From Mycobacteriaceae bacterium (GTDB lineage: Bacteria; Actinomycetota; Actinomycetes; Mycobacteriales; Mycobacteriaceae), in the NCBI GenBank assembly GCA_019749805.1, contig JAIEPH010000044.1, positions 1 to 64,000 of the forward strand: a stretch of DNA of 64,000 nucleotides. Direction: 5' to 3'. Position numbers and translations under genes: made by a program. Of the stretch, positions 1 to 64,000 are shown one piece after another; position 1 is the first letter of the stretch; each line of letters begins with the position of its first letter. The notes under the pieces are model-generated. The model was not told the origin of the DNA, made no database searches, and saw only the letters and a list, made by a program, of their open reading frames with translations.

Positions 1-52
1 GGAAAAAGAGGCAGACCAAAAAACAACAACAAACAAAAACCACCAAACACAC

Positions 53-70
53 TATTGAGTTCTCAAACAA
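53..70 (-). promoter_or_regulatory. rrn leader antitermination box (boxA region)
   Basis: On the minus strand this reads TTGTTTGAGAACTCAATA, the conserved mycobacterial pre-16S leader element, with the self-complementary core TTGAGAACTCAA. It is followed by the T/G-rich leader (GTTTGGTGGTTTTTG) running off the left edge. It lies downstream of two promoters and of murA, as in the murA-rrs arrangement of mycobacteria. The 16S gene itself is outside the window. Confidence 0.85.
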
Positions 71-97
71 CACACCCGGTTTTCAGGCAACCCTGCC

Positions 98-126
98 ACT
101 GTACTCCATGTGGTCAGAGAGGTCAA
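98..126 (-). promoter_or_regulatory. rrn promoter, conserved-leader type (P_CL1-like)
   Basis: On the minus strand there is a -35 TTGACC and a -10 TACAGT separated by exactly 17 bp. The -10 is followed by GGCAGGGTTGCC, which matches the start of the conserved rrn leader remembered from M. tuberculosis and M. smegmatis. It would transcribe toward the 16S gene beyond position 1. Confidence 0.8.
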
Positions 127-175
127 ACCCGGGCCGCCGATCCATTTGGACTGGGGCCCTTGGCTTCTGGAGAAA

Positions 176-204
176 ATAGTACGCCTTCAACGACCCAGTC
201 CCAA
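176..204 (-). promoter_or_regulatory. rrn upstream promoter (tandem P1-like)
   Basis: On the minus strand a -35 TTGGGA and a -10 TACTAT are separated by 17 bp, just downstream of the murA stop codon and about 78 bp upstream of the second rrn promoter. Tandem promoters before the single murA-linked rrn operon are usual in rapidly growing mycobacteria. The assignment rests on hexamer match and spacing only. Confidence 0.6.
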
Positions 205-221
205 ACCCGGGTCTCCGAGCC

Positions 222-1475
222 CTACGCGATGCGCTCGATCTCCGCCCCAAGGCTGGTCAAATTCTCCACGAACAGCGGGTATCCGCGGTCGATGTGGAAC
301 ACGTCGTGGACTTCGGTGTCGCCGTCGGCGACCAGTCCGGCCAGGACCAACCCTGCGCCCGCACGGATGTCCGACGACCACACCGGAGCACTGGACAACT
401 GCGGAATCCCCCGTATCACCGCGTGGTGACCGTCTGTGCGGGCGTCGGCGCCCAGTCGGATCATTTCCTCGACAAAACGGAACCGCGCCTCAAAGACGTT
501 CTCGGTGATCATCGAGGTGCCGTCGGCAATGGACGCCAAGCCGATGGCCATCGGCTGCAGGTCCGTCGGGAAGCCCGGAAACGGCAGCGTCGCGACATTG
601 ACCGCCTTCGGCCGCTCGTACTGGACCACCCGGAACCCGTTGTCGTCCTGGGTGACGGTCGCGCCGGCATCGTGAAGCTTGTGCAGCACCAACTGCAGAT
701 GCTGTGGGTCGACACCCGTGACGGAGATGTCCCCGCGGGTCATGGCCGCCGCGATACCCCACGTCGCCGCCACGATGCGGTCACCGATGACCCGGTGCTC
801 GGTCGGATGCAGGCGTTCGACCCCCGTGATCGTCATGGTCGACGTGCCCGCCCCCGAGATCTCAGCGCCCATCTGGCTGAGCATCGTGCACAGATCGACG
901 ACGTCGGGCTCACGCGCGGCGTTGTGAATGGTCGTGACACCCTCGGCGACGACCGCCGCCATCAAGATGTTCTCGGTGGCACCTACCGACGGGAACTCCA
1001 ACTGAATCTCGGCGCCTCGCAGGTGATCCGCCTCGGCGACAACGCAACCGTGTTCGATATTGCATCGCGCACCCAGCTGACGAAGTCCGGCCTGATGCAT
1101 GTCCAGCGGCCGCGATCCGATCGCATCACCGCCGGGCAGGGCGACCTTCGCGCGTTTGCAGCGCCCAACTAGCGGGCCGAGCACACATACTGATGCCCGG
1201 AACTGACGGACCGCGGCGAAATCCGCGTCGTACTTGGGTTCATCGGGCGAGGTGATCCGCACGACGTCGCCCTCGAGTTCGACGGTCGCGCCGAGGCCGC
1301 GCAGCACCTCAGCCATTAGCGGCACGTCAAGGATGTCGGGACAGTTCGTGATCGTGCTGGTGCCCTCTGCCAGCAGAGATGCCGCCATCAGCTTCAGAAC
1401 ACTATTCTTTGCCCCCCCGACGGCAACTTCGCCTGCTAACCGGTTTCCACCGGTCACCACGAATCGCTCGCTCAC
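222..1475 (-). CDS. murA: UDP-N-acetylglucosamine 1-carboxyvinyltransferase
   Basis: MurA transfers enolpyruvate from PEP to UDP-GlcNAc, the first committed step of cytoplasmic peptidoglycan precursor synthesis. The 417-residue length and the two-fold EPSP-synthase-like layout fit the family. The N-terminal GGAKNSVLK substrate loop is present. The catalytic loop reads [11 protein letters not shown], so the Cys of E. coli MurA (LPGGC) is Asp here, as known for mycobacteria, and intrinsic fosfomycin insensitivity follows from that family knowledge. It is followed by the rrn promoters on the same strand and is divergent from the adenosyltransferase gene. Identity is secure. Confidence 0.97.
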
Positions 1476-1505
1476 GCGGGTCAGTGTAAACAGCGCCGTG
1501 GGCCA

Positions 1506-1521
1506 TGTCAGTTTCCTGACA
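1506..1521. promoter_or_regulatory. short perfect inverted repeat between murA and the adenosyltransferase gene
   Basis: TGTCAG and CTGACA flank a 4-nt loop in the 80-bp divergent gap. It could be an operator or an RNA hairpin in the leader of the + strand gene. No cobalamin riboswitch-like structure is visible here. Confidence 0.3.
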
Positions 1522-1555
1522 GCTTTCCAGCCACCTTCTCCGGTACGGTTTCCAC

Positions 1556-2134
1556 ATGGCAGTTCATCTGACCCGTATCTACACGCGGACGGGTGACGAC
1601 GGAACCACTGGACTCAGCGATTTCAGCAGGGTGTCAAAGAATGACGCCCGGCTCGCGGCCTACGCCGACTGTGACGAAACCAATGCCGCCATCGGCGCGG
1701 CGGTCGCTTTAGGGAACCCCAGTGAGCGGGTTCTCAAGGTTCTCAGGCAGATTCAGAACGACCTCTTCGACGCAGGTGCAGACCTGTCCACGCCTGTGGT
1801 CGAGAACCCCGAACATCCACCGCTGCGGATCTCGCAAAGCTACATAGACCGGCTCGAGGCGTGGTGCGACGAGTTCAACGCGGATTTACCTGCGTTGAAT
1901 TCCTTTGTACTGCCCGGCGGTTCACCACTATCTGCGTTGCTCCATGTCGCCCGAACCGTGACGCGGCGGGCCGAACGGTCGGCATGGGTTGCGGTAGAAA
2001 CGCACGGTGAAACCGTCAGCGTGCTACCAGCCAAGTACCTCAACCGGCTGTCAGACCTGCTGTTCATTCTGTCTCGGGCGGCGAACCCGGACGGCGACGT
2101 ATTGTGGCAGCCCGGCGGTCCCGCAACAGGTTAA
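1556..2134 (+). CDS. PduO-type corrinoid (cob(I)alamin) adenosyltransferase
   Basis: Predicted to transfer the adenosyl group of ATP to cob(I)alamin, making coenzyme B12. The 192-residue protein has the PduO-type ATP-binding N terminus ([12 protein letters not shown], residues about 8-20) and the central RRAERS helix typical of this trimeric family, followed by LNRLSDLLF. It corresponds to the conserved mycobacterial neighbour of murA (Rv1314c by memory). It is divergent from murA and its stop overlaps the convergent DUF2550 gene by 4 bp. Function is inferred from family; the start is the ATG of the track. Confidence 0.9.
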
Positions 2135-2577
2135 GACGTGCGACGTCGCGCGCGTGGTGACGGCCTTGACTCGACCCACGACAAGAAGGCCGTCAACGCG
2201 CCGCGATCCAATGCCACCTCGTAACCGCGTCGGCGCTCGGGGCTGGAGTCTCGCAGCTCGAGGACCACGATTTCGTCTGTCATGATGTCGAACTCGTCAC
2301 CCCGGGGCGCACGCCGTGACACAATTTCCAACCCTCGCCGGCTCAGCGTGCGATCGGGCCACCATCGCATACTGGATAACCGGTAGAAGCCGGCTTCCCC
2401 ACCGCGGTAGCGCATTACACCGTGGCGCCATCCGTGACCGCCCACCGCGGGCACGTCACGCAGGATCGCGGCGCTGCCGCCAACCTGCCGTAGCTTCCAC
2501 AGCCGGTAGCACATCATTACAACGAGCACCAGAAGCACGCCGATCAGCGCGACCATGAGGAACATGGACACGCTCAT
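2131..2577 (-). CDS. DUF2550 membrane-anchored protein
   Basis: A 148-residue protein with one N-terminal transmembrane segment (about residues 3-24, rich in V, L and M) and a basic, Arg- and Trp-rich soluble domain containing GWRHGVMRYRGGEAGFYRL. This is the DUF2550 family, found at the end of the atp operon in mycobacteria (Rv1312 by memory). It starts 10 bp after atpC on the same strand, so it is probably co-transcribed with the ATP synthase genes. No biochemical function is known. A second in-frame Met four codons in is an alternative start. Confidence 0.85.
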   Translation of the reverse strand: MSVSMFLMVALIGVLLVLVVMMCYRLWKLRQVGGSAAILRDVPAVGGHGWRHGVMRYRGGEAGFYRLSSMRWWPDRTLSRRGLEIVSRRAPRGDEFDIMTDEIVVLELRDSSPERRRGYEVALDRGALTAFLSWVESRPSPRARRRTS

Positions 2578-2587
2578 GGGCGGCCCG

Positions 2588-2953
2588 CTAGTCGATCTTG
2601 CCTAGGGCGCGCAGCCTTGCGCGCCCCCTGGCGGCGGTATCAGCGTCGTCGGATTCGGAGTCGCTCTTGGCCGCATCGGCATCGATCTCGGACTCGAGCT
2701 CTGCGGACTCGGCCAGGATGATCACGCCTTCGTCGGTCACCGACATGAAACCGCCGTCGACGGCGATGCGCAGATCATCCTCGCCTTCACGCTCAACGCG
2801 CACCATGGCGTCATCGACCAGCTGCGCCACCAACGGAATGTGGTGGGGCAGAATGCCGATCTCGCCCGCAGTTGTACGGGTGAACAGGAACGTCGCCTTG
2901 CCCGACCAGATCTCGCGCTCGACGGCGACGATATCGACGTCCAGTTCGGCCAT
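2588..2953 (-). CDS. atpC: ATP synthase F1 subunit epsilon
   Basis: Epsilon is the central-stalk subunit that couples the c-ring to gamma and restrains ATP hydrolysis. The 121-residue protein has the N-terminal beta-sandwich ([12 protein letters not shown] near residues 30-41) and a short C-terminal part. That part is interrupted by an acidic stretch (about residues 88-105, rich in D, S and E) before [13 protein letters not shown]. The truncated C-terminal helices and acidic insert are typical of mycobacteria. It begins 2 bp after the atpD stop, at the end of the operon. Confidence 0.97.
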
Positions 2954-2955
2954 CG

Positions 2956-5447
<2,492 letters not shown>

Positions 5448-5457
5448 CTGTGTTGCC

Positions 5458-7104
5458 TTACTTCTTCTTCGGCTTGGGCTTGCGCACCTTCACCGATTCC
5501 TTTTCGACGTCTCCCTCATCCATTGCGTCGACATGCTCATCGGGAACGACTGAACTGCCGTCGGTGGTGTCGAAGCCCTTCTTGAACTCGTTCACCACAT
5601 TCTCGAGATTGGTTTCTAACTCCTCCGAGAGCTTCTTGCTCTCCCGGATCTCCTTGAGAATCGCTTCGTGCGAACCCTTGACGTGCTCGAGGAACTCCCG
5701 CTCGAACTTCTGAACATCCTGGATGGGCACGGAATCGAGGTGTCCCCTGGTGCCTAGGAAGATGGCCACCACCTGCTCTTCGACCGGCATCGGGCTGTTC
5801 TGCGGCTGCTTGAGTAATTCGACCAGGCGGGCACCACGATCCAACTGGTTCTTGGACGTTTCGTCGAGGTCGGAGGCGAACGCTGCGAACGACTCCAGCT
5901 CGCGGTACTGCGACAGGTCGAGGCGGAGACTTCCGGCTACCTCTTTCATCGCCTTGATCTGCGCGGCGCCACCCACTCGCGACACCGAGACGCCGACGTT
6001 GATGGCCGGACGTACACCCTGGTTGAACAGGTCGGTCTCCAGGAAGCACTGACCATCGGTGATCGAGATGACGTTGGTGGGGATGTAGGCCGAGATGTCG
6101 TTGGCCTTGGTCTCGATGATCGGCAGACCGGTCAGCGAGCCGCCGCCGAGCTCATCAGACAGCTTGGCGCAACGTTCCAGAAGCCGGGAGTGGAGGTAGA
6201 ACACGTCACCCGGGTAGGCCTCGCGGCCGGGCGGCCGGCGCAGCAGCAGGGAGATGGCGCGATACGCCTCGGCCTGCTTGGTCAGATCGTCGAAGACGAT
6301 CAGCACGTGCTTACCCTGATACATCCAGTGCTGGGCAATGGATGAACCGGTGTACGGCGCAAGCCATTTGAAGCCAGCGGAGTCCGATGCCGGTGAAGCA
6401 ACGATCGTCGTGTAGTCCATCGCACCGCCCTCTTCGAGGGTTTGACGCACACTGGCGATTGTGGTGCCCTTCTGGCCGATCGCCACATACACACAACGAA
6501 CCTGCTGGTCGGGGTCGTCGGTCTCCCAGTTCTGGCGCTGATTGAGGATGGTGTCCACGCACACCGCGGTCTTACCGGTCTTGCGGTCGCCGATGATCAG
6601 CTGACGCTGACCGCGGCCGATGGGCGTCTGCGAATCGATCGCCTTGATGCCTGTCTGCAGAGGCTCGCTCACACCTTGGCGCTGCACCACCGACGGCGCC
6701 TGCAGCTCGAGGGCGCGACGCTCGTCGGTATCGATCTCGCCGCGACCATCGATCGGCTGGCCCAACGGGTTGACTACACGGCCCAGGAAGGCGTCTCCGA
6801 CGGGCACCGAGAGGACCTCACCCGTTCGCTTGACCTGTTGACCCTGCTCGATCTTCTCGAACTCACCGAGAATCACCGCACCGATGCTGTGCTCGTCGAG
6901 GTTGAGCGCAACACCAAGGACGCCGCCGGGGAACTCCAACAGCTCCTGAGTCATGACCGACGGTAGGCCCTCGACGTGCGCGATACCGTCGCCCGCATCG
7001 ATGACCGTGCCGATCTCTTCACGCTCGGTCTCGGCCTCGAAGCTGGCTACGTACTCCTCGATAGCGCCCTGGATCTCATCCGCGGAGATCGTCAACTCTG
7101 CCAT
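5458..7104 (-). CDS. atpA: ATP synthase F1 subunit alpha
   Basis: Alpha is the non-catalytic nucleotide-binding subunit of F1. The P-loop GDRKTGKTA is near residue 170, and [21 protein letters not shown] is near residue 350. The 548-residue protein ends in the mycobacterium-specific C-terminal extension (about the last 35 residues, [17 protein letters not shown]), which is known to suppress ATP hydrolysis. It lies between the b-delta fusion gene and atpG. The ATG start is followed by [19 protein letters not shown], the expected N terminus. Confidence 0.98.
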
Positions 7105-7152
7105 GGCTTTTCGTCTTCCTACTTCGTGTGTCGGTCTTTGGTGTTATCGGGG

Positions 7153-8484
7153 TCAGTCGGGCAAATGGGTCTCGGCCGCGGCCAGCTTCGACGACAGCGC
7201 CCCGTCGATCACCTCGTCGCCGACGGCGATCGTCAAGCCGCCGAGCAGCCCGGGGTCCACATCGAGCTGAAGTGAGACCGGGTGACCGTAGATGCGGCTG
7301 AGGAGTTCGGTGAGCCGGTTCTCCTGCGCCTCGCTGAGCGGGGCGGCCGCGCGTACGTGCGCGACGACCTCTCCGCGTAGCGACACCGCCAAGTTCGCCA
7401 GCCCGCGCACGGTGTCGTCAGCACGCTCACCGTGCAACAGCTCGATCGACTGGCGAAGCAGATCTGCGGCGTTCTTGCTCGCGCGGCGCCCAAGCACGTT
7501 GTTGAGCAGAGTGATTCGACCGTCCAGCGGCGAGCTGAAATCACTCAGCAGCGTGATCAACAGAGGCTCGGAGTCGAGGATGCGGCTGAACCTGAACAGC
7601 TGGTCCTCCACGTCCTCGATCTGACCTTCGCGTTCGGCTCGCGTCAACAGCGCCAGCCTGGCGATGTGCTGCACTCCGTAAATCAAGTCGCCTGTGGAGG
7701 ACCAACGCTGCGACACCGCGGTTTTGAGTATGTCGAGTGCGGCATCGGAGACCTTGCCGGACAACAACCGCTCGGTCAGCTGGACCTTTGCCTCGGAGCC
7801 GCTGGAAGGATCGGCCACATGCCTGGCCAATACAGCCTCGGTGCGCAAGAGCTTCGCCGCCGACGCCAGATCGTTCGCCAAGCCGGTCAACGCCTCGGAC
7901 TCGAGATCGGCGGCGATCCCGTTGAATCGGTCGACGACGGTGAGCACCGAATCGCGACTGGCGGGGCGGAGCTTGGCCGTCGCGGCATTACCGAAACCGG
8001 TACTCGAGGAGGCCATCTCGTCGAGCTCGGTCAGGAAACGGTCGACTGTCGCCGATTGCTCCGATGGATCGGAGACGAAGTCGGCGACCAGATCGCTTGC
8101 CCGACGAACGGACTCGGCGCCGAGAGTCTGCCGCAGCTCACGGATGAGCTGCTGGCGCAGTAGTTGAACCTGTTGGCCACCTTGCACCTTGATGCGCTCG
8201 AGTTCGACGTCGGCCTGCGCGCGCAATTGTTCGGCGATCTTCTCGGCGTCGTGGCGCGCCTCGTCGATCACCTTCGCCGCCTCGGCCTTGGCTTCTTTGA
8301 GGGCCTTGGCGTGCTCGGCGTCGGCGTCGGCAACCTTCTTCTCCGCCTCCGAATGCTCCTCGAGCTGGGCGCGGACGGCCTCCTGCTGGTTCTTCATCAT
8401 GGTGCGGACCGGCGGCACAACGTACTTCATGAGCAGGAAGACGATGACCGCGAAGCCGATGAGCTGTCCGATGAAGGTCGACAT
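7153..8484 (-). CDS. atpFH: ATP synthase fused b-prime/delta subunit
   Basis: A 443-residue peripheral-stalk protein. Residues 1 to about 110 are a b-type segment: a membrane helix ([19 protein letters not shown]) followed by a charged Ala/Glu/Lys coiled coil. The rest is the OSCP/delta domain ending in [19 protein letters not shown], where GG(L/M)...GDxxxDGS-like wording is typical of delta. This fusion (called atpH or atpFH) is the standard mycobacterial arrangement and works with the separate AtpF. It starts 4 bp after the atpF stop. Confidence 0.97.
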
Positions 8485-8487
8485 TTC

Positions 8488-9009
8488 CTACCGTCCCTGT
8501 CCGGTTGAGACGGGAACCGTACGAGTCGTGACGTCGACCCCGAGCACTCGGCTCGCCAGGTTCACCGCCAGTGAATCCACCGACGACTGGAGCTCAGCCG
8601 ACACCGCCAGGGATTGCTGGGTCAACTCGTCGTTGGCCTGCTGCAACACCTTTGACACTTCTGCGTTGGCCTTGGCCCGCGCGTCCTCGACGATCTTGCG
8701 CCCCTCGGCACGGGCCTCGTCCCGAACAGCGGTCGCCCCGCGACGGGCCTCACCCATCACGTTGCGGTAGTCGGCGTCCGCGGCAGCGCGCAGCTTCGCT
8801 GCACGACGATTGTCCTCGGCCGTCTTCTCGATCATGGCTTCGCGCTCGCGGAGCACTAAGGCGATCGGTGGCACCACCCACTTGGCGATGACACCGAGAA
8901 CGATCAGGAAAATGAGCAGCGCGAAGAAGAAGGTGCCGTTGGGCAGCAGGAAGTTTTGCTGCCCGCCGCCTTCTGCCGCGAGAACCGTCGTGGTGCTCAG
9001 GTCAACCAT
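8488..9009 (-). CDS. atpF: ATP synthase Fo subunit b
   Basis: A 173-residue stator-stalk subunit. A hydrophobic helix ([20 protein letters not shown], about residues 27-46) is followed by a long charged helix with many Ala, Arg and Glu residues, ending at [11 protein letters not shown]. Together with the b-delta fusion downstream it forms the asymmetric peripheral stalk. It starts about 20 bp after atpE. Confidence 0.96.
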
Positions 9010-9029
9010 GAACTCTGCTTTCCGGCTGG

Positions 9030-9281
<252 letters not shown>

Positions 9282-9343
9282 TTATCCTCCTTGATAACTG
9301 GTAGCTGACCTACCAGGTGATTGGTACGAGCATTGCTGTGCGG

Positions 9344-10099
9344 TTAGTGGTGTTCGTCTTCGAGCTCCATCGACTGGCCGAAGTACAGGATGGTCAGCAG
9401 CGCGAAAATGAAGGCCTGGATCGCGCCGATGAACAATTCGAAGGACTTCCACAACGCGTTCGGGGCCCACAGGATGTAGGCAGGGAACAGCGCGATGATC
9501 GTGACCATGATGCCGCCGGCGAAAACGTTGCCGAAAAGTCGGAGCGACAACGAGATCGGCTTCGCGATCTCTTCGACGAGGTTGATCGGCGCGAGGAACG
9601 CCACGTGTCCCTTCAGCAACCTGACCGGATGGCCGAGAATGCCGCGCCGCCAGAACCCTGCGGCGTGGTAGCAGATGAAGACGAACAGACCCATGGCCAG
9701 GACGAAGTTGATGTCCGAGGCAGCCGGCTTGAGCACTTCATGGATGCCCGACTCATTGGAGTACTGCCACGGAAAGACTGACATCCAGTTCGCAATGAGG
9801 ATGTACACGAACAGCGTCACCGCGAGTGGCAACACGAATGGCGCGATCTTCATGCCTATCGCGGACTCGATCTGATTGCGGGCCTGGACCGTAATCGCTT
9901 CCCAGAACAGCTGCACACCACTGGGAACACCGCTTGACGTGACTTTGGCGCGTAGATAAAAAGCCAGCGCGAGCACGATCACAGCGGCGATGGATGCGGA
10001 CAGCAGCGTGTCGGTATTCACCGTGAGTCCGAACCAGTTGGCGGTGGTATGCGTGCCTACGTGGATGCCGGATTCCGCGGCGAGGATCGTCTCGGTCAT
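9344..10099 (-). CDS. atpB: ATP synthase Fo subunit a
   Basis: Subunit a forms the proton half-channels beside the c-ring. The 251-residue polytopic protein contains the essential Arg in [14 protein letters not shown] (about residues 180-193) and ends in the C-terminal helix [23 protein letters not shown], all as expected for mycobacterial AtpB. It overlaps the upstream atpI stop by 4 bp, indicating translational coupling, and is followed by a 65-bp gap before atpE. Confidence 0.97.
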
Positions 10100-10545
10100 T
10101 GTTGGGTCGCCTCCCCTTGAGTTCCGTCCGCAGCGACGCCTGTCCGCAGTTTCTTCGCCACGGGCAGCGCGGTCGTAAACACCAGCAGAAGCTGGAACAA
10201 AGCCATGCCGAAGACCACGCCGAGTCCTGCGGGCCGGAAGACGAACGCGATCGTCAGGCCTACCGCGGTCAAGATCGCCAAGCGGGCCGCGGAATTCAGC
10301 GCCATTTTGCTCTTGAGCGGATGAGCCGAAGCGGTGATCGACAGCGCCGAACGCCGCACGAGGATGGCGTTGACCAAGCCGAGCGCCAGGCCGATCCCGA
10401 AGAACACCCCGACCATGACATGGCCGAGGAGTCCAGCGGCCAGCGTCACGAGCCCCGCGAACACGACACAGATGACCGACAGGCGCAATGGTCGAAAAGC
10501 AACGGATGGAAACACCAACGGCGCGTCCTGCGCTGGCGTCGTCAC
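10096..10545 (-). CDS. atpI: ATP synthase I-like membrane protein
   Basis: A 149-residue protein with four predicted membrane segments (for example [19 protein letters not shown] and [20 protein letters not shown]). It is the first gene of the atp operon, the position held by the AtpI-like protein in mycobacteria (Rv1303 by memory). AtpI proteins are thought to help c-ring assembly or Mg2+ handling; sequence divergence in this family is high, so the role is by position and topology. Its last 4 bp overlap atpB. Confidence 0.85.
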
Positions 10546-10790
10546 TGCGTCACCTCAATCCCGCGGTCATAGGAAGATTCTCCGAATGATTCCGATGTTT
10601 CTGTGAGTGGCGCTCCGAGCGTATCGGAGGGCATTGTGCTCACTGGAATCACCCTGGGGTCGCTCCCTTTGTCGGTCGTTGTTCCGCGCCGATCGGTGGC
10701 TCACCGATGGCCCGGAGGCCGGCAACCCGCGAGGTTTTTTCGGGTTCTGACTGCACCCTAACACATGGTGAGAGCCATAAAAGACGTCTA
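10546..10790 (-). promoter_or_regulatory. structured leader and probable promoter region of the atp operon
   Basis: This gap between wecA and atpI holds no gene. On the minus strand a TAGGGT hexamer (10755-10760) preceded 17 bp upstream by CTTTTA is a weak candidate promoter. Downstream are two perfect hairpins, ATCGGTG/CACCGAT (10692-10708) and CTCCGA/TCGGAG (10613-10629), the latter enclosed by GTGAG/CTCAC. A further AACCCG/CGGGTT pair just after the wecA stop may be its terminator. The inverted repeats are seen; their roles are inferred. Confidence 0.4.
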
Positions 10791-11993
10791 CTACTTTTCG
10801 TCGTACATTTCGTCTAGTTGACCGTCTCGGCGGCGCAACAGCGGGATGAGAGTAACCACGATCGCGACCAGAATCGCCGCCAGCATGACGGCGCCGGTGT
10901 AGCGCGGATCGAAGAAAATCGTGCTGGCGGCGCCGACGGCGATGATGCCCACCCACAGGTAGATCAGCAACACCACCCGCCGGTGCGAATGACCGATGTG
11001 AAGCAGCCTGTGGTGCAGGTGCATCTTGTCCGGGCTGAACGGGCTGCGACCCGCGCGGGTGCGCCGCACGATCGCCAACAGCATGTCCAGCGCGGGCACG
11101 AACAGCACGGCGACCACCAACAGGAACGGCGACAGCAACGCGAACACATCGCGGGCGCCGTATGCGGTCTGCGATATCGGGCCCGCGGCCGTCGTCGAGG
11201 CCGCGGCGAGCATCAGGCCGATCAGCATCGAACCCGAGTCGCCCATGAAAATTTTGGCGGGGTGGAAGTTGTGCGGCAGGAACCCCAGGCAGGCTCCGGC
11301 GAGCACCACCGAGATCACGGCGGGCGGATAGAACAGGACATCGCCGCCGTGATCGCGCAGCAGCCCGATCGAGAAGATGCAGATGGCCGAAGCGGTGATC
11401 AGGCCAAGGCCCGCGGCGAGGCCGTCCAGCCCGTCGACGAAGTTCATGGCGTTGACGATCGCGACGGTCAACGCCAGCGTCAGCAGGATCGACGACACCT
11501 GGTCGAGCACGATGGTGCCGACACCGGGGATGTAGAGCACGCTCCACGCGACGCCCATCGTGACAAGCACACTGGCCGCGGTGATCTGGCCGGCGAACTT
11601 CGTCAGCGCATCCAGTCCCCATCTGTCGTCGATCAGACCGATCGCCATGATGAGCCCGCCCGCGACCACGACCGCGGGCATTCCCGACGAGTACACGAAC
11701 CCACGGGTGAGCGCCGGAAGCTGCGACGCCAGCAGGACGGCGCAGACCACGCCGACGTACATCGCCAGCCCGCCCATCCGCGGCGTCGGCTGCAGATGAA
11801 CGTCCCGTTCGCGTGGATAGGCCACCGCGCCGAGCCGGCGGGCGATGATGCGCACCCATCCCGTGGCGAAGTAGGTGATGATCGCTGCGGTGAGTCCGAC
11901 CAGCGCGAGCTCGCGAAGCGGGACGCCTGCCCCGCGATCGTTCAGCGCCAGCAGACTGTCTGCCGCGTAGACCACCGATGAACCGTATGCCAT
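10791..11993 (-). CDS. wecA: undecaprenyl-phosphate GlcNAc-1-phosphate transferase
   Basis: Membrane enzyme (MraY/WecA family) that loads decaprenyl phosphate with GlcNAc-1-P, the first step of the arabinogalactan linkage unit in mycobacteria. The 400-residue protein has about 11 membrane segments. The signature acidic motifs are GLIDDRWGLD (near residue 120), NAMNFVDGLDGLAAG (near 180), FMGDSGSM (near 250), and the His loop MHLHHRLLHIGHSHRR (near 320). It follows tsaC on the same strand with a 21-bp gap and matches Rv1302 (rfe) in position. Confidence 0.95.
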   Translation of the reverse strand: MAYGSSVVYAADSLLALNDRGAGVPLRELALVGLTAAIITYFATGWVRIIARRLGAVAYPRERDVHLQPTPRMGGLAMYVGVVCAVLLASQLPALTRGFVYSSGMPAVVVAGGLIMAIGLIDDRWGLDALTKFAGQITAASVLVTMGVAWSVLYIPGVGTIVLDQVSSILLTLALTVAIVNAMNFVDGLDGLAAGLGLITASAICIFSIGLLRDHGGDVLFYPPAVISVVLAGACLGFLPHNFHPAKIFMGDSGSMLIGLMLAAASTTAAGPISQTAYGARDVFALLSPFLLVVAVLFVPALDMLLAIVRRTRAGRSPFSPDKMHLHHRLLHIGHSHRRVVLLIYLWVGIIAVGAASTIFFDPRYTGAVMLAAILVAIVVTLIPLLRRRDGQLDEMYDEK

Positions 11994-12014
11994 GTTCTTT
12001 CAGGTCGCCCCGGA

Positions 12015-12668
12015 TCAGACCGTCAACGTCGCCGCGTCAACGCCAAGCACTTTCGCCACCGCGTCGACGGTGACCGGCCCCTGCCGCAACACCCTGGGAT
12101 GTACACCGGTCAGGTCCACGATCGTCGACGCCGCCTGCTGCTGCGACGGTCCGGCGTCGAGGTAGACCTCGACGAGGTCGCCGAGTTGGTCGCGCGCGTC
12201 TTTCGCGGTGACGGCGGCGGGCCGGCCCGAGATGTTCGCGCTCGACACCGCCATCGGCCCGACCTCGCGCAGCAGCTCGATGGCCACCGGGTGCAGCGGC
12301 ATGCGCACCATGACGGTGCCGTGTGCGTCGCCTAGGTCCCATTGCAGCGACGGCGCCTGTCGCACCACGAGACTGATGGCACCCGGCCAGAAGGCGCGGA
12401 TGAGTTCGCGGGCGGTGTTCGGGACGGAGTACACCAGCCCCTCGATCGTGTGCCAGGACCCGACGAGCACCGGAACGGGCATGTCGCGTCCGCGACCCTT
12501 GGCCGACAGCAGAGCCGAGACAGCCTCGCTGTCGAAGGCGTCGGCGCCGATGCCGTAAACGGTGTCGGTCGGCATCACCACCAGACTGCCGCCCTTGACC
12601 GCGCTGACGGCCGAGGCGATACCGATCGCCCGCGTCTGCTCATCGAGGCAGTCGAACATCTCCGTCAT
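12015..12668 (-). CDS. tsaC: L-threonylcarbamoyladenylate synthase (Sua5/YrdC family)
   Basis: Makes threonylcarbamoyl-AMP from threonine, bicarbonate and ATP for the t6A37 modification of tRNAs. The 217-residue protein has the YrdC-domain motifs MPTDTVYGIGADAFD (about residues 32-46), KGRGRDMPVPVLV and VSSANISGRPA. It is the short form without a Sua5 C-terminal domain. It lies 13 bp after prmC on the same strand, in the conserved prfA-prmC-tsaC order. Confidence 0.94.
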   Translation of the reverse strand: MTEMFDCLDEQTRAIGIASAVSAVKGGSLVVMPTDTVYGIGADAFDSEAVSALLSAKGRGRDMPVPVLVGSWHTIEGLVYSVPNTARELIRAFWPGAISLVVRQAPSLQWDLGDAHGTVMVRMPLHPVAIELLREVGPMAVSSANISGRPAAVTAKDARDQLGDLVEVYLDAGPSQQQAASTIVDLTGVHPRVLRQGPVTVDAVAKVLGVDAATLTV

Positions 12669-12681
12669 GAAGTCCAGTTTC

Positions 12682-13545
12682 TCACCGGTTCCGGACCGCA
12701 GTGACGAAGCGGGGCCGACCCGTCAGGTCGAAGCGGCTGGTGACGTCGTCGAATCGTCCTGTCCGGGCGAACGCTTCGACCGTCCGCGCCGAGGTGGTGT
12801 CGTCGTGCTCGACGGCGCAAAGCCCGCCGGCACGAAGCCATCGGCCGGCGAGGTCGGCGATGGCTTCGATGAGCTCCATCCCGTCCGGCCCGCCGAACAG
12901 CGCGTGTGGTGGATCATGTTCGGCGACTTCGGGTTCCAGATCCGCCCCGTCCGGAATATAGGGCGGGTTGGCGACGAGCAGATCCACTGAGCCGTCGAGT
13001 GCGGGAAGCAAGCGCGGTTCGGTGACGTCGGCGCGCAGCAGTTCGACGCCGGCGCCCGCGAGATTGCGCGTCGCGTACTCGAGCGCGCTCTGCGAGTCGT
13101 CGACGGCGACAATGCGGGCCGCGGGCCAGAACTTCGAAAGCGCCAACGCCAGCGCACCGCTGCCGGTGCACAGGTCGACGATCAGCGGTTTCGGCGACAG
13201 CTGTTGTGCAACAGACCATTCCAGCATCGCTTCGGTCTCTGGCCTCGGTACGAAGACACCAGGACCGACATGGACGGTGACGGGACCGAACGCCGCGGTT
13301 CCGACTATGTGCTGAAGCGGCTTGCGGCTGACGCGCTCGGCGACCAGCCCGTCAAAGGTTTCGTAGAAGTCCGATCCGGGGTCGAAGAATGCCAGCCGTC
13401 CGCGCTCCACGCCGGCGGCAAATGAGGCGAGCAGTTCCGCGTCAGCCCGTGGCGATCCGACTCCCGCCCGTGCCAGTGTCGCCTCGGCAGCATCGATCGC
13501 CTGGCGGATGTTGGCGCATGCCGGCATCCGGCCGGGCCGGTTCAT
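12682..13545 (-). CDS. prmC: peptide chain release factor N5-glutamine methyltransferase
   Basis: SAM-dependent methylase that modifies the Gln of the GGQ motif in release factors. The 287-residue protein has the N-terminal helical domain, the SAM motif [14 protein letters not shown] (about residues 125-138) and the catalytic [11 protein letters not shown] (near 190). Its ATG overlaps the prfA stop by 4 bp, so enzyme and substrate genes are translationally coupled. Confidence 0.96.
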
Positions 13546-14615
13546 GCTTGCTGAAGCCGGGACTGCTTGTCCGCGGTGGCCAGCGCGTCGAACAGGGCAT
13601 CGAGGTCGCCGTCGAGGACCTGGTCGAGGTTGTGCGCCTTGAAGTTGATCCGGTGATCGGCGATCCGGTTCTCGGGATAGTTGTAGGTGCGGATCCGCTC
13701 GCTGCGGTCGACGGTGCGGATCTGGCTGGCCCGGTCCGCCGACGCGTCGGCCTGCGCCTGCTCCTCGGCGAGTGCCTGCAGCCGGGCGGCAAGCACCTGC
13801 AGGGCGCGCGCCTTGTTCTGCAACTGGCTGCGCTCGTTCTGGCAGGTGACGACGATGCCGGTGGGCAGGTGCGTGATGCGCACAGCCGAATCGGTCGTGT
13901 TGACGCCCTGGCCGCCCTTACCTGAGGACCGGTACACGTCGATGCGCAGATCCGATTCGTCGATCTGGACTTCCTCGACCTCTTCGGGTTCGGGGTAGAC
14001 GAGCACGCCCGCGGCCGACGTGTGCACGCGGCCCTGCGACTCGGTCACCGGAACCCGCTGCACACGGTGCACGCCACCCTCGAACTTGAGACGCGACCAC
14101 ACCCCGTCGGCCGTATCGCCCTTGCTCCTGATCGACAACGTCGCGTCCTTGTAGCCACCGAGGTCGGAGGTGGTCTCGTCGAGCACGCTGACGGACCAGC
14201 CGTGCCGCTCGGCGTAGCGGGTGTACATACGCGCCAGGTCGGCGGCGAACAGTGCCGATTCCTCGCCTCCCTCACCGGACTTCACCTCGAGGACGATGTC
14301 GTCGGCGTCGTGCGGGTCGCGGGGTGAGAGCTGATCAGTCAGCTGAGTGTCGAGCTGCTCGACGGTGGCTTCCAGTTCGGGCACCTCGGCGGCGAACGAC
14401 TCGTCGTCGGCGGCCAGTTCCCGTGCAGCGTCGAGATCGCCGCGGGCAGCCTCGAGCTTGCGGTAGGTCGCGACGATCGGCGAAACCTGGGCGAACCGGC
14501 GGCCGACCTTGCGCGCGGCAGACGCATCCGCATGCAGGTTGGGATCGGAGAGCTGGCGCTCGAGGTCGGCGTGCTCGGCGAGCAAAGCCTCGATCACGGG
14601 TGCCGTGTCGGCCAT
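13542..14615 (-). CDS. prfA: peptide chain release factor 1
   Basis: Recognises UAA and UAG and triggers peptide release. The GGQ motif is in [20 protein letters not shown] (about residue 230), and the 357-residue length is normal. The track ORF begins 17 codons earlier, but the ATG at 14615 ([12 protein letters not shown]) has AAGGAGG five bases upstream and gives the expected N terminus, so this start is preferred. prmC overlaps its 3' end. rpmE lies upstream on the same strand, separated by about 100 bp. Confidence 0.97.
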
Positions 14616-14716
14616 GTCGTCCTCCTTACCCGCAGTGCACTCCCTCGGTTCTTCCGCCAAACGCAAACCGACGCCCGGACTGCGCTCGTGCGCAGCATCG
14701 GGCGTCGGGAGGACAG

Positions 14717-14965
14717 CTAGTTGTCAGTGCCTGTTTCGGGCGACTTCTCGCCCGCGCCCTTGCGTTTGCCGTAGCGCTTCTCGAAGCGGGCCACCCGGCC
14801 GCCGCTGTCGAGGATCTTCTGCTTGCCGGTGTAGAAGGGATGGCACTGCGAGCAGACCTCGACGTGGATCTGGCCGCCCTTCTTGGTGCTGCGGGTGGTG
14901 AACGTGTTACCGCAGCCGCAGATCACCGTGGTGTCGGCGTAGTCAGGATGAATGCCTGATTTCAT
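14717..14965 (-). CDS. rpmE: 50S ribosomal protein L31, zinc-binding type
   Basis: An 82-residue ribosomal protein starting [20 protein letters not shown]. The four Cys ligands of the zinc (C+) form of L31 are present (CGC near residue 16 and CSQC near residue 38). The C-terminal tail ([14 protein letters not shown]) is polar. It lies between prfA and rho as in M. tuberculosis. A paralogous zinc-free L31 is not in this window. Confidence 0.96.
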
Positions 14966-15138
14966 GGTTTCCTCTTCAATCGTGGGTCCCGGGTCGCCCC
15001 TCCGTTGACCAGGAGGTATCGGCGTGAACCGGAACCGAGGGTGTCGGCGCCATTATGCCAGGTCAACCGCCAACGGCCTAAACGCATGCGGCGGTGTTGC
15101 TATTCCACGCCCCGCTCTGGTGTGACCTCTGCGGCTGA

Positions 15139-15148
15139 ACAGATCTGT
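15139..15148. promoter_or_regulatory. 10-bp palindrome upstream of tetR
   Basis: The perfect palindrome ACAGATCTGT lies 30 bp before the TetR start and is followed by a second GTCTGT half-site. It sits in the 212-bp gap between divergent rpmE and tetR, which otherwise shows no gene. It is a plausible autoregulatory operator. Confidence 0.3.
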
Positions 15149-15177
15149 GAGTCTGTCTACCGTGCCACAATGCCCAG

Positions 15178-15783
15178 GTGACGACCGGCACTGCCACCAA
15201 GAACGTCCGCGATCGACTGACCGACGCGGCGGAGATCTGCATGCGTGCGAAGGGGATCCGCGCGACCACGGTTTCCGAGGTGGCCGAGGTCGCCGGGGTA
15301 TCCCGCGGCTGGTTGTACCGCCACTTCCCGGACAAGGTCACACTGCTCGGCGCCGCGATCGTGCGATTGAACGAAGCGTACTGGTCAGACGCGCACGCGA
15401 TGCTGGAGCAGGTCGAGGGTCTGGACCGTCAGATGGCGCTGGGCATCCGGCACGCCCGCACCGCATACGACGATCCGGGTGCGCTGCTGATGAAGCTGCG
15501 GATGGAGGAGCCCGAGGAGTTCGCCGCTTGCGCGGGAGCAGGTGTCCAGGGTCTGGTCCCCGATTTGGCGGATTTCTGGTCGCGCTACCTCATCGCCGCC
15601 CGTGATCGTGGCGAAATCCATCCCGACATCGATATTGCCGAAGCGTCAGAATGGGTTGCGCGCGTACTGATTTCGCTGGCAACAGTGCCCGGCGACACGC
15701 TCGACCCGGAAAACTCCGACGCCCTACTGGTGCAGGTGCGCCGCTACGTGATGCCGGGCCTGAAAGCCGAACCCGCCGTGTGA
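15178..15783 (+). CDS. TetR/AcrR family transcriptional regulator
   Basis: A 201-residue regulator with an N-terminal helix-turn-helix (ATTVSEVAEVAGVSRGWLYRHFPDKVTLL, about residues 30-58) and a divergent helical ligand domain. The start codon is GTG. It is inserted on the opposite strand between rpmE and rho, which are normally adjacent, and is convergent with rho (54 bp between stops). No obvious target gene adjoins it, so it may act on itself or a distant locus. The ligand is unknown. Confidence 0.85.
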   Translation: MTTGTATKNVRDRLTDAAEICMRAKGIRATTVSEVAEVAGVSRGWLYRHFPDKVTLLGAAIVRLNEAYWSDAHAMLEQVEGLDRQMALGIRHARTAYDDPGALLMKLRMEEPEEFAACAGAGVQGLVPDLADFWSRYLIAARDRGEIHPDIDIAEASEWVARVLISLATVPGDTLDPENSDALLVQVRRYVMPGLKAEPAV

Positions 15784-15837
15784 TTTCGGCTTGCCTTGTC
15801 CCGCCTGGGCTGACCCGGCACGTCCAAATCGCTGGTG

Positions 15838-17778
15838 TTAATCGGTGTCGGCGGAGCCCGGCGTGTTCTTGGAGACCTGCACCAGGAACTCGTAGTTGTT
15901 CTTGGTCTTGCGCAGCTGGCTCATCAGCAGGTCGATGGCCTGATGCGGGTCGAGACCCGAGAGCACGCGGCGCAGCTTGTGCACGACAGCGAACTCATCG
16001 GCCGAGAGCAGCAGCTCGTCCTTACGGGTGCCCGACGGGTTGACGTCGACGGCCGGGAACACGCGTCGCTCGGCGATCTTGCGGTCGAGCTTGAGCTCGG
16101 CGTTGCCGGTGCCCTTGAACTCCTCGAAGATCACCGTGTCACCGGTCGAACCGGTCTCCACCATAGCGGTGGCAATGATCGTTAGAGAACCACCGAACTC
16201 GATGTTGCGGGCCGCGCCGAGGAAGCGCTTGGGCGGGTACAGCGCGGTCGAGTCGACACCACCGGACAGGATCCGGCCCGACGCAGGCGACGCGTTGTTG
16301 TAGGCGCGGCCCAGTCGGGTGATCGAGTCGAGCAGCACGACGACATCCTTGCCCTGCTCGACGAGCCGCTTGGCGCGCTCGATCGCGAGCTCGGCAGCCT
16401 GAGTGTGGTCTGACGGCGGGCGGTCGAAGGTCGAGGCGATGACCTCACCCTTGACCGAGCGCTGCATGTCGGTGACCTCTTCCGGACGCTCGTCGACGAG
16501 CACGACCATCAGGTGGCATTCCGGGTTGTTCTTCGTGATCGCGTTGGCGATGTCCTGCATGATCGTGGTCTTGCCGGCCTTGGGCGGCGACACGATCAGG
16601 GCACGCTGGCCCTTGCCGATCGGCATGATCAGGTCGATCAGACGGGTCGTCAGCTTCTCCGAGGTCGTCTCCAGGCGCAGCCGCTGGTTCGGGTACAGCG
16701 GGGTCAGCTTGGTGAATTCGTCGCGATTCTTGGCGTCTTCAACGGGTCCGCCGTTGACCGTGTCCAACCGCACGAGCGGATTGAACTTCTGTCGCGGGTT
16801 CTGACCGCCACCTTCGCCCTCTTTGGGGACGCGGACGGCGCCGGTCACCGCGTCGCCGCGGCGCAGACCGTTCTTGCGAACCATGTTCATGGACACGTAC
16901 ACGTCGTTGGGGCCGGCCAGGTAGCCCGAGGTGCGGACGAACGCATAGTTGTCGAGCACGTCGAGGATGCCGGCTACGGGCTGCACGACATCGTCTTCGC
17001 GCAACTCGGTGTCGCGGTCTTGACCGCCGCCTCCTTCACCGCCGCGCTCACGGCGCCTACGGTCACGGAACCGGCGACCCCGACGACCGCCACGGCCCTC
17101 GCCGTCATCGTCGTTGTCCTGGTTGTTCTGGTTGTTCTGGTTCTGGTTGCTATTACGGTTCTGGTTGCGGTTCTGCTGACCGCCCTGCTGGTCGCCGCCA
17201 TCGGACTTGTCGCCGTCAGCCCTGCCGCCGTCGGACCTGTCGCTTTCGGACTTGGCGCGCTGTTTGGCGGGCTGCTCGTCGGCATCGGGCTTCGCATCTT
17301 GACGGCCCTGTGCAGACTGGTCGGATCCGCTCGGGGCGCCCGATCCGCGCGAAGCGCCGCGACGCTCACGGCGTGGGCGCTGTTGCTCGGTCTGCTCGCC
17401 GGCCTCCGTCGTCGGCTCAGAACCGGTCGTCGTCTCAGCGGCGGGCTCTGCTGGGGCGGCGTCGGCGGCCTTGGCGGTAGTGCCGTGGGATTCGCCGCGA
17501 CGCTCACGGATGGCGGCGACCAAGTCGCTCTTGCGCATTCCGGAGGCGCCCTCGACGCCGATCTGCTTGGCCAGTGCCCGCAGTTCGGGCAGCACCATCG
17601 TCGATAGTGAGCCTGCACGGTTGCCGGACGCTACGTCGGCGGTCGGTGCGGTTTCCGCAGTGGTCGTGCTGTTGGACGCTTCCTCGGCCGCGGGAGTCGA
17701 GATGTCTGAATTCACGGGGCTCGGCAGCTGGTCGTTTTCGCTGTTACCGCCAGCCGTGATCAGGTCCGTTTCGGTCAC
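15838..17778 (-). CDS. rho: transcription termination factor Rho with large disordered insertion
   Basis: Hexameric RNA helicase that ends transcripts. The 646-residue protein has an N-terminal Rho/SAP-like helix region (TMVLPELRALAKQIGVEGASGMRKSDLVAAI, about residues 60-90). A long low-complexity segment of about 170 residues follows, first Ala/Glu/Thr-rich, then Asn/Gln-rich (NRNQNRNSNQNQNNQ), then Arg/Gly-rich. Next come the RNA-binding cold-shock domain (GILDVLDNYAFVRTSGYL) and the ATPase core with Walker A SPPKAGKTT. The insertion is typical of actinobacterial Rho. The position matching E. coli Leu208 is Leu (VVLVDERPEE). Confidence 0.97.
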   Translation of the reverse strand: MTETDLITAGGNSENDQLPSPVNSDISTPAAEEASNSTTTAETAPTADVASGNRAGSLSTMVLPELRALAKQIGVEGASGMRKSDLVAAIRERRGESHGTTAKAADAAPAEPAAETTTGSEPTTEAGEQTEQQRPRRERRGASRGSGAPSGSDQSAQGRQDAKPDADEQPAKQRAKSESDRSDGGRADGDKSDGGDQQGGQQNRNQNRNSNQNQNNQNNQDNDDDGEGRGGRRGRRFRDRRRRERGGEGGGGQDRDTELREDDVVQPVAGILDVLDNYAFVRTSGYLAGPNDVYVSMNMVRKNGLRRGDAVTGAVRVPKEGEGGGQNPRQKFNPLVRLDTVNGGPVEDAKNRDEFTKLTPLYPNQRLRLETTSEKLTTRLIDLIMPIGKGQRALIVSPPKAGKTTIMQDIANAITKNNPECHLMVVLVDERPEEVTDMQRSVKGEVIASTFDRPPSDHTQAAELAIERAKRLVEQGKDVVVLLDSITRLGRAYNNASPASGRILSGGVDSTALYPPKRFLGAARNIEFGGSLTIIATAMVETGSTGDTVIFEEFKGTGNAELKLDRKIAERRVFPAVDVNPSGTRKDELLLSADEFAVVHKLRRVLSGLDPHQAIDLLMSQLRKTKNNYEFLVQVSKNTPGSADTD

Positions 17779-18077
17779 GGATTTCCTTTCTTTCCCTCGC
17801 TGATCAAGTCATGCGGGGGTTCGTGCGTTCAGCAAATCCGCTGAACGCGGGGGTCCCACCATTGCCTCTGCAACAGTGATCGCCGGGATTCGCCGCAAAC
17901 CGGCGAACCGTCAGTCCACGAGATGAGCACTTGAAGGAAGAGTGGTCGTCCTAGTGTCGACGCAGGCAGAGACGCTGCAATTGCTGGACGAGAGCGAGAA
18001 TAACCCGCTTCTGCGCTGGAAGCAAGAAAGACACTGGTTCGGATGTGACTCCTGTTGTCGGTGCGACCCAGCTCAGA
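17779..18077 (-). promoter_or_regulatory. rho leader / thrB-rho intergenic region with two hairpins
   Basis: No gene is supported in this 299-bp gap. Two perfect inverted repeats stand out: GCGTTCAGC/GCTGAACGC with a 6-nt loop at 17825-17848, and TTCGCCG/CGGCGAA with a 5-nt loop at 17889-17907. The first lies about 46 bp before the rho start. rho is commonly autoregulated through its leader, so these may be attenuator elements or the end of the thrB operon. Structure is seen; function is inferred. Confidence 0.4.
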
Positions 18078-19034
<957 letters not shown>

Positions 19035-20150
19035 CTAGACCAGACCCAGCATCTCGACCACAGCTGACGGGTCGACTGGTAGCGGGGTCACGACCGGCAT
19101 GCCTTTGAGGGCCGTATCGGGATCCTTGAGGCCGTTTCCGGTGACCGTGCACACCACCGTCGAGCCTTTGGCGACCCAGCCATCCTCGACGGACTTGAGC
19201 AGCCCGGCGATGCTTGCGGCCGAGGCCGGCTCGACGAACACGGCCTCGATGCGGGCCACCAGGTGATAGGCGGCGAGGATCTCCTCGTCGGTGGCGGCGA
19301 CGAAACGGCCGTCGGACTGCTCCTGGGCCTCCACAGCCGTCGTCCACGACGCGGGTGAGCCGATCCGGATCGCGGTGGCGATCGTCTCGGGATTGGTCAC
19401 CGGCTCGCCTAGCACCAGGGGTGCGGCGCCCGCGGCCTGCGTGCCCAACATGCGTGGCAGTCGGTCGGACAGCCCGTCGCGGTGGTACTCCTGGTAGCCC
19501 TTCCAGTACGCGGTGATGTTCCCCGCGTTGCCCACGGGCAGAGAATGCACGTCCGGCGCGGCGCCGAGAGCGTCGATGATCTCGAATGCGGCGGTCTTCT
19601 GTCCCTCGATGCGGAACGGGTTGACCGAGTTGACTAGCGACACCGTCGGATAGTCGTTGGTCAGCTTGCGCGCCAGCTCGAGGCAATCGTCGAAGTTGCC
19701 GTCGATCTGGATGATCTTCGCGCCGTGCATGACGGCTTGGGCGAGCTTGCCCATCGCGATCTTGCCCTGGGGAATCAGCACAGCGCAGGTGATGCCCGCC
19801 CTGGCCGCGTAGGCAGCCGCCGACGCGGAGGTGTTGCCGGTGGATGCGCAAAGCACCGCCTGCTGGCCGCGAGCGACGGCCTCGGTGACGGCCATTGTCA
19901 TACCGCGGTCCTTGAACGAACCCGTCGGATTGAGGCCCTCGACCTTCAAATGCACGGTGCAGCCGGTCAATTCGGACAGTCGAGGTGCGGGCAGCAGCGG
20001 CGTACCGCCCTCGTGCAGGGTGATCGGTGTCCAGCTGTCCTCGACCGGAAGGCGATCCCGATACGCGGCAATAAGCCCGGGCCAGGGCTGATGAACGGCC
20101 TCCGGCGGGACTGTGTTCACGGCTCGTCGCGCGAGCGGCTCATCGCTCAT
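19035..20150 (-). CDS. thrC: threonine synthase
   Basis: PLP enzyme converting O-phosphohomoserine to threonine. The PLP-binding Lys is in [15 protein letters not shown] (near residue 70), with [19 protein letters not shown] and the PLP-phosphate loop [14 protein letters not shown] downstream. The track ORF starts 44 codons upstream inside hom. The ATG at 20150 ([11 protein letters not shown]) overlaps the hom stop by 4 bp and gives a 371-residue protein near the usual length, so it is preferred. Confidence 0.96.
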
Positions 20151-21472
20151 TCGCTGGTTCCTTCCAGTCGAAGCACGCTGTTGATGCCCTCCACGACATC
20201 GAGGTCGGCCAGCGCCTCGACGGTTTCGGAAAGTGCGGCGTCGGTCGCTTGGTGGGTGACGACGACGATGCGCGCGCCACACCGTTGGCCTTCTGGATCG
20301 ACCATGCCCTCTTGGCGCACTTCGGCGATGCTGACCTCACGCTTACCGAATTCGGCTGCCACAGCTGACAACACACCGGGGCGGTCGGCGACGTTCATAC
20401 TCACGTAGTACCGGGTGGGGATGAACCCGATCGGCGAGATCGGCAGCTTGGCGTACTTGGACTCACGCGGGCCGCGGCCACCCTGCACCCGGTTTCGCGC
20501 GGCCATGACCAGATCACCCATCACCGCGGAGGCGGTCGGGGCTCCACCGGCACCCTGGCCGTAGAACATCAGTCGACCTGCGGCCTCGGCCTCCACGACG
20601 ACCGCGTTGAACGCGCCGTTGACCGAGGCGAGGGGGTGAGCCAGGGGAACCAGCGCGGGGTACACGCGGGCCGAAACCCGCTGCTGCCCTTCGTCGGTAG
20701 TGAGCCGCTCGCAGATCGCGAGCAGCTTGATCGTGCAGCCGAGTGCGCGCGCCGAGACGAAGTCGGCCGAGGTGACCTTCGTGATGCCCTCGCGGTACAC
20801 GTCGTCGGCCGTCACACGGGTGTGGAAGGCGATCGAGGCGAGGATCGCAGCCTTGGCGGCGGCGTCATATCCCTCGACGTCGGCGGTCGGATCCGCCTCG
20901 GCATAACCCAGCGCGCTCGCATCGGCCAGCGCCGCGGTGTAGTCGGCGCCCGTGCTGTCCATCTCGGAAAGGATGTAATTCGTGGTGCCGTTCACGATGC
21001 CGGCGACCCGGATCACGGTGTCACCCGCGAGCGATTGGGTCAGCGGACGGATGACGGGGATCGCACCGGCCACGGCCGCCTCGAAATACAAGTCGACGTG
21101 GGCATGTTCGGCGGCCTGGGCCAGTTCGCCGGTGGAGACGGCCATCAGCGCCTTGTTGGCGGTGACGACGGACTTGCCCTGCTCGAGAGCGGACAGGATC
21201 GCCTTGCGCGCGGGTTCGACCGGCCCCATCAGCTCGACGACGATGTCGACGTCGTCTCGCGACACGAGTTCGTCGATGTTGTCGGTCAGCATGTCGACCG
21301 GCACGCCTCGGTCGTCGGCGACGCGGCGCACTCCGATGCCACGCAGCACCAAGGGGGCACCGATGCGGGCCGCGAGGTCCTGCGCACTCTCCTCGATGAT
21401 GCGGACGACCTGGCTACCCACGTTGCCGAAACCCAAGACCGCTACGCCGATGGGCTTTTCCTCGGTGCTCAT
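20147..21472 (-). CDS. hom: homoserine dehydrogenase
   Basis: NAD(P)H-dependent reduction of aspartate semialdehyde to homoserine, the branch point to methionine and threonine. The 441-residue protein has the N-terminal Rossmann motif [12 protein letters not shown], the catalytic-domain stretch [12 protein letters not shown], and a C-terminal ACT domain ([25 protein letters not shown], about residues 358-382). The ACT domain predicts threonine feedback inhibition. It starts 4 bp after lysA and overlaps thrC. Confidence 0.97.
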
Positions 21473-21476
21473 TTGC

Positions 21477-22895
21477 TTACCTCACTTCCAGACTGAGTAG
21501 ATCGTCGACCGTTTCCCGGCGCAGAATCAGGCGGGCTTGCCCGTCGCGGACGGCCACGACCGCCGGGCGACCGATGAGGTTGTAACGGCTTGACATCGAA
21601 TAGCAGTAGGCGCCGGTGGCTGCGACACCGAGCAGATCGCCCGGCCTTATGTCGTCGGGCACCCAGGTGTCGCGCACGACGATATCGCCACTCTCGCAAT
21701 GCTTTCCGACGACACGACCCAGTATCGACGAACCCTCACTGGTGCGCGAGATCAGGCGCACGTCGTATTCAGCGCCGTACAACGAGGTACGGATGTTGTC
21801 GCTCATGCCGCCGTCGACGCTGACGTAGCGGCGGTATCGGTCGGATGCGACCGCCACATCCTTGACGGTGCCGACCTGATAGAGCGTGATGGTGCCCGGG
21901 CCTGCGATCGCGCGACCGGGCTCGACGACCAGTTGGGGGGTGGGCAGCCCGACCGCCGCCGACTCCTCGCGGACGATGGCGCTCAGCTTGGCGGCCAGCT
22001 CGGCGACCGGCGGCGGATCATCCTGTGGCAGATAGGAAATGCCCAGTCCCCCACCGAGGTCGACGATCGACATCTGCGACGTCTTCTCGACGCCGAACTC
22101 GGCGACGATGTCGCGCAGCAGGCCGATGACGCGATGCGCGGCGATCTCGAACCCGGCGACGTCGAAGATCTGCGATCCGATGTGGCTGTGCAGGCCCACC
22201 AGGCGCAGATGGTCGGTTGAAAAGACCCGACGCACGGCGGTCATGGCCGCGCCACTGGCCAGCGACAGGCCGAACTTCTGGTCTTCGTGCGCGGTCGAGA
22301 TGAACTCGTGGGTGTGCGCCTCGACCCCGACGGTGACACGGACCAGGACGTCCTGTACGACACCCGCCGCTCCGGCGATTTCGTCGAGCCGCTCGATCTC
22401 GACCATCGAATCGACCACCACATGTTCAATGCCCGCATTGACGGCGGCAGTCAGCTCTTCGACCGATTTGTTGTTGCCGTGCAATGCAATCCGATCAGCG
22501 GGAAAGCCGGCGTGAAGTGCGACGGCCATCTCCCCGCCGGTCGCGACGTCGAGGGACAACCCCTCTTCAGCGATCCAGCGGGCCACCTCGGAGCACATGA
22601 ACGCCTTGGCGGCGTAGCGCACGTTCTGACCGCCGCCGAATGCCGCAGCGATCTCCCGGCATCGCGACCGGAAGTCGTCCTCGTCGATCACGAACGTCGG
22701 GGTGCCGAACTGCGCGGCGATGTCGACGACGGGCACTCCGGCGATAGATACCACGCCGTCGTCACCGCGAACCGTGTTGCGCGGCCAGACATTCGGCGCG
22801 AGCAGCAAGACCTCGGCCGCCGAGAGCGGACGCGGCGGCGCACCACCGTGGTGGACTTCTTCGGCGTGCCGTGGGCCGGCCGGGTGCGCGATCAC
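21477..22895 (-). CDS. lysA: diaminopimelate decarboxylase
   Basis: PLP-dependent last step of lysine synthesis from meso-DAP. Motifs include the PLP lysine in [27 protein letters not shown] and [11 protein letters not shown], with [10 protein letters not shown] and [12 protein letters not shown] near the C terminus. The track ORF extends into argS. A GTG at 22895 overlaps the argS stop (GTGA) and gives a 472-residue protein starting [14 protein letters not shown]; the true start could also lie further in, near [13 protein letters not shown] of shorter homologues. Confidence 0.94.
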
Positions 22896-24544
22896 ATCCG
22901 CTCCGGAGCGCTGACGCCGAGGATGCCCAGACCGTTGGCGATGACCTGGCGGGTGGCATCGCACAGCGCCAGGCGCGCGGAGTGCAGATCATTCGGCGCT
23001 TCGTCACCCTGAGGCAACACGCGGCAGGAGTCGTAGAACCGGTGATAGTCACCGGCCAAGTCTTCGAGGTAACGCGAGACGCGGTGCGGTTCACGCAGAG
23101 TCGCAGCGGTTTTCAGCACCCGGGGGAACTCGCCAAGATTGCGGATCAGCACGCCCTCTTTGTCGTGCGTCAGCACCTCGAGGTGCTCGGTACTCGCGGC
23201 AAGGCCGAGCTCGGCGGCGTTACGAGCCAGGGCGGAGAGGCGTGCGTGCGCGTATTGCACGTAGTAGACCGGGTTTTCGTTGGACGCCGACGACCACAAC
23301 GCCAGATCGATGTCGATGGGGGTGTCCACCGAGGAGCGGATCAGCGAGTACCGGGCGGCGTCGACGCCGATCGCGTCCACGAGGTCGTCGAGCGTGATCA
23401 CCGTGCCGGCGCGCTTACTCATCCGCACCGGCCGGCCGTCGCGGACCAGGTTGACCATCTGCCCGATCAGCACCTCGACCGTGGCGGGATCCTCACCCAG
23501 CGAGGACGCGATGGCCTTGAGTCGGGCGATGTAACCGTGGTGGTCAGCGCCGAGCATGTAGATGCACAGGTCGAACCCGCGCTCGCGCTTGTCGAGGTAA
23601 TAGGCGATGTCGGCGGCGACGTAGGCCGGCGCACCGTCGCTCTTGATGACGACGCGGTCCTTGTCGTCGCCGAAGTCGGTGGTGCGCAACCAGACTGCGC
23701 CGTCCTTCTCGTACACCTTGCCCGCCTCGCGCAGCTTGGCGATCGCCTGCTCGACGCGCCCCGACGTGTGCATCGAGTCTTCGTGGGTGTAGACGTCGAA
23801 GTCCGTGCCGAACTCATGCAATGAGGCCTTGATATGACTGAACATCAGGTCGACCCCGATGGCGCGGAAGGTCTCCCGCATTTCGTGGTCGGGCAGGCTC
23901 AGGACGCCGGGTTCCTTGGCAACCACTTGTGCGGCAATGCCCTTGATGTATTCGCCGGCGTAGCCGTCCTCGGGCGTCGGCTCACTCTTGGCCGCCGCGA
24001 TCAGCGAGTTGGAGAACCGGTCGATCTGGGCGCCGTGGTCGTTGAAGTAGTACTCGCGTAGAACGGACGCGCCCTGCGTCGAGAGCAGCCGGCCCAGCGC
24101 GTCACCGACGGCGGCCCAGCGGGTGCCGCCGATGTGGATCGGCCCCGTCGGGTTCGCCGAGACGAACTCCAGGTTGATGTGCTGGGCCTTCAGCTCCTCG
24201 GAGTGCCCGTAGTCCGCGCCCGCGGCGAGTACGTTGTTGACGATCACGCCCTGGGCGGAGGCGTCGAGACGCAGATTGACGAAGCCGGGCCCCGCGAGGT
24301 CGGCGGCGGCGATTCCGTCGGTCTGCGCCAGCGCGGCCGCCAACCAGCCGGCCAGCTCGCGCGGGTTCGCGCCGACCTTTTTGCCCAGCTGGAGGGCTAG
24401 ATTCGTGGCGTAATCGCCATGCTCGGGGTTACGCGGGCGCTCGACGGTGACCGTGTCCGGTAGCGCGGCGCTGTCGAGTCCGTGCTCGGAAAGCACCGCG
24501 GCCGCGGTGGTCTTGAGCAGCTCGGCCAAGTCGGCTGGGGTCAC
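22892..24544 (-). CDS. argS: arginyl-tRNA synthetase
   Basis: Class I synthetase of 550 residues with the N-terminal Arg-tRNA-synthetase domain, the HIGH-type motif [18 protein letters not shown] (near residue 125), the KMSKS-like [12 protein letters not shown] (near 370) and a C-terminal DALR anticodon-binding domain ending [11 protein letters not shown]. The start is GTG. It heads the argS-lysA-hom-thrC-thrB operon and stands next to a tRNA-Arg gene on the opposite strand. Confidence 0.97.
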
Positions 24545-24648
24545 GAGGGTCCATCCTATGGTCTGACGTGGTCAGGCCCCGAATCGGTTTCCGGTCATTC
24601 CGATGCGTTAGGCTGTCGACGCCCATTGGCGCAGCGTCGTGCACGTGC

Positions 24649-24721
24649 GCCCCCGTAGCTCAGGGGATAGAGCGTCTGCCTCCGGAGCAGAAGGCCGCAG
24701 GTTCGAATCCTGCCGGGGGCA
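24649..24721 (+). tRNA. tRNA-Arg (anticodon CCG)
   Basis: A full cloverleaf can be drawn: acceptor GCCCCCG/CGGGGGC plus discriminator A, D-arm GCTC..GAGC, anticodon stem CTGCC/AGCAG-type around the loop CTCCGGA, and T-arm GCAGG-TTCGAAT-CCTGC. The anticodon is CCG, decoding CGG. CCA is not followed cleanly (ACCACC follows). A TAGGCT hexamer about 36 bp upstream could be the -10. It is divergent from argS and marks the left end of the accessory region. Confidence 0.96.
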
Positions 24722-24771
24722 CCACCTGACCAGCACGGATGCGTGTCCACGCAATATGGGCGAACTCGAGA

Positions 24772-24830
24772 CTCCCTGGTGTCGTAACCAAGGAGAGTCG
24801 GCAATGTCAATTGCGCCAAACAACCACTGA
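24772..24830 (+). other. hairpin masking a ribosome-binding site before an eight-codon ORF
   Basis: About 50 bp after the tRNA, CTCCCTGGT and ACCAAGGAG form a 9-position stem with one mismatch and a 6-nt loop. The right arm contains AAGGAG, a good Shine-Dalgarno sequence 8 bp before ATG at 24804, which opens the tiny ORF MSIAPNNH ending at 24830. The structure could be a tRNA-linked terminator or a translational switch for a leader peptide. No gene follows on this strand. Confidence 0.3.
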
Positions 24831-24915
24831 TCCGTGACAGCCTGGCAGCCCGCTACTGGGTCTGTCTCATGTGCGGCCGGCCCTCACCTCTCCGGCGGCG
24901 GGCCGAAATTCTCCA

Positions 24916-24939
24916 ATATGTGGAAGATCTGCCACATAT
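24916..24939 (-). terminator. probable hairpin terminator of the disordered-protein gene
   Basis: ATATGTGG and CCACATAT form a perfect 8-bp stem around an 8-nt loop, starting 10 bp after the stop codon of the minus-strand gene. There is no strong T-tract, as is usual in mycobacteria. Confidence 0.5.
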
Positions 24940-24948
24940 GTCGTTAGG

Positions 24949-25410
24949 TCACGGTTTATCTTCGCCGCGGCGGGTGCCGGATACGTGAGCTGGTGCCTCT
25001 GCACCTTCATCGTCACTCTCGGTTTCCGAGCCCTGCGAGGCCGGCTGCTCGTCAGCCGGCGAAGCCGTCGCCCCACCGGGGGTGTCCTGCGGCTTCGGAG
25101 ACCGATACTCCGAATCTTTCTCTGGTCCGCTCGCCCCGCCTGTGCCCGAGTCATCGGCCGTGTCAATGTCTTTGGCGCTGGTTTGGCGGCCTTCATAGGG
25201 CGGTAGAACGGCCTCGGTCTTTTGGGATGGGATATTGCCTACGCCACCGTCACCAGTAGTTTTGTCGTCTGGGTCGCTGATGGGCGGGTTGGCATCAGGG
25301 TCAACGGCGCCGGCCGGGCGGTCCACATTCTTGATGGGTTCGTCTGATCCGGTGTTGTGTGTGCCTGGTCCGCCATCCACTTGCTGGGACTCTGTTTCCG
25401 GGTTGGTCAT
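24949..25410 (-). CDS. hydrophilic, probably disordered hypothetical protein
   Basis: The track ORF is 291 residues, but the ATG at 25410 (MTNPETESQQVDGG) is preceded by AGGAAGA at good spacing and begins a region of consistent composition, so a 153-residue product is preferred. It is rich in D, E, G, P, S and T, nearly lacks hydrophobic residues, and has no Cys, signal peptide or membrane segment. The tail ends in basic TRRGEDKP. No family is recognised. It lies in the accessory region after tRNA-Arg, upstream of a hairpin terminator. Stress-related hydrophilins have similar composition, but that is only an analogy. Confidence 0.6.
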   Translation of the reverse strand: MTNPETESQQVDGGPGTHNTGSDEPIKNVDRPAGAVDPDANPPISDPDDKTTGDGGVGNIPSQKTEAVLPPYEGRQTSAKDIDTADDSGTGGASGPEKDSEYRSPKPQDTPGGATASPADEQPASQGSETESDDEGAEAPAHVSGTRRGEDKP

Positions 25411-25528
25411 GTTTTGCTTCTTCCTACGAGCCGGCGATGTGACGCCGCTCACATCCGGATACCCTGACCCTCCCACTCGAAACCGCCCCGCCACGGCCTC
25501 ACTCCCCAGTGGCGGGCCGAGACCGGTC

Positions 25529-25684
25529 TTAGGTACGACGCTTCGACTCCAGCGATTCTTGCGGTTGATCTGCAGCCTCATCTTTCGCGCCACTGAGAAG
25601 ACTGCCGATGCTCTCGAGTGGCGGGCCGAACCTGTCCAATGCGCCCCGCACCCGGGTGGGGCGCTGCTCCAACTTCCGAACCAT
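25529..25684 (-). CDS. small hypothetical protein, 51 residues
   Basis: The ATG at 25684 (MVRKLEQRPTRVRGALDRFG) has AGGAAGG six bases upstream, which favours it over the longer track ORF. The short protein is basic at the N terminus and polar with an acidic stretch (KDEAADQPQESLESKRRT) at the C terminus. It lies 118 bp upstream of the disordered-protein gene on the same strand and may share its transcript. No family is recognised, and a coding role is likely but unproven. Confidence 0.4.
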   Translation of the reverse strand: MVRKLEQRPTRVRGALDRFGPPLESIGSLLSGAKDEAADQPQESLESKRRT

Positions 25685-26158
25685 GGTCCACCTTCCTGAG
25701 GATTGCGCGGTACATGCTGAGTCGACCCTCTCGGCCTGAGCTTGGAGCTTCCTAAAAGGACTGTCGGCGCCCGCCGGCAGCATCCCTGCCGGTCACCGCA
25801 TCCACCGACAGTTGTCTGGCGCATTTGAATGTCCGGTACGGGTTTGTGAACGAGACGCCGATCGTGTGGGAACCGGCAGTGACTTTCCGTGTCCGCCCAA
25901 CAGCTGCCAATAGCATTGGTTTTGAACGACTCTCAACGAGGCTGGAGCGGGCAAGCACACTTGGCCGACGGCCAATCGCGGATGCACGTTCACAGGGGGG
26001 CGCCGTCGATTGCAACACCCGACGGAAAGACGGCGGGCACAACATGTTTCACCATCTACGCCGTAACTCTCAACGGTACGGCTGTCGCTACCACCGATGG
26101 CCCAGCATGCGGCTACTCGACCCCTACACGGGCGCGTCTACAGCGCCGCGACTTGGAG
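25685..26158. other. stretch without a supported gene
   Basis: This 474-bp stretch has short open frames on both strands (for example 25825-26226 + and 25752-26045 -), but none has a clear RBS, a recognisable domain or steady mycobacterial codon use. Part of the + frame reads CFTIYAVTLNGTAVATTDGP, which looks protein-like and could be a decayed gene. Nothing firmer is visible. Confidence 0.4.
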
Positions 26159-26869
26159 CTACGTCCACTCCGCGAGGACGCGCATCTTGGCCGCCTTCAC
26201 CGCGGCGGCCCGTCGCAGACGCTTGAGTTCCGGCGCAAAGCTGTTGCGTTCATTGTCCTGAAAGTTCAGCGGGAGATCCAGCGCGTTGATCAGCTTTGGT
26301 TCCAGGTACCACGGCTCCGGGTGCAGCACCCAGGAAACCGCGGCGTTCTCGGCCATCCACTGGGTCAGGACCGCTTCGCCGCCCGCGAAGGTCTGTCGCT
26401 TTCCCGAACCGATCCGGCGCAGCGCGAAACCGAGTCGGTCGCCGAGCAGAACCCCGAGCGATTTGCGCAGGGTGGAACCGTCGGCGCTCGCATTGCCGGC
26501 GCCGAAGTGATACCGGATGCGTTTGCGAAGATCCTGCTGGTTCTGCTGCTTGCTCCCGGACCGGGGTGGGCCGGGGCTGATTCCCACATAGAGCAGCGCC
26601 CAGCCGTCGCGTTGTTCGCACCCCGAGATATCGATGTCACCGGGGATGTCGCGGAACCACCAGCCATGGGCACCCGATTCGCCGGGCACCGGACATGGCT
26701 CGGCGAATATTTCGTCACGCGTATATCGCTGAGCCGCAAGGAAATTCGCGACAGCGTTTGCGGCCCGCTTCGCAGCCATCGACTCAGCCATATAGTCAGC
26801 GTAGCCGCATTCAGCTCTGACCCGCGTTTCTCTGAACTGCTGCAGTCGCAAGTAACCCTTCCCAGGCAT
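26159..26869 (-). CDS. GIY-YIG nuclease domain protein
   Basis: A 236-residue protein with a GIY-YIG core. WALLYVGISPG (about residues 90-100) supplies the two short motifs, followed by the basic QDLRKRIRYHFG helix with the conserved Arg. Near the C terminus is EPWYLEPKLINALDLPLNFQDNE, a pattern common in stand-alone members of the family. It could nick or cleave DNA; the substrate is unknown. An internal Met at codon 27 is an alternative start, and neither start has a strong RBS. It lies in the accessory region near tRNA-Arg, a context that suits a selfish or defence-related nuclease, but no partner gene is seen. Confidence 0.7.
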   Translation of the reverse strand: MPGKGYLRLQQFRETRVRAECGYADYMAESMAAKRAANAVANFLAAQRYTRDEIFAEPCPVPGESGAHGWWFRDIPGDIDISGCEQRDGWALLYVGISPGPPRSGSKQQNQQDLRKRIRYHFGAGNASADGSTLRKSLGVLLGDRLGFALRRIGSGKRQTFAGGEAVLTQWMAENAAVSWVLHPEPWYLEPKLINALDLPLNFQDNERNSFAPELKRLRRAAAVKAAKMRVLAEWT

Positions 26870-26925
26870 TCGCTAACCAAAGCGCCAAACGGAATGGAGA
26901 ACACATTGCCCGACGCTCAGCGCCG

Positions 26926-27540
26926 TTACTCGGCGGGGTCCACTCCTGCGATCGACATGATCAGGTGGTCGATACCGGCGCTCGCCTCGTCACGCGAAGC
27001 CTCGACATCGACCGCATTCGCGACAAACAGCGCTGCCTCATTTGTCGCGGCGTTAATCAGGCGCGCCATCATGCGGGTCGACGGCAACGGTCGCACGTCG
27101 CCAACCTCGATACCGCGTTGCAACAACCGGTCGAGGACATCGAGCGTGTAGCGATCGTCAATCTGATGCCACCGAACGAACCCGAGAACCGACAGCGCAT
27201 CCGTCAGCACCACCTGGCGGATGTAGGGATCCGTGCACCAGGCCAACAGGTTGTGTGCCGAGACCCGGATGATTTCCAGCGGCGAGGTCATGCCGGCGCT
27301 CCACCGCTTTGCTCTGCGCACACCCTCTTCCTCGAACTCGGCGAGCAGGGCCTCAAGAACCGCGGCCTTGTCCTGGAAGTGGTGGTAGAAGGCGCCCTTA
27401 CTGGATTGGGCACGTTTCAGAATCGTGTCGATGCTGCAGCCGTGATAGCCGTGCTCCGCGAACAGCTCGCGGGCGGCGGTGAGGATCGCGGCGCGGGTGG
27501 CGGCCCGGCGTTGCGCCTGGGTGCGTCGCATCTCAGCCAT
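26926..27540 (-). CDS. TetR family regulator divergent from the membrane-cyclase-like gene
   Basis: A 204-residue regulator with the N-terminal HTH (RAAILTAARELFAEHGYHGCSIDTILKRAQSSKGAFYHHFQDK, residues about 16-58) and an all-helical effector domain. The RBS AGGTGG lies about 6 bp before the ATG. It is divergent from the membrane protein at 27604, with a perfect 23-bp palindrome in the 63-bp gap, so it very likely represses both itself and that gene. The inducer is unknown. Confidence 0.9.
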   Translation of the reverse strand: MAEMRRTQAQRRAATRAAILTAARELFAEHGYHGCSIDTILKRAQSSKGAFYHHFQDKAAVLEALLAEFEEEGVRRAKRWSAGMTSPLEIIRVSAHNLLAWCTDPYIRQVVLTDALSVLGFVRWHQIDDRYTLDVLDRLLQRGIEVGDVRPLPSTRMMARLINAATNEAALFVANAVDVEASRDEASAGIDHLIMSIAGVDPAE

Positions 27541-27555
27541 TCGGCCACCTCATCG

Positions 27556-27578
27556 GTTACAGACTACTAGTCTGTAAC
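27556..27578. promoter_or_regulatory. 23-bp palindromic TetR operator
   Basis: Two 11-bp arms, GTTACAGACTA and its exact reverse complement, flank a single central base. The site is 15 bp upstream of the TetR start and 25 bp upstream of the divergent ATG, where it can block both promoters. The length and form match TetR-family operators. Confidence 0.8.
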
Positions 27579-27603
27579 TGACTACCGCGGAAAGTTGGGC
27601 CTG

Positions 27604-28260
27604 ATGTCCCTGATCGACGCGCTCGGACTCGCCAGCGGGATTTTCTGGATCTTGACCTACGCATGCGTGATAAGGCGTGGCCTGCTCGACCGCACGTACG
27701 CGATGCCGTTTCTCGCACTCGCGATGAACATCACCTGGGAGTTCCTGTTTACGTTCGTCTATCCTTCGGTCGGCGGCATCATGCAGGAAAGCATCAACGC
27801 GATCTGGTTCGCCGCCGACATTGCGATCCTCGCGATCTTCTTGAAGTACTGGCGCTCCGATTACCCGAAAAACCTTCCGGAGTCGTACTTCTGGCCCATG
27901 TTCGCCTTCACCTTCGCGATGGTGACCCCCATGATGGTCGCCACCGTTTCAGTGTTCGGGCGCGAGGACGGTTCGGTCTACACGGCGTACATCGATAACT
28001 TGATCATGTCGGTGCTGTTTTTGAGCATGCTTTTGCGCCGCGGTGACAGGCGCGGCCAGAGCATGTGGATCGCCTGGGGCAAGCTGCTGGGCACCGCGAC
28101 CGCCGCCATGTCCCAATACCTCTATGACCCTGGAAACGTTCTCTGGTTGGTGATCTACATCGAGATCCTGATCCTGGATCTTCTCTATGTGTTCCTGCTG
28201 TCGAAAGCCCCGCGGTACCAACGCGAGAAAGTGGCAGCATCAGCAGTCCTACAGCGCTGA
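27604..28260 (+). CDS. polytopic membrane protein resembling Pyr4-type terpene cyclases
   Basis: About 218 residues with roughly seven hydrophobic segments. ATG 27604 (MSLIDALGLASGIF) is preferred to the TTG of the track because GGAAAG lies about 9 bp before it. Two acidic residues sit in or beside membrane helices: Glu in MNITWEFLF (near residue 46) and Asp in IEILILDLLYVF (near residue 192). This spacing and the WE...LDLxY wording recall the catalytic Glu/Asp pair of fungal Pyr4-like meroterpenoid cyclases and their bacterial relatives. No prenyltransferase or epoxidase adjoins it. Membrane location is clear; the enzymatic role is tentative. It is controlled by the divergent TetR. Confidence 0.55.
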   Translation: MSLIDALGLASGIFWILTYACVIRRGLLDRTYAMPFLALAMNITWEFLFTFVYPSVGGIMQESINAIWFAADIAILAIFLKYWRSDYPKNLPESYFWPMFAFTFAMVTPMMVATVSVFGREDGSVYTAYIDNLIMSVLFLSMLLRRGDRRGQSMWIAWGKLLGTATAAMSQYLYDPGNVLWLVIYIEILILDLLYVFLLSKAPRYQREKVAASAVLQR

Positions 28261-28341
28261 ACTCGGGGCGGCTATCGAACTTGTCGTCGAGCGATGGCGG
28301 ACGGCAGGTCTGCGCACCTAACATTTTGCTAGCGTGTCCGG

Positions 28342-28614
28342 ATGCTGAGATCGATCGCTTACACGGTCGTGTCGGCGTTCGCATCAACCAACGGCCCCGA
28401 TAAAAGCCACCCACCGCGCCTGACGCCCCCGCTCCAGGACGATATCGGTGCGCCGCAGTCGTACGTCATCGATGCGTGGATCGGCGGTTACGCCTGCTGC
28501 GACTGCGGCTGGGAAGGGCCGACGGCGATGGCATCGGTCATTCGCCGTCCACGACGCGGTGCGCCACTTCGCCGAAACCAAGCACCATTTCGAGTGCTGA
28601 CTTCCGGCGACTAG
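28342..28614 (+). CDS. small Cys-containing hypothetical protein, possibly frameshifted
   Basis: The open frame encodes 90 residues (MLRSIAYTVVSAF..., then YACCDCGWEGP). After about codon 63 the frame turns Arg-rich and unlike a protein. An alternate frame over the same bases reads AVHDAVRHFAETKHHFEC and ends at 28600. Joined, the two halves would give a Cys-x2-Cys plus His-rich zinc-ribbon-like end. Either the gene is frameshifted or the sequence carries an indel near 28520-28545. There is no strong RBS and the function is unknown. Confidence 0.4.
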   Translation: MLRSIAYTVVSAFASTNGPDKSHPPRLTPPLQDDIGAPQSYVIDAWIGGYACCDCGWEGPTAMASVIRRPRRGAPLRRNQAPFRVLTSGD

Positions 28615-28714
28615 CTCACGGTGCTGACTCAGTGAACAACCGCTGAGTCTCCAAGGAATCACCAAGTGCTTCCTTTCAGGCTCCTCCAAACGCCTGATCG
28701 AAGGGAGAGACCCA

Positions 28715-29698
28715 GTGCCTGCTTCACGTCCCGACTTGCGGCCGGCCTGCGAGGTCGCGCCGTCGCTTCAGTTCCGCACCATTCACGGCTATCGCCGCGC
28801 CTTCCGCATCGCCGGATCGGGCCCCGCGGTGCTGTTGATCCACGGAGTCGGTGACAACTCGACGACCTGGGACAGCGTGCATTCCAAACTTGCGCAACGA
28901 TTTACGGTCATCGCGCCGGACCTCCTGGGCCACGGTGAGTCCGATAAGCCGCGCGCCGACTACTCGCTGGCGTCCTTCGCCAACGGCATGCGCGACCTAC
29001 TGGCCGTACTCGGTATCGACCGCGTCACGCTCGTGGGTCACTCCCTTGGTGGCGGCATCGCCGCTCAGTTCGCCTACCAGTACCCCCACATGGTGGAACG
29101 CATCGTGCTGGTCAGCTGTGGCGGGGTGACGAAGGATGTCACCCCGGCTCTGCGACTGGCAGCAGTGCCGATGGGGGCCGAGTCGCTGGCCGCGTTGCGC
29201 CTCCCGGGCGCGGTCCCCATCCTGAAATCCGCCGGCCGCGCCGCCAAGTCGCTGCTCGGTTCGACCAAGCACGGACGCGATCTGAGCAGCGGTATCGATC
29301 TGCTCGCCCGGCTGGCCGATCCGAAGGCATTGTCGGCGTTCGCGCGGACGGTGCGAGGTGTGGTGGACGGCCGTGGACAGTTCGTCACGATGCTCGATCG
29401 CGCCTACCTCATGCCGTCGATCCCCAAGCAGATCATCTGGGGCGAAGACGACATGGTGATTCCGGCGAGCCACGCGCGGATAGCTCACGAGGCGATGCCC
29501 GAGTCACGCTTGGAGATCTTCGAAAGCTCCGGGCACATGCCCTTTCGCGCCCACCCCGACCGCTTCGTCTCGGTTGTCGAGCGGTTCCTCGACACGACAC
29601 TGCCCGCCGAATACGACCAAACCAGCCTTGGCTCGATGATGCGGGGCTACGTCGGGGAGCACGGCGCTCCCGAGGCGACCGCGTCGATCAGCGCCTGA
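28715..29698 (+). CDS. alpha/beta hydrolase
   Basis: A 327-residue alpha/beta-hydrolase with the oxyanion motif LIHGVGDNSTTW (near residue 42), the nucleophile elbow VGHSLGG (near 110), an acid in IIWGEDDMVIP and the catalytic His in SSGHMPFRAHP (near 275). The start is GTG with GGGAGA about 7 bp upstream. It resembles the mycobacterial Rv2715-type hydrolases by memory; the substrate is unknown. No signal peptide is seen, so it is cytoplasmic. It stands alone on the + strand. Confidence 0.9.
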   Translation: MPASRPDLRPACEVAPSLQFRTIHGYRRAFRIAGSGPAVLLIHGVGDNSTTWDSVHSKLAQRFTVIAPDLLGHGESDKPRADYSLASFANGMRDLLAVLGIDRVTLVGHSLGGGIAAQFAYQYPHMVERIVLVSCGGVTKDVTPALRLAAVPMGAESLAALRLPGAVPILKSAGRAAKSLLGSTKHGRDLSSGIDLLARLADPKALSAFARTVRGVVDGRGQFVTMLDRAYLMPSIPKQIIWGEDDMVIPASHARIAHEAMPESRLEIFESSGHMPFRAHPDRFVSVVERFLDTTLPAEYDQTSLGSMMRGYVGEHGAPEATASISA

Positions 29699-29792
29699 GC
29701 AATCCTGTGTTGCCGGCTTCCCGGCTGACTTATCGTGATCCCGCACGCGTCCGCGCAGGTGATGGGCTCGCTCAGGAGGGACAACGGCGTAA

Positions 29793-30737
29793 ATGAAGGC
29801 TGCCGCCCCGGTCAGGCTGACCGCAACAGGTGTGGCACTTCTATGTGTGCTCGCAGGCTGCAGCAACAGCGACGGCCAGGCATCGCCAGCTTCGTCGGCG
29901 CCGGCGAGCGGTACGCCGAGCGAGTCTGCGACCACTGAGGCCACGACGCCCGTTGATTACAGCACCCTGCTCATCACGACCGAAGACATCGACTCATCGG
30001 AACCCTTCACCGCTGAGCCGCCGATCCTCAACCCGAACGGCGAGGCCGGCGTCAGCGGGCGCTTCTTCGCCGCGGACTCTTCGATGATCGGTTCCACCAT
30101 CAGAGTCCTGGCCGACCTTGCCGAAGCCGCGAGGGTGCTCGAAGTGACCAGGAATGGAATATCGAACGTCTCGGGCAGGCGAGAGCCGTCGCCGATCGGC
30201 ACCAACGGATCGGTGATCGCGGGGACGTCGTTGGATCAAATCACGGGTATCACGGTGCTCACATTCTCCGAACAGAACGCCGTCGTCACACTCGAGTTCG
30301 ACGGCCCCTACGGCAAGCTCGAAGGACTACCAACGGAACTCATTGATTCGGTCGCTCGGCGTCAACTGGAGATACTCAAGGCGAGACTGCCGGAAATCGC
30401 TCCCCCCGCGCCCCTTCGCGTCGCCGCGACCATAGGCGGCGAGCCGGTGGATATCCGAGGCCCGGTGGTGTGCAAGTACTGGAACGGCAGGTCCACCATC
30501 ACCGCGGGCAACTCGGTACTCAAGATCGTCGTCGAGCTCGAGCCGGACGCGTCGGTGGTACACCGCGTGGAGCTCGCCAACGTCGACGACGTCTACCTGA
30601 GTTCGCTCGGCAATATGGCCACCGCCACCAAGGCCGGCAACACCTATACGGTCATCGGCACCGCATCTGGTGAGAGCGACACCAACCCGCCGACGCAGGT
30701 CACCAAACCCTTCGAAATCAGCCTCACGTGCCCCTGA
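29793..30737 (+). CDS. lipoprotein with C-terminal LpqH (19-kDa antigen) domain
   Basis: A 314-residue lipoprotein with signal peptide and lipobox (VALLCVLAGCSN, Cys near residue 24), then a Ser/Thr/Pro/Ala linker. A middle domain of about 140 residues (PVDYSTLLITTEDIDSSEPF to LKARLPEIAPP) follows. The C-terminal part of about 110 residues reads GNMATATKAGNTYTVIGTASG and ends FEISLTCP, matching the mycobacterial LpqH family wording. Classical LpqH proteins are only about 160 residues, so this is a two-domain form. The likely site is the outer face of the plasma membrane or cell envelope. The function is unknown. It ends convergently over the next SDR gene by 14 bp. Confidence 0.85.
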   Translation: MKAAAPVRLTATGVALLCVLAGCSNSDGQASPASSAPASGTPSESATTEATTPVDYSTLLITTEDIDSSEPFTAEPPILNPNGEAGVSGRFFAADSSMIGSTIRVLADLAEAARVLEVTRNGISNVSGRREPSPIGTNGSVIAGTSLDQITGITVLTFSEQNAVVTLEFDGPYGKLEGLPTELIDSVARRQLEILKARLPEIAPPAPLRVAATIGGEPVDIRGPVVCKYWNGRSTITAGNSVLKIVVELEPDASVVHRVELANVDDVYLSSLGNMATATKAGNTYTVIGTASGESDTNPPTQVTKPFEISLTCP

Positions 30738-31668
30738 TGGGGAATGTCGTTCCCGTCTCGCTTTCTGCGAACTCCCAAAGCTTTTGGGCGTCTTCGTAGT
30801 CGCAGGCGTTCGCCGTCCGGCCGGCGAGCGTCGGTCCGCCCTTGAATCCGAACCGTCCGTCGATGCCCACGAAACTGCCCGGCGGAATGGGCTCGCTGAT
30901 GCAGTACAGCGACGTCGCGGCACCGGCGTCGATGTCGTTGCCGATGACGTTCGCGACTCTCGTCACCACCGAGTGAAACGCAGACATCACGCGGGTGTCG
31001 GAGACGTTGGACAGGTTCGAAGCCACCCAGCCCGGATGTGTCAGGAACGATGTGACCGGCGAATTCGCCTCACGCAAACGGCGATCCAGCTCTAACCCCC
31101 ACAACATGACGGCCAATTTCGAGCGGGCGTACGCCGGAAGGGAAGACCACTTCCGCGTGCGCAGATGCGGATCATCGAAGGCGATGACGCCCCCTTTGTG
31201 GGCGTCCGAGCCGACATTGATGATCTTCGATCGCACCCGTTCGAACAGCAGGTTGGTCAACGCGAACGGGCCGAGGAAGTTCGTGCCGAGCATCATCTCG
31301 AAACCATCGACGGTGTCGCGTCGCGTCTGTGCGACCAGGCCCGCGTTGTTGATCAGGATGTCGACGTCACCCTCGATCAGGTCGGGAAACGCACGCACCG
31401 AAGCCTGATCGGCGAGGTCGAGCTTGACGACGGAGGTGTCACCGCCCATCTCGGCCGCGCGCTCGGCGCCCAGGTCCAGGTTGCGCACCGCGAGAATCAC
31501 GTGCGCACCGGTGCGGACCAACGCGCGTGCCGTCCCCAGGCCCACACCGTTCGTCGCGCCGGTCACGACGATGCGCTTACCGCTCAAATCGCCGAGTCGG
31601 CTCGGCGCCCAGTTCGAGGTCACCCTGTTGACGATAGCCAGGGCGTATCCGACCACAAACGTTGACAT
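30724..31668 (-). CDS. short-chain dehydrogenase/reductase
   Basis: A 314-residue SDR with a short hydrophobic N terminus (MSTFVVGYALAIVNRV), the NAD(P) motif VVTGATNGVGLGTARAL (near residue 34), NNAG (near 108) and an active site with Ser in INVGSDAH and YARSKLA (YxxxK). The track ORF extends over the divergent NTF2-like gene; ATG 31668 is chosen because the protein family begins there and no coding logic precedes it. It resembles the retinol-dehydrogenase-like SDRs of mycobacteria. The substrate is unknown. It is divergent from the sulfotransferase operon by 29 bp and may share its control. Confidence 0.9.
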   Translation of the reverse strand: MSTFVVGYALAIVNRVTSNWAPSRLGDLSGKRIVVTGATNGVGLGTARALVRTGAHVILAVRNLDLGAERAAEMGGDTSVVKLDLADQASVRAFPDLIEGDVDILINNAGLVAQTRRDTVDGFEMMLGTNFLGPFALTNLLFERVRSKIINVGSDAHKGGVIAFDDPHLRTRKWSSLPAYARSKLAVMLWGLELDRRLREANSPVTSFLTHPGWVASNLSNVSDTRVMSAFHSVVTRVANVIGNDIDAGAATSLYCISEPIPPGSFVGIDGRFGFKGGPTLAGRTANACDYEDAQKLWEFAESETGTTFPIRGT

Positions 31669-31697
31669 GACAGATTCAGCCTGGTTGTCTACCGCCG

Positions 31698-32141
31698 ATG
31701 AGCGACGGCGCCCGCGAGATCGAGAACCTCGTCTACACCTATGCCGAGCGCCTCGACGCAGGCGACCTCGACGGTGTCGCCGCGCTGTTCGCTCACGGTC
31801 GCATCTGCGGTATGGAGGACGGGCCTCCGGAAACAATCTTCGTTGGCGTTTCCCGGGTGCGGCAGATGTACGAGATGGCAACGCGCCTCTATGAGGACGG
31901 CACCCCGAAGACCAAGCACTTCACCACGAATGTGCGTCTGCAGGTGGATGACGCCGCCGGAACCGCCAACGGCAGCGCGTACTACTGCGTCACTCAGGCA
32001 ACGCCGGACCTGCCGCTGCAGATCATCGTGACCGGCCATTATCGCGACACCTTTCACCGCATCGACGGTGCCTGGTGGTTCGATACACGCACGATGTTCG
32101 TCGACCAGATCGGCGATACCAGCCATCACCTGAAGTTCTGA
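31698..32141 (+). CDS. NTF2/SnoaL-like fold protein
   Basis: A 147-residue cone-shaped alpha+beta protein (MSDGAREIENLVYTYAERLDAGDLDGVAALFA at the N terminus, WFDTRTMFVDQIGDTSHHL at the C terminus), typical of SnoaL_4-type isomerases, dehydratases or binding proteins. It is the first of five tightly packed + strand genes, ending 4 bp before the sulfotransferase. A small-molecule catalytic or carrier role in the same pathway is likely but unproven. Confidence 0.85.
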   Translation: MSDGAREIENLVYTYAERLDAGDLDGVAALFAHGRICGMEDGPPETIFVGVSRVRQMYEMATRLYEDGTPKTKHFTTNVRLQVDDAAGTANGSAYYCVTQATPDLPLQIIVTGHYRDTFHRIDGAWWFDTRTMFVDQIGDTSHHLKF

Positions 32142-32145
32142 TCCG

Positions 32146-33336
32146 GTGGACGATCCATTTCGCGCGACTGGACTCGCGACCGCCGCGCAGCGGAAGGAAG
32201 GCCTCGACGATTGGGGCCCGGTGCCGTTCGAGGAGCCGCTGGGAGTGCTCGCCGAGAGCTACTCGTCGGCGGATCTCAACGACATCGGCGTACACATCCT
32301 CCGTTCGGGCCTCATCCACAGCCTGCGAATGCGTCTGCGTGCTCAAGAGTGGATTCGGCGCCATCCCGAGATCACCGACGAGGTCATCGTCGCGCCGATC
32401 GTGGTGGTCGGCATGATGCGCAGTGGAACCACCCTGCTGCAACGGCTTCTCGCCGCCGACGACCGTTTCCACTGCGCGTACGGCTGGGAGGTGGTCGAGG
32501 TCGCGCCCCGGCTCGATTACAACTGGTCAGCCCAGGCGGATGACCCACGGATCGCGATCAGCGAGAAGCGCGAAGCGACGTCGCGTGAACTCGCCCCCGT
32601 CTTGTTCTCCATCCACCCGATGTATGCCCGCGAACCCGAAGAGGAGATCGTCTTCCTCTCCGATGCGTTTCTGTCGCACGTACCGGAGTCCGGCGCGAAC
32701 GTACCGCGATACCGCGCGTGGATCGACGAGCAGGACTTCACGCCGGCCTATGCATACCTGCACAGGATGTTGCAGTTTCTTCAGTGGCAGAAGCGGCAAC
32801 GCGGCTTGACGACGGGTCGCTGGGTGCTCAAATCCCCTGCGCATCTTGGATATCTGGATACATTGCGGGCCCACTTCCCCGACCTGCACCTGGTCCACAT
32901 GCACCGCGACCCCAGGGAGACGATCCCCTCCGGGGCCAGCCTCAACGCGACACTGCACGCCATGCACTCCGACGAGGTAGACCCCCGCCGTGTCGGCGCC
33001 CAGTGGCTACAACGGATGGGCTGGACCAACGACCGTGCGATGACGTCCCGCGCGGGATGGAGCGACGAGGTGCAGCGTTGTACCGACATCGAGTTCACCG
33101 ACGCGGTGGCCGATCCGATCGGGCAGGTCGCCCGTGTCTATCAAGCGATCGGCGCGACATTGTCCTCCGAAGCCGAATCCGCCATGCGCCGTTGGCTTGC
33201 GGAGCGCCCCCGCGAACCGGCCCGCCCGCCGTACTCGGCGGAGGACTTCGGGTTGAGCGATGCCCAGATCGGTGAACGCTTCGCCGATTACAACTCTCGT
33301 TTTCGCGCAGCAGCGAACACCCCGAGGAGGATGTGA
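32146..33336 (+). CDS. PAPS-dependent sulfotransferase family protein
   Basis: A 396-residue protein of the bacterial Sulfotransfer_3 type. The 5'-phosphosulfate loop is GMMRSGTTLLQRLL (near residue 88), and the 3'-phosphate motif lies in HMHRDPRETIPSG (near 255). YGWEVVEVAPRLDY is typical of mycobacterial homologues. The start is GTG, 4 bp after the NTF2-like stop; its stop overlaps the next start (TGATG). It probably moves sulfate from PAPS to a lipid or sterol-like hydroxyl; the acceptor is unknown. The PAPS-making cysDNC genes lie about 12 kb away in this window. Confidence 0.88.
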   Translation: MDDPFRATGLATAAQRKEGLDDWGPVPFEEPLGVLAESYSSADLNDIGVHILRSGLIHSLRMRLRAQEWIRRHPEITDEVIVAPIVVVGMMRSGTTLLQRLLAADDRFHCAYGWEVVEVAPRLDYNWSAQADDPRIAISEKREATSRELAPVLFSIHPMYAREPEEEIVFLSDAFLSHVPESGANVPRYRAWIDEQDFTPAYAYLHRMLQFLQWQKRQRGLTTGRWVLKSPAHLGYLDTLRAHFPDLHLVHMHRDPRETIPSGASLNATLHAMHSDEVDPRRVGAQWLQRMGWTNDRAMTSRAGWSDEVQRCTDIEFTDAVADPIGQVARVYQAIGATLSSEAESAMRRWLAERPREPARPPYSAEDFGLSDAQIGERFADYNSRFRAAANTPRRM

Positions 33337-34589
33337 TGTCCGGTTTCGCGGGCGACCCGGTGGCCACGGCGTCGCAACATAACCAGGAGCTTGCCGCGTT
33401 GGAGCTCATGGAGCATCCCACCGTCAAAGCCGCGTACCGCAGCGTTGCCGAGACATGGCTTAGTCGGGCCAAGGCATCCGAAGCAATGCGGCAGCGGTTC
33501 GACGACGCGTTCGCCGAGGTGATGTTCTCGGCCGCAGTGTGGTCCTCCAATCAGGACAAACTGCGACCCAAGGTCAGCTGCATCACCAGGATCGGCCACC
33601 CGGTGGCGGGACGCGCCATTCCTGGATCACGTTGGGGCATCGACAATCCGGACAGCGTGTACAGGGTGATCCCCATCTCTGGTGACGAGCGCTATGAGAT
33701 TCACGGTCGCGTCGGCGCCAATCGTATGACGGAGAACTACTTCACACTCTGGGATGCCAACATGGGTACGGTCGCGGTGCTCAACGGTCGCACGATGGAG
33801 GTCGACGCGGAGGGTTCGTTCGTCGTCACGGTCGACTCCGACCCCGCCAACGGGCGTCCCAACCACGTACAAACGACGCCGGAGGCCCATGAGTTCTACA
33901 TCCGCGATGTGCTGCTCAACTGGGACCGCGACGACCCGAATCATCTCAGCGTGCAGCGGCTTGGCCCAGAGCCCGCGACACCGCCGCGCACACTCGACGA
34001 ACAGGCCGATGCCGCCGCGGCGATGATGGCGTACTTCGCCAACTTCACCGGAAAACTCAGCCACGGCGTCTACAAGATGGCGCCCAACAATTTCAACCTC
34101 GCGTGGTCCGCCGATCGTGTCGGCGCGATGCGCAACCAGGTGTACGTGATGGGTCGATTCGAGTTGAATCCCGGCGAAGCGTTCGTCGTCGACGTGAGTG
34201 ACGGCGGGGCCGAGTACTTCACCGTGCCGTTGAGCAACATCTGGGGCACCACGTTGGAGATCGTGAACCGCACGGGCAGCCTCAACAAGGCGCAGTCGGT
34301 ACCGAACGAAGACGGCACCTACACCTACGTGATCGCCCCTACCGATCCCGGCGTCGCGAACTGGATCGACTCCGACGGCCTGCACGAGGCCATCCTGACC
34401 CTGCGGATGGCCGAATTCGGCGGCGACGGGCCGACGGAGGATCTGGGCGCTCGCGGACGGGTGGTGAAACTCGACGACCTCGACAAGGAGGTGCCGTCGC
34501 TGCGCCGAGTGTCCACCGCAGAGCGGGCCGCCGAGCTCGCCGAGCGCCGAGCAGCATATCTGCGCCGGCTACCCGAAGGGACGAATTGA
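33336..34589 (+). CDS. DUF1214 domain protein
   Basis: A 417-residue protein starting at ATG 33336, with GAGGAGG five bases upstream and a 1-bp overlap with the sulfotransferase stop. The first third is helical. The C-terminal two thirds carry the DUF1214-type beta-rich region (RWGIDNPDSVYRVIPISGDERYEIHG and later FVVDVSDGGAEYFTVPLSNIWG). DUF1214/1254 proteins are widespread in mycobacteria with no settled activity. No signal peptide is seen. Translational coupling argues it works in the same pathway as its neighbours. Confidence 0.85.
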   Translation: MSGFAGDPVATASQHNQELAALELMEHPTVKAAYRSVAETWLSRAKASEAMRQRFDDAFAEVMFSAAVWSSNQDKLRPKVSCITRIGHPVAGRAIPGSRWGIDNPDSVYRVIPISGDERYEIHGRVGANRMTENYFTLWDANMGTVAVLNGRTMEVDAEGSFVVTVDSDPANGRPNHVQTTPEAHEFYIRDVLLNWDRDDPNHLSVQRLGPEPATPPRTLDEQADAAAAMMAYFANFTGKLSHGVYKMAPNNFNLAWSADRVGAMRNQVYVMGRFELNPGEAFVVDVSDGGAEYFTVPLSNIWGTTLEIVNRTGSLNKAQSVPNEDGTYTYVIAPTDPGVANWIDSDGLHEAILTLRMAEFGGDGPTEDLGARGRVVKLDDLDKEVPSLRRVSTAERAAELAERRAAYLRRLPEGTN

Positions 34590-34590
34590 C

Positions 34591-35424
34591 ATGGGCCGCT
34601 GGCTGATCACCGGATGCTCCACGGGTATCGGACGAGAAATCTGTCGGGCCGCGCTGGAGGCCGGCCACTCCGTGGTGGTGACGGCGCGGCGCACAGACAC
34701 GGTGGCTGACTTCGCCGACGCGTATGGTGTGCGCGCCGCCGTGGTCGCATTGGACGTCACCGACAAGGACCAGATCGCCTCGGCGGTCCAAACGGCCGAC
34801 CAAGCATTCGGCGGGATCGACGTTCTGGTCAACAATGCGGGCAACGGTTACCTGTCCGCGATCGAAGAGGGTGAGGACGAAAAAGTTCGTAAGCTCTTCG
34901 ACACCAACTACTTCGGTGTCGTCGACACCATCAAAGCGGTGCTCCCCCAGATGCGTGGCCGCCAGTCCGGGCACATCGTCAACATCTCGTCCATGACGGG
35001 TCTGGTGGCCAATCCGCCGAATGCGTATTACTCGTCGACCAAGTTCGCGCTCGAGGCGCTGACCGAAGCCCTGGCGCAGGAGGTCAAACCGCTCGGCATT
35101 AAGGTCACCGCGATCGAACCGGGCGCGTTCCGCACCGACTGGGCCGCCCGGTCGATGTGGGAATCCTCCACTCCGATAAGTGATTACGATGAGAATGTCG
35201 GCGCGCGCAAGACGATGATCAAGGAATTCGCAAACCATCTTCCGGGCGACCCGCGCAAGGTCGCAGAAGCGGTGCTGATGGTGACCGAACTCGATGACCC
35301 ACCGTTGCGGCTCCTCCTCGGACGCGACGTGCTCAAGGCGGTACGCGACAAGCTCGCCGCGTTCTCCGCCTCGATCGACGAGTGGGAGTCCGTCACCAAA
35401 GACGTCAACTTCGGCAAGGAGTGA
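34591..35424 (+). CDS. short-chain dehydrogenase/reductase (classical)
   Basis: A 277-residue SDR with WLITGCSTGIGREICRAAL at the N terminus, LDVTD, NNAGNGY (near residue 88), active-site Ser in NISSMTG and YYSSTKFALEAL (YxxxK near 150), then EPGAFRTDWA. It starts 2 bp after the DUF1214 stop and its own stop overlaps the next gene (TGATG). This form is close to oxidoreductases annotated as oxidising or reducing lipid alcohols and ketones. The substrate is unknown. Confidence 0.92.
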   Translation: MGRWLITGCSTGIGREICRAALEAGHSVVVTARRTDTVADFADAYGVRAAVVALDVTDKDQIASAVQTADQAFGGIDVLVNNAGNGYLSAIEEGEDEKVRKLFDTNYFGVVDTIKAVLPQMRGRQSGHIVNISSMTGLVANPPNAYYSSTKFALEALTEALAQEVKPLGIKVTAIEPGAFRTDWAARSMWESSTPISDYDENVGARKTMIKEFANHLPGDPRKVAEAVLMVTELDDPPLRLLLGRDVLKAVRDKLAAFSASIDEWESVTKDVNFGKE

Positions 35425-36245
35425 TGGTGAGCAGCCTCGATGACAGGGTCGCGCTCATCACCGGTGCCGCCAGGGGGATGGGCCGTGCGCACGCGGTCAG
35501 ACTCGCTGGAGAGGGCGCAGACATCATCGCCATCGACATCTGCGCCGACTTCGAATCCACCGACTATCCCGGCGCGACGGCCGCTGACCTCGCCGAAACA
35601 GCCAGGCTGGTCGAGGCGCAAGGGCGCCGGATCCTCCTGCGCGAGGCCGACGTTCGCGATGCCGACGCGATGGACGCCGTCGTCGCTGACGGAATGTCCG
35701 AATTCGGCCGCATCGACATCGTCCTTGCCAATGCGGGCATCATCCGGGTGACCGACTGCGAGCATCGGCGTCAAACGTTCCGAGACATCGTCGAGGTGAA
35801 CCTCGTCGGCGCCTGGAACACCGTCGACGCCGCGATACCGGCGCTGATCTCCGGCGGTCGCGGCGGATCAATCGTGCTGACGAGTTCGACGCAGGGGATC
35901 AAAGCGCTCGGTACCGACCGCGCGGGTCCGCAGGCCTATGCGGCATCCAAGCGTGCACTCGTGGCGCTGATGCAGGGCTGGGCGACTCAGCTCGCTCCCC
36001 ACTCCATCCGGGTGAACACCATTCACCCGAGCGGCGTGGCCACCGACATGATCCTCAATGACGCGACGATGCAACTCGTTGCCGCCGAGGATCCTTGGAT
36101 CGTCGCGCAACAGAACGCGCTGCCGATCCCGCTGTTGCAACCCGAGGACATCGCAGGAGCGGTGGCGTGGCTGGTCTCAGATGCCGGTCAGTTCATCACA
36201 GGCACTTCATGGCCGCTCGACGCGGGGTTCATGCTGCGCAATTAG
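35424..36245 (+). CDS. mycofactocin-coupled SDR family oxidoreductase
   Basis: A 273-residue SDR starting at ATG 35424 (MVSSLDDRVALITGAARGMGRAHAVRLAGEGADIIAID). It has the extra loop after the second strand (ADLAETARLVEAQGRRILLREADVRD) that marks SDRs holding non-exchangeable NAD and passing electrons to mycofactocin. The active site has SSTQG and YAASKRALVAL, and the end GTSWPLDAGFMLRN is typical. The track start is 14 codons earlier; the coupled ATG with AAGGA upstream is preferred. It closes the five-gene operon. Confidence 0.9.
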   Translation: MVSSLDDRVALITGAARGMGRAHAVRLAGEGADIIAIDICADFESTDYPGATAADLAETARLVEAQGRRILLREADVRDADAMDAVVADGMSEFGRIDIVLANAGIIRVTDCEHRRQTFRDIVEVNLVGAWNTVDAAIPALISGGRGGSIVLTSSTQGIKALGTDRAGPQAYAASKRALVALMQGWATQLAPHSIRVNTIHPSGVATDMILNDATMQLVAAEDPWIVAQQNALPIPLLQPEDIAGAVAWLVSDAGQFITGTSWPLDAGFMLRN

Positions 36246-36910
36246 TAGGAGTCGGCCAATCGCATCCACTCGTACGGCGGTTGCTGCGGCCAGCCATGCG
36301 GTGACTGCTCCCACGTCTCCTGCCGTCCGTACGGCGTGAGGTCGAGCAGGTCGAACACCACCATGAACGGTTCCTCCCCGCGGTTGAAGGTCTGCCAGGT
36401 GTGGAAGACGCGGCCGCCGTCGCGCAGGAACACGCTCACCGACTGGCGCTCCTCTCCGTCGACGGTCACGCCGAAGTCCTCGTTGAACGTCGTGCCTCCC
36501 GACGACACCCACGGAAGCCGCCAGCCCATCCGGTCACGGAACTCCAGCAGCTTGGGCAGCGCAGCGCGCGAAACCAGCACGAACGACGTGTCTTTCGCGT
36601 GCAGATGCGACAGCGGGCCGACGTGTTCGGCCATCATGGAACACCCGTCGCATCCTTGCTCCCAATCGCTACCGAACATGAAGTGCTGCAGGATCAGCTG
36701 CCTGCGACCGTCGAACAGATCCAGCAGCGTCACCGCGCCCTCTTCGGAATCGAACGTGTACGCCTCGGTGATCTCGACCATCGGGAGGCGGCGCCGGGCC
36801 GCGCTGACGGAGTCCTTGAGCCGCGTCAGTTCTTTTTCCCGAAGCAGCAATTCGGCGCGCGCCTGCTCCCATTCGGAACGGGACACGATGGGCGGTAACG
36901 GCGTCGTCAT
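36242..36910 (-). CDS. DUF899 (thioredoxin-like) family protein
   Basis: A 222-residue protein with the N-terminal helix EQARAELLLREKELTRLKD, the core LILQHFMFGSDWEQGCDGCSMMAEHV (CxxC near residue 87) and C-terminal FHTWQTFNRGEE. This is the DUF899 family with a thioredoxin-like fold, probably a thiol-based redox protein. Its stop overlaps the stop of the convergent SDR by 4 bp. It is divergent from the SRPBCC gene. Confidence 0.88.
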   Translation of the reverse strand: MTTPLPPIVSRSEWEQARAELLLREKELTRLKDSVSAARRRLPMVEITEAYTFDSEEGAVTLLDLFDGRRQLILQHFMFGSDWEQGCDGCSMMAEHVGPLSHLHAKDTSFVLVSRAALPKLLEFRDRMGWRLPWVSSGGTTFNEDFGVTVDGEERQSVSVFLRDGGRVFHTWQTFNRGEEPFMVVFDLLDLTPYGRQETWEQSPHGWPQQPPYEWMRLADSY

Positions 36911-36939
36911 GGTTCAAGCCTGCCTGATACGTTCGGCAG

Positions 36940-37374
36940 GTGCGCACAAGGTTCGAATTCGATTTCGTGACCACGGCGACGCCGGCACAGGTCGTCGAGC
37001 TGATGATCGACTTCTCCCCGAACCGCCCTCACCGATGGCCGGCCTCGTCGGTCCGCGCATTCGAGGTGTATCGAATCGGAGACACCGATGCCGACATTCG
37101 CGAGGGCCAGAACTTCCCGAAGCTCTGGGCCAAATGGCACTACGACTGGTCGCAACCGAACTCGGTGGTTTTGACGGTCGCCGAAAGCGACGACCTCGAG
37201 ACGGGCGGCTTCATGTCGCTCACGGCGGCGCACCACGAGGGCGGCAGCGCCGTCCACGGCGTGTGGCAGCAGACGTCGAAAAGCGCCAGGGGGCTGGCGG
37301 CGGTGACCCTGATGCGAATAGTGGGGCGGCGTTCGCTGTCGGCGTACTACAAGAAGGTCTACGACGACCTCTGA
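36940..37374 (+). CDS. SRPBCC (START-like) family protein
   Basis: A 144-residue protein with a GTG start, beginning MRTRFEFDFVTTATPAQVVELMIDFSPNRPHRWP and ending in the long helix TLMRIVGRRSLSAYYKKVYDDL, as in polyketide-cyclase/START-like folds that bind hydrophobic ligands. The middle strand pair contains WAKWHYDWSQPNSVVLTVAES. The ligand is unknown. Its 3' end overlaps the convergent LLM gene by 16 bp. Confidence 0.75.
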   Translation: MRTRFEFDFVTTATPAQVVELMIDFSPNRPHRWPASSVRAFEVYRIGDTDADIREGQNFPKLWAKWHYDWSQPNSVVLTVAESDDLETGGFMSLTAAHHEGGSAVHGVWQQTSKSARGLAAVTLMRIVGRRSLSAYYKKVYDDL

Positions 37375-38261
37375 AGCTCGTCGACCACCTCTGCGACCTG
37401 CCGAACCTGGTCGATGTCCGAACTCGTCGGGATCAAATGGATCTCGTCAGCCCCGATCGCGGCGAATCCGCGCAGCACCTCCAGCAACTCGCTTCCGGTA
37501 CCCGCCCAACCTGTGGTGGGCGCCATCGCGTCGACGTACTCGACCGGAATCCAGTTCATGTAGCGGCGCAGATGCTCGTGGACCTGTGCCCGGGGGCCAT
37601 CGCCATCGCCGATCGCGAACCAGAACGACGTGGCCAGGTGCGGAGGTTGCTTGCCCGCCTGCGCCCACGCCTCGCGTGCGACCTCGAACAGTTCGTTCTC
37701 CTTAACGACGTCCAAATCCAACGTCGTACCCGCCAGCCCGTCAGCCCACGCGGCGGCACTGCGGACGGTCTTGGGACCCATGGTGCCGACCAGCAGTTGC
37801 GGCCCACCGGCCTGCAGCGGCTGCGGCCCGACCGGTTCGACGGACTCGGTGATCCTCTCCCCGGCCCACACGCGTCGCATCACCGCGACGCTGTCGGCCA
37901 TTCCGCGCATCGTCTGGGTCGCGACATCCGCGCCGACGGCGTGGTAATCCTCGTTCCTGCCGCCCACACCGAGCCCGACCGTCAGCCGACCACCGCTGAG
38001 CATGTCACCGGTGGCCAGCGCCTTGGCAAGCATGACCGGATCGTGCAGCTGCGGAACGATGACGGTGGTCACCAACCGCACCCGCTCGGTCCAGGCCGAC
38101 AACGCACCAAGCAGGGTCGGCGAGTCGGGGTTGCTGAACGCGATGCGCTCGCCCCAGCACAGCGACGAGAACGGCCCGGCGTCGATCACCTGCGCCCATT
38201 CTCGGAGCGTCGAGGCGTCCAGGTCCGGCTCCATCACCGGCATCGTCATCCCAATGTGCAC
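37359..38261 (-). CDS. LLM class F420-dependent oxidoreductase
   Basis: A 300-residue luciferase-like (alpha/beta barrel) protein. GTG 38261 is chosen because it gives the usual N terminus MHIGMTMPVMEPDLD; the track ORF adds 27 codons that overlap the divergent VOC gene. Family stretches include AFSNPDSPTLLGALSAWTERVRLVTTVI, GLGVGGRNEDYHAVG and WADGLAGTTL. Mycobacterial members use coenzyme F420 or FMN; the substrate is unknown. It is divergent from the VOC gene by 28 bp. Confidence 0.9.
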   Translation of the reverse strand: MHIGMTMPVMEPDLDASTLREWAQVIDAGPFSSLCWGERIAFSNPDSPTLLGALSAWTERVRLVTTVIVPQLHDPVMLAKALATGDMLSGGRLTVGLGVGGRNEDYHAVGADVATQTMRGMADSVAVMRRVWAGERITESVEPVGPQPLQAGGPQLLVGTMGPKTVRSAAAWADGLAGTTLDLDVVKENELFEVAREAWAQAGKQPPHLATSFWFAIGDGDGPRAQVHEHLRRYMNWIPVEYVDAMAPTTGWAGTGSELLEVLRGFAAIGADEIHLIPTSSDIDQVRQVAEVVDELQRSS

Positions 38262-38289
38262 GATCGCGATTCTGGCACGATGGGCTTTT

Positions 38290-38703
38290 ATGGCGATCAA
38301 CACCACGTCTATTGCCCACGTCCGGCTCACCGTGACCGACATCGATCAGTCCCGGCAGTTCTACGACAGCGTGTTCGGCTGGCCGATCCTCGTCGAGGTG
38401 CCTGAACAGGCTGACGCCGCGACACGCGAGAGGCTGAGTTTCCTGTTCGGCGGCGTCATCTACGACCTGGGCGGCACACTGATCGGGCTGCGCCCGGTTG
38501 CCGCCGACCGCTTCGACGAGGACCGCGTCGGTCTGGATCATCTCGCGTTTCGGGTAGGCAGCAAGAACGAATTGGATTCCGCGGTCGATCATCTCGATTT
38601 TCTGGGCATCGCACATGAGCAGATAAAGGACATCGGCCCGGCTTACATCCTCGAGTTCCGGGACCCCGACAACATCGCGCTGGAGCTCAGTGCCCCGAAG
38701 TGA
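38290..38703 (+). CDS. VOC (glyoxalase/dioxygenase fold) family protein
   Basis: A 137-residue protein with two beta-alpha-beta-beta-beta modules: IAHVRLTVTDIDQSRQFYDSVFGWPI and GLDHLAFRVGSKNELDSAVDHL, ending ILEFRDPDNIALEL. The likely metal ligands are the His of HVRLTV, the His of DHLAF and the Glu of ALEL. The internal ATG at 38290 is chosen since the longer frame is antisense to the LLM gene. The role could be glyoxalase, dioxygenase or resistance; the substrate is unknown. Confidence 0.88.
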   Translation: MAINTTSIAHVRLTVTDIDQSRQFYDSVFGWPILVEVPEQADAATRERLSFLFGGVIYDLGGTLIGLRPVAADRFDEDRVGLDHLAFRVGSKNELDSAVDHLDFLGIAHEQIKDIGPAYILEFRDPDNIALELSAPK

Positions 38704-38777
38704 CATCGAGGTGGCCGTCGGCGGTCATCACCGTCCGGTCTGAGAACGGCGACGTGATCGTCGACGAACTGCGATAG

Positions 38778-40112
38778 CTAACCGAGAATCCGCTCGGCTT
38801 CGCGTACACCGCTCAGGTACGCACCGTGGACGGTGCCGAAGAACTCCGCGTTGGTGGCCTCTCCGGCGAACGCGAGTCGATCGTTCGCCGGTTCGGCGAG
38901 AGCCTCCATATCGTCGGGACTCGAGCCGACGGCGATGAAGCTGTACGAACCGCGCGCGTACGGGTCTGCGGCCCAACGGGTGACAAGCGATCCGGTCGGG
39001 GCCGGTGCATTCAGCGCCGTCACCACCTGGGCCACCGCGTCCTGATCGGAAAGGACTTCTCGCTCACGCGCATCCGAGCCGCCGCGCAGGCCGATCAACA
39101 ACGGCGCAGCGGCGAATGTCTCACCGTTGATCAGGAACGGCACCGGCTGCTCGCTGCCGACGAGCCCGATCACGTCGGCATCCGGCCAGAACGGCTCATC
39201 GAACCTGAGCACCACTTTGTCGAGGAGGCCGAAGCCCAGACGTTCGATCGCCGCCCGCTTCTCGTCGGGCAGCGGCGGGTCGAACGCGATCGTGCCCGCC
39301 TTGAGCACACCGAGCGGAATGGTGACGATCGCACGATCCGCCTCGACAGCGCCCTGCGACGTCTCGATCCGCACGCCTGAGCCGCCGTAGCTGACACGCT
39401 TGACCTCGGTGCTCAGTCGGATCGTCAGCCCGCGCGCAAGATGTTGTACCAGTTGGGTGTATCCGCCGGGCAGAATCAGATCGGGTCCGCCGAACTCGCC
39501 TTCGTTGCCCAACCACTTGAGCGACAGTTCTTCTGGATCGGCCGCATACTCGCCGACGATCTCGCCGGCCACACTCCACTGGACGAGCGGATCGTTGATA
39601 TCGGCGACCTCGGCGAGTCCGGTGGCGACCGACTCGTCCTCCCCCGCGTCTTCGCTCAGCACTCCAAGCTCTTCGGTGATCTCCTGCCAGCGCCGCAGGG
39701 TGGCTTGCACGACCTCCGCGGCGAGTTCTCGGCCGTCCTGGAATATCACGGGCTTGTCGAAGTCGGTCTCGACGCGCCGCGCATTGACCTGGTCGGCGAG
39801 TTCGGTGATCGGGTTGCCCTCGGGACCGTGGATCCATGCCGCGCCGAGATCGATCGGCACGCCGAGCGTCGTATCAGTCCACGTGCGGCCGCCGAGCCGG
39901 TCACGCGCTTCCACCACAGTGACGTCCATGCCGGCGTCGGCAAGACGCCGTGCGGCGGCCAGGCCGGCCATGCCTGCACCGATCACCGCGATGCGCTCTT
40001 TCGGCGCTTCGGGCTCTTTCGGCGTGTCGCCACTGCTGCTACACCCTGGAAGCAGTTGCGAGGCCGCAAGCGCGCCGCAACCCAGCGTGAACGCACGCCG
40101 GGAAAGCTGCAT
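38778..40112 (-). CDS. flavin monoamine oxidase, Tat signal with lipobox
   Basis: A 444-residue amine-oxidase family flavoprotein. The N terminus has a Tat motif (SRRAFTLG, residues 4-11) and a lipobox-like LLPGCSSSG (Cys near residue 24), so it is probably exported folded and lipid-anchored. It has the FAD-binding motif IAVIGAGMAGLAAARRL (near 42), VVEARDRLGGRTWTD, and C-terminal LAFAGEATNAEFFGTVHGAYLSG. It would oxidise amines to aldehydes with H2O2 release outside the membrane. The neighbours are mostly redox genes; no operon partner is evident. Confidence 0.9.
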   Translation of the reverse strand: MQLSRRAFTLGCGALAASQLLPGCSSSGDTPKEPEAPKERIAVIGAGMAGLAAARRLADAGMDVTVVEARDRLGGRTWTDTTLGVPIDLGAAWIHGPEGNPITELADQVNARRVETDFDKPVIFQDGRELAAEVVQATLRRWQEITEELGVLSEDAGEDESVATGLAEVADINDPLVQWSVAGEIVGEYAADPEELSLKWLGNEGEFGGPDLILPGGYTQLVQHLARGLTIRLSTEVKRVSYGGSGVRIETSQGAVEADRAIVTIPLGVLKAGTIAFDPPLPDEKRAAIERLGFGLLDKVVLRFDEPFWPDADVIGLVGSEQPVPFLINGETFAAAPLLIGLRGGSDAREREVLSDQDAVAQVVTALNAPAPTGSLVTRWAADPYARGSYSFIAVGSSPDDMEALAEPANDRLAFAGEATNAEFFGTVHGAYLSGVREAERILG

Positions 40113-40161
40113 GGTTCGAGAGAGTAGCTTGCCGCCGCCGACATCACGGCCATATTGACGT

Positions 40162-41172
40162 CTACGTCAGAACGGTGAAGATCTCGGCCACCGAACCCGC
40201 CTTCAGCTCGCGAAATCCGGTTCCAGCCCAGACGTTCACACCGTGCGGATCGCCTGCGCGCACCGCCGCCGCCCGGACGGGACTGGTCAGATAGTGCACC
40301 TCCGGGTAGCCGAACGGCGCTTCGGCTTCGTGCTCGTCGATGAACCGGTTCCGCAGCCCACGTGCATAGCGTCCGGAAAACGACCGGGTGACAACGGTTT
40401 CGGTGAACTGCGGATCCTTCAGCGCGGCGCGGTGCACGGGATTACTGCCGGCTTCGTCGGCCAGCAGGAACGCCGTGCCCAGTTGTGCCGCAACCGCGCC
40501 GACGTCCACGACCTGCCGGATGTCGTCAGCGGTGGACAGCCCGCCCGCCGCGATGACCGGAATGTCGGCGTCATGCATGAGCGCGGCCAGAAGTTGGTCC
40601 AGCGGTCCGGATGCCGGCTGCGCCGACGGGTCAAACGTCCCGCGATGTCCGCCCGCTGACGGGCCCTGCGCCGCCAACACATCGACGCCCGCCGCCATGG
40701 CCACCTGCGCCTCCGACTCCGTCGTCACCGTGCCGACGGTCGTGATGCCGGCGTCGCGCAGTCGTCTGCATTCGTCCGCGCTCGGCACGCCGAACGTGAA
40801 GGACGCCACTTCGGGGCGCAGGTCCAGCAAAGCCTCGATCTTCGCGGCCCAGGCGTCGTCGTCGAAGCGCGGCGACCCGAGGGTCGCGCCGTAGCGCAGC
40901 TCCTCGGTCGCCAGCGCCTTGGCGTAAGCCTCGATGGCCGCGGGCGTGCCCGCACTTGGCTGTGGCGCAAACAGATTGGCGCCGAGCGGCCCGGTCGTCA
41001 GCTGGCGCGCCTTGGTGACGCGTTCGGCGAATACTTCGGCCGTCAGGTACCCCCCGGGAACGAACCCGAGTCCGCCGGCCTCGGATCCCGCGGCGGCGAG
41101 TTCGGGCGTCGACGGGCCGCCGGCCATCGGCGCGACGATGATCGGGACAGTGAGGTCGCGAAGGTCGAACAT
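40162..41172 (-). CDS. nitronate monooxygenase family protein
   Basis: A 336-residue FMN barrel protein starting at ATG 41172 (MFDLRDLTVPIIVAPMAGG), with QGPSAGGHRGTF (near residue 175) carrying the GGHRG motif, and VIAAGGLSTADDIRQVV for FMN phosphate binding, then GTAFLLADEAGSNPVH. The track ORF adds 61 upstream codons that overlap the divergent VOC gene. The family oxidises alkyl nitronates or acts as 2-nitropropane dioxygenase-like enzymes. It is divergent from the VOC gene at 41228. Confidence 0.92.
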   Translation of the reverse strand: MFDLRDLTVPIIVAPMAGGPSTPELAAAGSEAGGLGFVPGGYLTAEVFAERVTKARQLTTGPLGANLFAPQPSAGTPAAIEAYAKALATEELRYGATLGSPRFDDDAWAAKIEALLDLRPEVASFTFGVPSADECRRLRDAGITTVGTVTTESEAQVAMAAGVDVLAAQGPSAGGHRGTFDPSAQPASGPLDQLLAALMHDADIPVIAAGGLSTADDIRQVVDVGAVAAQLGTAFLLADEAGSNPVHRAALKDPQFTETVVTRSFSGRYARGLRNRFIDEHEAEAPFGYPEVHYLTSPVRAAAVRAGDPHGVNVWAGTGFRELKAGSVAEIFTVLT

Positions 41173-41227
41173 TGCTCCATCGTGCACTGTTGCCGCCCCC
41201 GCGTGAACGGTGGTTGACTGGATCGAC

Positions 41228-41620
41228 ATGGCAATCTCGTTCAACCACACCATCGTCGCCGCGAAGGACCGCCAAGAATCGGCCCGGTTCTTCACCGAAC
41301 TCTTCGGTCTACCGGCTGCCAAGGAGTTCGGCCCGTTTCTCGTCGTCGAGCTCAACCACGGCGCCAGCCTCGACTACGCCCAGGTGGGCGGTGACGAGGA
41401 GATCCGCCCGCAGCACTACGCGTTCCTGGTGTCCGAAGACGAGTTCGACGCCATCTACGGACGCATCCGCGAACGAAATCTGCAGCACTGGGCGGACCCC
41501 AGGGGCAGCCGGCCCGGCGAGATCAATCGCAACGACGGCGGTCGCGGCGTGTACTTTCAGGATCCCGGCGGGCACTATCTCGAGATCATCACCCGCCCCT
41601 ACGGATCCGGGACGGGCTGA
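41228..41620 (+). CDS. VOC family protein
   Basis: A 130-residue VOC-fold protein starting at ATG 41228 (MAISFNHTIVAAKDRQESARFFTELFGL). The second module is QHYAFLVSEDEFDAIYGRIRERNLQHW, ending YFQDPGGHYLEIITRPYG with the typical Glu ligand. It is divergent from the nitronate monooxygenase gene and its 3' end overlaps the convergent isomerase gene by 32 bp. The substrate is unknown. Confidence 0.88.
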   Translation: MAISFNHTIVAAKDRQESARFFTELFGLPAAKEFGPFLVVELNHGASLDYAQVGGDEEIRPQHYAFLVSEDEFDAIYGRIRERNLQHWADPRGSRPGEINRNDGGRGVYFQDPGGHYLEIITRPYGSGTG

Positions 41621-42248
41621 TTCGCGAGGCGAGCAGCTCCACACCGTCACCGCGCAGTGCTGACAACATGCGCGGCCGGCTCCCCAGAACGGACAACAGC
41701 TCGATGCCGCGCCCCTCGACGAGCGGGCCGTTGTCACCGTGCCCCCAGTCGACATCGGTGGCACGCAGTCGCAGTCTCCTGCTGTTGCGAAACGCGGGGA
41801 CGAACGGATTGGGAAGCGCTACTTGCGTATTGAGCACCGCCACCACGGCGTCCCGCGGAATCTTCGGTTCGCGATCGAGCGCGAACAGGATGTCGAGTTC
41901 GTGGGTGATGTGGTCGCCCAGCAGCAGTTGAGGCGGAAAGATACGGCCGAGGCCACGAGGCCGGCCCACCAGCTCCCCGAATTCGTCGAGCAGTTCTGTG
42001 GGGCCCCGAGCCGCGGCGAGCGCACCCGCCATCGCGGTGTTCGCACGGTCGAATGAGCCGCCGTAACTGAGTATCTCGCGCATCATGCCGACGGCGCGCA
42101 ACCGGTAGCCGATGACGAGATGCGCCAGCACCTCGTGATTTGTCCATTCATCGCACAGGCTGGGCCGCGCCCACTCGTCGGGTCCGAGACCGGCCGCCAG
42201 CGTGCGGAATCGTTCGTCGTTGCTGCGCAACATGTCACGCACGGACAT
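41589..42248 (-). CDS. maleylpyruvate isomerase/DinB-fold mycothiol-type protein
   Basis: A 219-residue protein starting at ATG 42248 (MSVRDMLRSNDERFRTLAAGLGPDEWARPSLCDEWTNHEVLAHL). The N-terminal four-helix DinB/MDMPI fold carries conserved His residues (NHEVLAHL and LLGDHITHELDI) that bind metal. The C-terminal part (RRLRLRATDVDWGHGDNGPLVEG) is the MDMPI C-terminal type. Family members use mycothiol as cofactor or substrate. It overlaps the upstream alpha/beta hydrolase stop by 14 bp, so the two are coupled. Confidence 0.87.
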   Translation of the reverse strand: MSVRDMLRSNDERFRTLAAGLGPDEWARPSLCDEWTNHEVLAHLVIGYRLRAVGMMREILSYGGSFDRANTAMAGALAAARGPTELLDEFGELVGRPRGLGRIFPPQLLLGDHITHELDILFALDREPKIPRDAVVAVLNTQVALPNPFVPAFRNSRRLRLRATDVDWGHGDNGPLVEGRGIELLSVLGSRPRMLSALRGDGVELLASRISPSRIRRGG

Positions 42249-43143
42249 CGAGATGCTCCTGCAGGAAGGCCGTCTGGTCGGCGAGAACCTGACTGACGAG
42301 CGGCGGATGGTAGATGGCGAAGTGGTCGGAGTCGTAGTGGCGGGCGACGCCGCGAGGGGCGCGGTGCGCCACGAGTTCGGCGTAGCGGGGGTCCATGAGG
42401 TTCTCGCGGTCGCACACGCACACCAGCAACGGCGCCTCGATTTCGCGTGCATGGCGCAGCGCCGACGTCGTCACCATTGCGAGCGCACCGGCGGCGGCGA
42501 TCCGGTTGTCGAACCGCCCGCCGGGCGGCACGGTGGAGTTCCAGCCGGTCTCGGCACCGGCGACGGTGACCATCGCGAATCCGCCCGGCGGTCCGACGAT
42601 CGGCACATAGCGGCGACCGCGCGCCGTGGCGAGACGCACCAGGTCTTCGGTGATCGCCGGTGCGAGGCGCAACGCCGCGAGCAGTCCGAGTCGGCGGGCG
42701 GCACCCGGCCCATGCACGATCGGGCATTGCACCACCGCGACGGCGACGTCGTCGCGGGCAGCGGCGACCCTGATCACGTTCATACCGCCGAGGCTGGTGC
42801 CCCACAAACCGACGCGTGCGGCGTCGATGTCGGATCGACGGCAAAGACGGCCAATGGCCGCGACAACGTCCTGACACTGGCTTCGCGTCGAGATGTGTTG
42901 GCGCGGTTGACCGTCGGATGCACCGGTATTCCGATAGTCGAACGCCAGAGTGGCGATACCCGCCGCGGCGAAGTGCTGTTCGTATTGAGCCAGCATCATG
43001 TCGTGGGTCGCGCCCAGGCCGTGGACCAGCACCACGGCCGGGTGCGGTCCCGCCCCTTCGGGCACCGTCAGCCACGCCGCACAGCGCGTGCCGCGGGACT
43101 CGAAGTCCACACGTTCGGCCGGGATCGTCACCGTCATCACCAT
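42235..43143 (-). CDS. alpha/beta hydrolase (dienelactone hydrolase-like)
   Basis: A 302-residue hydrolase with VVLVHGLGATHDMML (near residue 38), AFDYRNTGASDG, the nucleophile elbow GLWGTSLGGMNVI (near 115), an acid near VCDRENLMD and a C-terminal His in DSDHFAIYHPP. It is the first gene of a two-gene unit with the mycothiol-type protein and is divergent from a TetR gene across a 72-bp gap carrying a repeated operator. It is probably an esterase on xenobiotic or acyl substrates. Confidence 0.88.
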   Translation of the reverse strand: MVMTVTIPAERVDFESRGTRCAAWLTVPEGAGPHPAVVLVHGLGATHDMMLAQYEQHFAAAGIATLAFDYRNTGASDGQPRQHISTRSQCQDVVAAIGRLCRRSDIDAARVGLWGTSLGGMNVIRVAAARDDVAVAVVQCPIVHGPGAARRLGLLAALRLAPAITEDLVRLATARGRRYVPIVGPPGGFAMVTVAGAETGWNSTVPPGGRFDNRIAAAGALAMVTTSALRHAREIEAPLLVCVCDRENLMDPRYAELVAHRAPRGVARHYDSDHFAIYHPPLVSQVLADQTAFLQEHLDVRA

Positions 43144-43151
43144 CTCCTTAT

Positions 43152-43197
43152 AAGTACGTTGTACGTGTGGCTAGACTGCTTTACGTACGACGTACTT
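43152..43197. promoter_or_regulatory. paired TetR operators between hydrolase and tetR
   Basis: Two 15-bp arms, AAGTACGTTGTACGT and ACGTACGACGTACTT, are reverse complements with one mismatch, 16 bp apart. Each arm is itself nearly palindromic (GTACG-N-CGTAC). A -35 TTGTAC and -10 TACGTA with 17-bp spacing for the + gene overlap them, and TTGACA for the minus gene sits at the right edge. The site therefore can control both divergent genes. Confidence 0.7.
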
Positions 43198-43215
43198 GTC
43201 AAGGAGGTCAGCAGT

Positions 43216-43857
43216 TTGCGTGCACGGTTCACCACCGACGAGATCGCCGCCGCGGCGCTCGGCATCGTCGACGATGCGGGGGTCGGCGCGTTGAGCATGC
43301 GTGCACTTGCCGCCGCGCTGGGCACCGGTCCGATGACGGTCTACAACTACGTGCCGGACAAGGAGGGCCTCGAGGAACTCGTCGTCGCCGCGGTCGTGGC
43401 CAAGGTGCGAATACCCGAGCCGACCGCGAACTGGATCGACGACGTCTACGCGGTGGCCGAGGCCATGTGGCTGGGTATCCGTGCGCATCCGGCCGCCATC
43501 CCGTTGGTGCTGACACGCCGCACGTCGTCGGCGACCGGGTTCGCCGTGGTCGATGCACTCATCGCCGCACTCGGCCGCGGGGGCCTATCCGATCCCGATC
43601 GCCTGGCGGCTTTCCACGCCGTCCTCGCGCTGGTGGTCGGCGCGGCCCAGGCCGAACTCGCCGGGCCGTTCACCCGTGGACGCGATGCGCGCGACGCCGC
43701 GGCACGGATCGGATCGACGGCGGGTGCGGACCATCAGCACGTGGAAGCGCTCTCCCACGTCGCCCGCGAGGTGTCGGTGGAAGAAAGCTTCGCACAGGGT
43801 CTGCGCATGCTGCTCGACGGGATCGCAGTGCGGGGCGGGAAGCGACGCCGGGGTTAA
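43216..43857 (+). CDS. TetR family regulator (TetR_C-type)
   Basis: A 213-residue regulator, [55 protein letters not shown] being the HTH region (residues about 2-55), followed by a helical effector domain. The TTG at 43216 is chosen because AAGGAGG lies 8 bp upstream; the 551-residue track ORF extends backward through antisense sequence. It is divergent from the alpha/beta hydrolase and probably controls it through the paired operators. Its stop overlaps the Rrf2 stop by 4 bp. Confidence 0.88.
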
Positions 43858-44330
43858 CCCAGGGAGTGGCCGCGGCTCTCTTCCTGCGCGCGATAGTCGT
43901 CGGCCAGCCTGCCGACGTGTTTCGGCAGGGCGCCGGCGGCGACCTCGGCGAGGCTGGTCTGTTCGAGCACCGACCGCATGCTGGCCCGCAGCGCCCGCCA
44001 GACGTCGGTCAGCGCCGCCGTCGGTCCGGAGTACGGGAGGTCACCGAGCCCGATGTCGCGCACGCTGGCCAGTGGACCGTCGATGCACCTCAGCACGTCG
44101 GCGATGCTGATATCGGCGGCACGACGAGCCAGCGTGTACCCGCCGTCGCGGCCGCGATGGCTGCGCACGAGGCGATCGGTACGCAGGTCGGAAAGGATGT
44201 CGACGAGGAATTGGGCCGGGATGCCCTGCGCCTTGGCCAGGTCGTCGGTCTTGACGACCTCACCGTCGTCGGCGGTGGCGAGCTGAATCATCGCGCGGAC
44301 GGCGTATTCAGCTTTGGCCGACATCCGCAT
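43854..44330 (-). CDS. Rrf2 family regulator, cluster-less type
   Basis: A 158-residue winged-helix regulator starting [18 protein letters not shown], with the recognition region [21 protein letters not shown] (near residues 50-70). IscR-type Fe-S ligands need three Cys; only one is present ([12 protein letters not shown]), so it is closer to CymR-like sulfur regulators. ATG 44330 is chosen because it matches the common N terminus; a TTG four codons upstream opens the track ORF. It ends the cysD-cysNC-cysQ run, 8 bp after cysQ, which points to a role in sulfur control. Confidence 0.88.
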
Positions 44331-44338
44331 GAGCCCAG

Positions 44339-45070
44339 TCAATCACGTGTGACCGCGAGCACCGCCGCTGCGAGCTCCGGTCGGCACACCACCACGTCGG
44401 GTAATCGTGGGTCGCGCCTGTTGTAGGTGAGGGGTGAGCCATCGATGCGTGAGGTGTGCAGGCCCGCTGCGCGGGCCACCGCGACCGGGGCCGCGGAATC
44501 CCATTCGTACTGTCCGCCGGCATGGACGTACACGTCGGACAGACCTTGCACCACCGAGGCCACCTTGGCGCCCGCCGAACCCATTTCGACCAGGACGCCG
44601 CCCAGCGCGTCACGCACGGCCAGCGCCACCGCGGGCGGCCGGGTGCGCGAGACCACCACTCGCGGTTGCCCTGGAGCCGCCGGTGGTGCGCTGACATCCG
44701 GGGTGGCGAGCGTGATGCCCTGCGCCGGAAGGGCAACCGCTCCTGCGACCAGTTCACCCGCCTGCCACAGAGCGACGTGCACGGCCCAGTCGTCGCGCCC
44801 CAACTCGGAGAACTCGCGAGTGCCGTCGAGCGGATCGACAATCCACACGCGGTCGGCGGACAGGCGAACCGGGTCGTCGGCACCCTCTTCCGACAACACC
44901 GCGTCGTTCGGCCGCTCGGCGGCCAGCGCTGCCATCAGGAAGTCGTGGGACCGCTTGTCCCCCGCCGCCTTCCGCTCATCCTGATTGGCGTCGGCCAGCT
45001 CGTCGCGAACCTCGAGCAGCAGTTTGCCCGCCTCCGTCGCCAGTCGCGCGGCGACGTCGTGATCACTCAC
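44339..45070 (-). CDS. cysQ: 3'(2'),5'-bisphosphate nucleotidase
   Basis: A 243-residue inositol-monophosphatase-fold enzyme that hydrolyses PAP (and PAPS), clearing the by-product of sulfate transfer. The metal-binding motif [14 protein letters not shown] is near residues 75-88, and [16 protein letters not shown] near 190 gives the second signature. Its ATG overlaps the cysNC stop by 4 bp, so it is made with the PAPS-forming enzymes. In M. tuberculosis, by memory, cysQ is elsewhere (Rv2131c). Confidence 0.93.
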
Positions 45071-46911
45071 CGCTTGCTCTCGAGCAGTTCGACCACCCTG
45101 TCGGCCAGCTCATCCGGCGCGAGTTCTGGGGTGAGCCGTAGGTCGGGATTCTTGGGCCGTTGATACGGGCTGTCGATCCCGGTGAAGTGGGTGATCTCAC
45201 CCGCGCGCGCCTTGGCGTACAGCCCCTTCGGATCACGGCGCTCGCAGTCTTCCAGCGGGGTGTCGCAGAAGATCTCGAAGAAGTCGAGGCCCGCCTCGTT
45301 GGTGAGCCGCCGCGCCAGCGCTCGATGCTCTTCGAGTGGACTGATGGCGGGCACGAGCACGACCTGCCCGGAGTCGGCGAGGATGGCCGCGATATGGGCC
45401 AGCCGACGCTGGTTCTCCGCACGGTCCGCCATCGAGAATCCGAGGTCGGCGTTGAGTCCATGGCGCAGATTGTCGCCATCGAGAACATAAGCGGGGCATC
45501 CCTTTTCAAGCAGCTTCTGCTCGACGAGCATCGCCACCGAGGACTTTCCGGAGCCGGACAGCCCGGTGAACCACACGGTCCTGCCCTTGGACAGCCGGTC
45601 TTCTGCCTTGCACAGCGATTCGTGGCGCACGGTGTTCGGGCTCGATGCGCGCGCCGTGACCTGCGGCAAGATCATGCCGGCCGCGACGGTGCCGTTGGTG
45701 TTCGGGTCGATCAGGATGAACGAACCCGTGGCAGCGTTGCGGCTATACTCGTCGAGCAGCAGCGGCACCTGGGTGCGCAGCGAAATGCGGCCGAGTTCAT
45801 TGAGTTTGAGCGCCGTGGCCGACTTGTCTCGATGCAGTGTGTTGACGTCCAGGCGGTAGTCCAGGGCCGCCACCTTGGCCCGCGTGGTGCGGGTCGTGTG
45901 CTTCACGATGTAGTCGCGGCCGGGTTCCAGCGAAGCCTCGTCGGCCATCCAACACACCGTGGCGTCGAATTCCGTTGCCACTCTTGGCTGGTTGTTCGGC
46001 CGGGCGATGAGATCGCCGCGCGAGATGTCGATGTCGTCGGCCAGGCTGATCGACACGGCCATCGGGGGGAACGCCTCCTGAACCGGTCCCCCTGGCCCTT
46101 CGATCTCGGTGATACGGCTCGTCTTACCGGTGGGCAGCACGACGACCTCGTCGCCCGGACGCATGACGCCACTGGCCACCGTGCCGGCATAGCTGCGGTG
46201 GTCGGCGTGCTCGCGGGTCTGCGGCCGAATCACATACTGCACCGGAAAGCGCACATCGACCAGATTGCGATCGCCGGCGATGTACACCTCTTCGAGGTGC
46301 GACAGCAGCGCGGGCCCGTCGTACCACGGCGTGACATCGGACTTGGTGACGACATTGTCGCCGTTGAGCGCCGACAGCGGAATGGTCGTCACATCGTGGA
46401 TGTCGAGGCGCGCCGCGAAGTCGTGGAAGTCGTCGCGAATCTTGTTGAAACGCTCCTCATCCCAGTCGACAAGGTCCATCTTGTTGACCGCCAGTACGAT
46501 GTGCCGGATGCCGAGCAGTGAGGCCAGAAAGGCGTGCCGACGCGACTGCTCGAGCAGGCCATGCCGGGCGTCGACGAGCACGATCGCCAGCTGGGCCGTC
46601 GAGGTTCCGGTCACCATGTTGCGCGTGTACTGGATGTGGCCCGGCGTGTCGGCGATGATGAACTTGCGTTTGGACGTGGCGAAGTAGCGGTACGCAACGT
46701 CGATCGTGATGCCTTGCTCGCGCTCGGCGCGCAGGCCGTCGGTCACCAAAGCCAGGTCGGTGTAGTCGTGTCCGCGTTCTTTGGAGGTGCGCTCAACGGC
46801 GGCAAGCTGATCCTCCATGACGGCCTTGGAGTCGAAGAGCAACCGGCCGATGAGGGTCGACTTCCCGTCGTCGACGGAACCGGCGGTCGCGATGCGCAGT
46901 AACGTCGCCAT
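45067..46911 (-). CDS. cysNC: bifunctional sulfate adenylyltransferase subunit 1 / APS kinase
   Basis: A 614-residue fusion. Residues 1 to about 420 are the GTPase CysN with GSVDDGKSTLIGRLL (P-loop), DTPGHIQYTRNMVTG and NKMDLV. Residues about 440-614 are the APS kinase CysC with GLSGSGKSSVAMLVEQ and DGDNLRHGLNADLGFS. It activates sulfate to APS with CysD and phosphorylates it to PAPS. It starts 1 bp overlapping the cysD stop and is coupled to cysQ. Confidence 0.97.
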   Translation of the reverse strand: MATLLRIATAGSVDDGKSTLIGRLLFDSKAVMEDQLAAVERTSKERGHDYTDLALVTDGLRAEREQGITIDVAYRYFATSKRKFIIADTPGHIQYTRNMVTGTSTAQLAIVLVDARHGLLEQSRRHAFLASLLGIRHIVLAVNKMDLVDWDEERFNKIRDDFHDFAARLDIHDVTTIPLSALNGDNVVTKSDVTPWYDGPALLSHLEEVYIAGDRNLVDVRFPVQYVIRPQTREHADHRSYAGTVASGVMRPGDEVVVLPTGKTSRITEIEGPGGPVQEAFPPMAVSISLADDIDISRGDLIARPNNQPRVATEFDATVCWMADEASLEPGRDYIVKHTTRTTRAKVAALDYRLDVNTLHRDKSATALKLNELGRISLRTQVPLLLDEYSRNAATGSFILIDPNTNGTVAAGMILPQVTARASSPNTVRHESLCKAEDRLSKGRTVWFTGLSGSGKSSVAMLVEQKLLEKGCPAYVLDGDNLRHGLNADLGFSMADRAENQRRLAHIAAILADSGQVVLVPAISPLEEHRALARRLTNEAGLDFFEIFCDTPLEDCERRDPKGLYAKARAGEITHFTGIDSPYQRPKNPDLRLTPELAPDELADRVVELLESKR

Positions 46912-47837
46912 CAGAAGTAGCCCTCTCGTTTACGGTCTTCCATGCCTGCTTCGGAGATGCGGTCGTCGGCGCGGGTGGCGCCGCGTTCGGTCAGTCGTGA
47001 GACGGCGGTTTCGGCGATCACCTCGGACACCGTTCCCGCAAGGGATTCCACGCAGCCGGTGCAGGTGACGTCGCCGACCGTGCGGAAGCGCACGGTTTTC
47101 TCGACGATCTCCTCATCCTTGCGCGGCTGCAGGTACTTGTGGACGGCCAGCAGCATGCCGTCACGTTCGAAGACCTGCCGCTTGTGCGCGTAATAGATGG
47201 ACGGCAGCTTGATCTTCTCGGCGCCGATGTAGGACCAGATGTCGAACTCGGTCCAGTTGGACAGCGGGAACACGCGGATGTGCTCACCCTTGTGATGGCG
47301 ACCGTTGTACAGGTTCCACAACTCGGGCCGCTGCGCCTTGGGGTCCCACTGGCCGAACTCGTCGCGGAAGGAGAACACCCGCTCCTTGGCGCGGGCCTTC
47401 TCTTCGTCGCGGCGCGCACCGCCGAACGCGGCGTCGAACTTGTTCTCGCGGATGGCGCGCAGCAGCGTGAAGGTCTGCATCGGGTTGCGCGACGGGATGG
47501 TCTCCACGACGCGGCCCGCGTCGATGTCGTCCTGCACCTTGGCTACTACCAGTCGCACTCCGGACTCGGCGACGAGTTCGTCGCGGGCCTGCAGCACCTC
47601 ATCGAAGTTGTGCCCGGTGTCGACGTGCATCACGGGGAACGGCAGCCGGCCGGGCCGGAACGCCTTCAGAGCCAGATGCAGCATGACGATGGAGTCCTTG
47701 CCGCCGGAGAACAGCAACACCGGCTTCTCGAACTCCGCGGCCACCTCCCGGATGATGTGGATGGCTTCGGCCTCGAGCGAGCGCAGATGGCTCAGCTCGT
47801 ATCGGCCTGCGTTGAGTTGCTCGACGGTCTCGGTCAT
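46911..47837 (-). CDS. cysD: sulfate adenylyltransferase subunit 2
   Basis: A 308-residue PP-loop enzyme forming APS from ATP and sulfate with CysN. The PP-loop is LLFSGGKDSIVMLHLAL (near residue 45), followed by HVDTGHNFDEV and AFGGARRDEEKARAKERVFS. ATG 47837 (MTETVEQLNAGRYEL) is preferred because GAGG lies five bases upstream and the N terminus matches homologues. The track ORF starts 27 codons earlier. It heads the cysD-cysNC-cysQ-rrf2 run. Confidence 0.96.
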   Translation of the reverse strand: MTETVEQLNAGRYELSHLRSLEAEAIHIIREVAAEFEKPVLLFSGGKDSIVMLHLALKAFRPGRLPFPVMHVDTGHNFDEVLQARDELVAESGVRLVVAKVQDDIDAGRVVETIPSRNPMQTFTLLRAIRENKFDAAFGGARRDEEKARAKERVFSFRDEFGQWDPKAQRPELWNLYNGRHHKGEHIRVFPLSNWTEFDIWSYIGAEKIKLPSIYYAHKRQVFERDGMLLAVHKYLQPRKDEEIVEKTVRFRTVGDVTCTGCVESLAGTVSEVIAETAVSRLTERGATRADDRISEAGMEDRKREGYF

Positions 47838-48003
47838 CATTTCCTCGTAAAGTTGGTAGAAATGACCAGCTTTATCTGCATAACCCGATATGAAACCAGG
47901 GTTGGCCTGCCATGTCAACGTTCGGCGTTTGCGAGACGGCCCCTGCCGGGGCGACTCGGCCGACTACCCCCGAGGTAATTGATCCGGTGCAGATACTGGA
48001 TGC

Positions 48004-48429
48004 ATGTCACTTACAGCTGGCGCGCCGACTGGCGCCGACATCATGGCCCAGTTCATCCCGGCGTCCCCGTTCGTCGCCAAACTCGGCATCGTCGCCGAGG
48101 CCCTCGACGGCGACGAGGTGCGGTTACGACTCCCATGGGACGAATCCAACGTCACGCTCGGCGACATGGTCCACGGTGGTGCTGTCGCCGCCCTGGCCGA
48201 CGTTGCGGTGATGGCTGCCGCGTGGGCGGGCGCGGAGGTACCCGAGTCGCTGCGGGGCGTGACCACGTCGATGTCCATACAGTTCCTCGCGCCGGCCCGG
48301 GCGACCGACCTGATCGCGATCGGCCGGGTGCTGCGGCGTGGCAAGTCGTTGGTCAATTGTGACGTCGACATCGTCACGCCGGACGGTGAAGCGGTCGCGA
48401 AGGCGATCGCGACCTACAAGGTGGGGTAG
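48004..48429 (+). CDS. PaaI-type hotdog thioesterase
   Basis: A 141-residue hotdog-fold protein with the VHGGAVAALADVAVMAA motif (near residue 57) of PaaI/YdiI-like acyl-CoA thioesterases, LRGVTTSMSIQFLAPA, and the final strand EAVAKAIATYKVG. It hydrolyses acyl- or aryl-CoA; the substrate is unknown. It is divergent from cysD across a 166-bp gap that shows no other gene, and is convergent with the carbonic anhydrase gene. Confidence 0.9.
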   Translation: MSLTAGAPTGADIMAQFIPASPFVAKLGIVAEALDGDEVRLRLPWDESNVTLGDMVHGGAVAALADVAVMAAAWAGAEVPESLRGVTTSMSIQFLAPARATDLIAIGRVLRRGKSLVNCDVDIVTPDGEAVAKAIATYKVG

Positions 48430-48444
48430 GCGACAGCGGAAGGT

Positions 48445-48936
48445 CTACAGAGTCACCTCGTTGAGGCGTCCGGTCGCCACGTCGAAGACGAAGCCGCGCA
48501 GGGACTCGTGCTTCGTGACGAACGGACTGGCCTCGATGCGGCGCAGCGACTGACGCACATCCTCGTCGATATCGACGAACGCCTCGGCCGCCCACTCCGG
48601 CTTGATACCGGTGTCGTCCTGGATCTGCTGTTTGAATCCGTCGTCGGTGAAGGTGAGCATGCCGCAGTCGGTGTGGTGGATCAGGATGATCTCTCTGGTG
48701 CCGAGCAGCCGTTGGCTGATGGCCAACGATCGGATCTCGTCGTCGGTGATCACACCGCCGGCGTTGCGGATGACATGCGCCTCGCCGTCGCCGAGGCCGA
48801 GGATCCGGTAGACGTCGAGCCGAGCGTCCATGCACGCCACCACGGCGACGTGCTTGCTCGGCGGCAGCGGCAGCGGGCCGGTGAAGGAACTCGCGTATGC
48901 CTCGTTGTTGTTCAGGTACTCGTCGGTCACGGACAT
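48445..48936 (-). CDS. canA: beta-carbonic anhydrase
   Basis: A 163-residue zinc enzyme interconverting CO2 and bicarbonate. The zinc and catalytic residues are in VACMDARLDVYRILG (Cys35, Asp37), then HHTDCGMLTF (His and Cys near 88-91), as in mycobacterial Rv1284-type enzymes. ATG 48936 (MSVTDEYLNNNEAYA) is used instead of the track start 16 codons upstream. The position next to the cys genes is the conserved one. Confidence 0.94.
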   Translation of the reverse strand: MSVTDEYLNNNEAYASSFTGPLPLPPSKHVAVVACMDARLDVYRILGLGDGEAHVIRNAGGVITDDEIRSLAISQRLLGTREIILIHHTDCGMLTFTDDGFKQQIQDDTGIKPEWAAEAFVDIDEDVRQSLRRIEASPFVTKHESLRGFVFDVATGRLNEVTL

Positions 48937-48999
48937 CGTTGCACTGTATCCCCGCCGGCAGGTGTAGGAGCCGAAGAGAATCACCCCGATCGAATTGAC

Positions 49000-49036
49000 G
49001 ACGGCCGCCCTGCCGGGGGTACGCAGGGCGGCCGTC
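49000..49036 (-). terminator. strong hairpin terminator after the GT39 gene
   Basis: A perfect 14-bp stem (GACGGCCGCCCTGC and its reverse complement) with a 9-nt loop lies 15 bp after the GT39 stop codon and before canA. It lacks a long T-tract but is by far the strongest hairpin seen in the window. It should insulate canA from the glycosyltransferase transcript. Confidence 0.75.
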
Positions 49037-49050
49037 TGTTCGAGGGGTTA

Positions 49051-50964
49051 CTAGGGCGACGGCGTCGCGCTGCTGAACCGCGCGTCCAAGTCGTATACCG
49101 TCGTACCTCCGATATCGATCGGTGTGAAGTTCTGCTTCACCCAGGTCGCGATGTCGTTCGCAGCACCGGATTCCCGCCGGCCTGGCCCCTCGTGACCGCT
49201 GGCGATGAAGTACCGCACCTCGTGGTTGGCGACGTAGTCCTGAAACTGTTCGAGCGTCGGCGAGTTGTCCGAGCCGGTGAATCCACCGATCGCCATGACC
49301 GACGCGCCGGTCTTCAATTCGAGGCTACTGGCCGTCATCGAGCCGATGGTCGCTGCTGCCCAACGATTGCCCGCACCCCCGACCAGGTTCTCGAGCACCG
49401 GGTTGTCAACGGCACCACGGCCTGGACCGCCAGGCCCGTCATCTCCCGGCGGCCCCATCCGTGTGAACTCGCTAGGACCCGCCATGGCCATCGGTCCACT
49501 GCTGTGCGAGCTCGCCACGGTTGCGATTGAATACGCGGCCGGCGCGAGAACTCCGAAAAGCAGTGCGCCGGAGATCAAGACAGGAGCGAGGCGACCGACC
49601 CGGTGCGCCCCGGCCAGCAGGATCGAGGCGAGCATGATCGAGCCGACCAACGCGATCCAGCGCACGGCCGGCAACCACTCCGGCGTGCGGTCCAACAGAA
49701 TGAAGGCCCACACGCCGGTACCCGCCAACATGATTGCCAGCACGATGCGCGGGATGAGAAACGCCCTGCCGCGCCATAATTCTCGTACTGAAATGCCGAC
49801 GAGCGCCGCGATCGCCGGCGCCAGCGCAACGGTGTAGTAGGGGTGAATGATGCCGTCCATGAAGCTGAACACCGCGGCGGTGACGATCAGCCATCCACCC
49901 CACAGCAGCAGTGAGGCACGCACACCCCCGGTACGGGCGGTGCGGCGGGTGAACCAGAGCCCGGCGAGCAGGCCGACCAGTGCCGCGGGCAGCAGCCACG
50001 ACGCCTGGGTGCCCATCGAATGGTCGAACAGTCGGCCGATGCCGGGTGCTCCGCCGAAGAACAGGTGGTGGATACCGCCGGGCGGTCCATTGGGCGCTCC
50101 ACCGGGCGGCCCGTCTGCACCACCGCCCAGCACACGGTCGAGTCCGTTGTAGCCCAGCGTCAACTGCAGCAGGCTGTTGTCTGACGAGCCGCCGATGTAC
50201 GGCCGTGAGCCGGCCGGCCACAGATCGACGAGCACGAGGTACCAGCCGGCCGAGACCACCATCGCGATGCCGGCGATGAGCAGCTTTCCGATGCGCTTCC
50301 ACATGCCGACGGGGGCCGCGACGAGAAACGCCAGCGCCAGGCCTGGCACCACCAGGAACGCCTGCAGCAACTTGGTCAGGAACGCAAAGCCAATGACGCA
50401 GCCGGTCAACATCATCCAGCGATTACTCGCTGCTTCGATGGCCCGCACCATGCAGTAGCCGGCAACCACGAGCAGCAGCACCAGCAGCGCATCGGGATTG
50501 TTGAACCGGAACATCAGGGCCGCGACCGGCGTCAGCGCGAGCACCGTGCCCGCCATCAGGCCCGCCGCCGGTCCGCTGCAGCGTCGGACGGCCGCATACA
50601 GCACGGCGACGGCTCCGACACCCATCAACGCCTGCGGCAGCAGCATGGAGAAGGCGCTGAACCCGAAGATCCTGCCGGACAACGCCATCAGCCACAGTGA
50701 CGCGGGCGGCTTGTCAACCGTGATCGCGTTGCCCGCGTCCAGAGAGCCGAACAGCCAGGCCTTCCAGTCCTGGGTTCCGGCCTGCGCGGCGGCGGCGTAA
50801 TAATCGTTGGCCCAACCCGAGAACCCCAGGCCCCACAGGTAGAGCACTGCGGTCGCCGCTAGAAGGGTGAACAGCGCGGGACGCACCCAGCGCGGTTGGG
50901 CGACATCCCGGGGGGTGTTGTCAGCCGGCGTGGTGTGCGGCTGCGAGTCAGCGGTGATGGTCAT
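49051..50964 (-). CDS. GT39-family (ArnT/YkcB-like) membrane glycosyltransferase
   Basis: A 637-residue polytopic enzyme with about 11-12 membrane segments. Early motifs are YLWGLGFSGWANDYYAAAAQAG and DKPPASLWLMALSG (near residues 45-95). A Gly/Pro-rich loop (GGADGPPGGAPNGPPGG, near 290) and a C-terminal extracytoplasmic domain ending DIATWVKQNFTPIDIGGTTVYDL follow. Such enzymes transfer a sugar from a polyprenyl-phosphate donor to an envelope acceptor. The GT2-GtrA gene 39 bp upstream on the same strand probably makes that donor. Confidence 0.88.
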   Translation of the reverse strand: MTITADSQPHTTPADNTPRDVAQPRWVRPALFTLLAATAVLYLWGLGFSGWANDYYAAAAQAGTQDWKAWLFGSLDAGNAITVDKPPASLWLMALSGRIFGFSAFSMLLPQALMGVGAVAVLYAAVRRCSGPAAGLMAGTVLALTPVAALMFRFNNPDALLVLLLVVAGYCMVRAIEAASNRWMMLTGCVIGFAFLTKLLQAFLVVPGLALAFLVAAPVGMWKRIGKLLIAGIAMVVSAGWYLVLVDLWPAGSRPYIGGSSDNSLLQLTLGYNGLDRVLGGGADGPPGGAPNGPPGGIHHLFFGGAPGIGRLFDHSMGTQASWLLPAALVGLLAGLWFTRRTARTGGVRASLLLWGGWLIVTAAVFSFMDGIIHPYYTVALAPAIAALVGISVRELWRGRAFLIPRIVLAIMLAGTGVWAFILLDRTPEWLPAVRWIALVGSIMLASILLAGAHRVGRLAPVLISGALLFGVLAPAAYSIATVASSHSSGPMAMAGPSEFTRMGPPGDDGPGGPGRGAVDNPVLENLVGGAGNRWAAATIGSMTASSLELKTGASVMAIGGFTGSDNSPTLEQFQDYVANHEVRYFIASGHEGPGRRESGAANDIATWVKQNFTPIDIGGTTVYDLDARFSSATPSP

Positions 50965-51003
50965 TCGATGGATTCCTTTGTCTGAGAGGTCCTGGTGGAA
51001 TAT

Positions 51004-52263
51004 TCAGCTGGTCCGGCGGGGGTGAAACACCCATCCGCGAAGCAGGACGAAGCGCGCCGCGGTGGCGACGAGGTTGGCTATCACCAGGACGACGAGCTCG
51101 ACCAGATGATGCGGGTCGGTGACGACCGTGTGTAGGACGGCAAGCGACCCGCTTGTGATCGCCAGCGCGATCGCGAACACGATGAGACCTTCGACGTGCT
51201 GACGTGCCACGTGAGTCCTGCCGCCGATCCCGAACGTGAAGCGACGGTTCGCCGCGGTGTTTCCGATGGCGGTCAGCAGCAATGCGATCAGGTTGGCCGT
51301 CTGCGCGCCGAGCGACCCCTGCATCAGCATGAACAACGCTGCGTACACCGCCGACGACACCACCCCGATCGTGCCGAATAGCACGACCTGCCGGAACAGC
51401 GAGCCCGGGGCGGCCGAGCGCTGCGACGAACCCAGCTGTGCCGCAATCGCGTTCACCGGTATCGAACCGTTGGCGAAGTTGCGCAGCAGGCGGCCGATGC
51501 CCTTGATATCGGCCGCCGCGGTCGCGACGATGTCCACCCGACTGTCGGGATCGTCGACCCAGTCCACCGGGACCTCGTGGATTCGCAGACCACTGCGTTC
51601 GGCCAGCACCAGCAGTTCGGTGTCGAAGAACCATCCGGTGTCAGCCACGTGCGGCAACAGGCGTTGTGCAACGTCGGCCCGAATCGCCTTGAACCCGCAC
51701 TGCGCATCGGAAAAGCGCGCCGCGAGAGCAGATTTCAGGATCAGGTTGTAGCAGCGGGAAATGACCTCGCGCTGGGCGCCTCGCACCACCCGCGAGCCGC
51801 GGCCCAGCCGGGTGCCGATCGCCAGGTCGGAATGTCCCGAGACCAGTGGCGCCACCAGCGGTGCGAGTGCGGCGAGGTCGGTGGATAGATCCACGTCCAT
51901 GTAGACGAGCACCGGCGCGTCCGACGTAGACCACGCGGCGTGCAAGGCACGGCCACGACCCTTCTCCAGCAGCCGCACCACCCGGACGTCGCTCAGTTCG
52001 GAAACCAGTTGCGCGGCGATCCGTGCGGTGTCGTCGGTGCTCGCGTTGTCGGCGATGGTGATGCGCGCCGAAAACGGAACGTGCTCCCGGAGGTGACGGT
52101 GCAGACGGTGCACCGAGTCGGCCAGAGCGGCCTGCTCGTTGTACACCGGCACCACCACGTCGAGCACGGGCACACCCGCCTCGCGCGCTATCTCGGTGGC
52201 GTTCGGCCGGGATTCGAATCGGGTCCGAGCAGAAGTGCCACGTTCAAGGGCGGTATCGGTCAT
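51004..52263 (-). CDS. GT2 polyprenyl-phosphate glycosyltransferase fused to GtrA-like domain
   Basis: About 419 residues. The N-terminal half is a DPM1-type GT2 domain (VLDVVVPVYNEQAALADSV, VYMDVDLSTDLAAL with the DxD-like site, and QCGFKAIRADVAQRLLP). The C-terminal about 130 residues have four membrane helices of the GtrA/flippase-like kind (LFRQVVLFGTIGVVSSAVYAALFML and NTAANRRFTFG). It would make, and perhaps flip, a polyprenyl-phosphate sugar for the downstream GT39 enzyme. ATG 52263 is chosen; upstream Mets in the 465-codon track ORF lack an RBS. Confidence 0.88.
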   Translation of the reverse strand: MTDTALERGTSARTRFESRPNATEIAREAGVPVLDVVVPVYNEQAALADSVHRLHRHLREHVPFSARITIADNASTDDTARIAAQLVSELSDVRVVRLLEKGRGRALHAAWSTSDAPVLVYMDVDLSTDLAALAPLVAPLVSGHSDLAIGTRLGRGSRVVRGAQREVISRCYNLILKSALAARFSDAQCGFKAIRADVAQRLLPHVADTGWFFDTELLVLAERSGLRIHEVPVDWVDDPDSRVDIVATAAADIKGIGRLLRNFANGSIPVNAIAAQLGSSQRSAAPGSLFRQVVLFGTIGVVSSAVYAALFMLMQGSLGAQTANLIALLLTAIGNTAANRRFTFGIGGRTHVARQHVEGLIVFAIALAITSGSLAVLHTVVTDPHHLVELVVLVIANLVATAARFVLLRGWVFHPRRTS

Positions 52264-52319
52264 GGAACCCATCGTCGAGGTGCAGATTGTGCTGGCCGTT
52301 GGGCCAAGCTGTATGCCAG

Positions 52320-52630
52320 TTATGTGTTCGGCGGAGGCGCGCTGAGGTCGTAGACGACCGCACGGTCGACGACGAGCGGGGTGCGATGCGTCTCCACCCA
52401 CTGAGCGATGTCGGCGCCGCGCGGCTGCCGCCGCTCGACGACCCGAACAGCATCGCCGTCCAGTTGTGCGCGCCGGCCTGCACCGCCGCGGTCTAGAAGA
52501 CGTTCGCCCACCCGCTGTCGCCCAGTCTCCACAGGTAGAGCACCGCCGTCCACGCCACCAGAAGAGGTAGTCCCAGCCCCGAGACCAGGCCAGCGAGCCT
52601 GTTGTCGGGGCGATTCGGGGTCGTCGTCAC
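52320..52630 (-). pseudogene. remnant of a second GT39 glycosyltransferase gene
   Basis: Reading from GTG 52630, the first part (LLVAWTAVLYLWRLGDSGWANVF) matches the N terminus of the intact GT39 gene, then meets TAG where the relative has Tyr. The same frame resumes TAAVQAGAHNWTAMLFGS. A deletion joins it, out of frame, to GADIAQWVETHRTPLVVDRAVVYDL, which matches the extreme C terminus of GT39. About 500 internal codons are missing. It lies between the GT2-GtrA and sensor-kinase genes, so an ancestral GT39-GT2-GT39 layout is likely. Confidence 0.8.
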
Positions 52631-52653
52631 TGAGACGATCCTGTCCGGCCCGG

Positions 52654-54237
52654 CTACGCCCCGGATTGGCTCGCGCCGTGGCTTGACTCTGAATTGCCGG
52701 GCAAGGTCACCGTGAACACCGTCGCGCCGGGCCCGCTGCGCACATCGATGGTGCCCCGATGCGCCTTGACCACGGCCGCGACGATCGCCAGCCCCAGCCC
52801 GGTGCTTCCGCCGCGCCGCGACCGCGAGGTGTCGCCGCGGGCGAATCGCTCGAAGATCTCGGGCTGCAGCCACTCGGGTATTCCCGGTCCGTCGTCGGCC
52901 ACCGTCAGGACGACTTCGCCGGCCTCTGATCGGGTCAGCGACGTCGTGATCGACGTGCCCGGCGGGGTGTGGGTGCGCGCGTTGGCGAGCAGATTGGCCA
53001 GGACCTGGTGCAGTCGCGCTTCGTCACCGGTGACGACGACCGGTTCGTCGGGCAGGTCCAGTGACCATTCATGGCCGGGACCGGCGATGTGGGCATCGCT
53101 GACGGTGTCGACGATCAACCGCGAAAGATCCACCGACTCCTGCTGCAGCGGTCGCCCGGTGTCCAGGCGGGCAAGCAAGAGCATGTCCTCGACGAGCCGC
53201 GTCATGCGCTCGGTCTCGGACTCGACCCGGTTCATCGCGTGCGCGACGTCGTCGGGTACTTCACCGCGCTTGCGTTGCGCCAGTTCGGTATATCCGCGGA
53301 TCGCCGCGAGCGGCGTGCGCAGTTCGTGACTCGCGTCGGCGACGAACTGACGCACCCGGGTCTCGCTGGCATGCCGGGCGGACAACGCGCCCGCAATGCG
53401 GTCGAGCATCCGGTTCAGCGACGAGCCGAGCTGCCCGATCTCGGTGTGCGCCGCCGCCGGGTCGACCTTGACGATCGGGGTCGGCAGGCGGACCTCGCCG
53501 CGGTCGAGTTCCAGGTCGGCGACCTGACGGGCTGCGGCGGAAACCGTTGACAACGGGGCGAGTTGGCGACGAATGATGAGAAAACCCGCCGTCGTCCCGC
53601 CGAACAGCGCAACGACGCCCACCACACTGAAGATGATCCCCACGGTGAACAGGGTGTCATCCACTTCCGACGTCGGCAGGCCGGTGACGATCGTCTGGCC
53701 GGGCGGGTGCGCGCGCATCGCGATCACGCGGTAACGGCCGAGGCCGTCTAGTTCGACGGTATGCGGCACCTCGTGAGGTTCGATGTGCGCCAGTTGTTCT
53801 GCCGCGGCGGGGCTGATCCGGTCGCGGGTGCCGTCGGCGGTGATGACGCCGGCGTCCAACGGAGTGCCGCGCGAGACCACCGCGCCGACCGTGCGCGCGG
53901 CCTGCCCCGGCGCGTTGAGGAAGGACGGTCCCGGTCCCATGTCGTCACGGATCACCATCCGTCGCGGAAAGCCGGGGGGCGCCGGGAACCTGGGCGGCGG
54001 CGGGGGCGGACCGAACTCGAACAGGCCCGCGGAGCGTCTGGCGGTCTCCGCCAGCCGATCATCGAGCTGGTTGGTCAGAAAGTGTTGCAGCGCAATCATT
54101 GTGCCGACACCGATCCCGGCACACACCAACGCCAACAATAGGATCTGGGACACGAGCAGCCGCGTGCGAAGCGACCAGGTGCGCGGTGAAAGCAGCCGGC
54201 TCCTGCTCGGTGGCTCAGCGTGCGGGTTTGAGGACAT
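52654..54237 (-). CDS. trcS: sensor histidine kinase, TrcS-like
   Basis: About 527 residues. The layout is a membrane helix (LLVSQILLLALVCAGIGVG, near residues 30-50), an extracytoplasmic sensor region with a Pro-rich stretch (FGPPPPPPRFPAPPGFP), and a second helix (VGIIFSVVGVVALFGG). A HAMP linker follows, then the H-box ADASHELRTPLAAIRGY and an ATPase domain with N-box LANLLANARTH, DDGPGIP and GLGLAIV. It would phosphorylate the overlapping response regulator. ATG 54237 is chosen over a GTG three codons earlier. The TrcS name is by overall likeness and order. Confidence 0.85.
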   Translation of the reverse strand: MSSNPHAEPPSRSRLLSPRTWSLRTRLLVSQILLLALVCAGIGVGTMIALQHFLTNQLDDRLAETARRSAGLFEFGPPPPPPRFPAPPGFPRRMVIRDDMGPGPSFLNAPGQAARTVGAVVSRGTPLDAGVITADGTRDRISPAAAEQLAHIEPHEVPHTVELDGLGRYRVIAMRAHPPGQTIVTGLPTSEVDDTLFTVGIIFSVVGVVALFGGTTAGFLIIRRQLAPLSTVSAAARQVADLELDRGEVRLPTPIVKVDPAAAHTEIGQLGSSLNRMLDRIAGALSARHASETRVRQFVADASHELRTPLAAIRGYTELAQRKRGEVPDDVAHAMNRVESETERMTRLVEDMLLLARLDTGRPLQQESVDLSRLIVDTVSDAHIAGPGHEWSLDLPDEPVVVTGDEARLHQVLANLLANARTHTPPGTSITTSLTRSEAGEVVLTVADDGPGIPEWLQPEIFERFARGDTSRSRRGGSTGLGLAIVAAVVKAHRGTIDVRSGPGATVFTVTLPGNSESSHGASQSGA

Positions 54238-54973
54238 AACCGGCACCGCGCAGCGTATGGATCATCGGTTCGCGCCCGCTGTCGATTTTCTTGCGCAGAT
54301 ACGAGACATACAGCTCGACGATGTTCGACCTTCCGCCGAAGTCGTAGCTCCAGACACGGTCCAGGATCTGCGCCTTGCTCAGTACGCGTTTGGAATTGCG
54401 CATCATGAACCGCAACAGCTCGAACTCGGTGGCGGTCAACGTGATCAATTCACCGGCACGAGTCACCTCGTGACTGTCCTCATCGAGCACCAGATCACCG
54501 ACGACGACCTTCGCACCGCCCGCCTCGCTCGTGACCCCCGTGCGCCGCAGCAGCGCGCGCAGTCGCAGCACCACCTCTTCGAGACTGAACGGCTTCGTCA
54601 CGTAGTCATCGCCTCCCGCGGTCAGCCCGGCAATTCGATCCTCGACCGAATCCTTCGCCGTCAGCAGCAACAACGGCAGCCCCGGAATCTGCTCGCGCAG
54701 CTGGTGCAGGACATCAAGCCCGCTCATGTCGGGCAGCATGACGTCGAGCACGACCACGTCGGGCGGGGTCTGGCGGGCCAGCGCAATGGCGGTTGCCCCG
54801 TCGCCCGCCGTCGCGATTTCCCAGCCCTCATACCTCAGCGCCATCGACACCAACTCGGCGAGAACCGGTTCGTCGTCGACGACCAGGACATGGATGGGTC
54901 TACCGTCGGCCCGGCGCATAACGACGCGCGCGGGCTCCTGGTCGTTGACCGCCGAACCGCTGGAACTCGCCAC
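54215..54973 (-). CDS. trcR: OmpR-family response regulator, TrcR-like
   Basis: A 252-residue regulator. The receiver domain has HVLVVDDEPVLAELV (acidic pocket), VVVLDVMLPDMSG (phospho-Asp near residue 77) and LTAKDS...DDYVTKPFSLEEVV. The C-terminal winged helix has TLTATEFELLRFMMRNSKRVLSKAQILDRVW and ends VSYLRKKIDSGREPMIHTLRGAGYVLKPAR. Its 3' end overlaps the kinase start by 23 bp. Target genes may include the adjacent glycosyltransferases, which lie on the same strand downstream; this is inference from position. Confidence 0.87.
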   Translation of the reverse strand: MASSSGSAVNDQEPARVVMRRADGRPIHVLVVDDEPVLAELVSMALRYEGWEIATAGDGATAIALARQTPPDVVVLDVMLPDMSGLDVLHQLREQIPGLPLLLLTAKDSVEDRIAGLTAGGDDYVTKPFSLEEVVLRLRALLRRTGVTSEAGGAKVVVGDLVLDEDSHEVTRAGELITLTATEFELLRFMMRNSKRVLSKAQILDRVWSYDFGGRSNIVELYVSYLRKKIDSGREPMIHTLRGAGYVLKPAR

Positions 54974-55030
54974 GCCTCCATTATCGGCAGGAGTCGTGGG
55001 CTATCCCTGTGCATTGTCTATGCGCCCGCT

Positions 55031-55105
55031 GTGAATGTTGGTGTCTACGTACAGATGGGTCCCGGCGGTCCTGCCGGACCACCGGGACCTGCTCCGCAGA
55101 ACTAG
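55031..55105 (+). other. short collagen-like open frame
   Basis: GTG at 55031 opens a 24-residue frame ending MGPGGPAGPPGPAPQN and TAG at 55105. The Gly-Pro-Pro pattern is unlike background, but the frame lacks an RBS and is very short. It may be the tail of a lost Pro/Gly-rich secreted protein. It lies between the TrcR-like gene and the small exported protein gene. Confidence 0.25.
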
Positions 55106-55109
55106 TGGC

Positions 55110-55349
55110 TTACGCCGTCGGTGCCGGCTCGGCCGTGACTTCGGGGACCGCCACCGATGTCTCGGGTTCTGGCGGCGCCGTCGTGGACGTCGTCGTCTCC
55201 CCGAGCGTGATCTCCGGACTCGGAACCTCGGTCTCGTCCTGGGCCGAGCTCACACCGGCCGCCACGCCCATGGCCCCCATCGCCAGCAAGGCACTCGTTC
55301 CCAGTGTTGCCGCGCCCAGTTTCAGCTGTTTCGATTTCACCTTGACCAC
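55110..55349 (-). CDS. small exported protein with Thr/Pro-rich tail
   Basis: A 79-residue protein: a Lys-rich start (MVKVKSKQLKLG), a hydrophobic signal or anchor segment (AATLGTSALLAMGAMGVAAG) and a likely cleavage region at SSAQ. An acidic Thr/Pro/Glu-rich tail ends EVTAEPAPTA. A second GTG three codons in has GGAG 8 bp upstream and is an alternative start. No family is recognised. It forms a pair with the next gene of similar build on the same strand. Confidence 0.65.
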   Translation of the reverse strand: MVKVKSKQLKLGAATLGTSALLAMGAMGVAAGVSSAQDETEVPSPEITLGETTTSTTAPPEPETSVAVPEVTAEPAPTA

Positions 55350-55461
55350 TCCATTCGGCCTTCGGGAGCCACCTCGTCGCGGCTCGTCGAACAGTGCGCT
55401 GAAGGGTCGTCCTTGACCCTTGCGACTGTTGGGTAACCGGTGTGGAGAGGGGTGAAACGAC

Positions 55462-55728
55462 CTACTTGGCGGCCTCCTCCTCGGACGGCAGCGGTGCGGG
55501 GCCCTTCATGACCGGCTTGGCCACCGCGACGGCGGGCGCGTTGGACGGTGTGGTCTGCGTACTTGTCGAGCCGACGGCCATCGACGACGATTTCGCCACG
55601 GGGTCCCCCGTGTGCTCCTGAGCGACAATCAGGCCGATCGCGGCCATCGCGACGACCGCGCTGCCACCGACCATGGCCGCACACAGCCTCAGATCGCCGC
55701 GGGATTTGCTCTTGTGCTGATCATCCAT
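55462..55728 (-). CDS. small membrane-anchored or exported protein
   Basis: An 88-residue protein starting at ATG 55728 (MDDQHKSKSRGDLRLCAAMV), with one hydrophobic segment (GGSAVVAMAAIGLIVAQ) and a Ser/Thr/Ala/Pro-rich tail ending PLPSEEEAAK. The same layout as its neighbour (charged start, Ala/Gly/Met helix, disordered tail) suggests an old duplication. AGGGGC about 9 bp upstream supports the start; the 274-codon track ORF is not supported. The function is unknown. Confidence 0.65.
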   Translation of the reverse strand: MDDQHKSKSRGDLRLCAAMVGGSAVVAMAAIGLIVAQEHTGDPVAKSSSMAVGSTSTQTTPSNAPAVAVAKPVMKGPAPLPSEEEAAK

Positions 55729-55914
55729 TTCGAAATTGCCCCTCTGGTGTTGTCGGTCGCCCCTTCCTCGCGGCCACCGTCGAATAACTGCAGGTGACCA
55801 CCAGTGAACGCGCCGAGTCTGGAGACCCGCTGACCGCCACGTGTGAGTTGTCCAAAGGTCGGCCACCCGAATCTCATAACCTGTGCGCATGCAGCGCACA
55901 TGCGGACCGGACGG

Positions 55915-56892
55915 ATGACGCGCTTTCTCGCGCGCCGGCTGCTCAACTACCTCGTGCTGCTGGCGCTGGCGTCGTTCGTGGCCTACGTTCTGGCCGCCTG
56001 GCAGTTCGACCCGCTCGAGAACCTCCTGAGTCGCAACCCGCGCCCGCCTGAAGCGGTCATCGAAGCCAAGCGGGTCGAGCTGAATCTCGACAGGCCGCTG
56101 CTGGTTCAATTCGGCCTGTGGGCCTCCGGCGTTCTCCACGGAGATTTCGGCACCACCATCGCCGGCCAGCCTGTGACCGACGAGTTGTGGCGCCGTGTCG
56201 GTGTCAGTCTTCGACTGCTGGTCCTCGGTTCGGTGATAGGCACCGTCGCCGGCGTGGTCATCGGCGCGTGGGGCGCGATCCGTCAATACCGCGTGAGCGA
56301 CCGCGTCATCACCGCGCTGTCATTGTTGGTGATCAGCACTCCGTCGTTCGTGATGGCCACTCTGCTGATCCTGTCGGCGTTGGGCATCAACTCGGCGGTG
56401 GGCGTTCAACTTTTCGAGTTCACCGGCGAGACATCGCCGGACGCGGTCGGTGGTGCATGGAACCGATTCGTCGATCGTCTCCAGCATCTCGTGCTGCCGA
56501 CGCTCACCCTTGCGCTGGGAGGGATGGCCGGCTACAGCCGCTACCAACGCAACGCGATGCTCGACGTGCTCGGCCAGGACTTCATCCGCACCGCGCGGGC
56601 GAAGGGATTGACCCGTCGCAGAGCGCTTTTCAAGCACGGGCTGCGCACGGCGCTGATCCCGATGGCGACGATGTTCGCCTACAGTTTCGCGGGACTGTTC
56701 ACCGGCGCGGTATTCGTCGAGAAGATCTTCGGATGGCACGGCATGGGTGAATGGTTCATCCAAGGCCTCAACACACAGGACATCAACATCATCTCCGCCA
56801 TCGTCGTGTTCGCGGGCGTCACGGTCCTGTTGGCCGGGTTGCTGTCGGACATCATCTATGCCGCACTCGATCCGAGGGTGCGCGTGACATGA
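55915..56892 (+). CDS. oppB: oligopeptide ABC transporter permease
   Basis: A 325-residue inner-membrane permease of the DppB/OppB type: the N-terminal helix MTRFLARRLLNYLVLLALASFVAYVL, a periplasmic loop with the family stretch LNLDRPLLVQFGLWASGVLHGDFG, and the coupling EAA-like loop QDFIRTARAKGLTRRRALFKHGLRTALIP (near residue 235). ATG 55915 is chosen from several in-frame Mets. Its stop overlaps the oppC start (ATGA). The gene order B-C-D-A matches Rv1283c-Rv1280c by memory. Confidence 0.92.
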   Translation: MTRFLARRLLNYLVLLALASFVAYVLAAWQFDPLENLLSRNPRPPEAVIEAKRVELNLDRPLLVQFGLWASGVLHGDFGTTIAGQPVTDELWRRVGVSLRLLVLGSVIGTVAGVVIGAWGAIRQYRVSDRVITALSLLVISTPSFVMATLLILSALGINSAVGVQLFEFTGETSPDAVGGAWNRFVDRLQHLVLPTLTLALGGMAGYSRYQRNAMLDVLGQDFIRTARAKGLTRRRALFKHGLRTALIPMATMFAYSFAGLFTGAVFVEKIFGWHGMGEWFIQGLNTQDINIISAIVVFAGVTVLLAGLLSDIIYAALDPRVRVT

Positions 56893-57773
56893 CCGATGTC
56901 ACGTCCTTCGCGTCGAGGCGCACTCTGGTCCTGCGGCGGTTCGTGCGCAACAAGCCCGCCGTCGTGTCGATCGCGATACTCGTCCTTCTGTTCGTCGGCT
57001 GCTACGCACTACCGCCGCTACTGCCCTACAGCTACAGCGATCTGGATTACTTCGCGCTGCAGCAGCCGCCGAGCACCGATCACTGGTTCGGCACCAACGC
57101 ACTCGGCCAGGACCTGTTGGCCCAAACTTTGCGTGGCATGCAGAAGTCGATGCTCATCGGTGTCTGTGTCGCGTTCATCTCCACCGTCATCGCGGCCACG
57201 GTCGGGACGATCGCCGGCTACTTCGGCGGCTGGCGCGATCGCACCCTGATGTGGATCGTCGACCTCATGTTGGTGATACCCAGCTTCCTGCTCGTCACCA
57301 TCGTCGTGCAGCGCACCAAGGGCGATATCCTCTGGATGATCGTTCTGCTGTCCGTCTTCAGCTGGATGATCAGTTCGCGCATCGTGCGGGGAATGACGAT
57401 GAGCCTGCGTGAACGCGAATTCGTCGTGGCCGCACGCTATATGGGCGTGAGCAACACGCGAATAATACTGCGTCACATCATTCCGAACGTCGCCTCCATC
57501 ATCATCATCGACACCGCACTGAACGTCGGGATCGCGGTCCTCGCCGAGACAGCGCTGAGCTACCTGGGTTTCGGTGTGCAGCCACCCGACGTGTCGCTGG
57601 GAACCCTCATCGCCAGCGGCACCCCGTCGGCGACGACCTTCCCGTGGCTGTTCCTGTTCCCCGCAGGTGCGCTCGTGTTGATCATCTTCTGCGCCAACCT
57701 CATCGGCGACGGCCTGCGCGACGCGCTCGACCCCGGTAGTAAAGCTCTGCGGCGGCGGAGGGCACGCAAGTGA
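56889..57773 (+). CDS. oppC: oligopeptide ABC transporter permease
   Basis: A 294-residue permease of the DppC/OppC type, with N-terminal helix [21 protein letters not shown], the motif [23 protein letters not shown] (near residue 65) and the coupling loop [27 protein letters not shown] (near 180). ATG 56889 overlaps the oppB stop by 4 bp. The track ORF begins 46 codons earlier inside oppB. The stop overlaps the oppD start (GTGA). Confidence 0.93.
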
Positions 57774-59608
57774 GCCTGCTCGAGGTGAGCGATCTGACGG
57801 TTGCCTTCCCCACCGACACCGACGTCGTCAATGCCGTGCGGGGAATGAACTTTCACGTCGACCCCCGCGAGGTCGTCGCGCTCGTCGGCGAATCGGGTGC
57901 AGGCAAGTCGGCCAGCGCGATGGCCGTCGTCGGCCTGCTGCCGGAATACGCCGCGGTGTCGGGTTCGGTTCGGTTGCAGGGCAACGAGCTCATCGGGCTT
58001 TCCGATCAAGAGATGTCGCAGATTCGCGGCAAGACCATCGGTACGGTGTTCCAGGACCCGATGTCGGCGCTCACGCCCGTCTACCCGGTCGGTGACCAGA
58101 TCGCCGAAGCGATCGAGATCCACCAGCGCGACACCACCAGGCGGGCGGCCCGGGCTCGGGCCATCGAACTGCTCGATCTGGTCGGTATCGCCCAGCCGGA
58201 TCAGCGGGCGCGGGCGTTCCCTCATGAACTGTCCGGCGGCGAGAGGCAACGGGTGGTCATCGCCATCGCGATCGCCAATGATCCGGATCTGCTGATCTGT
58301 GACGAGCCGACGACTGCACTGGACGTCACGGTGCAGGCACAGATCCTCGATGTGCTCAAGACCGCGCGCGACGTGACCGGTGCCGGCGTTCTGATCATCA
58401 CCCATGACCTCGGGGTGGTCGCCGAGTTCGCTGACCGTGCCCTGGTGATGTACGCCGGACGGCCCGTCGAGATCGCTTCCGTCGACGAGCTGTACCAGAA
58501 CCGCCGAATGCCCTACACCGCAGGGCTTCTCGGATCGGTACCTCGCTTGGACGCCGCGCAGGGGGCGCGGCTGGTGCCGATACCCGGCGCCCCGCCCGCC
58601 ATGACCGCGCTACCGCCAGGATGCCCGTTCGCGCCGCGCTGCCCGCTCGCCATCGACGACTGCCGCGCCAACGAACCGGAACTGCTCGAGATCGCACCTG
58701 ACCACTGGGCCGCCTGCATCCGCACCGACGAGGTAGCCGGACGCAGTGCGGCGCAGATCTACGGCGTGTCCACCGACCCTCCCGACACCGCCGATGAGGG
58801 TGCCGACCCCACTGTGGTGCTGCGAGTCCGGGACCTCGTCAAGACGTACAAGCTGACCAAGGGTGTGGTGTTTCGCAGGCAGGTCGGCGAGGTGCGCGCG
58901 GTCGACGGCGTCAGTTTCGAACTTCAACAGGGCCGCACGCTCGGCATCGTCGGCGAATCCGGTTCGGGGAAGTCGACCACGTTGCATCAGATCCTGGAAT
59001 TGACCACACCGCAGTCGGGTTCGATCGAGGTGCTCGACACCGACGTCGCGACACTCGATTCACGGTCCCGCCGTGCGCTGCGCGGCGATCTGCAGGCGGT
59101 GTTCCAGGACCCGGTGGCCTCGCTGGACCCACGGCTGCCGGTGTTCGAAGTGCTCGCAGAGCCGTTGAGCGCCAACGGTTTCGACAAGAAGACCATCGAC
59201 GACAGGGTGGCCGAGCTGCTCGGTATCGTCGGCTTGCGGCGGGAGGACGCCGCACGCTACCCCGCTGAGTTCTCCGGTGGGCAGAAGCAGCGCATCGGTA
59301 TCGCGCGTGCCCTGGCGCTGCAACCCAAGATCCTCGCCCTCGACGAGCCGGTTTCGGCGCTCGACGTTTCGATCCAAGCGGGCATCATCAACCTGCTGCT
59401 GGACCTGCAGCAGCAGTTCGGGCTGTCCTACCTGTTCGTGTCCCACGACCTTTCCGTGGTCAAGCATCTGGCCCACCGGGTGGCGGTGATGTACAAGGGC
59501 ACGATCGTCGAGCAGGGCGACGGTGACCAGGTGTTCAGCAGCCCGCAACACGCGTACACCCGCCGATTGCTTGCCGCGGTTCCGCAACCAGAGGTGAATC
59601 GCCGCTAA
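57770..59608 (+). CDS. oppD: oligopeptide ABC transporter, fused double ATPase
   Basis: A 612-residue protein with two complete ABC ATPase domains, equal to OppD plus OppF. Domain 1 (about residues 1-330) has [42 protein letters not shown] and the oligopeptide-type C-terminal Cys motif GCPFAPRCP. Domain 2 (about 345-612) has [30 protein letters not shown] and [12 protein letters not shown]. The GTG start overlaps oppC. One chain thus forms the nucleotide-binding pair. Confidence 0.95.
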
Positions 59609-59619
59609 AGTCGATCGGC

Positions 59620-61299
59620 ATGAGCCTCCGACGCATCACTCAGGCCCTGGGCATGGCAACTGTAATCGCTGGCCTGACCCTGACCGCCTGCTCCGACAGG
59701 AACCAGGAGGCGCCATCGGCGGGCGGATCCGCAGAAGTCGGCAGCACCAACGACGTCAACCCACAGGACGTCGCGAACCTGAAGCAGGGCGGCAACCTGC
59801 GGCTGGCGCTCAACGACTTCCCGCCGAACTTCAACTCACTTCATATCGACGGCAACACCGGCGACGTCGCATCGATCGAACGCCCGACGATGCCGCGGGC
59901 ATTCCGCATCGGCGCCGACGGCTCGGCCTCCGTCAACACCGACTACTTCACCAGCGTTGAGCTGACGAGCACCGACCCTCAGGTCGTCACGTACACCATC
60001 AACCCCAAAGCGGTGTGGAGCGACGGGACCCCGATCACCTGGGAGGACCTCCAATCCCAGATCAACGCCACCAGCGGCAAAGACAAAGGTTTCGCGATCG
60101 CGGCCACCAATGGCAGCGATCGCGTGGAGAAGGTGGAACGCGGCGTCGACGATCGACAGGCCGTGATCACGTTTGCCAAACCCTGGTCCGACTGGAAGGG
60201 CATGTTCGCCGGCAGCACCATGCTGCTGCCGAGGAGTTCGACGGCCACGCCGGAGGCGTTCAACCGAGCGCAGCTCAACGGGCCGGGGCCGTCGGCGGGG
60301 CCCTTCCTCATCTCAAATCTCGACCGCGGCGCGAAGCGGATCACGTTGACGCGCAACCCCAAATGGTGGGGTGAGGCACCGCTGCTGGACAGCATCACGT
60401 ACCTGATCCTGGACGACGCCGCGCGCATCCCGGCACTGCAGAACGACACGATCGACGCCACCGGCCTCGCCACGCTCGACGAGATGGAGATCGCCAGGCG
60501 CACCAACGGCGTCGCCATCCGCCGCGCCCCCGGGCTGGGCTGGTATCACTTCACGTTCAACGGATCCCCGGGCCGGATCCTGGCGGATCCAGCGCTGCGA
60601 CGCGCCGTCGCGCGAGGCATCGATCGCAACACCATTGCCGCGGTGGTCCAGCGGGGGCTCGCCGACAAGCCGGTGCCGCTGAACAACCACATCTACGTCG
60701 CCGGCCAGGAGGGATACCAGGACAACAGCGGCGTCGTCGCCTTCGACCCCGAAAAGGCGAAGCAGGAACTGGATGCGTTGGGCTGGCGGATGAACGGCCA
60801 GTTCCGCGAGAAGGACGGTAAGCAGCTGGTCATCCGCGATGTGCTCTTCGACTCGCTCGGGACGAGGCAATATGCGCAGATCGCGCAGAACAATCTCGCC
60901 CAGATCGGCGTCAAGCTCGACCTCGACATCCGGCCGGCAGCGGGCTTCTTCACCGATTACGTCACGGTCGGCAACTTCGACATCGCCCAATTTTCATGGA
61001 GCGGTGACGCTTTCCCGCTGTCGAGTCTGACCCAGATCTACCGCACGGGCGCGGAGAGTAACTTCGGCAACATCAGCAGCCCGGCGATCGACGCCAAAAT
61101 CGAGGAGACGGTGAGCGAACTGGATCCCGCGAGAGCCCGCGCGCTCGCCAACGAGTTGGACAAGTTGCTGTTCGAGGAGGTCTTCAGCCTTCCGCTGACA
61201 CAGTCGACCGGAAACGTCGCGGTGCGAAGCAATTTGGCGAACTTCGGCGCGTTCGGCCTTGCCGACGCGAACTACGCGACGATCGGCTTCATGAAGTAG
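59620..61299 (+). CDS. oppA: oligopeptide-binding lipoprotein
   Basis: A 559-residue SBP_bac_5 family lipoprotein with signal and lipobox IAGLTLTACSDR (Cys near residue 24). Family stretches are LRLALNDFPPNFNSLH, NPKAVWSDGTPITWEDLQSQ (near 128), SAGPFLISNLDRGAKRITLTRNPKWWG (near 230) and the C-terminal region around DIAQFSWSGDAFPLSSLTQIY. It binds peptides, or possibly other ligands, outside the membrane and delivers them to OppBC. It starts 11 bp after oppD. It overlaps the convergent hydrolase by 11 bp. Confidence 0.93.
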   Translation: MSLRRITQALGMATVIAGLTLTACSDRNQEAPSAGGSAEVGSTNDVNPQDVANLKQGGNLRLALNDFPPNFNSLHIDGNTGDVASIERPTMPRAFRIGADGSASVNTDYFTSVELTSTDPQVVTYTINPKAVWSDGTPITWEDLQSQINATSGKDKGFAIAATNGSDRVEKVERGVDDRQAVITFAKPWSDWKGMFAGSTMLLPRSSTATPEAFNRAQLNGPGPSAGPFLISNLDRGAKRITLTRNPKWWGEAPLLDSITYLILDDAARIPALQNDTIDATGLATLDEMEIARRTNGVAIRRAPGLGWYHFTFNGSPGRILADPALRRAVARGIDRNTIAAVVQRGLADKPVPLNNHIYVAGQEGYQDNSGVVAFDPEKAKQELDALGWRMNGQFREKDGKQLVIRDVLFDSLGTRQYAQIAQNNLAQIGVKLDLDIRPAAGFFTDYVTVGNFDIAQFSWSGDAFPLSSLTQIYRTGAESNFGNISSPAIDAKIEETVSELDPARARALANELDKLLFEEVFSLPLTQSTGNVAVRSNLANFGAFGLADANYATIGFMK

Positions 61300-62551
61300 C
61301 CTTGCGCACGGTTCGGGGAATCGCCGCGGGCACAGCCGATTCGAGGGCTGCCGCGGCCTCGATGCCCCAGATCAAAGCGCGCACGCCGAGCCCGGCGGGC
61401 TTCGAATCGAGGGCGGTCTCGTGTTCGGGGAGTGTCTGGAACGTGCCGTCGTAGATCTCCTTGACGATGTCCAGGGCCGCGCTTTCGCGCAGATCGACGA
61501 TGCTGTGCCCCGCGGTCGCCAGGTTGACCAGGACCGCGTTCGGGATCAGCGACGCGACCCGCTGTGCCACCGTCGGCGGCGCTATCAGGTCACGGCCTCC
61601 CGAGATCACCACCGTGGGCCAGGTGAAGTTCGGCATCTGGGCGACCAGGTCGAAGGGTTCGGCATCGAATTCTGTTGTGCCTGTGTCGGCTTCGCGATAT
61701 GCCACCGCGGGGTCGAACGGCTTGCCGTCCGGTGTCGCGCCATAGTTCAGCTCGCGGTATGCGATGCGGTTGACGAGGTCGGGCTCGTTTCTATATGGCG
61801 CCTTGCGTTCCAGCACCAGCCGGGTGGCGTGGGCCATGCTCGACCACAGCCAATGCCTGCCGGTCAGCAGCAGATCCAGTTGGCGCCGCAGCAGTGCGGG
61901 TCCGGCCAGGCCGTAGACGGCGATCGCCAGCTGGGTGGCCGCCGGCGTCAACTGGTTGTCGCCGACCAACCGTCGCACCTTGGGCGCCAGGTCTGCGGTC
62001 TCGGGGTCCTCGCCGTTCCAGAGCAGGCTGCGGGCCGCCTCGCGGACGGCGTCGATGTCCTGGGCGGACAGCACAGGTGAGTCGAGGACCATGGCGTGCA
62101 CCCGCTGGGGATGGCGCACGCCGAATCCCGACGCGAGATAGGTGCCGTAAGAGGTGCCGTAGACGACCGCTTTGTCGACGCTCGCATCGTCGAGTACCGC
62201 AGCCACGTCGTCGACGACCTCGCCGATCGTCAACGCCTCCGGCGGGAGGTCGGCGCCGCGATCGTCGTGGCGGGACAGGCCGACACCGCGGTGCTCGACC
62301 ATGATGACGTCCAGGCCCTCAGCGGCCGCGCGACGGCGGAAGCCCCGGTACAGCGCGACCGATGCCGCTCCGGGACCACCCGGGATGACGACCAGCGGAT
62401 GAGCAGACTTGCGCCCGGCGCGCACGTAGTAGAGGTCGAACTCGTCATCTGCGCCGTCCTGGCCGCTGCGCACCGGCCGCCGGACGGCGCGAACACCAGG
62501 GAGCGCCGCGAGTTTGTCGTGCGCGCGCCGGCGTCTGGCGTTCATCGTCAT
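61289..62551 (-). CDS. alpha/beta hydrolase, proline iminopeptidase-like
   Basis: A 420-residue hydrolase of the peptidase S33 type: the oxyanion region VVIPGGPGAASVALY (near residue 53), VEHRGVGLSRHDD, the nucleophile elbow VVYGTSYGTYLASGFGVRHP (Ser near 132), an acid in VVISGGRDLIAPP and His in ATAGHSIVDLRES. S33 enzymes cleave N-terminal Pro or other residues from short peptides, which fits a position beside the peptide transporter, though this is inference. No signal peptide is visible. Confidence 0.88.
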   Translation of the reverse strand: MTMNARRRRAHDKLAALPGVRAVRRPVRSGQDGADDEFDLYYVRAGRKSAHPLVVIPGGPGAASVALYRGFRRRAAAEGLDVIMVEHRGVGLSRHDDRGADLPPEALTIGEVVDDVAAVLDDASVDKAVVYGTSYGTYLASGFGVRHPQRVHAMVLDSPVLSAQDIDAVREAARSLLWNGEDPETADLAPKVRRLVGDNQLTPAATQLAIAVYGLAGPALLRRQLDLLLTGRHWLWSSMAHATRLVLERKAPYRNEPDLVNRIAYRELNYGATPDGKPFDPAVAYREADTGTTEFDAEPFDLVAQMPNFTWPTVVISGGRDLIAPPTVAQRVASLIPNAVLVNLATAGHSIVDLRESAALDIVKEIYDGTFQTLPEHETALDSKPAGLGVRALIWGIEAAAALESAVPAAIPRTVRKATS

Positions 62552-62632
62552 CGCCCTACATTCTGCCCGTTGCGCGCCCAGGTTCTATAGAGTCGCGGGA
62601 CTGATCGAACACCCCACGGGAGCCGAGGCAGC

Positions 62633-63046
62633 GTGCGAACACAGGAGTTCTTCGAGCGGGCGACGCAGGCGTTCGAAGTGCTGGGCGTGCTGTCGATGAT
62701 CATTGGGTTCGCGTTCGCGTTCGGACTTTCGCTGATCACCTGGAGACGCACCAAAAGCGGTGGTCGTGCGTTCAAGACGTTGCGGCAATCCCTGGGTGGA
62801 GCAATTCTTCTCGGCCTCGAACTGCTTGTCGCGGCCGACATCGTCAAGACCGTGACGTCGACGCCGTCGCTCACCGATGCTGCCGTTCTGGGGATGATCG
62901 TCCTCATCAGGACGGTGCTGAGCATCACGATCGAGATTGAAATCGACGGTGTCGCACCATGGCGCAAGGCGCTACGCACCGGCCCCGAGGTGCTGACGAG
63001 TGCGGCCCGAAAGGCCATGAGTTCGCAGCCCGACTCCCCCGCCTAG
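62633..63046 (+). CDS. DUF1622 family membrane protein
   Basis: A 137-residue protein with a GTG start and three membrane segments (VLGVLSMIIGFAFAFGLSLI, ILLGLELLVAADIVKTV and AAVLGMIVLIRTVLSITIEIEI), matching DUF1622, which has the signature LGLELLVAADI. The C-terminal 35 residues are cytoplasmic and polar. The function is unknown. It is divergent from the S33 hydrolase gene by 81 bp and ends 3 bp from the convergent GMC oxidoreductase gene. Confidence 0.88.
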   Translation: MRTQEFFERATQAFEVLGVLSMIIGFAFAFGLSLITWRRTKSGGRAFKTLRQSLGGAILLGLELLVAADIVKTVTSTPSLTDAAVLGMIVLIRTVLSITIEIEIDGVAPWRKALRTGPEVLTSAARKAMSSQPDSPA

Positions 63047-63049
63047 TGC

Positions 63050-64000
63050 TCAGGCGCGGATGAGGTCCGCGGCCTTCTCACCGATCAGCACGCTGGGCGC
63101 GTGGGTGTGCCCGCGGATGATCGTCGGCATCACCGATGCATCCGCGACCCGCAGGCCCTCGACCCCGCGGACCCGCAAATGCGGATCGACGACGCTGCCG
63201 TCGTCGCCACCCATGCGGCAGGTGCCGACGGGATGATAAAGCGTGTGCGACAACGAGTTCAGCGCGCGGTCCAACGTCTCGTCGTCGAGGTACGTGGCGT
63301 TCAGCGGTCTGGCGATCTTGCCGATGATGCCGTTCAGCGCGGGTGACTTCGCGATGGTCGCGCACATCCGCAGGCCGGCCATCAGCGCGTCGCGGTCCGC
63401 GCCGGCCGAGTCGGTCAGGTACCGCGGATCGATGATCGGCTTGTCTTTGGGATTCGAGGACCGCAAGGTGATGGTGCCGCTGCTGTATGGCTTCAACAAG
63501 ATCGGGCCCATCACGACCGCATGGCCCGGATATGGGTCGCCGAGGCCTTCCTCGAAGTACGGTGCCGGCGCGAATATCAGCTCCAGATCGGGTAATTCGA
63601 GATCGGCACGGCTCTTCACGAAACCGTACGCCTCACCGACGTTGGATGTGAGCATGCCGCGCCTGCGGATCAAGTAGTTGAGCAGTTCCAGCGGCTTCTC
63701 TGCCGCGAACAGAGTGTCGTTGGGCACGTCGAATCCCAGCGGCACCACTAGGTGATCGAGCAGATTGGCGCCGACGTCCGGTGACTCGGCAACCACGTCG
63801 ATGCCGTGTTCGGTGAGCTGGTCGCGGTCACCGATTCCGGAGAGCATCAGTAGCTGCGGGCTGTTGATCGCGCCTCCGCACAGCACCACCTCGCGTTTTG
63901 CCCGCACCACCTGCTTGCGTCCGTCTTTCTCGAGCTCGACCCCGGCGGCGCGTTTCCCGTCGAACAGCACCTTGGTGGCGGTCGCTTCGGTCAGCAGCGT
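63050..64000 (-). CDS. GMC family FAD oxidoreductase, 5' part missing
   Basis: The last about 316 residues of a glucose-methanol-choline oxidoreductase; the FAD-binding N terminus lies beyond the right edge. The track ORF begins at an internal Met, but the same frame continues to 64000 ([15 protein letters not shown]). Visible motifs are [21 protein letters not shown], the active-site stretch [43 protein letters not shown] and the closing EKAADLI. It is probably choline-dehydrogenase-like, oxidising an alcohol. The position matches Rv1279 by memory. Confidence 0.93.

Follow-up and report, generated by a model that had tools for sequence, protein, structure and literature searches.

A rare two-domain predicted lipoprotein of mycobacteria that joins an LpqH-type domain to a member of an unnamed Mycobacterium-only family

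Introduction

What does an LpqH domain do in a protein where it does not stand alone? LpqH is a major tuberculosis antigen, and to our knowledge no molecular function is known for its folded domain. The question is raised by a gene in a 64,000-nucleotide stretch of a Mycobacteriaceae genome (contig JAIEPH010000044.1; the window), which a first-pass annotation described as a lipoprotein having an unknown domain between its lipobox and a C-terminal LpqH domain. From this architecture it was proposed that LpqH domains are modular envelope adaptors. A literature search found no description of an LpqH domain in multi-domain form. A natural fusion of this kind offers a modest clue to what the LpqH domain may do beyond carrying lipid and sugar, together with a construct ready for use in addressing the question.

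Results

Layout of the gene and its product

The gene and its parts are as follows.

29793..30737, + strand: fused lipoprotein gene, 314 aa plus stop, ATG start
29793..29861, + strand: predicted signal peptide, residues 1-23, with lipobox L-A-G-C at 20-23 (from the sequence; lipobox kept in the aligned fused homologues)
29862..29942, + strand: flexible Ser/Thr/Pro/Ala-rich linker, residues 24-50 (from composition; candidate O-mannosylation region)
29943..30404, + strand: middle domain, residues ~51-204 (corresponds to a whole member of an unnamed family of stand-alone lipoproteins or secreted proteins, found only in Mycobacterium)
30405..30419, + strand: short PAPLR junction, residues 205-209, linking the middle and LpqH domains (from the alignment of fused and stand-alone proteins)
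30420..30734, + strand: LpqH / Myco_19_kDa domain, residues 210-314 (PF05481, phmmer to PDB, stand-alone-only profile)
30471..30473, + strand: Cys227 of the LpqH domain (from the alignment)
30729..30731, + strand: Cys313 of the LpqH domain (from the alignment)

An in-frame TAA lies immediately 5' of the ATG, and therefore 29793 is the earliest start. Full-length orthologues of the 314-aa protein (89–91% identical) were found in genomes G126, G147 and M. tusciae. The last has ACG at the position of the ATG codon, and judging from the sequence its gene probably starts at a GTG slightly upstream. The four close orthologues give dN/dS values of 0.35–0.59 over the gene, which indicates that it is coding and constrained. 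What sequence analysis establishes is thus a coding, conserved, two-domain predicted lipoprotein.

The N-terminus has the signal peptide and lipobox Cys of a bacterial lipoprotein, with Cys23 as the predicted lipidation site. Residues 24–53 are rich in Ser, Thr, Pro and Ala (8, 5, 4 and 6, respectively, together 23 of 30), and this linker may be O-mannosylated by analogy with that of LpqH (PMC5341126). From what is known of the family, the fused protein would be exported by Sec, acylated on Cys23 and located in the envelope.

The C-terminal part is an LpqH domain of a distinct subtype

PF05481 (Myco_19_kDa) was the single Pfam domain found in the protein (residues 210–313, E 7.4e-19), and its score of 68.6 bits is three times the gathering score of 23. 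The LpqH match noticed on first reading, as well as the conserved Cys before the end, is therefore borne out, and the refuting case named in the first-pass annotation, a C-terminal part lacking a significant LpqH match, did not arise; this residue is Cys313, which together with Cys227 is invariant across the four aligned fused proteins. Among PDB sequences, phmmer retrieved the LpqH entries 4zjm (E 3e-8) and 7fds (E 4e-8) and the LpqH orthologue 4xin (E 1e-3), over residues 203/213–313. From the homology to 4zjm and 7fds, residues 210–313 would adopt an LpqH-like three-dimensional fold. Cys227 and Cys313 may be joined in a disulfide. We also compared the two halves separately, as had been suggested, using profiles of stand-alone homologues that were both built without any fused sequence. 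The LpqH profile scored 81 bits on the fused protein (best of 2000 protein shuffles, 7.9), and the middle profile covered residues 52–200 with 142 bits (best of 2000 shuffles, 8.3).

The fused LpqH domain falls in a separate subclade, distinct from LpqH proper (the Rv3763 orthologue), and we term this subtype LpqH-B. LpqH proper is encoded elsewhere in the source genome (L005). In the source genome, G126, G147 and G039 it was seen with no separate LpqH-B gene.

The protein resembles LpqH in having a homologous C-terminal domain with both Cys kept, and a comparable N-terminal part made up of a lipobox and an S/T-rich linker. It differs in layout: the lipobox and the LpqH domain are separated by 186 residues (186–204 across the fusions) containing a second complete domain, whereas all other LpqH domains checked are 12–45 residues from their own lipobox, except for a few with no detectable lipobox. 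The short stand-alone arrangement, in which the LpqH domain comes straight after the lipobox and linker, is not found here.

On contig C92 of the source genome, LpqH proper and a divergent paralogue form a tandem pair (L005, 1498–1965 and 2073–2510), and similar pairs are present in other genomes. M. smegmatis has two lpqH homologues, MSMEG_6315/MSMEG_6316 (PMC5341126).

The middle domain belongs to a widespread Mycobacterium-only family

The additional domain is present, with a length of 154 residues rather than the 140 first estimated. It was described as unknown, and this is right in so far as nothing in Pfam or NCBIfam matched it above cut-off; it is not an orphan, however, but a copy of a common stand-alone family found only in Mycobacterium. 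We detected this family in 137 of 199 Mycobacterium genomes, many of which have several copies. When 399 genomes were sampled across the order, it was confined to one genus of 85 and absent from the 84 others. Genome G074 (4.4 Mb) gave no match to the family profile, and no relatives were found on the plasmids and viral contigs searched. Three further copies occur in the source genome (L002, L003 and L004), two of them with a lipobox and L002 without a detectable one.

The stand-alone proteins align with the fused protein over their entire length, that is, over the lipobox, linker and middle domain (at most 48% identity to the nearest members). Most have their own lipobox, and they stop 0–12 residues past the domain boundary, where the fusion continues into the LpqH domain. 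Positions conserved in the family are DY..LL, NPnG..G, I.dTI, vG..G....G.spD and F..g.a...leF, together with a D-P-x-x-A turn and helix and a C-terminal Q.

With the family profile, a PDB search gave no match under E 1, and AlphaFold2 run on the middle domain from three alignment rows gave a pLDDT of 36, too low to be of use. The only resemblance was to two families of mycobacterial exported domains, DUF7373 (PF24088) and PknH_C (PF14032). It centres on a strand-helix motif and is sub-threshold, with E 0.0036 and 0.016, respectively, for the best members and 0.012 and 0.081 for the consensus; profile-profile comparison with PknH_C by hhalign gave a probability of 14% over 29 columns, and PF14032 had no match on the 314-aa protein itself. 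The sensor domain of PknH contains two disulfide bonds and a V-shaped cleft, the proposed binding site of a small ligand, and similar extracellular domains occur in LpqQ, LprH, LppH, LpqA and Rv3705c of M. tuberculosis (PMC4118811). The middle domain has zero Cys, and thus lacks the two intramolecular disulfides of the PknH type; membership of PknH_C is therefore not claimed. DUF7373 was likewise set aside as an assignment, all matches to either family being below the curated cut-offs.

The fusion is rare and mostly found at one locus

A survey of mycobacteria for the same architecture had been recommended in the first-pass annotation. A full-protein search of 397 Mycobacterium genomes gave six fusions, that of the source genome included; identities of the other five to the source protein are 91% (G126), 89% (G147), 53% (G278), 50% (G039) and 41% (G336). 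A scan of named genomes added a fusion from M. tusciae DSM 44338, 90% identical. In all seven, PF05481 was well above cut-off and was preceded by a middle domain. We also surveyed PF05481 in 61 genomes, where the long open frames inspected were ordinary LpqH genes with stop-free DNA upstream: 16 such regions were read as candidates for extra fusions and rejected, the additional length being GC-rich stop-free DNA 5' of short LpqH genes. The fusion is restricted to a small group of environmental mycobacteria near Mycolicibacterium tusciae, and is rare.

The surrounding genes served as locus markers.

27595-28260, + strand: Pyr4-like transmembrane terpene cyclase, upstream of the hydrolase (PF25129, E 1.4e-29)
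28715..29698, + strand: alpha/beta hydrolase, upstream neighbour and locus marker (PF00561, E 5e-34)
30724..31881, - strand: short-chain dehydrogenase-like (SDR) gene, downstream and convergent, locus marker (assigned from its own sequence, no family search)

The order hydrolase, fusion, SDR is common to the source genome, G126, G147, M. tusciae, G039 and G278, with additional DNA at the G278 locus such that the hydrolase is near the fusion and not adjoining it. The G336 fusion does not share this locus, and its sequence is divergent. Pyr4-like terpene cyclases are best known from fungal meroterpenoid pathways; a sulfotransferase-like gene (32146-33336) and SDR genes also lie nearby.

The gene very probably arose by fusion, possibly only once

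The middle domain corresponds to an entire protein of a stand-alone family whose members end at the domain boundary, and we therefore consider it very probable that the gene originated by the joining of two mycobacterial lipoproteins that otherwise stand alone. The LpqH tree places the fused domains and stand-alone genes of a single subtype together in one subclade (100/99); in the middle-domain tree they share one subclade (100/99) with four genes of stand-alone proteins. Each half of every fusion thus belongs to a single subclade of its family, and the data do not reject one common origin: constraining the seven fusions together in AU tests gave p 0.32 and 0.12 for the two trees. One fusion event, with later loss or movement, fits these trees. 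The different locus and divergence of the G336 gene leave room for a second fusion or a move, and two events are possible, with G336 as the doubtful case.

The reverse process, domain loss from former fusions, was looked for as decayed LpqH remnants: tblastn of the DNA downstream of the nearest stand-alone genes for the middle domain (including L012 and L013) found none. The products of these two genes (L012 in G014, L013 in G053) carry the middle domain alone and end in Pro/Ala-rich tails that resemble the inter-domain junction of the fusions.

Discussion

The protein is a real and rare LpqH-domain protein of non-classical architecture, otherwise an ordinary domain shuffle, whose function can only be inferred. 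The account that we regard as likely, taking fusion origin, layout and action together, is that an LpqH-B-type domain became attached, in frame, at the C-terminal end of a stand-alone Mycobacterium-only lipoprotein. The latter would have contributed the signal peptide, the lipidated Cys23 and the disordered S/T/P/A linker. Two small folded domains would then follow one another, with the middle domain closer to the membrane anchor and the LpqH domain distal, where it may serve as a stabilising or spacing surface module. The most likely action, though a weak proposal, is that any binding is done by the middle domain, which might take up a small ligand from the envelope or the extracellular space, as has been proposed for the PknH-type sensor domain that it faintly resembles; this part is a guess by analogy, and unlikely to be correct.

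The joining could also have been neutral or nearly so, the LpqH domain being a passenger, that is, a stable surface module with no dedicated joint function. The rarity and lineage restriction of the fusion would suit such an origin, as would its raised divergence (~90% identity vs 94–97% for the neighbouring enzymes), its long stem branches in both trees and the moderate dN/dS. However, both domains are intact across ~50% divergence and the locus has been retained in several lineages, so that we consider a neutral fusion rather unlikely, though a serious alternative.

A further possibility is that the two domains are functional partners, with the fusion locking an adaptor LpqH to a client or ligand-binding domain and the stand-alone copies cooperating elsewhere. 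Each of the two families consists of lipoproteins exported by mycobacteria, and the source genome and three others have ordinary LpqH only, as described above, which would be in keeping with partnership. This reading predicts that the stand-alone partners travel together. We observed the middle family in 10 of the 26 genomes with stand-alone LpqH-B (best E < 1e-39) and in 123 of the 169 without (Fisher p 0.001), a comparison confounded by phylogeny; co-occurrence is rarer than expected, and the trend runs opposite to the prediction. Co-occurrence was consequently discarded as a sign of partnership, and no adjacent pair of stand-alone LpqH-B and middle-family genes was present among the matches listed. 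We regard partnership of the two domains as improbable, and these results lend no support to the proposal of LpqH as an envelope adaptor. Its modularity fares somewhat better, because the domain has entered another context; it did so in about one event, though, and the other LpqH domains checked keep close to their lipobox, so that the fusion points to LpqH modularity only weakly. With only one or two fusion events, the general claim of a modular adaptor is not carried. That the fusion reveals LpqH-type domains as interaction or spacer modules, and the middle family as ligand-binding proteins with an LpqH-type client or partner, is highly improbable.

Display towards the host, in which the middle domain would act as an adhesin or as the receptor of a ligand and the whole protein as an antigen and TLR2 ligand like LpqH, is very unlikely: the lipobox and S/T-rich linker do recall the glycosylated, acylated N-terminus of LpqH, but TLR2 agonism of LpqH is ascribed to its lipid moiety and not to its fold (PMC5341126), the middle profile has no match in G074 or outside Mycobacterium, and the fusion is limited to few species. 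The TLR2 activity that the first-pass annotation links with LpqH would, being ascribed to a lipid moiety shared by all lipoproteins, follow from any lipobox, and it says nothing particular about the fusion.

The more useful outcome may be the middle family itself, an unnamed Mycobacterium-only family in about two thirds of the sampled species. It is large (alignment A2; e.g. L002, L003, L004, L011–L051) and multi-copy in many species. In several genomes some members are neighbouring tandem copies, as in L095 of G039 (738–1427 and 1450–2106) and likewise in L019 and L035. Pairs of a middle-family and an LpqH-type gene, ~7–8 kb apart, recur in G004, G024, G044 and G054, and contig C89 of the source genome has an LpqH-type gene (L006) at a distance of 7.3 kb from a weak middle-like match (L007).
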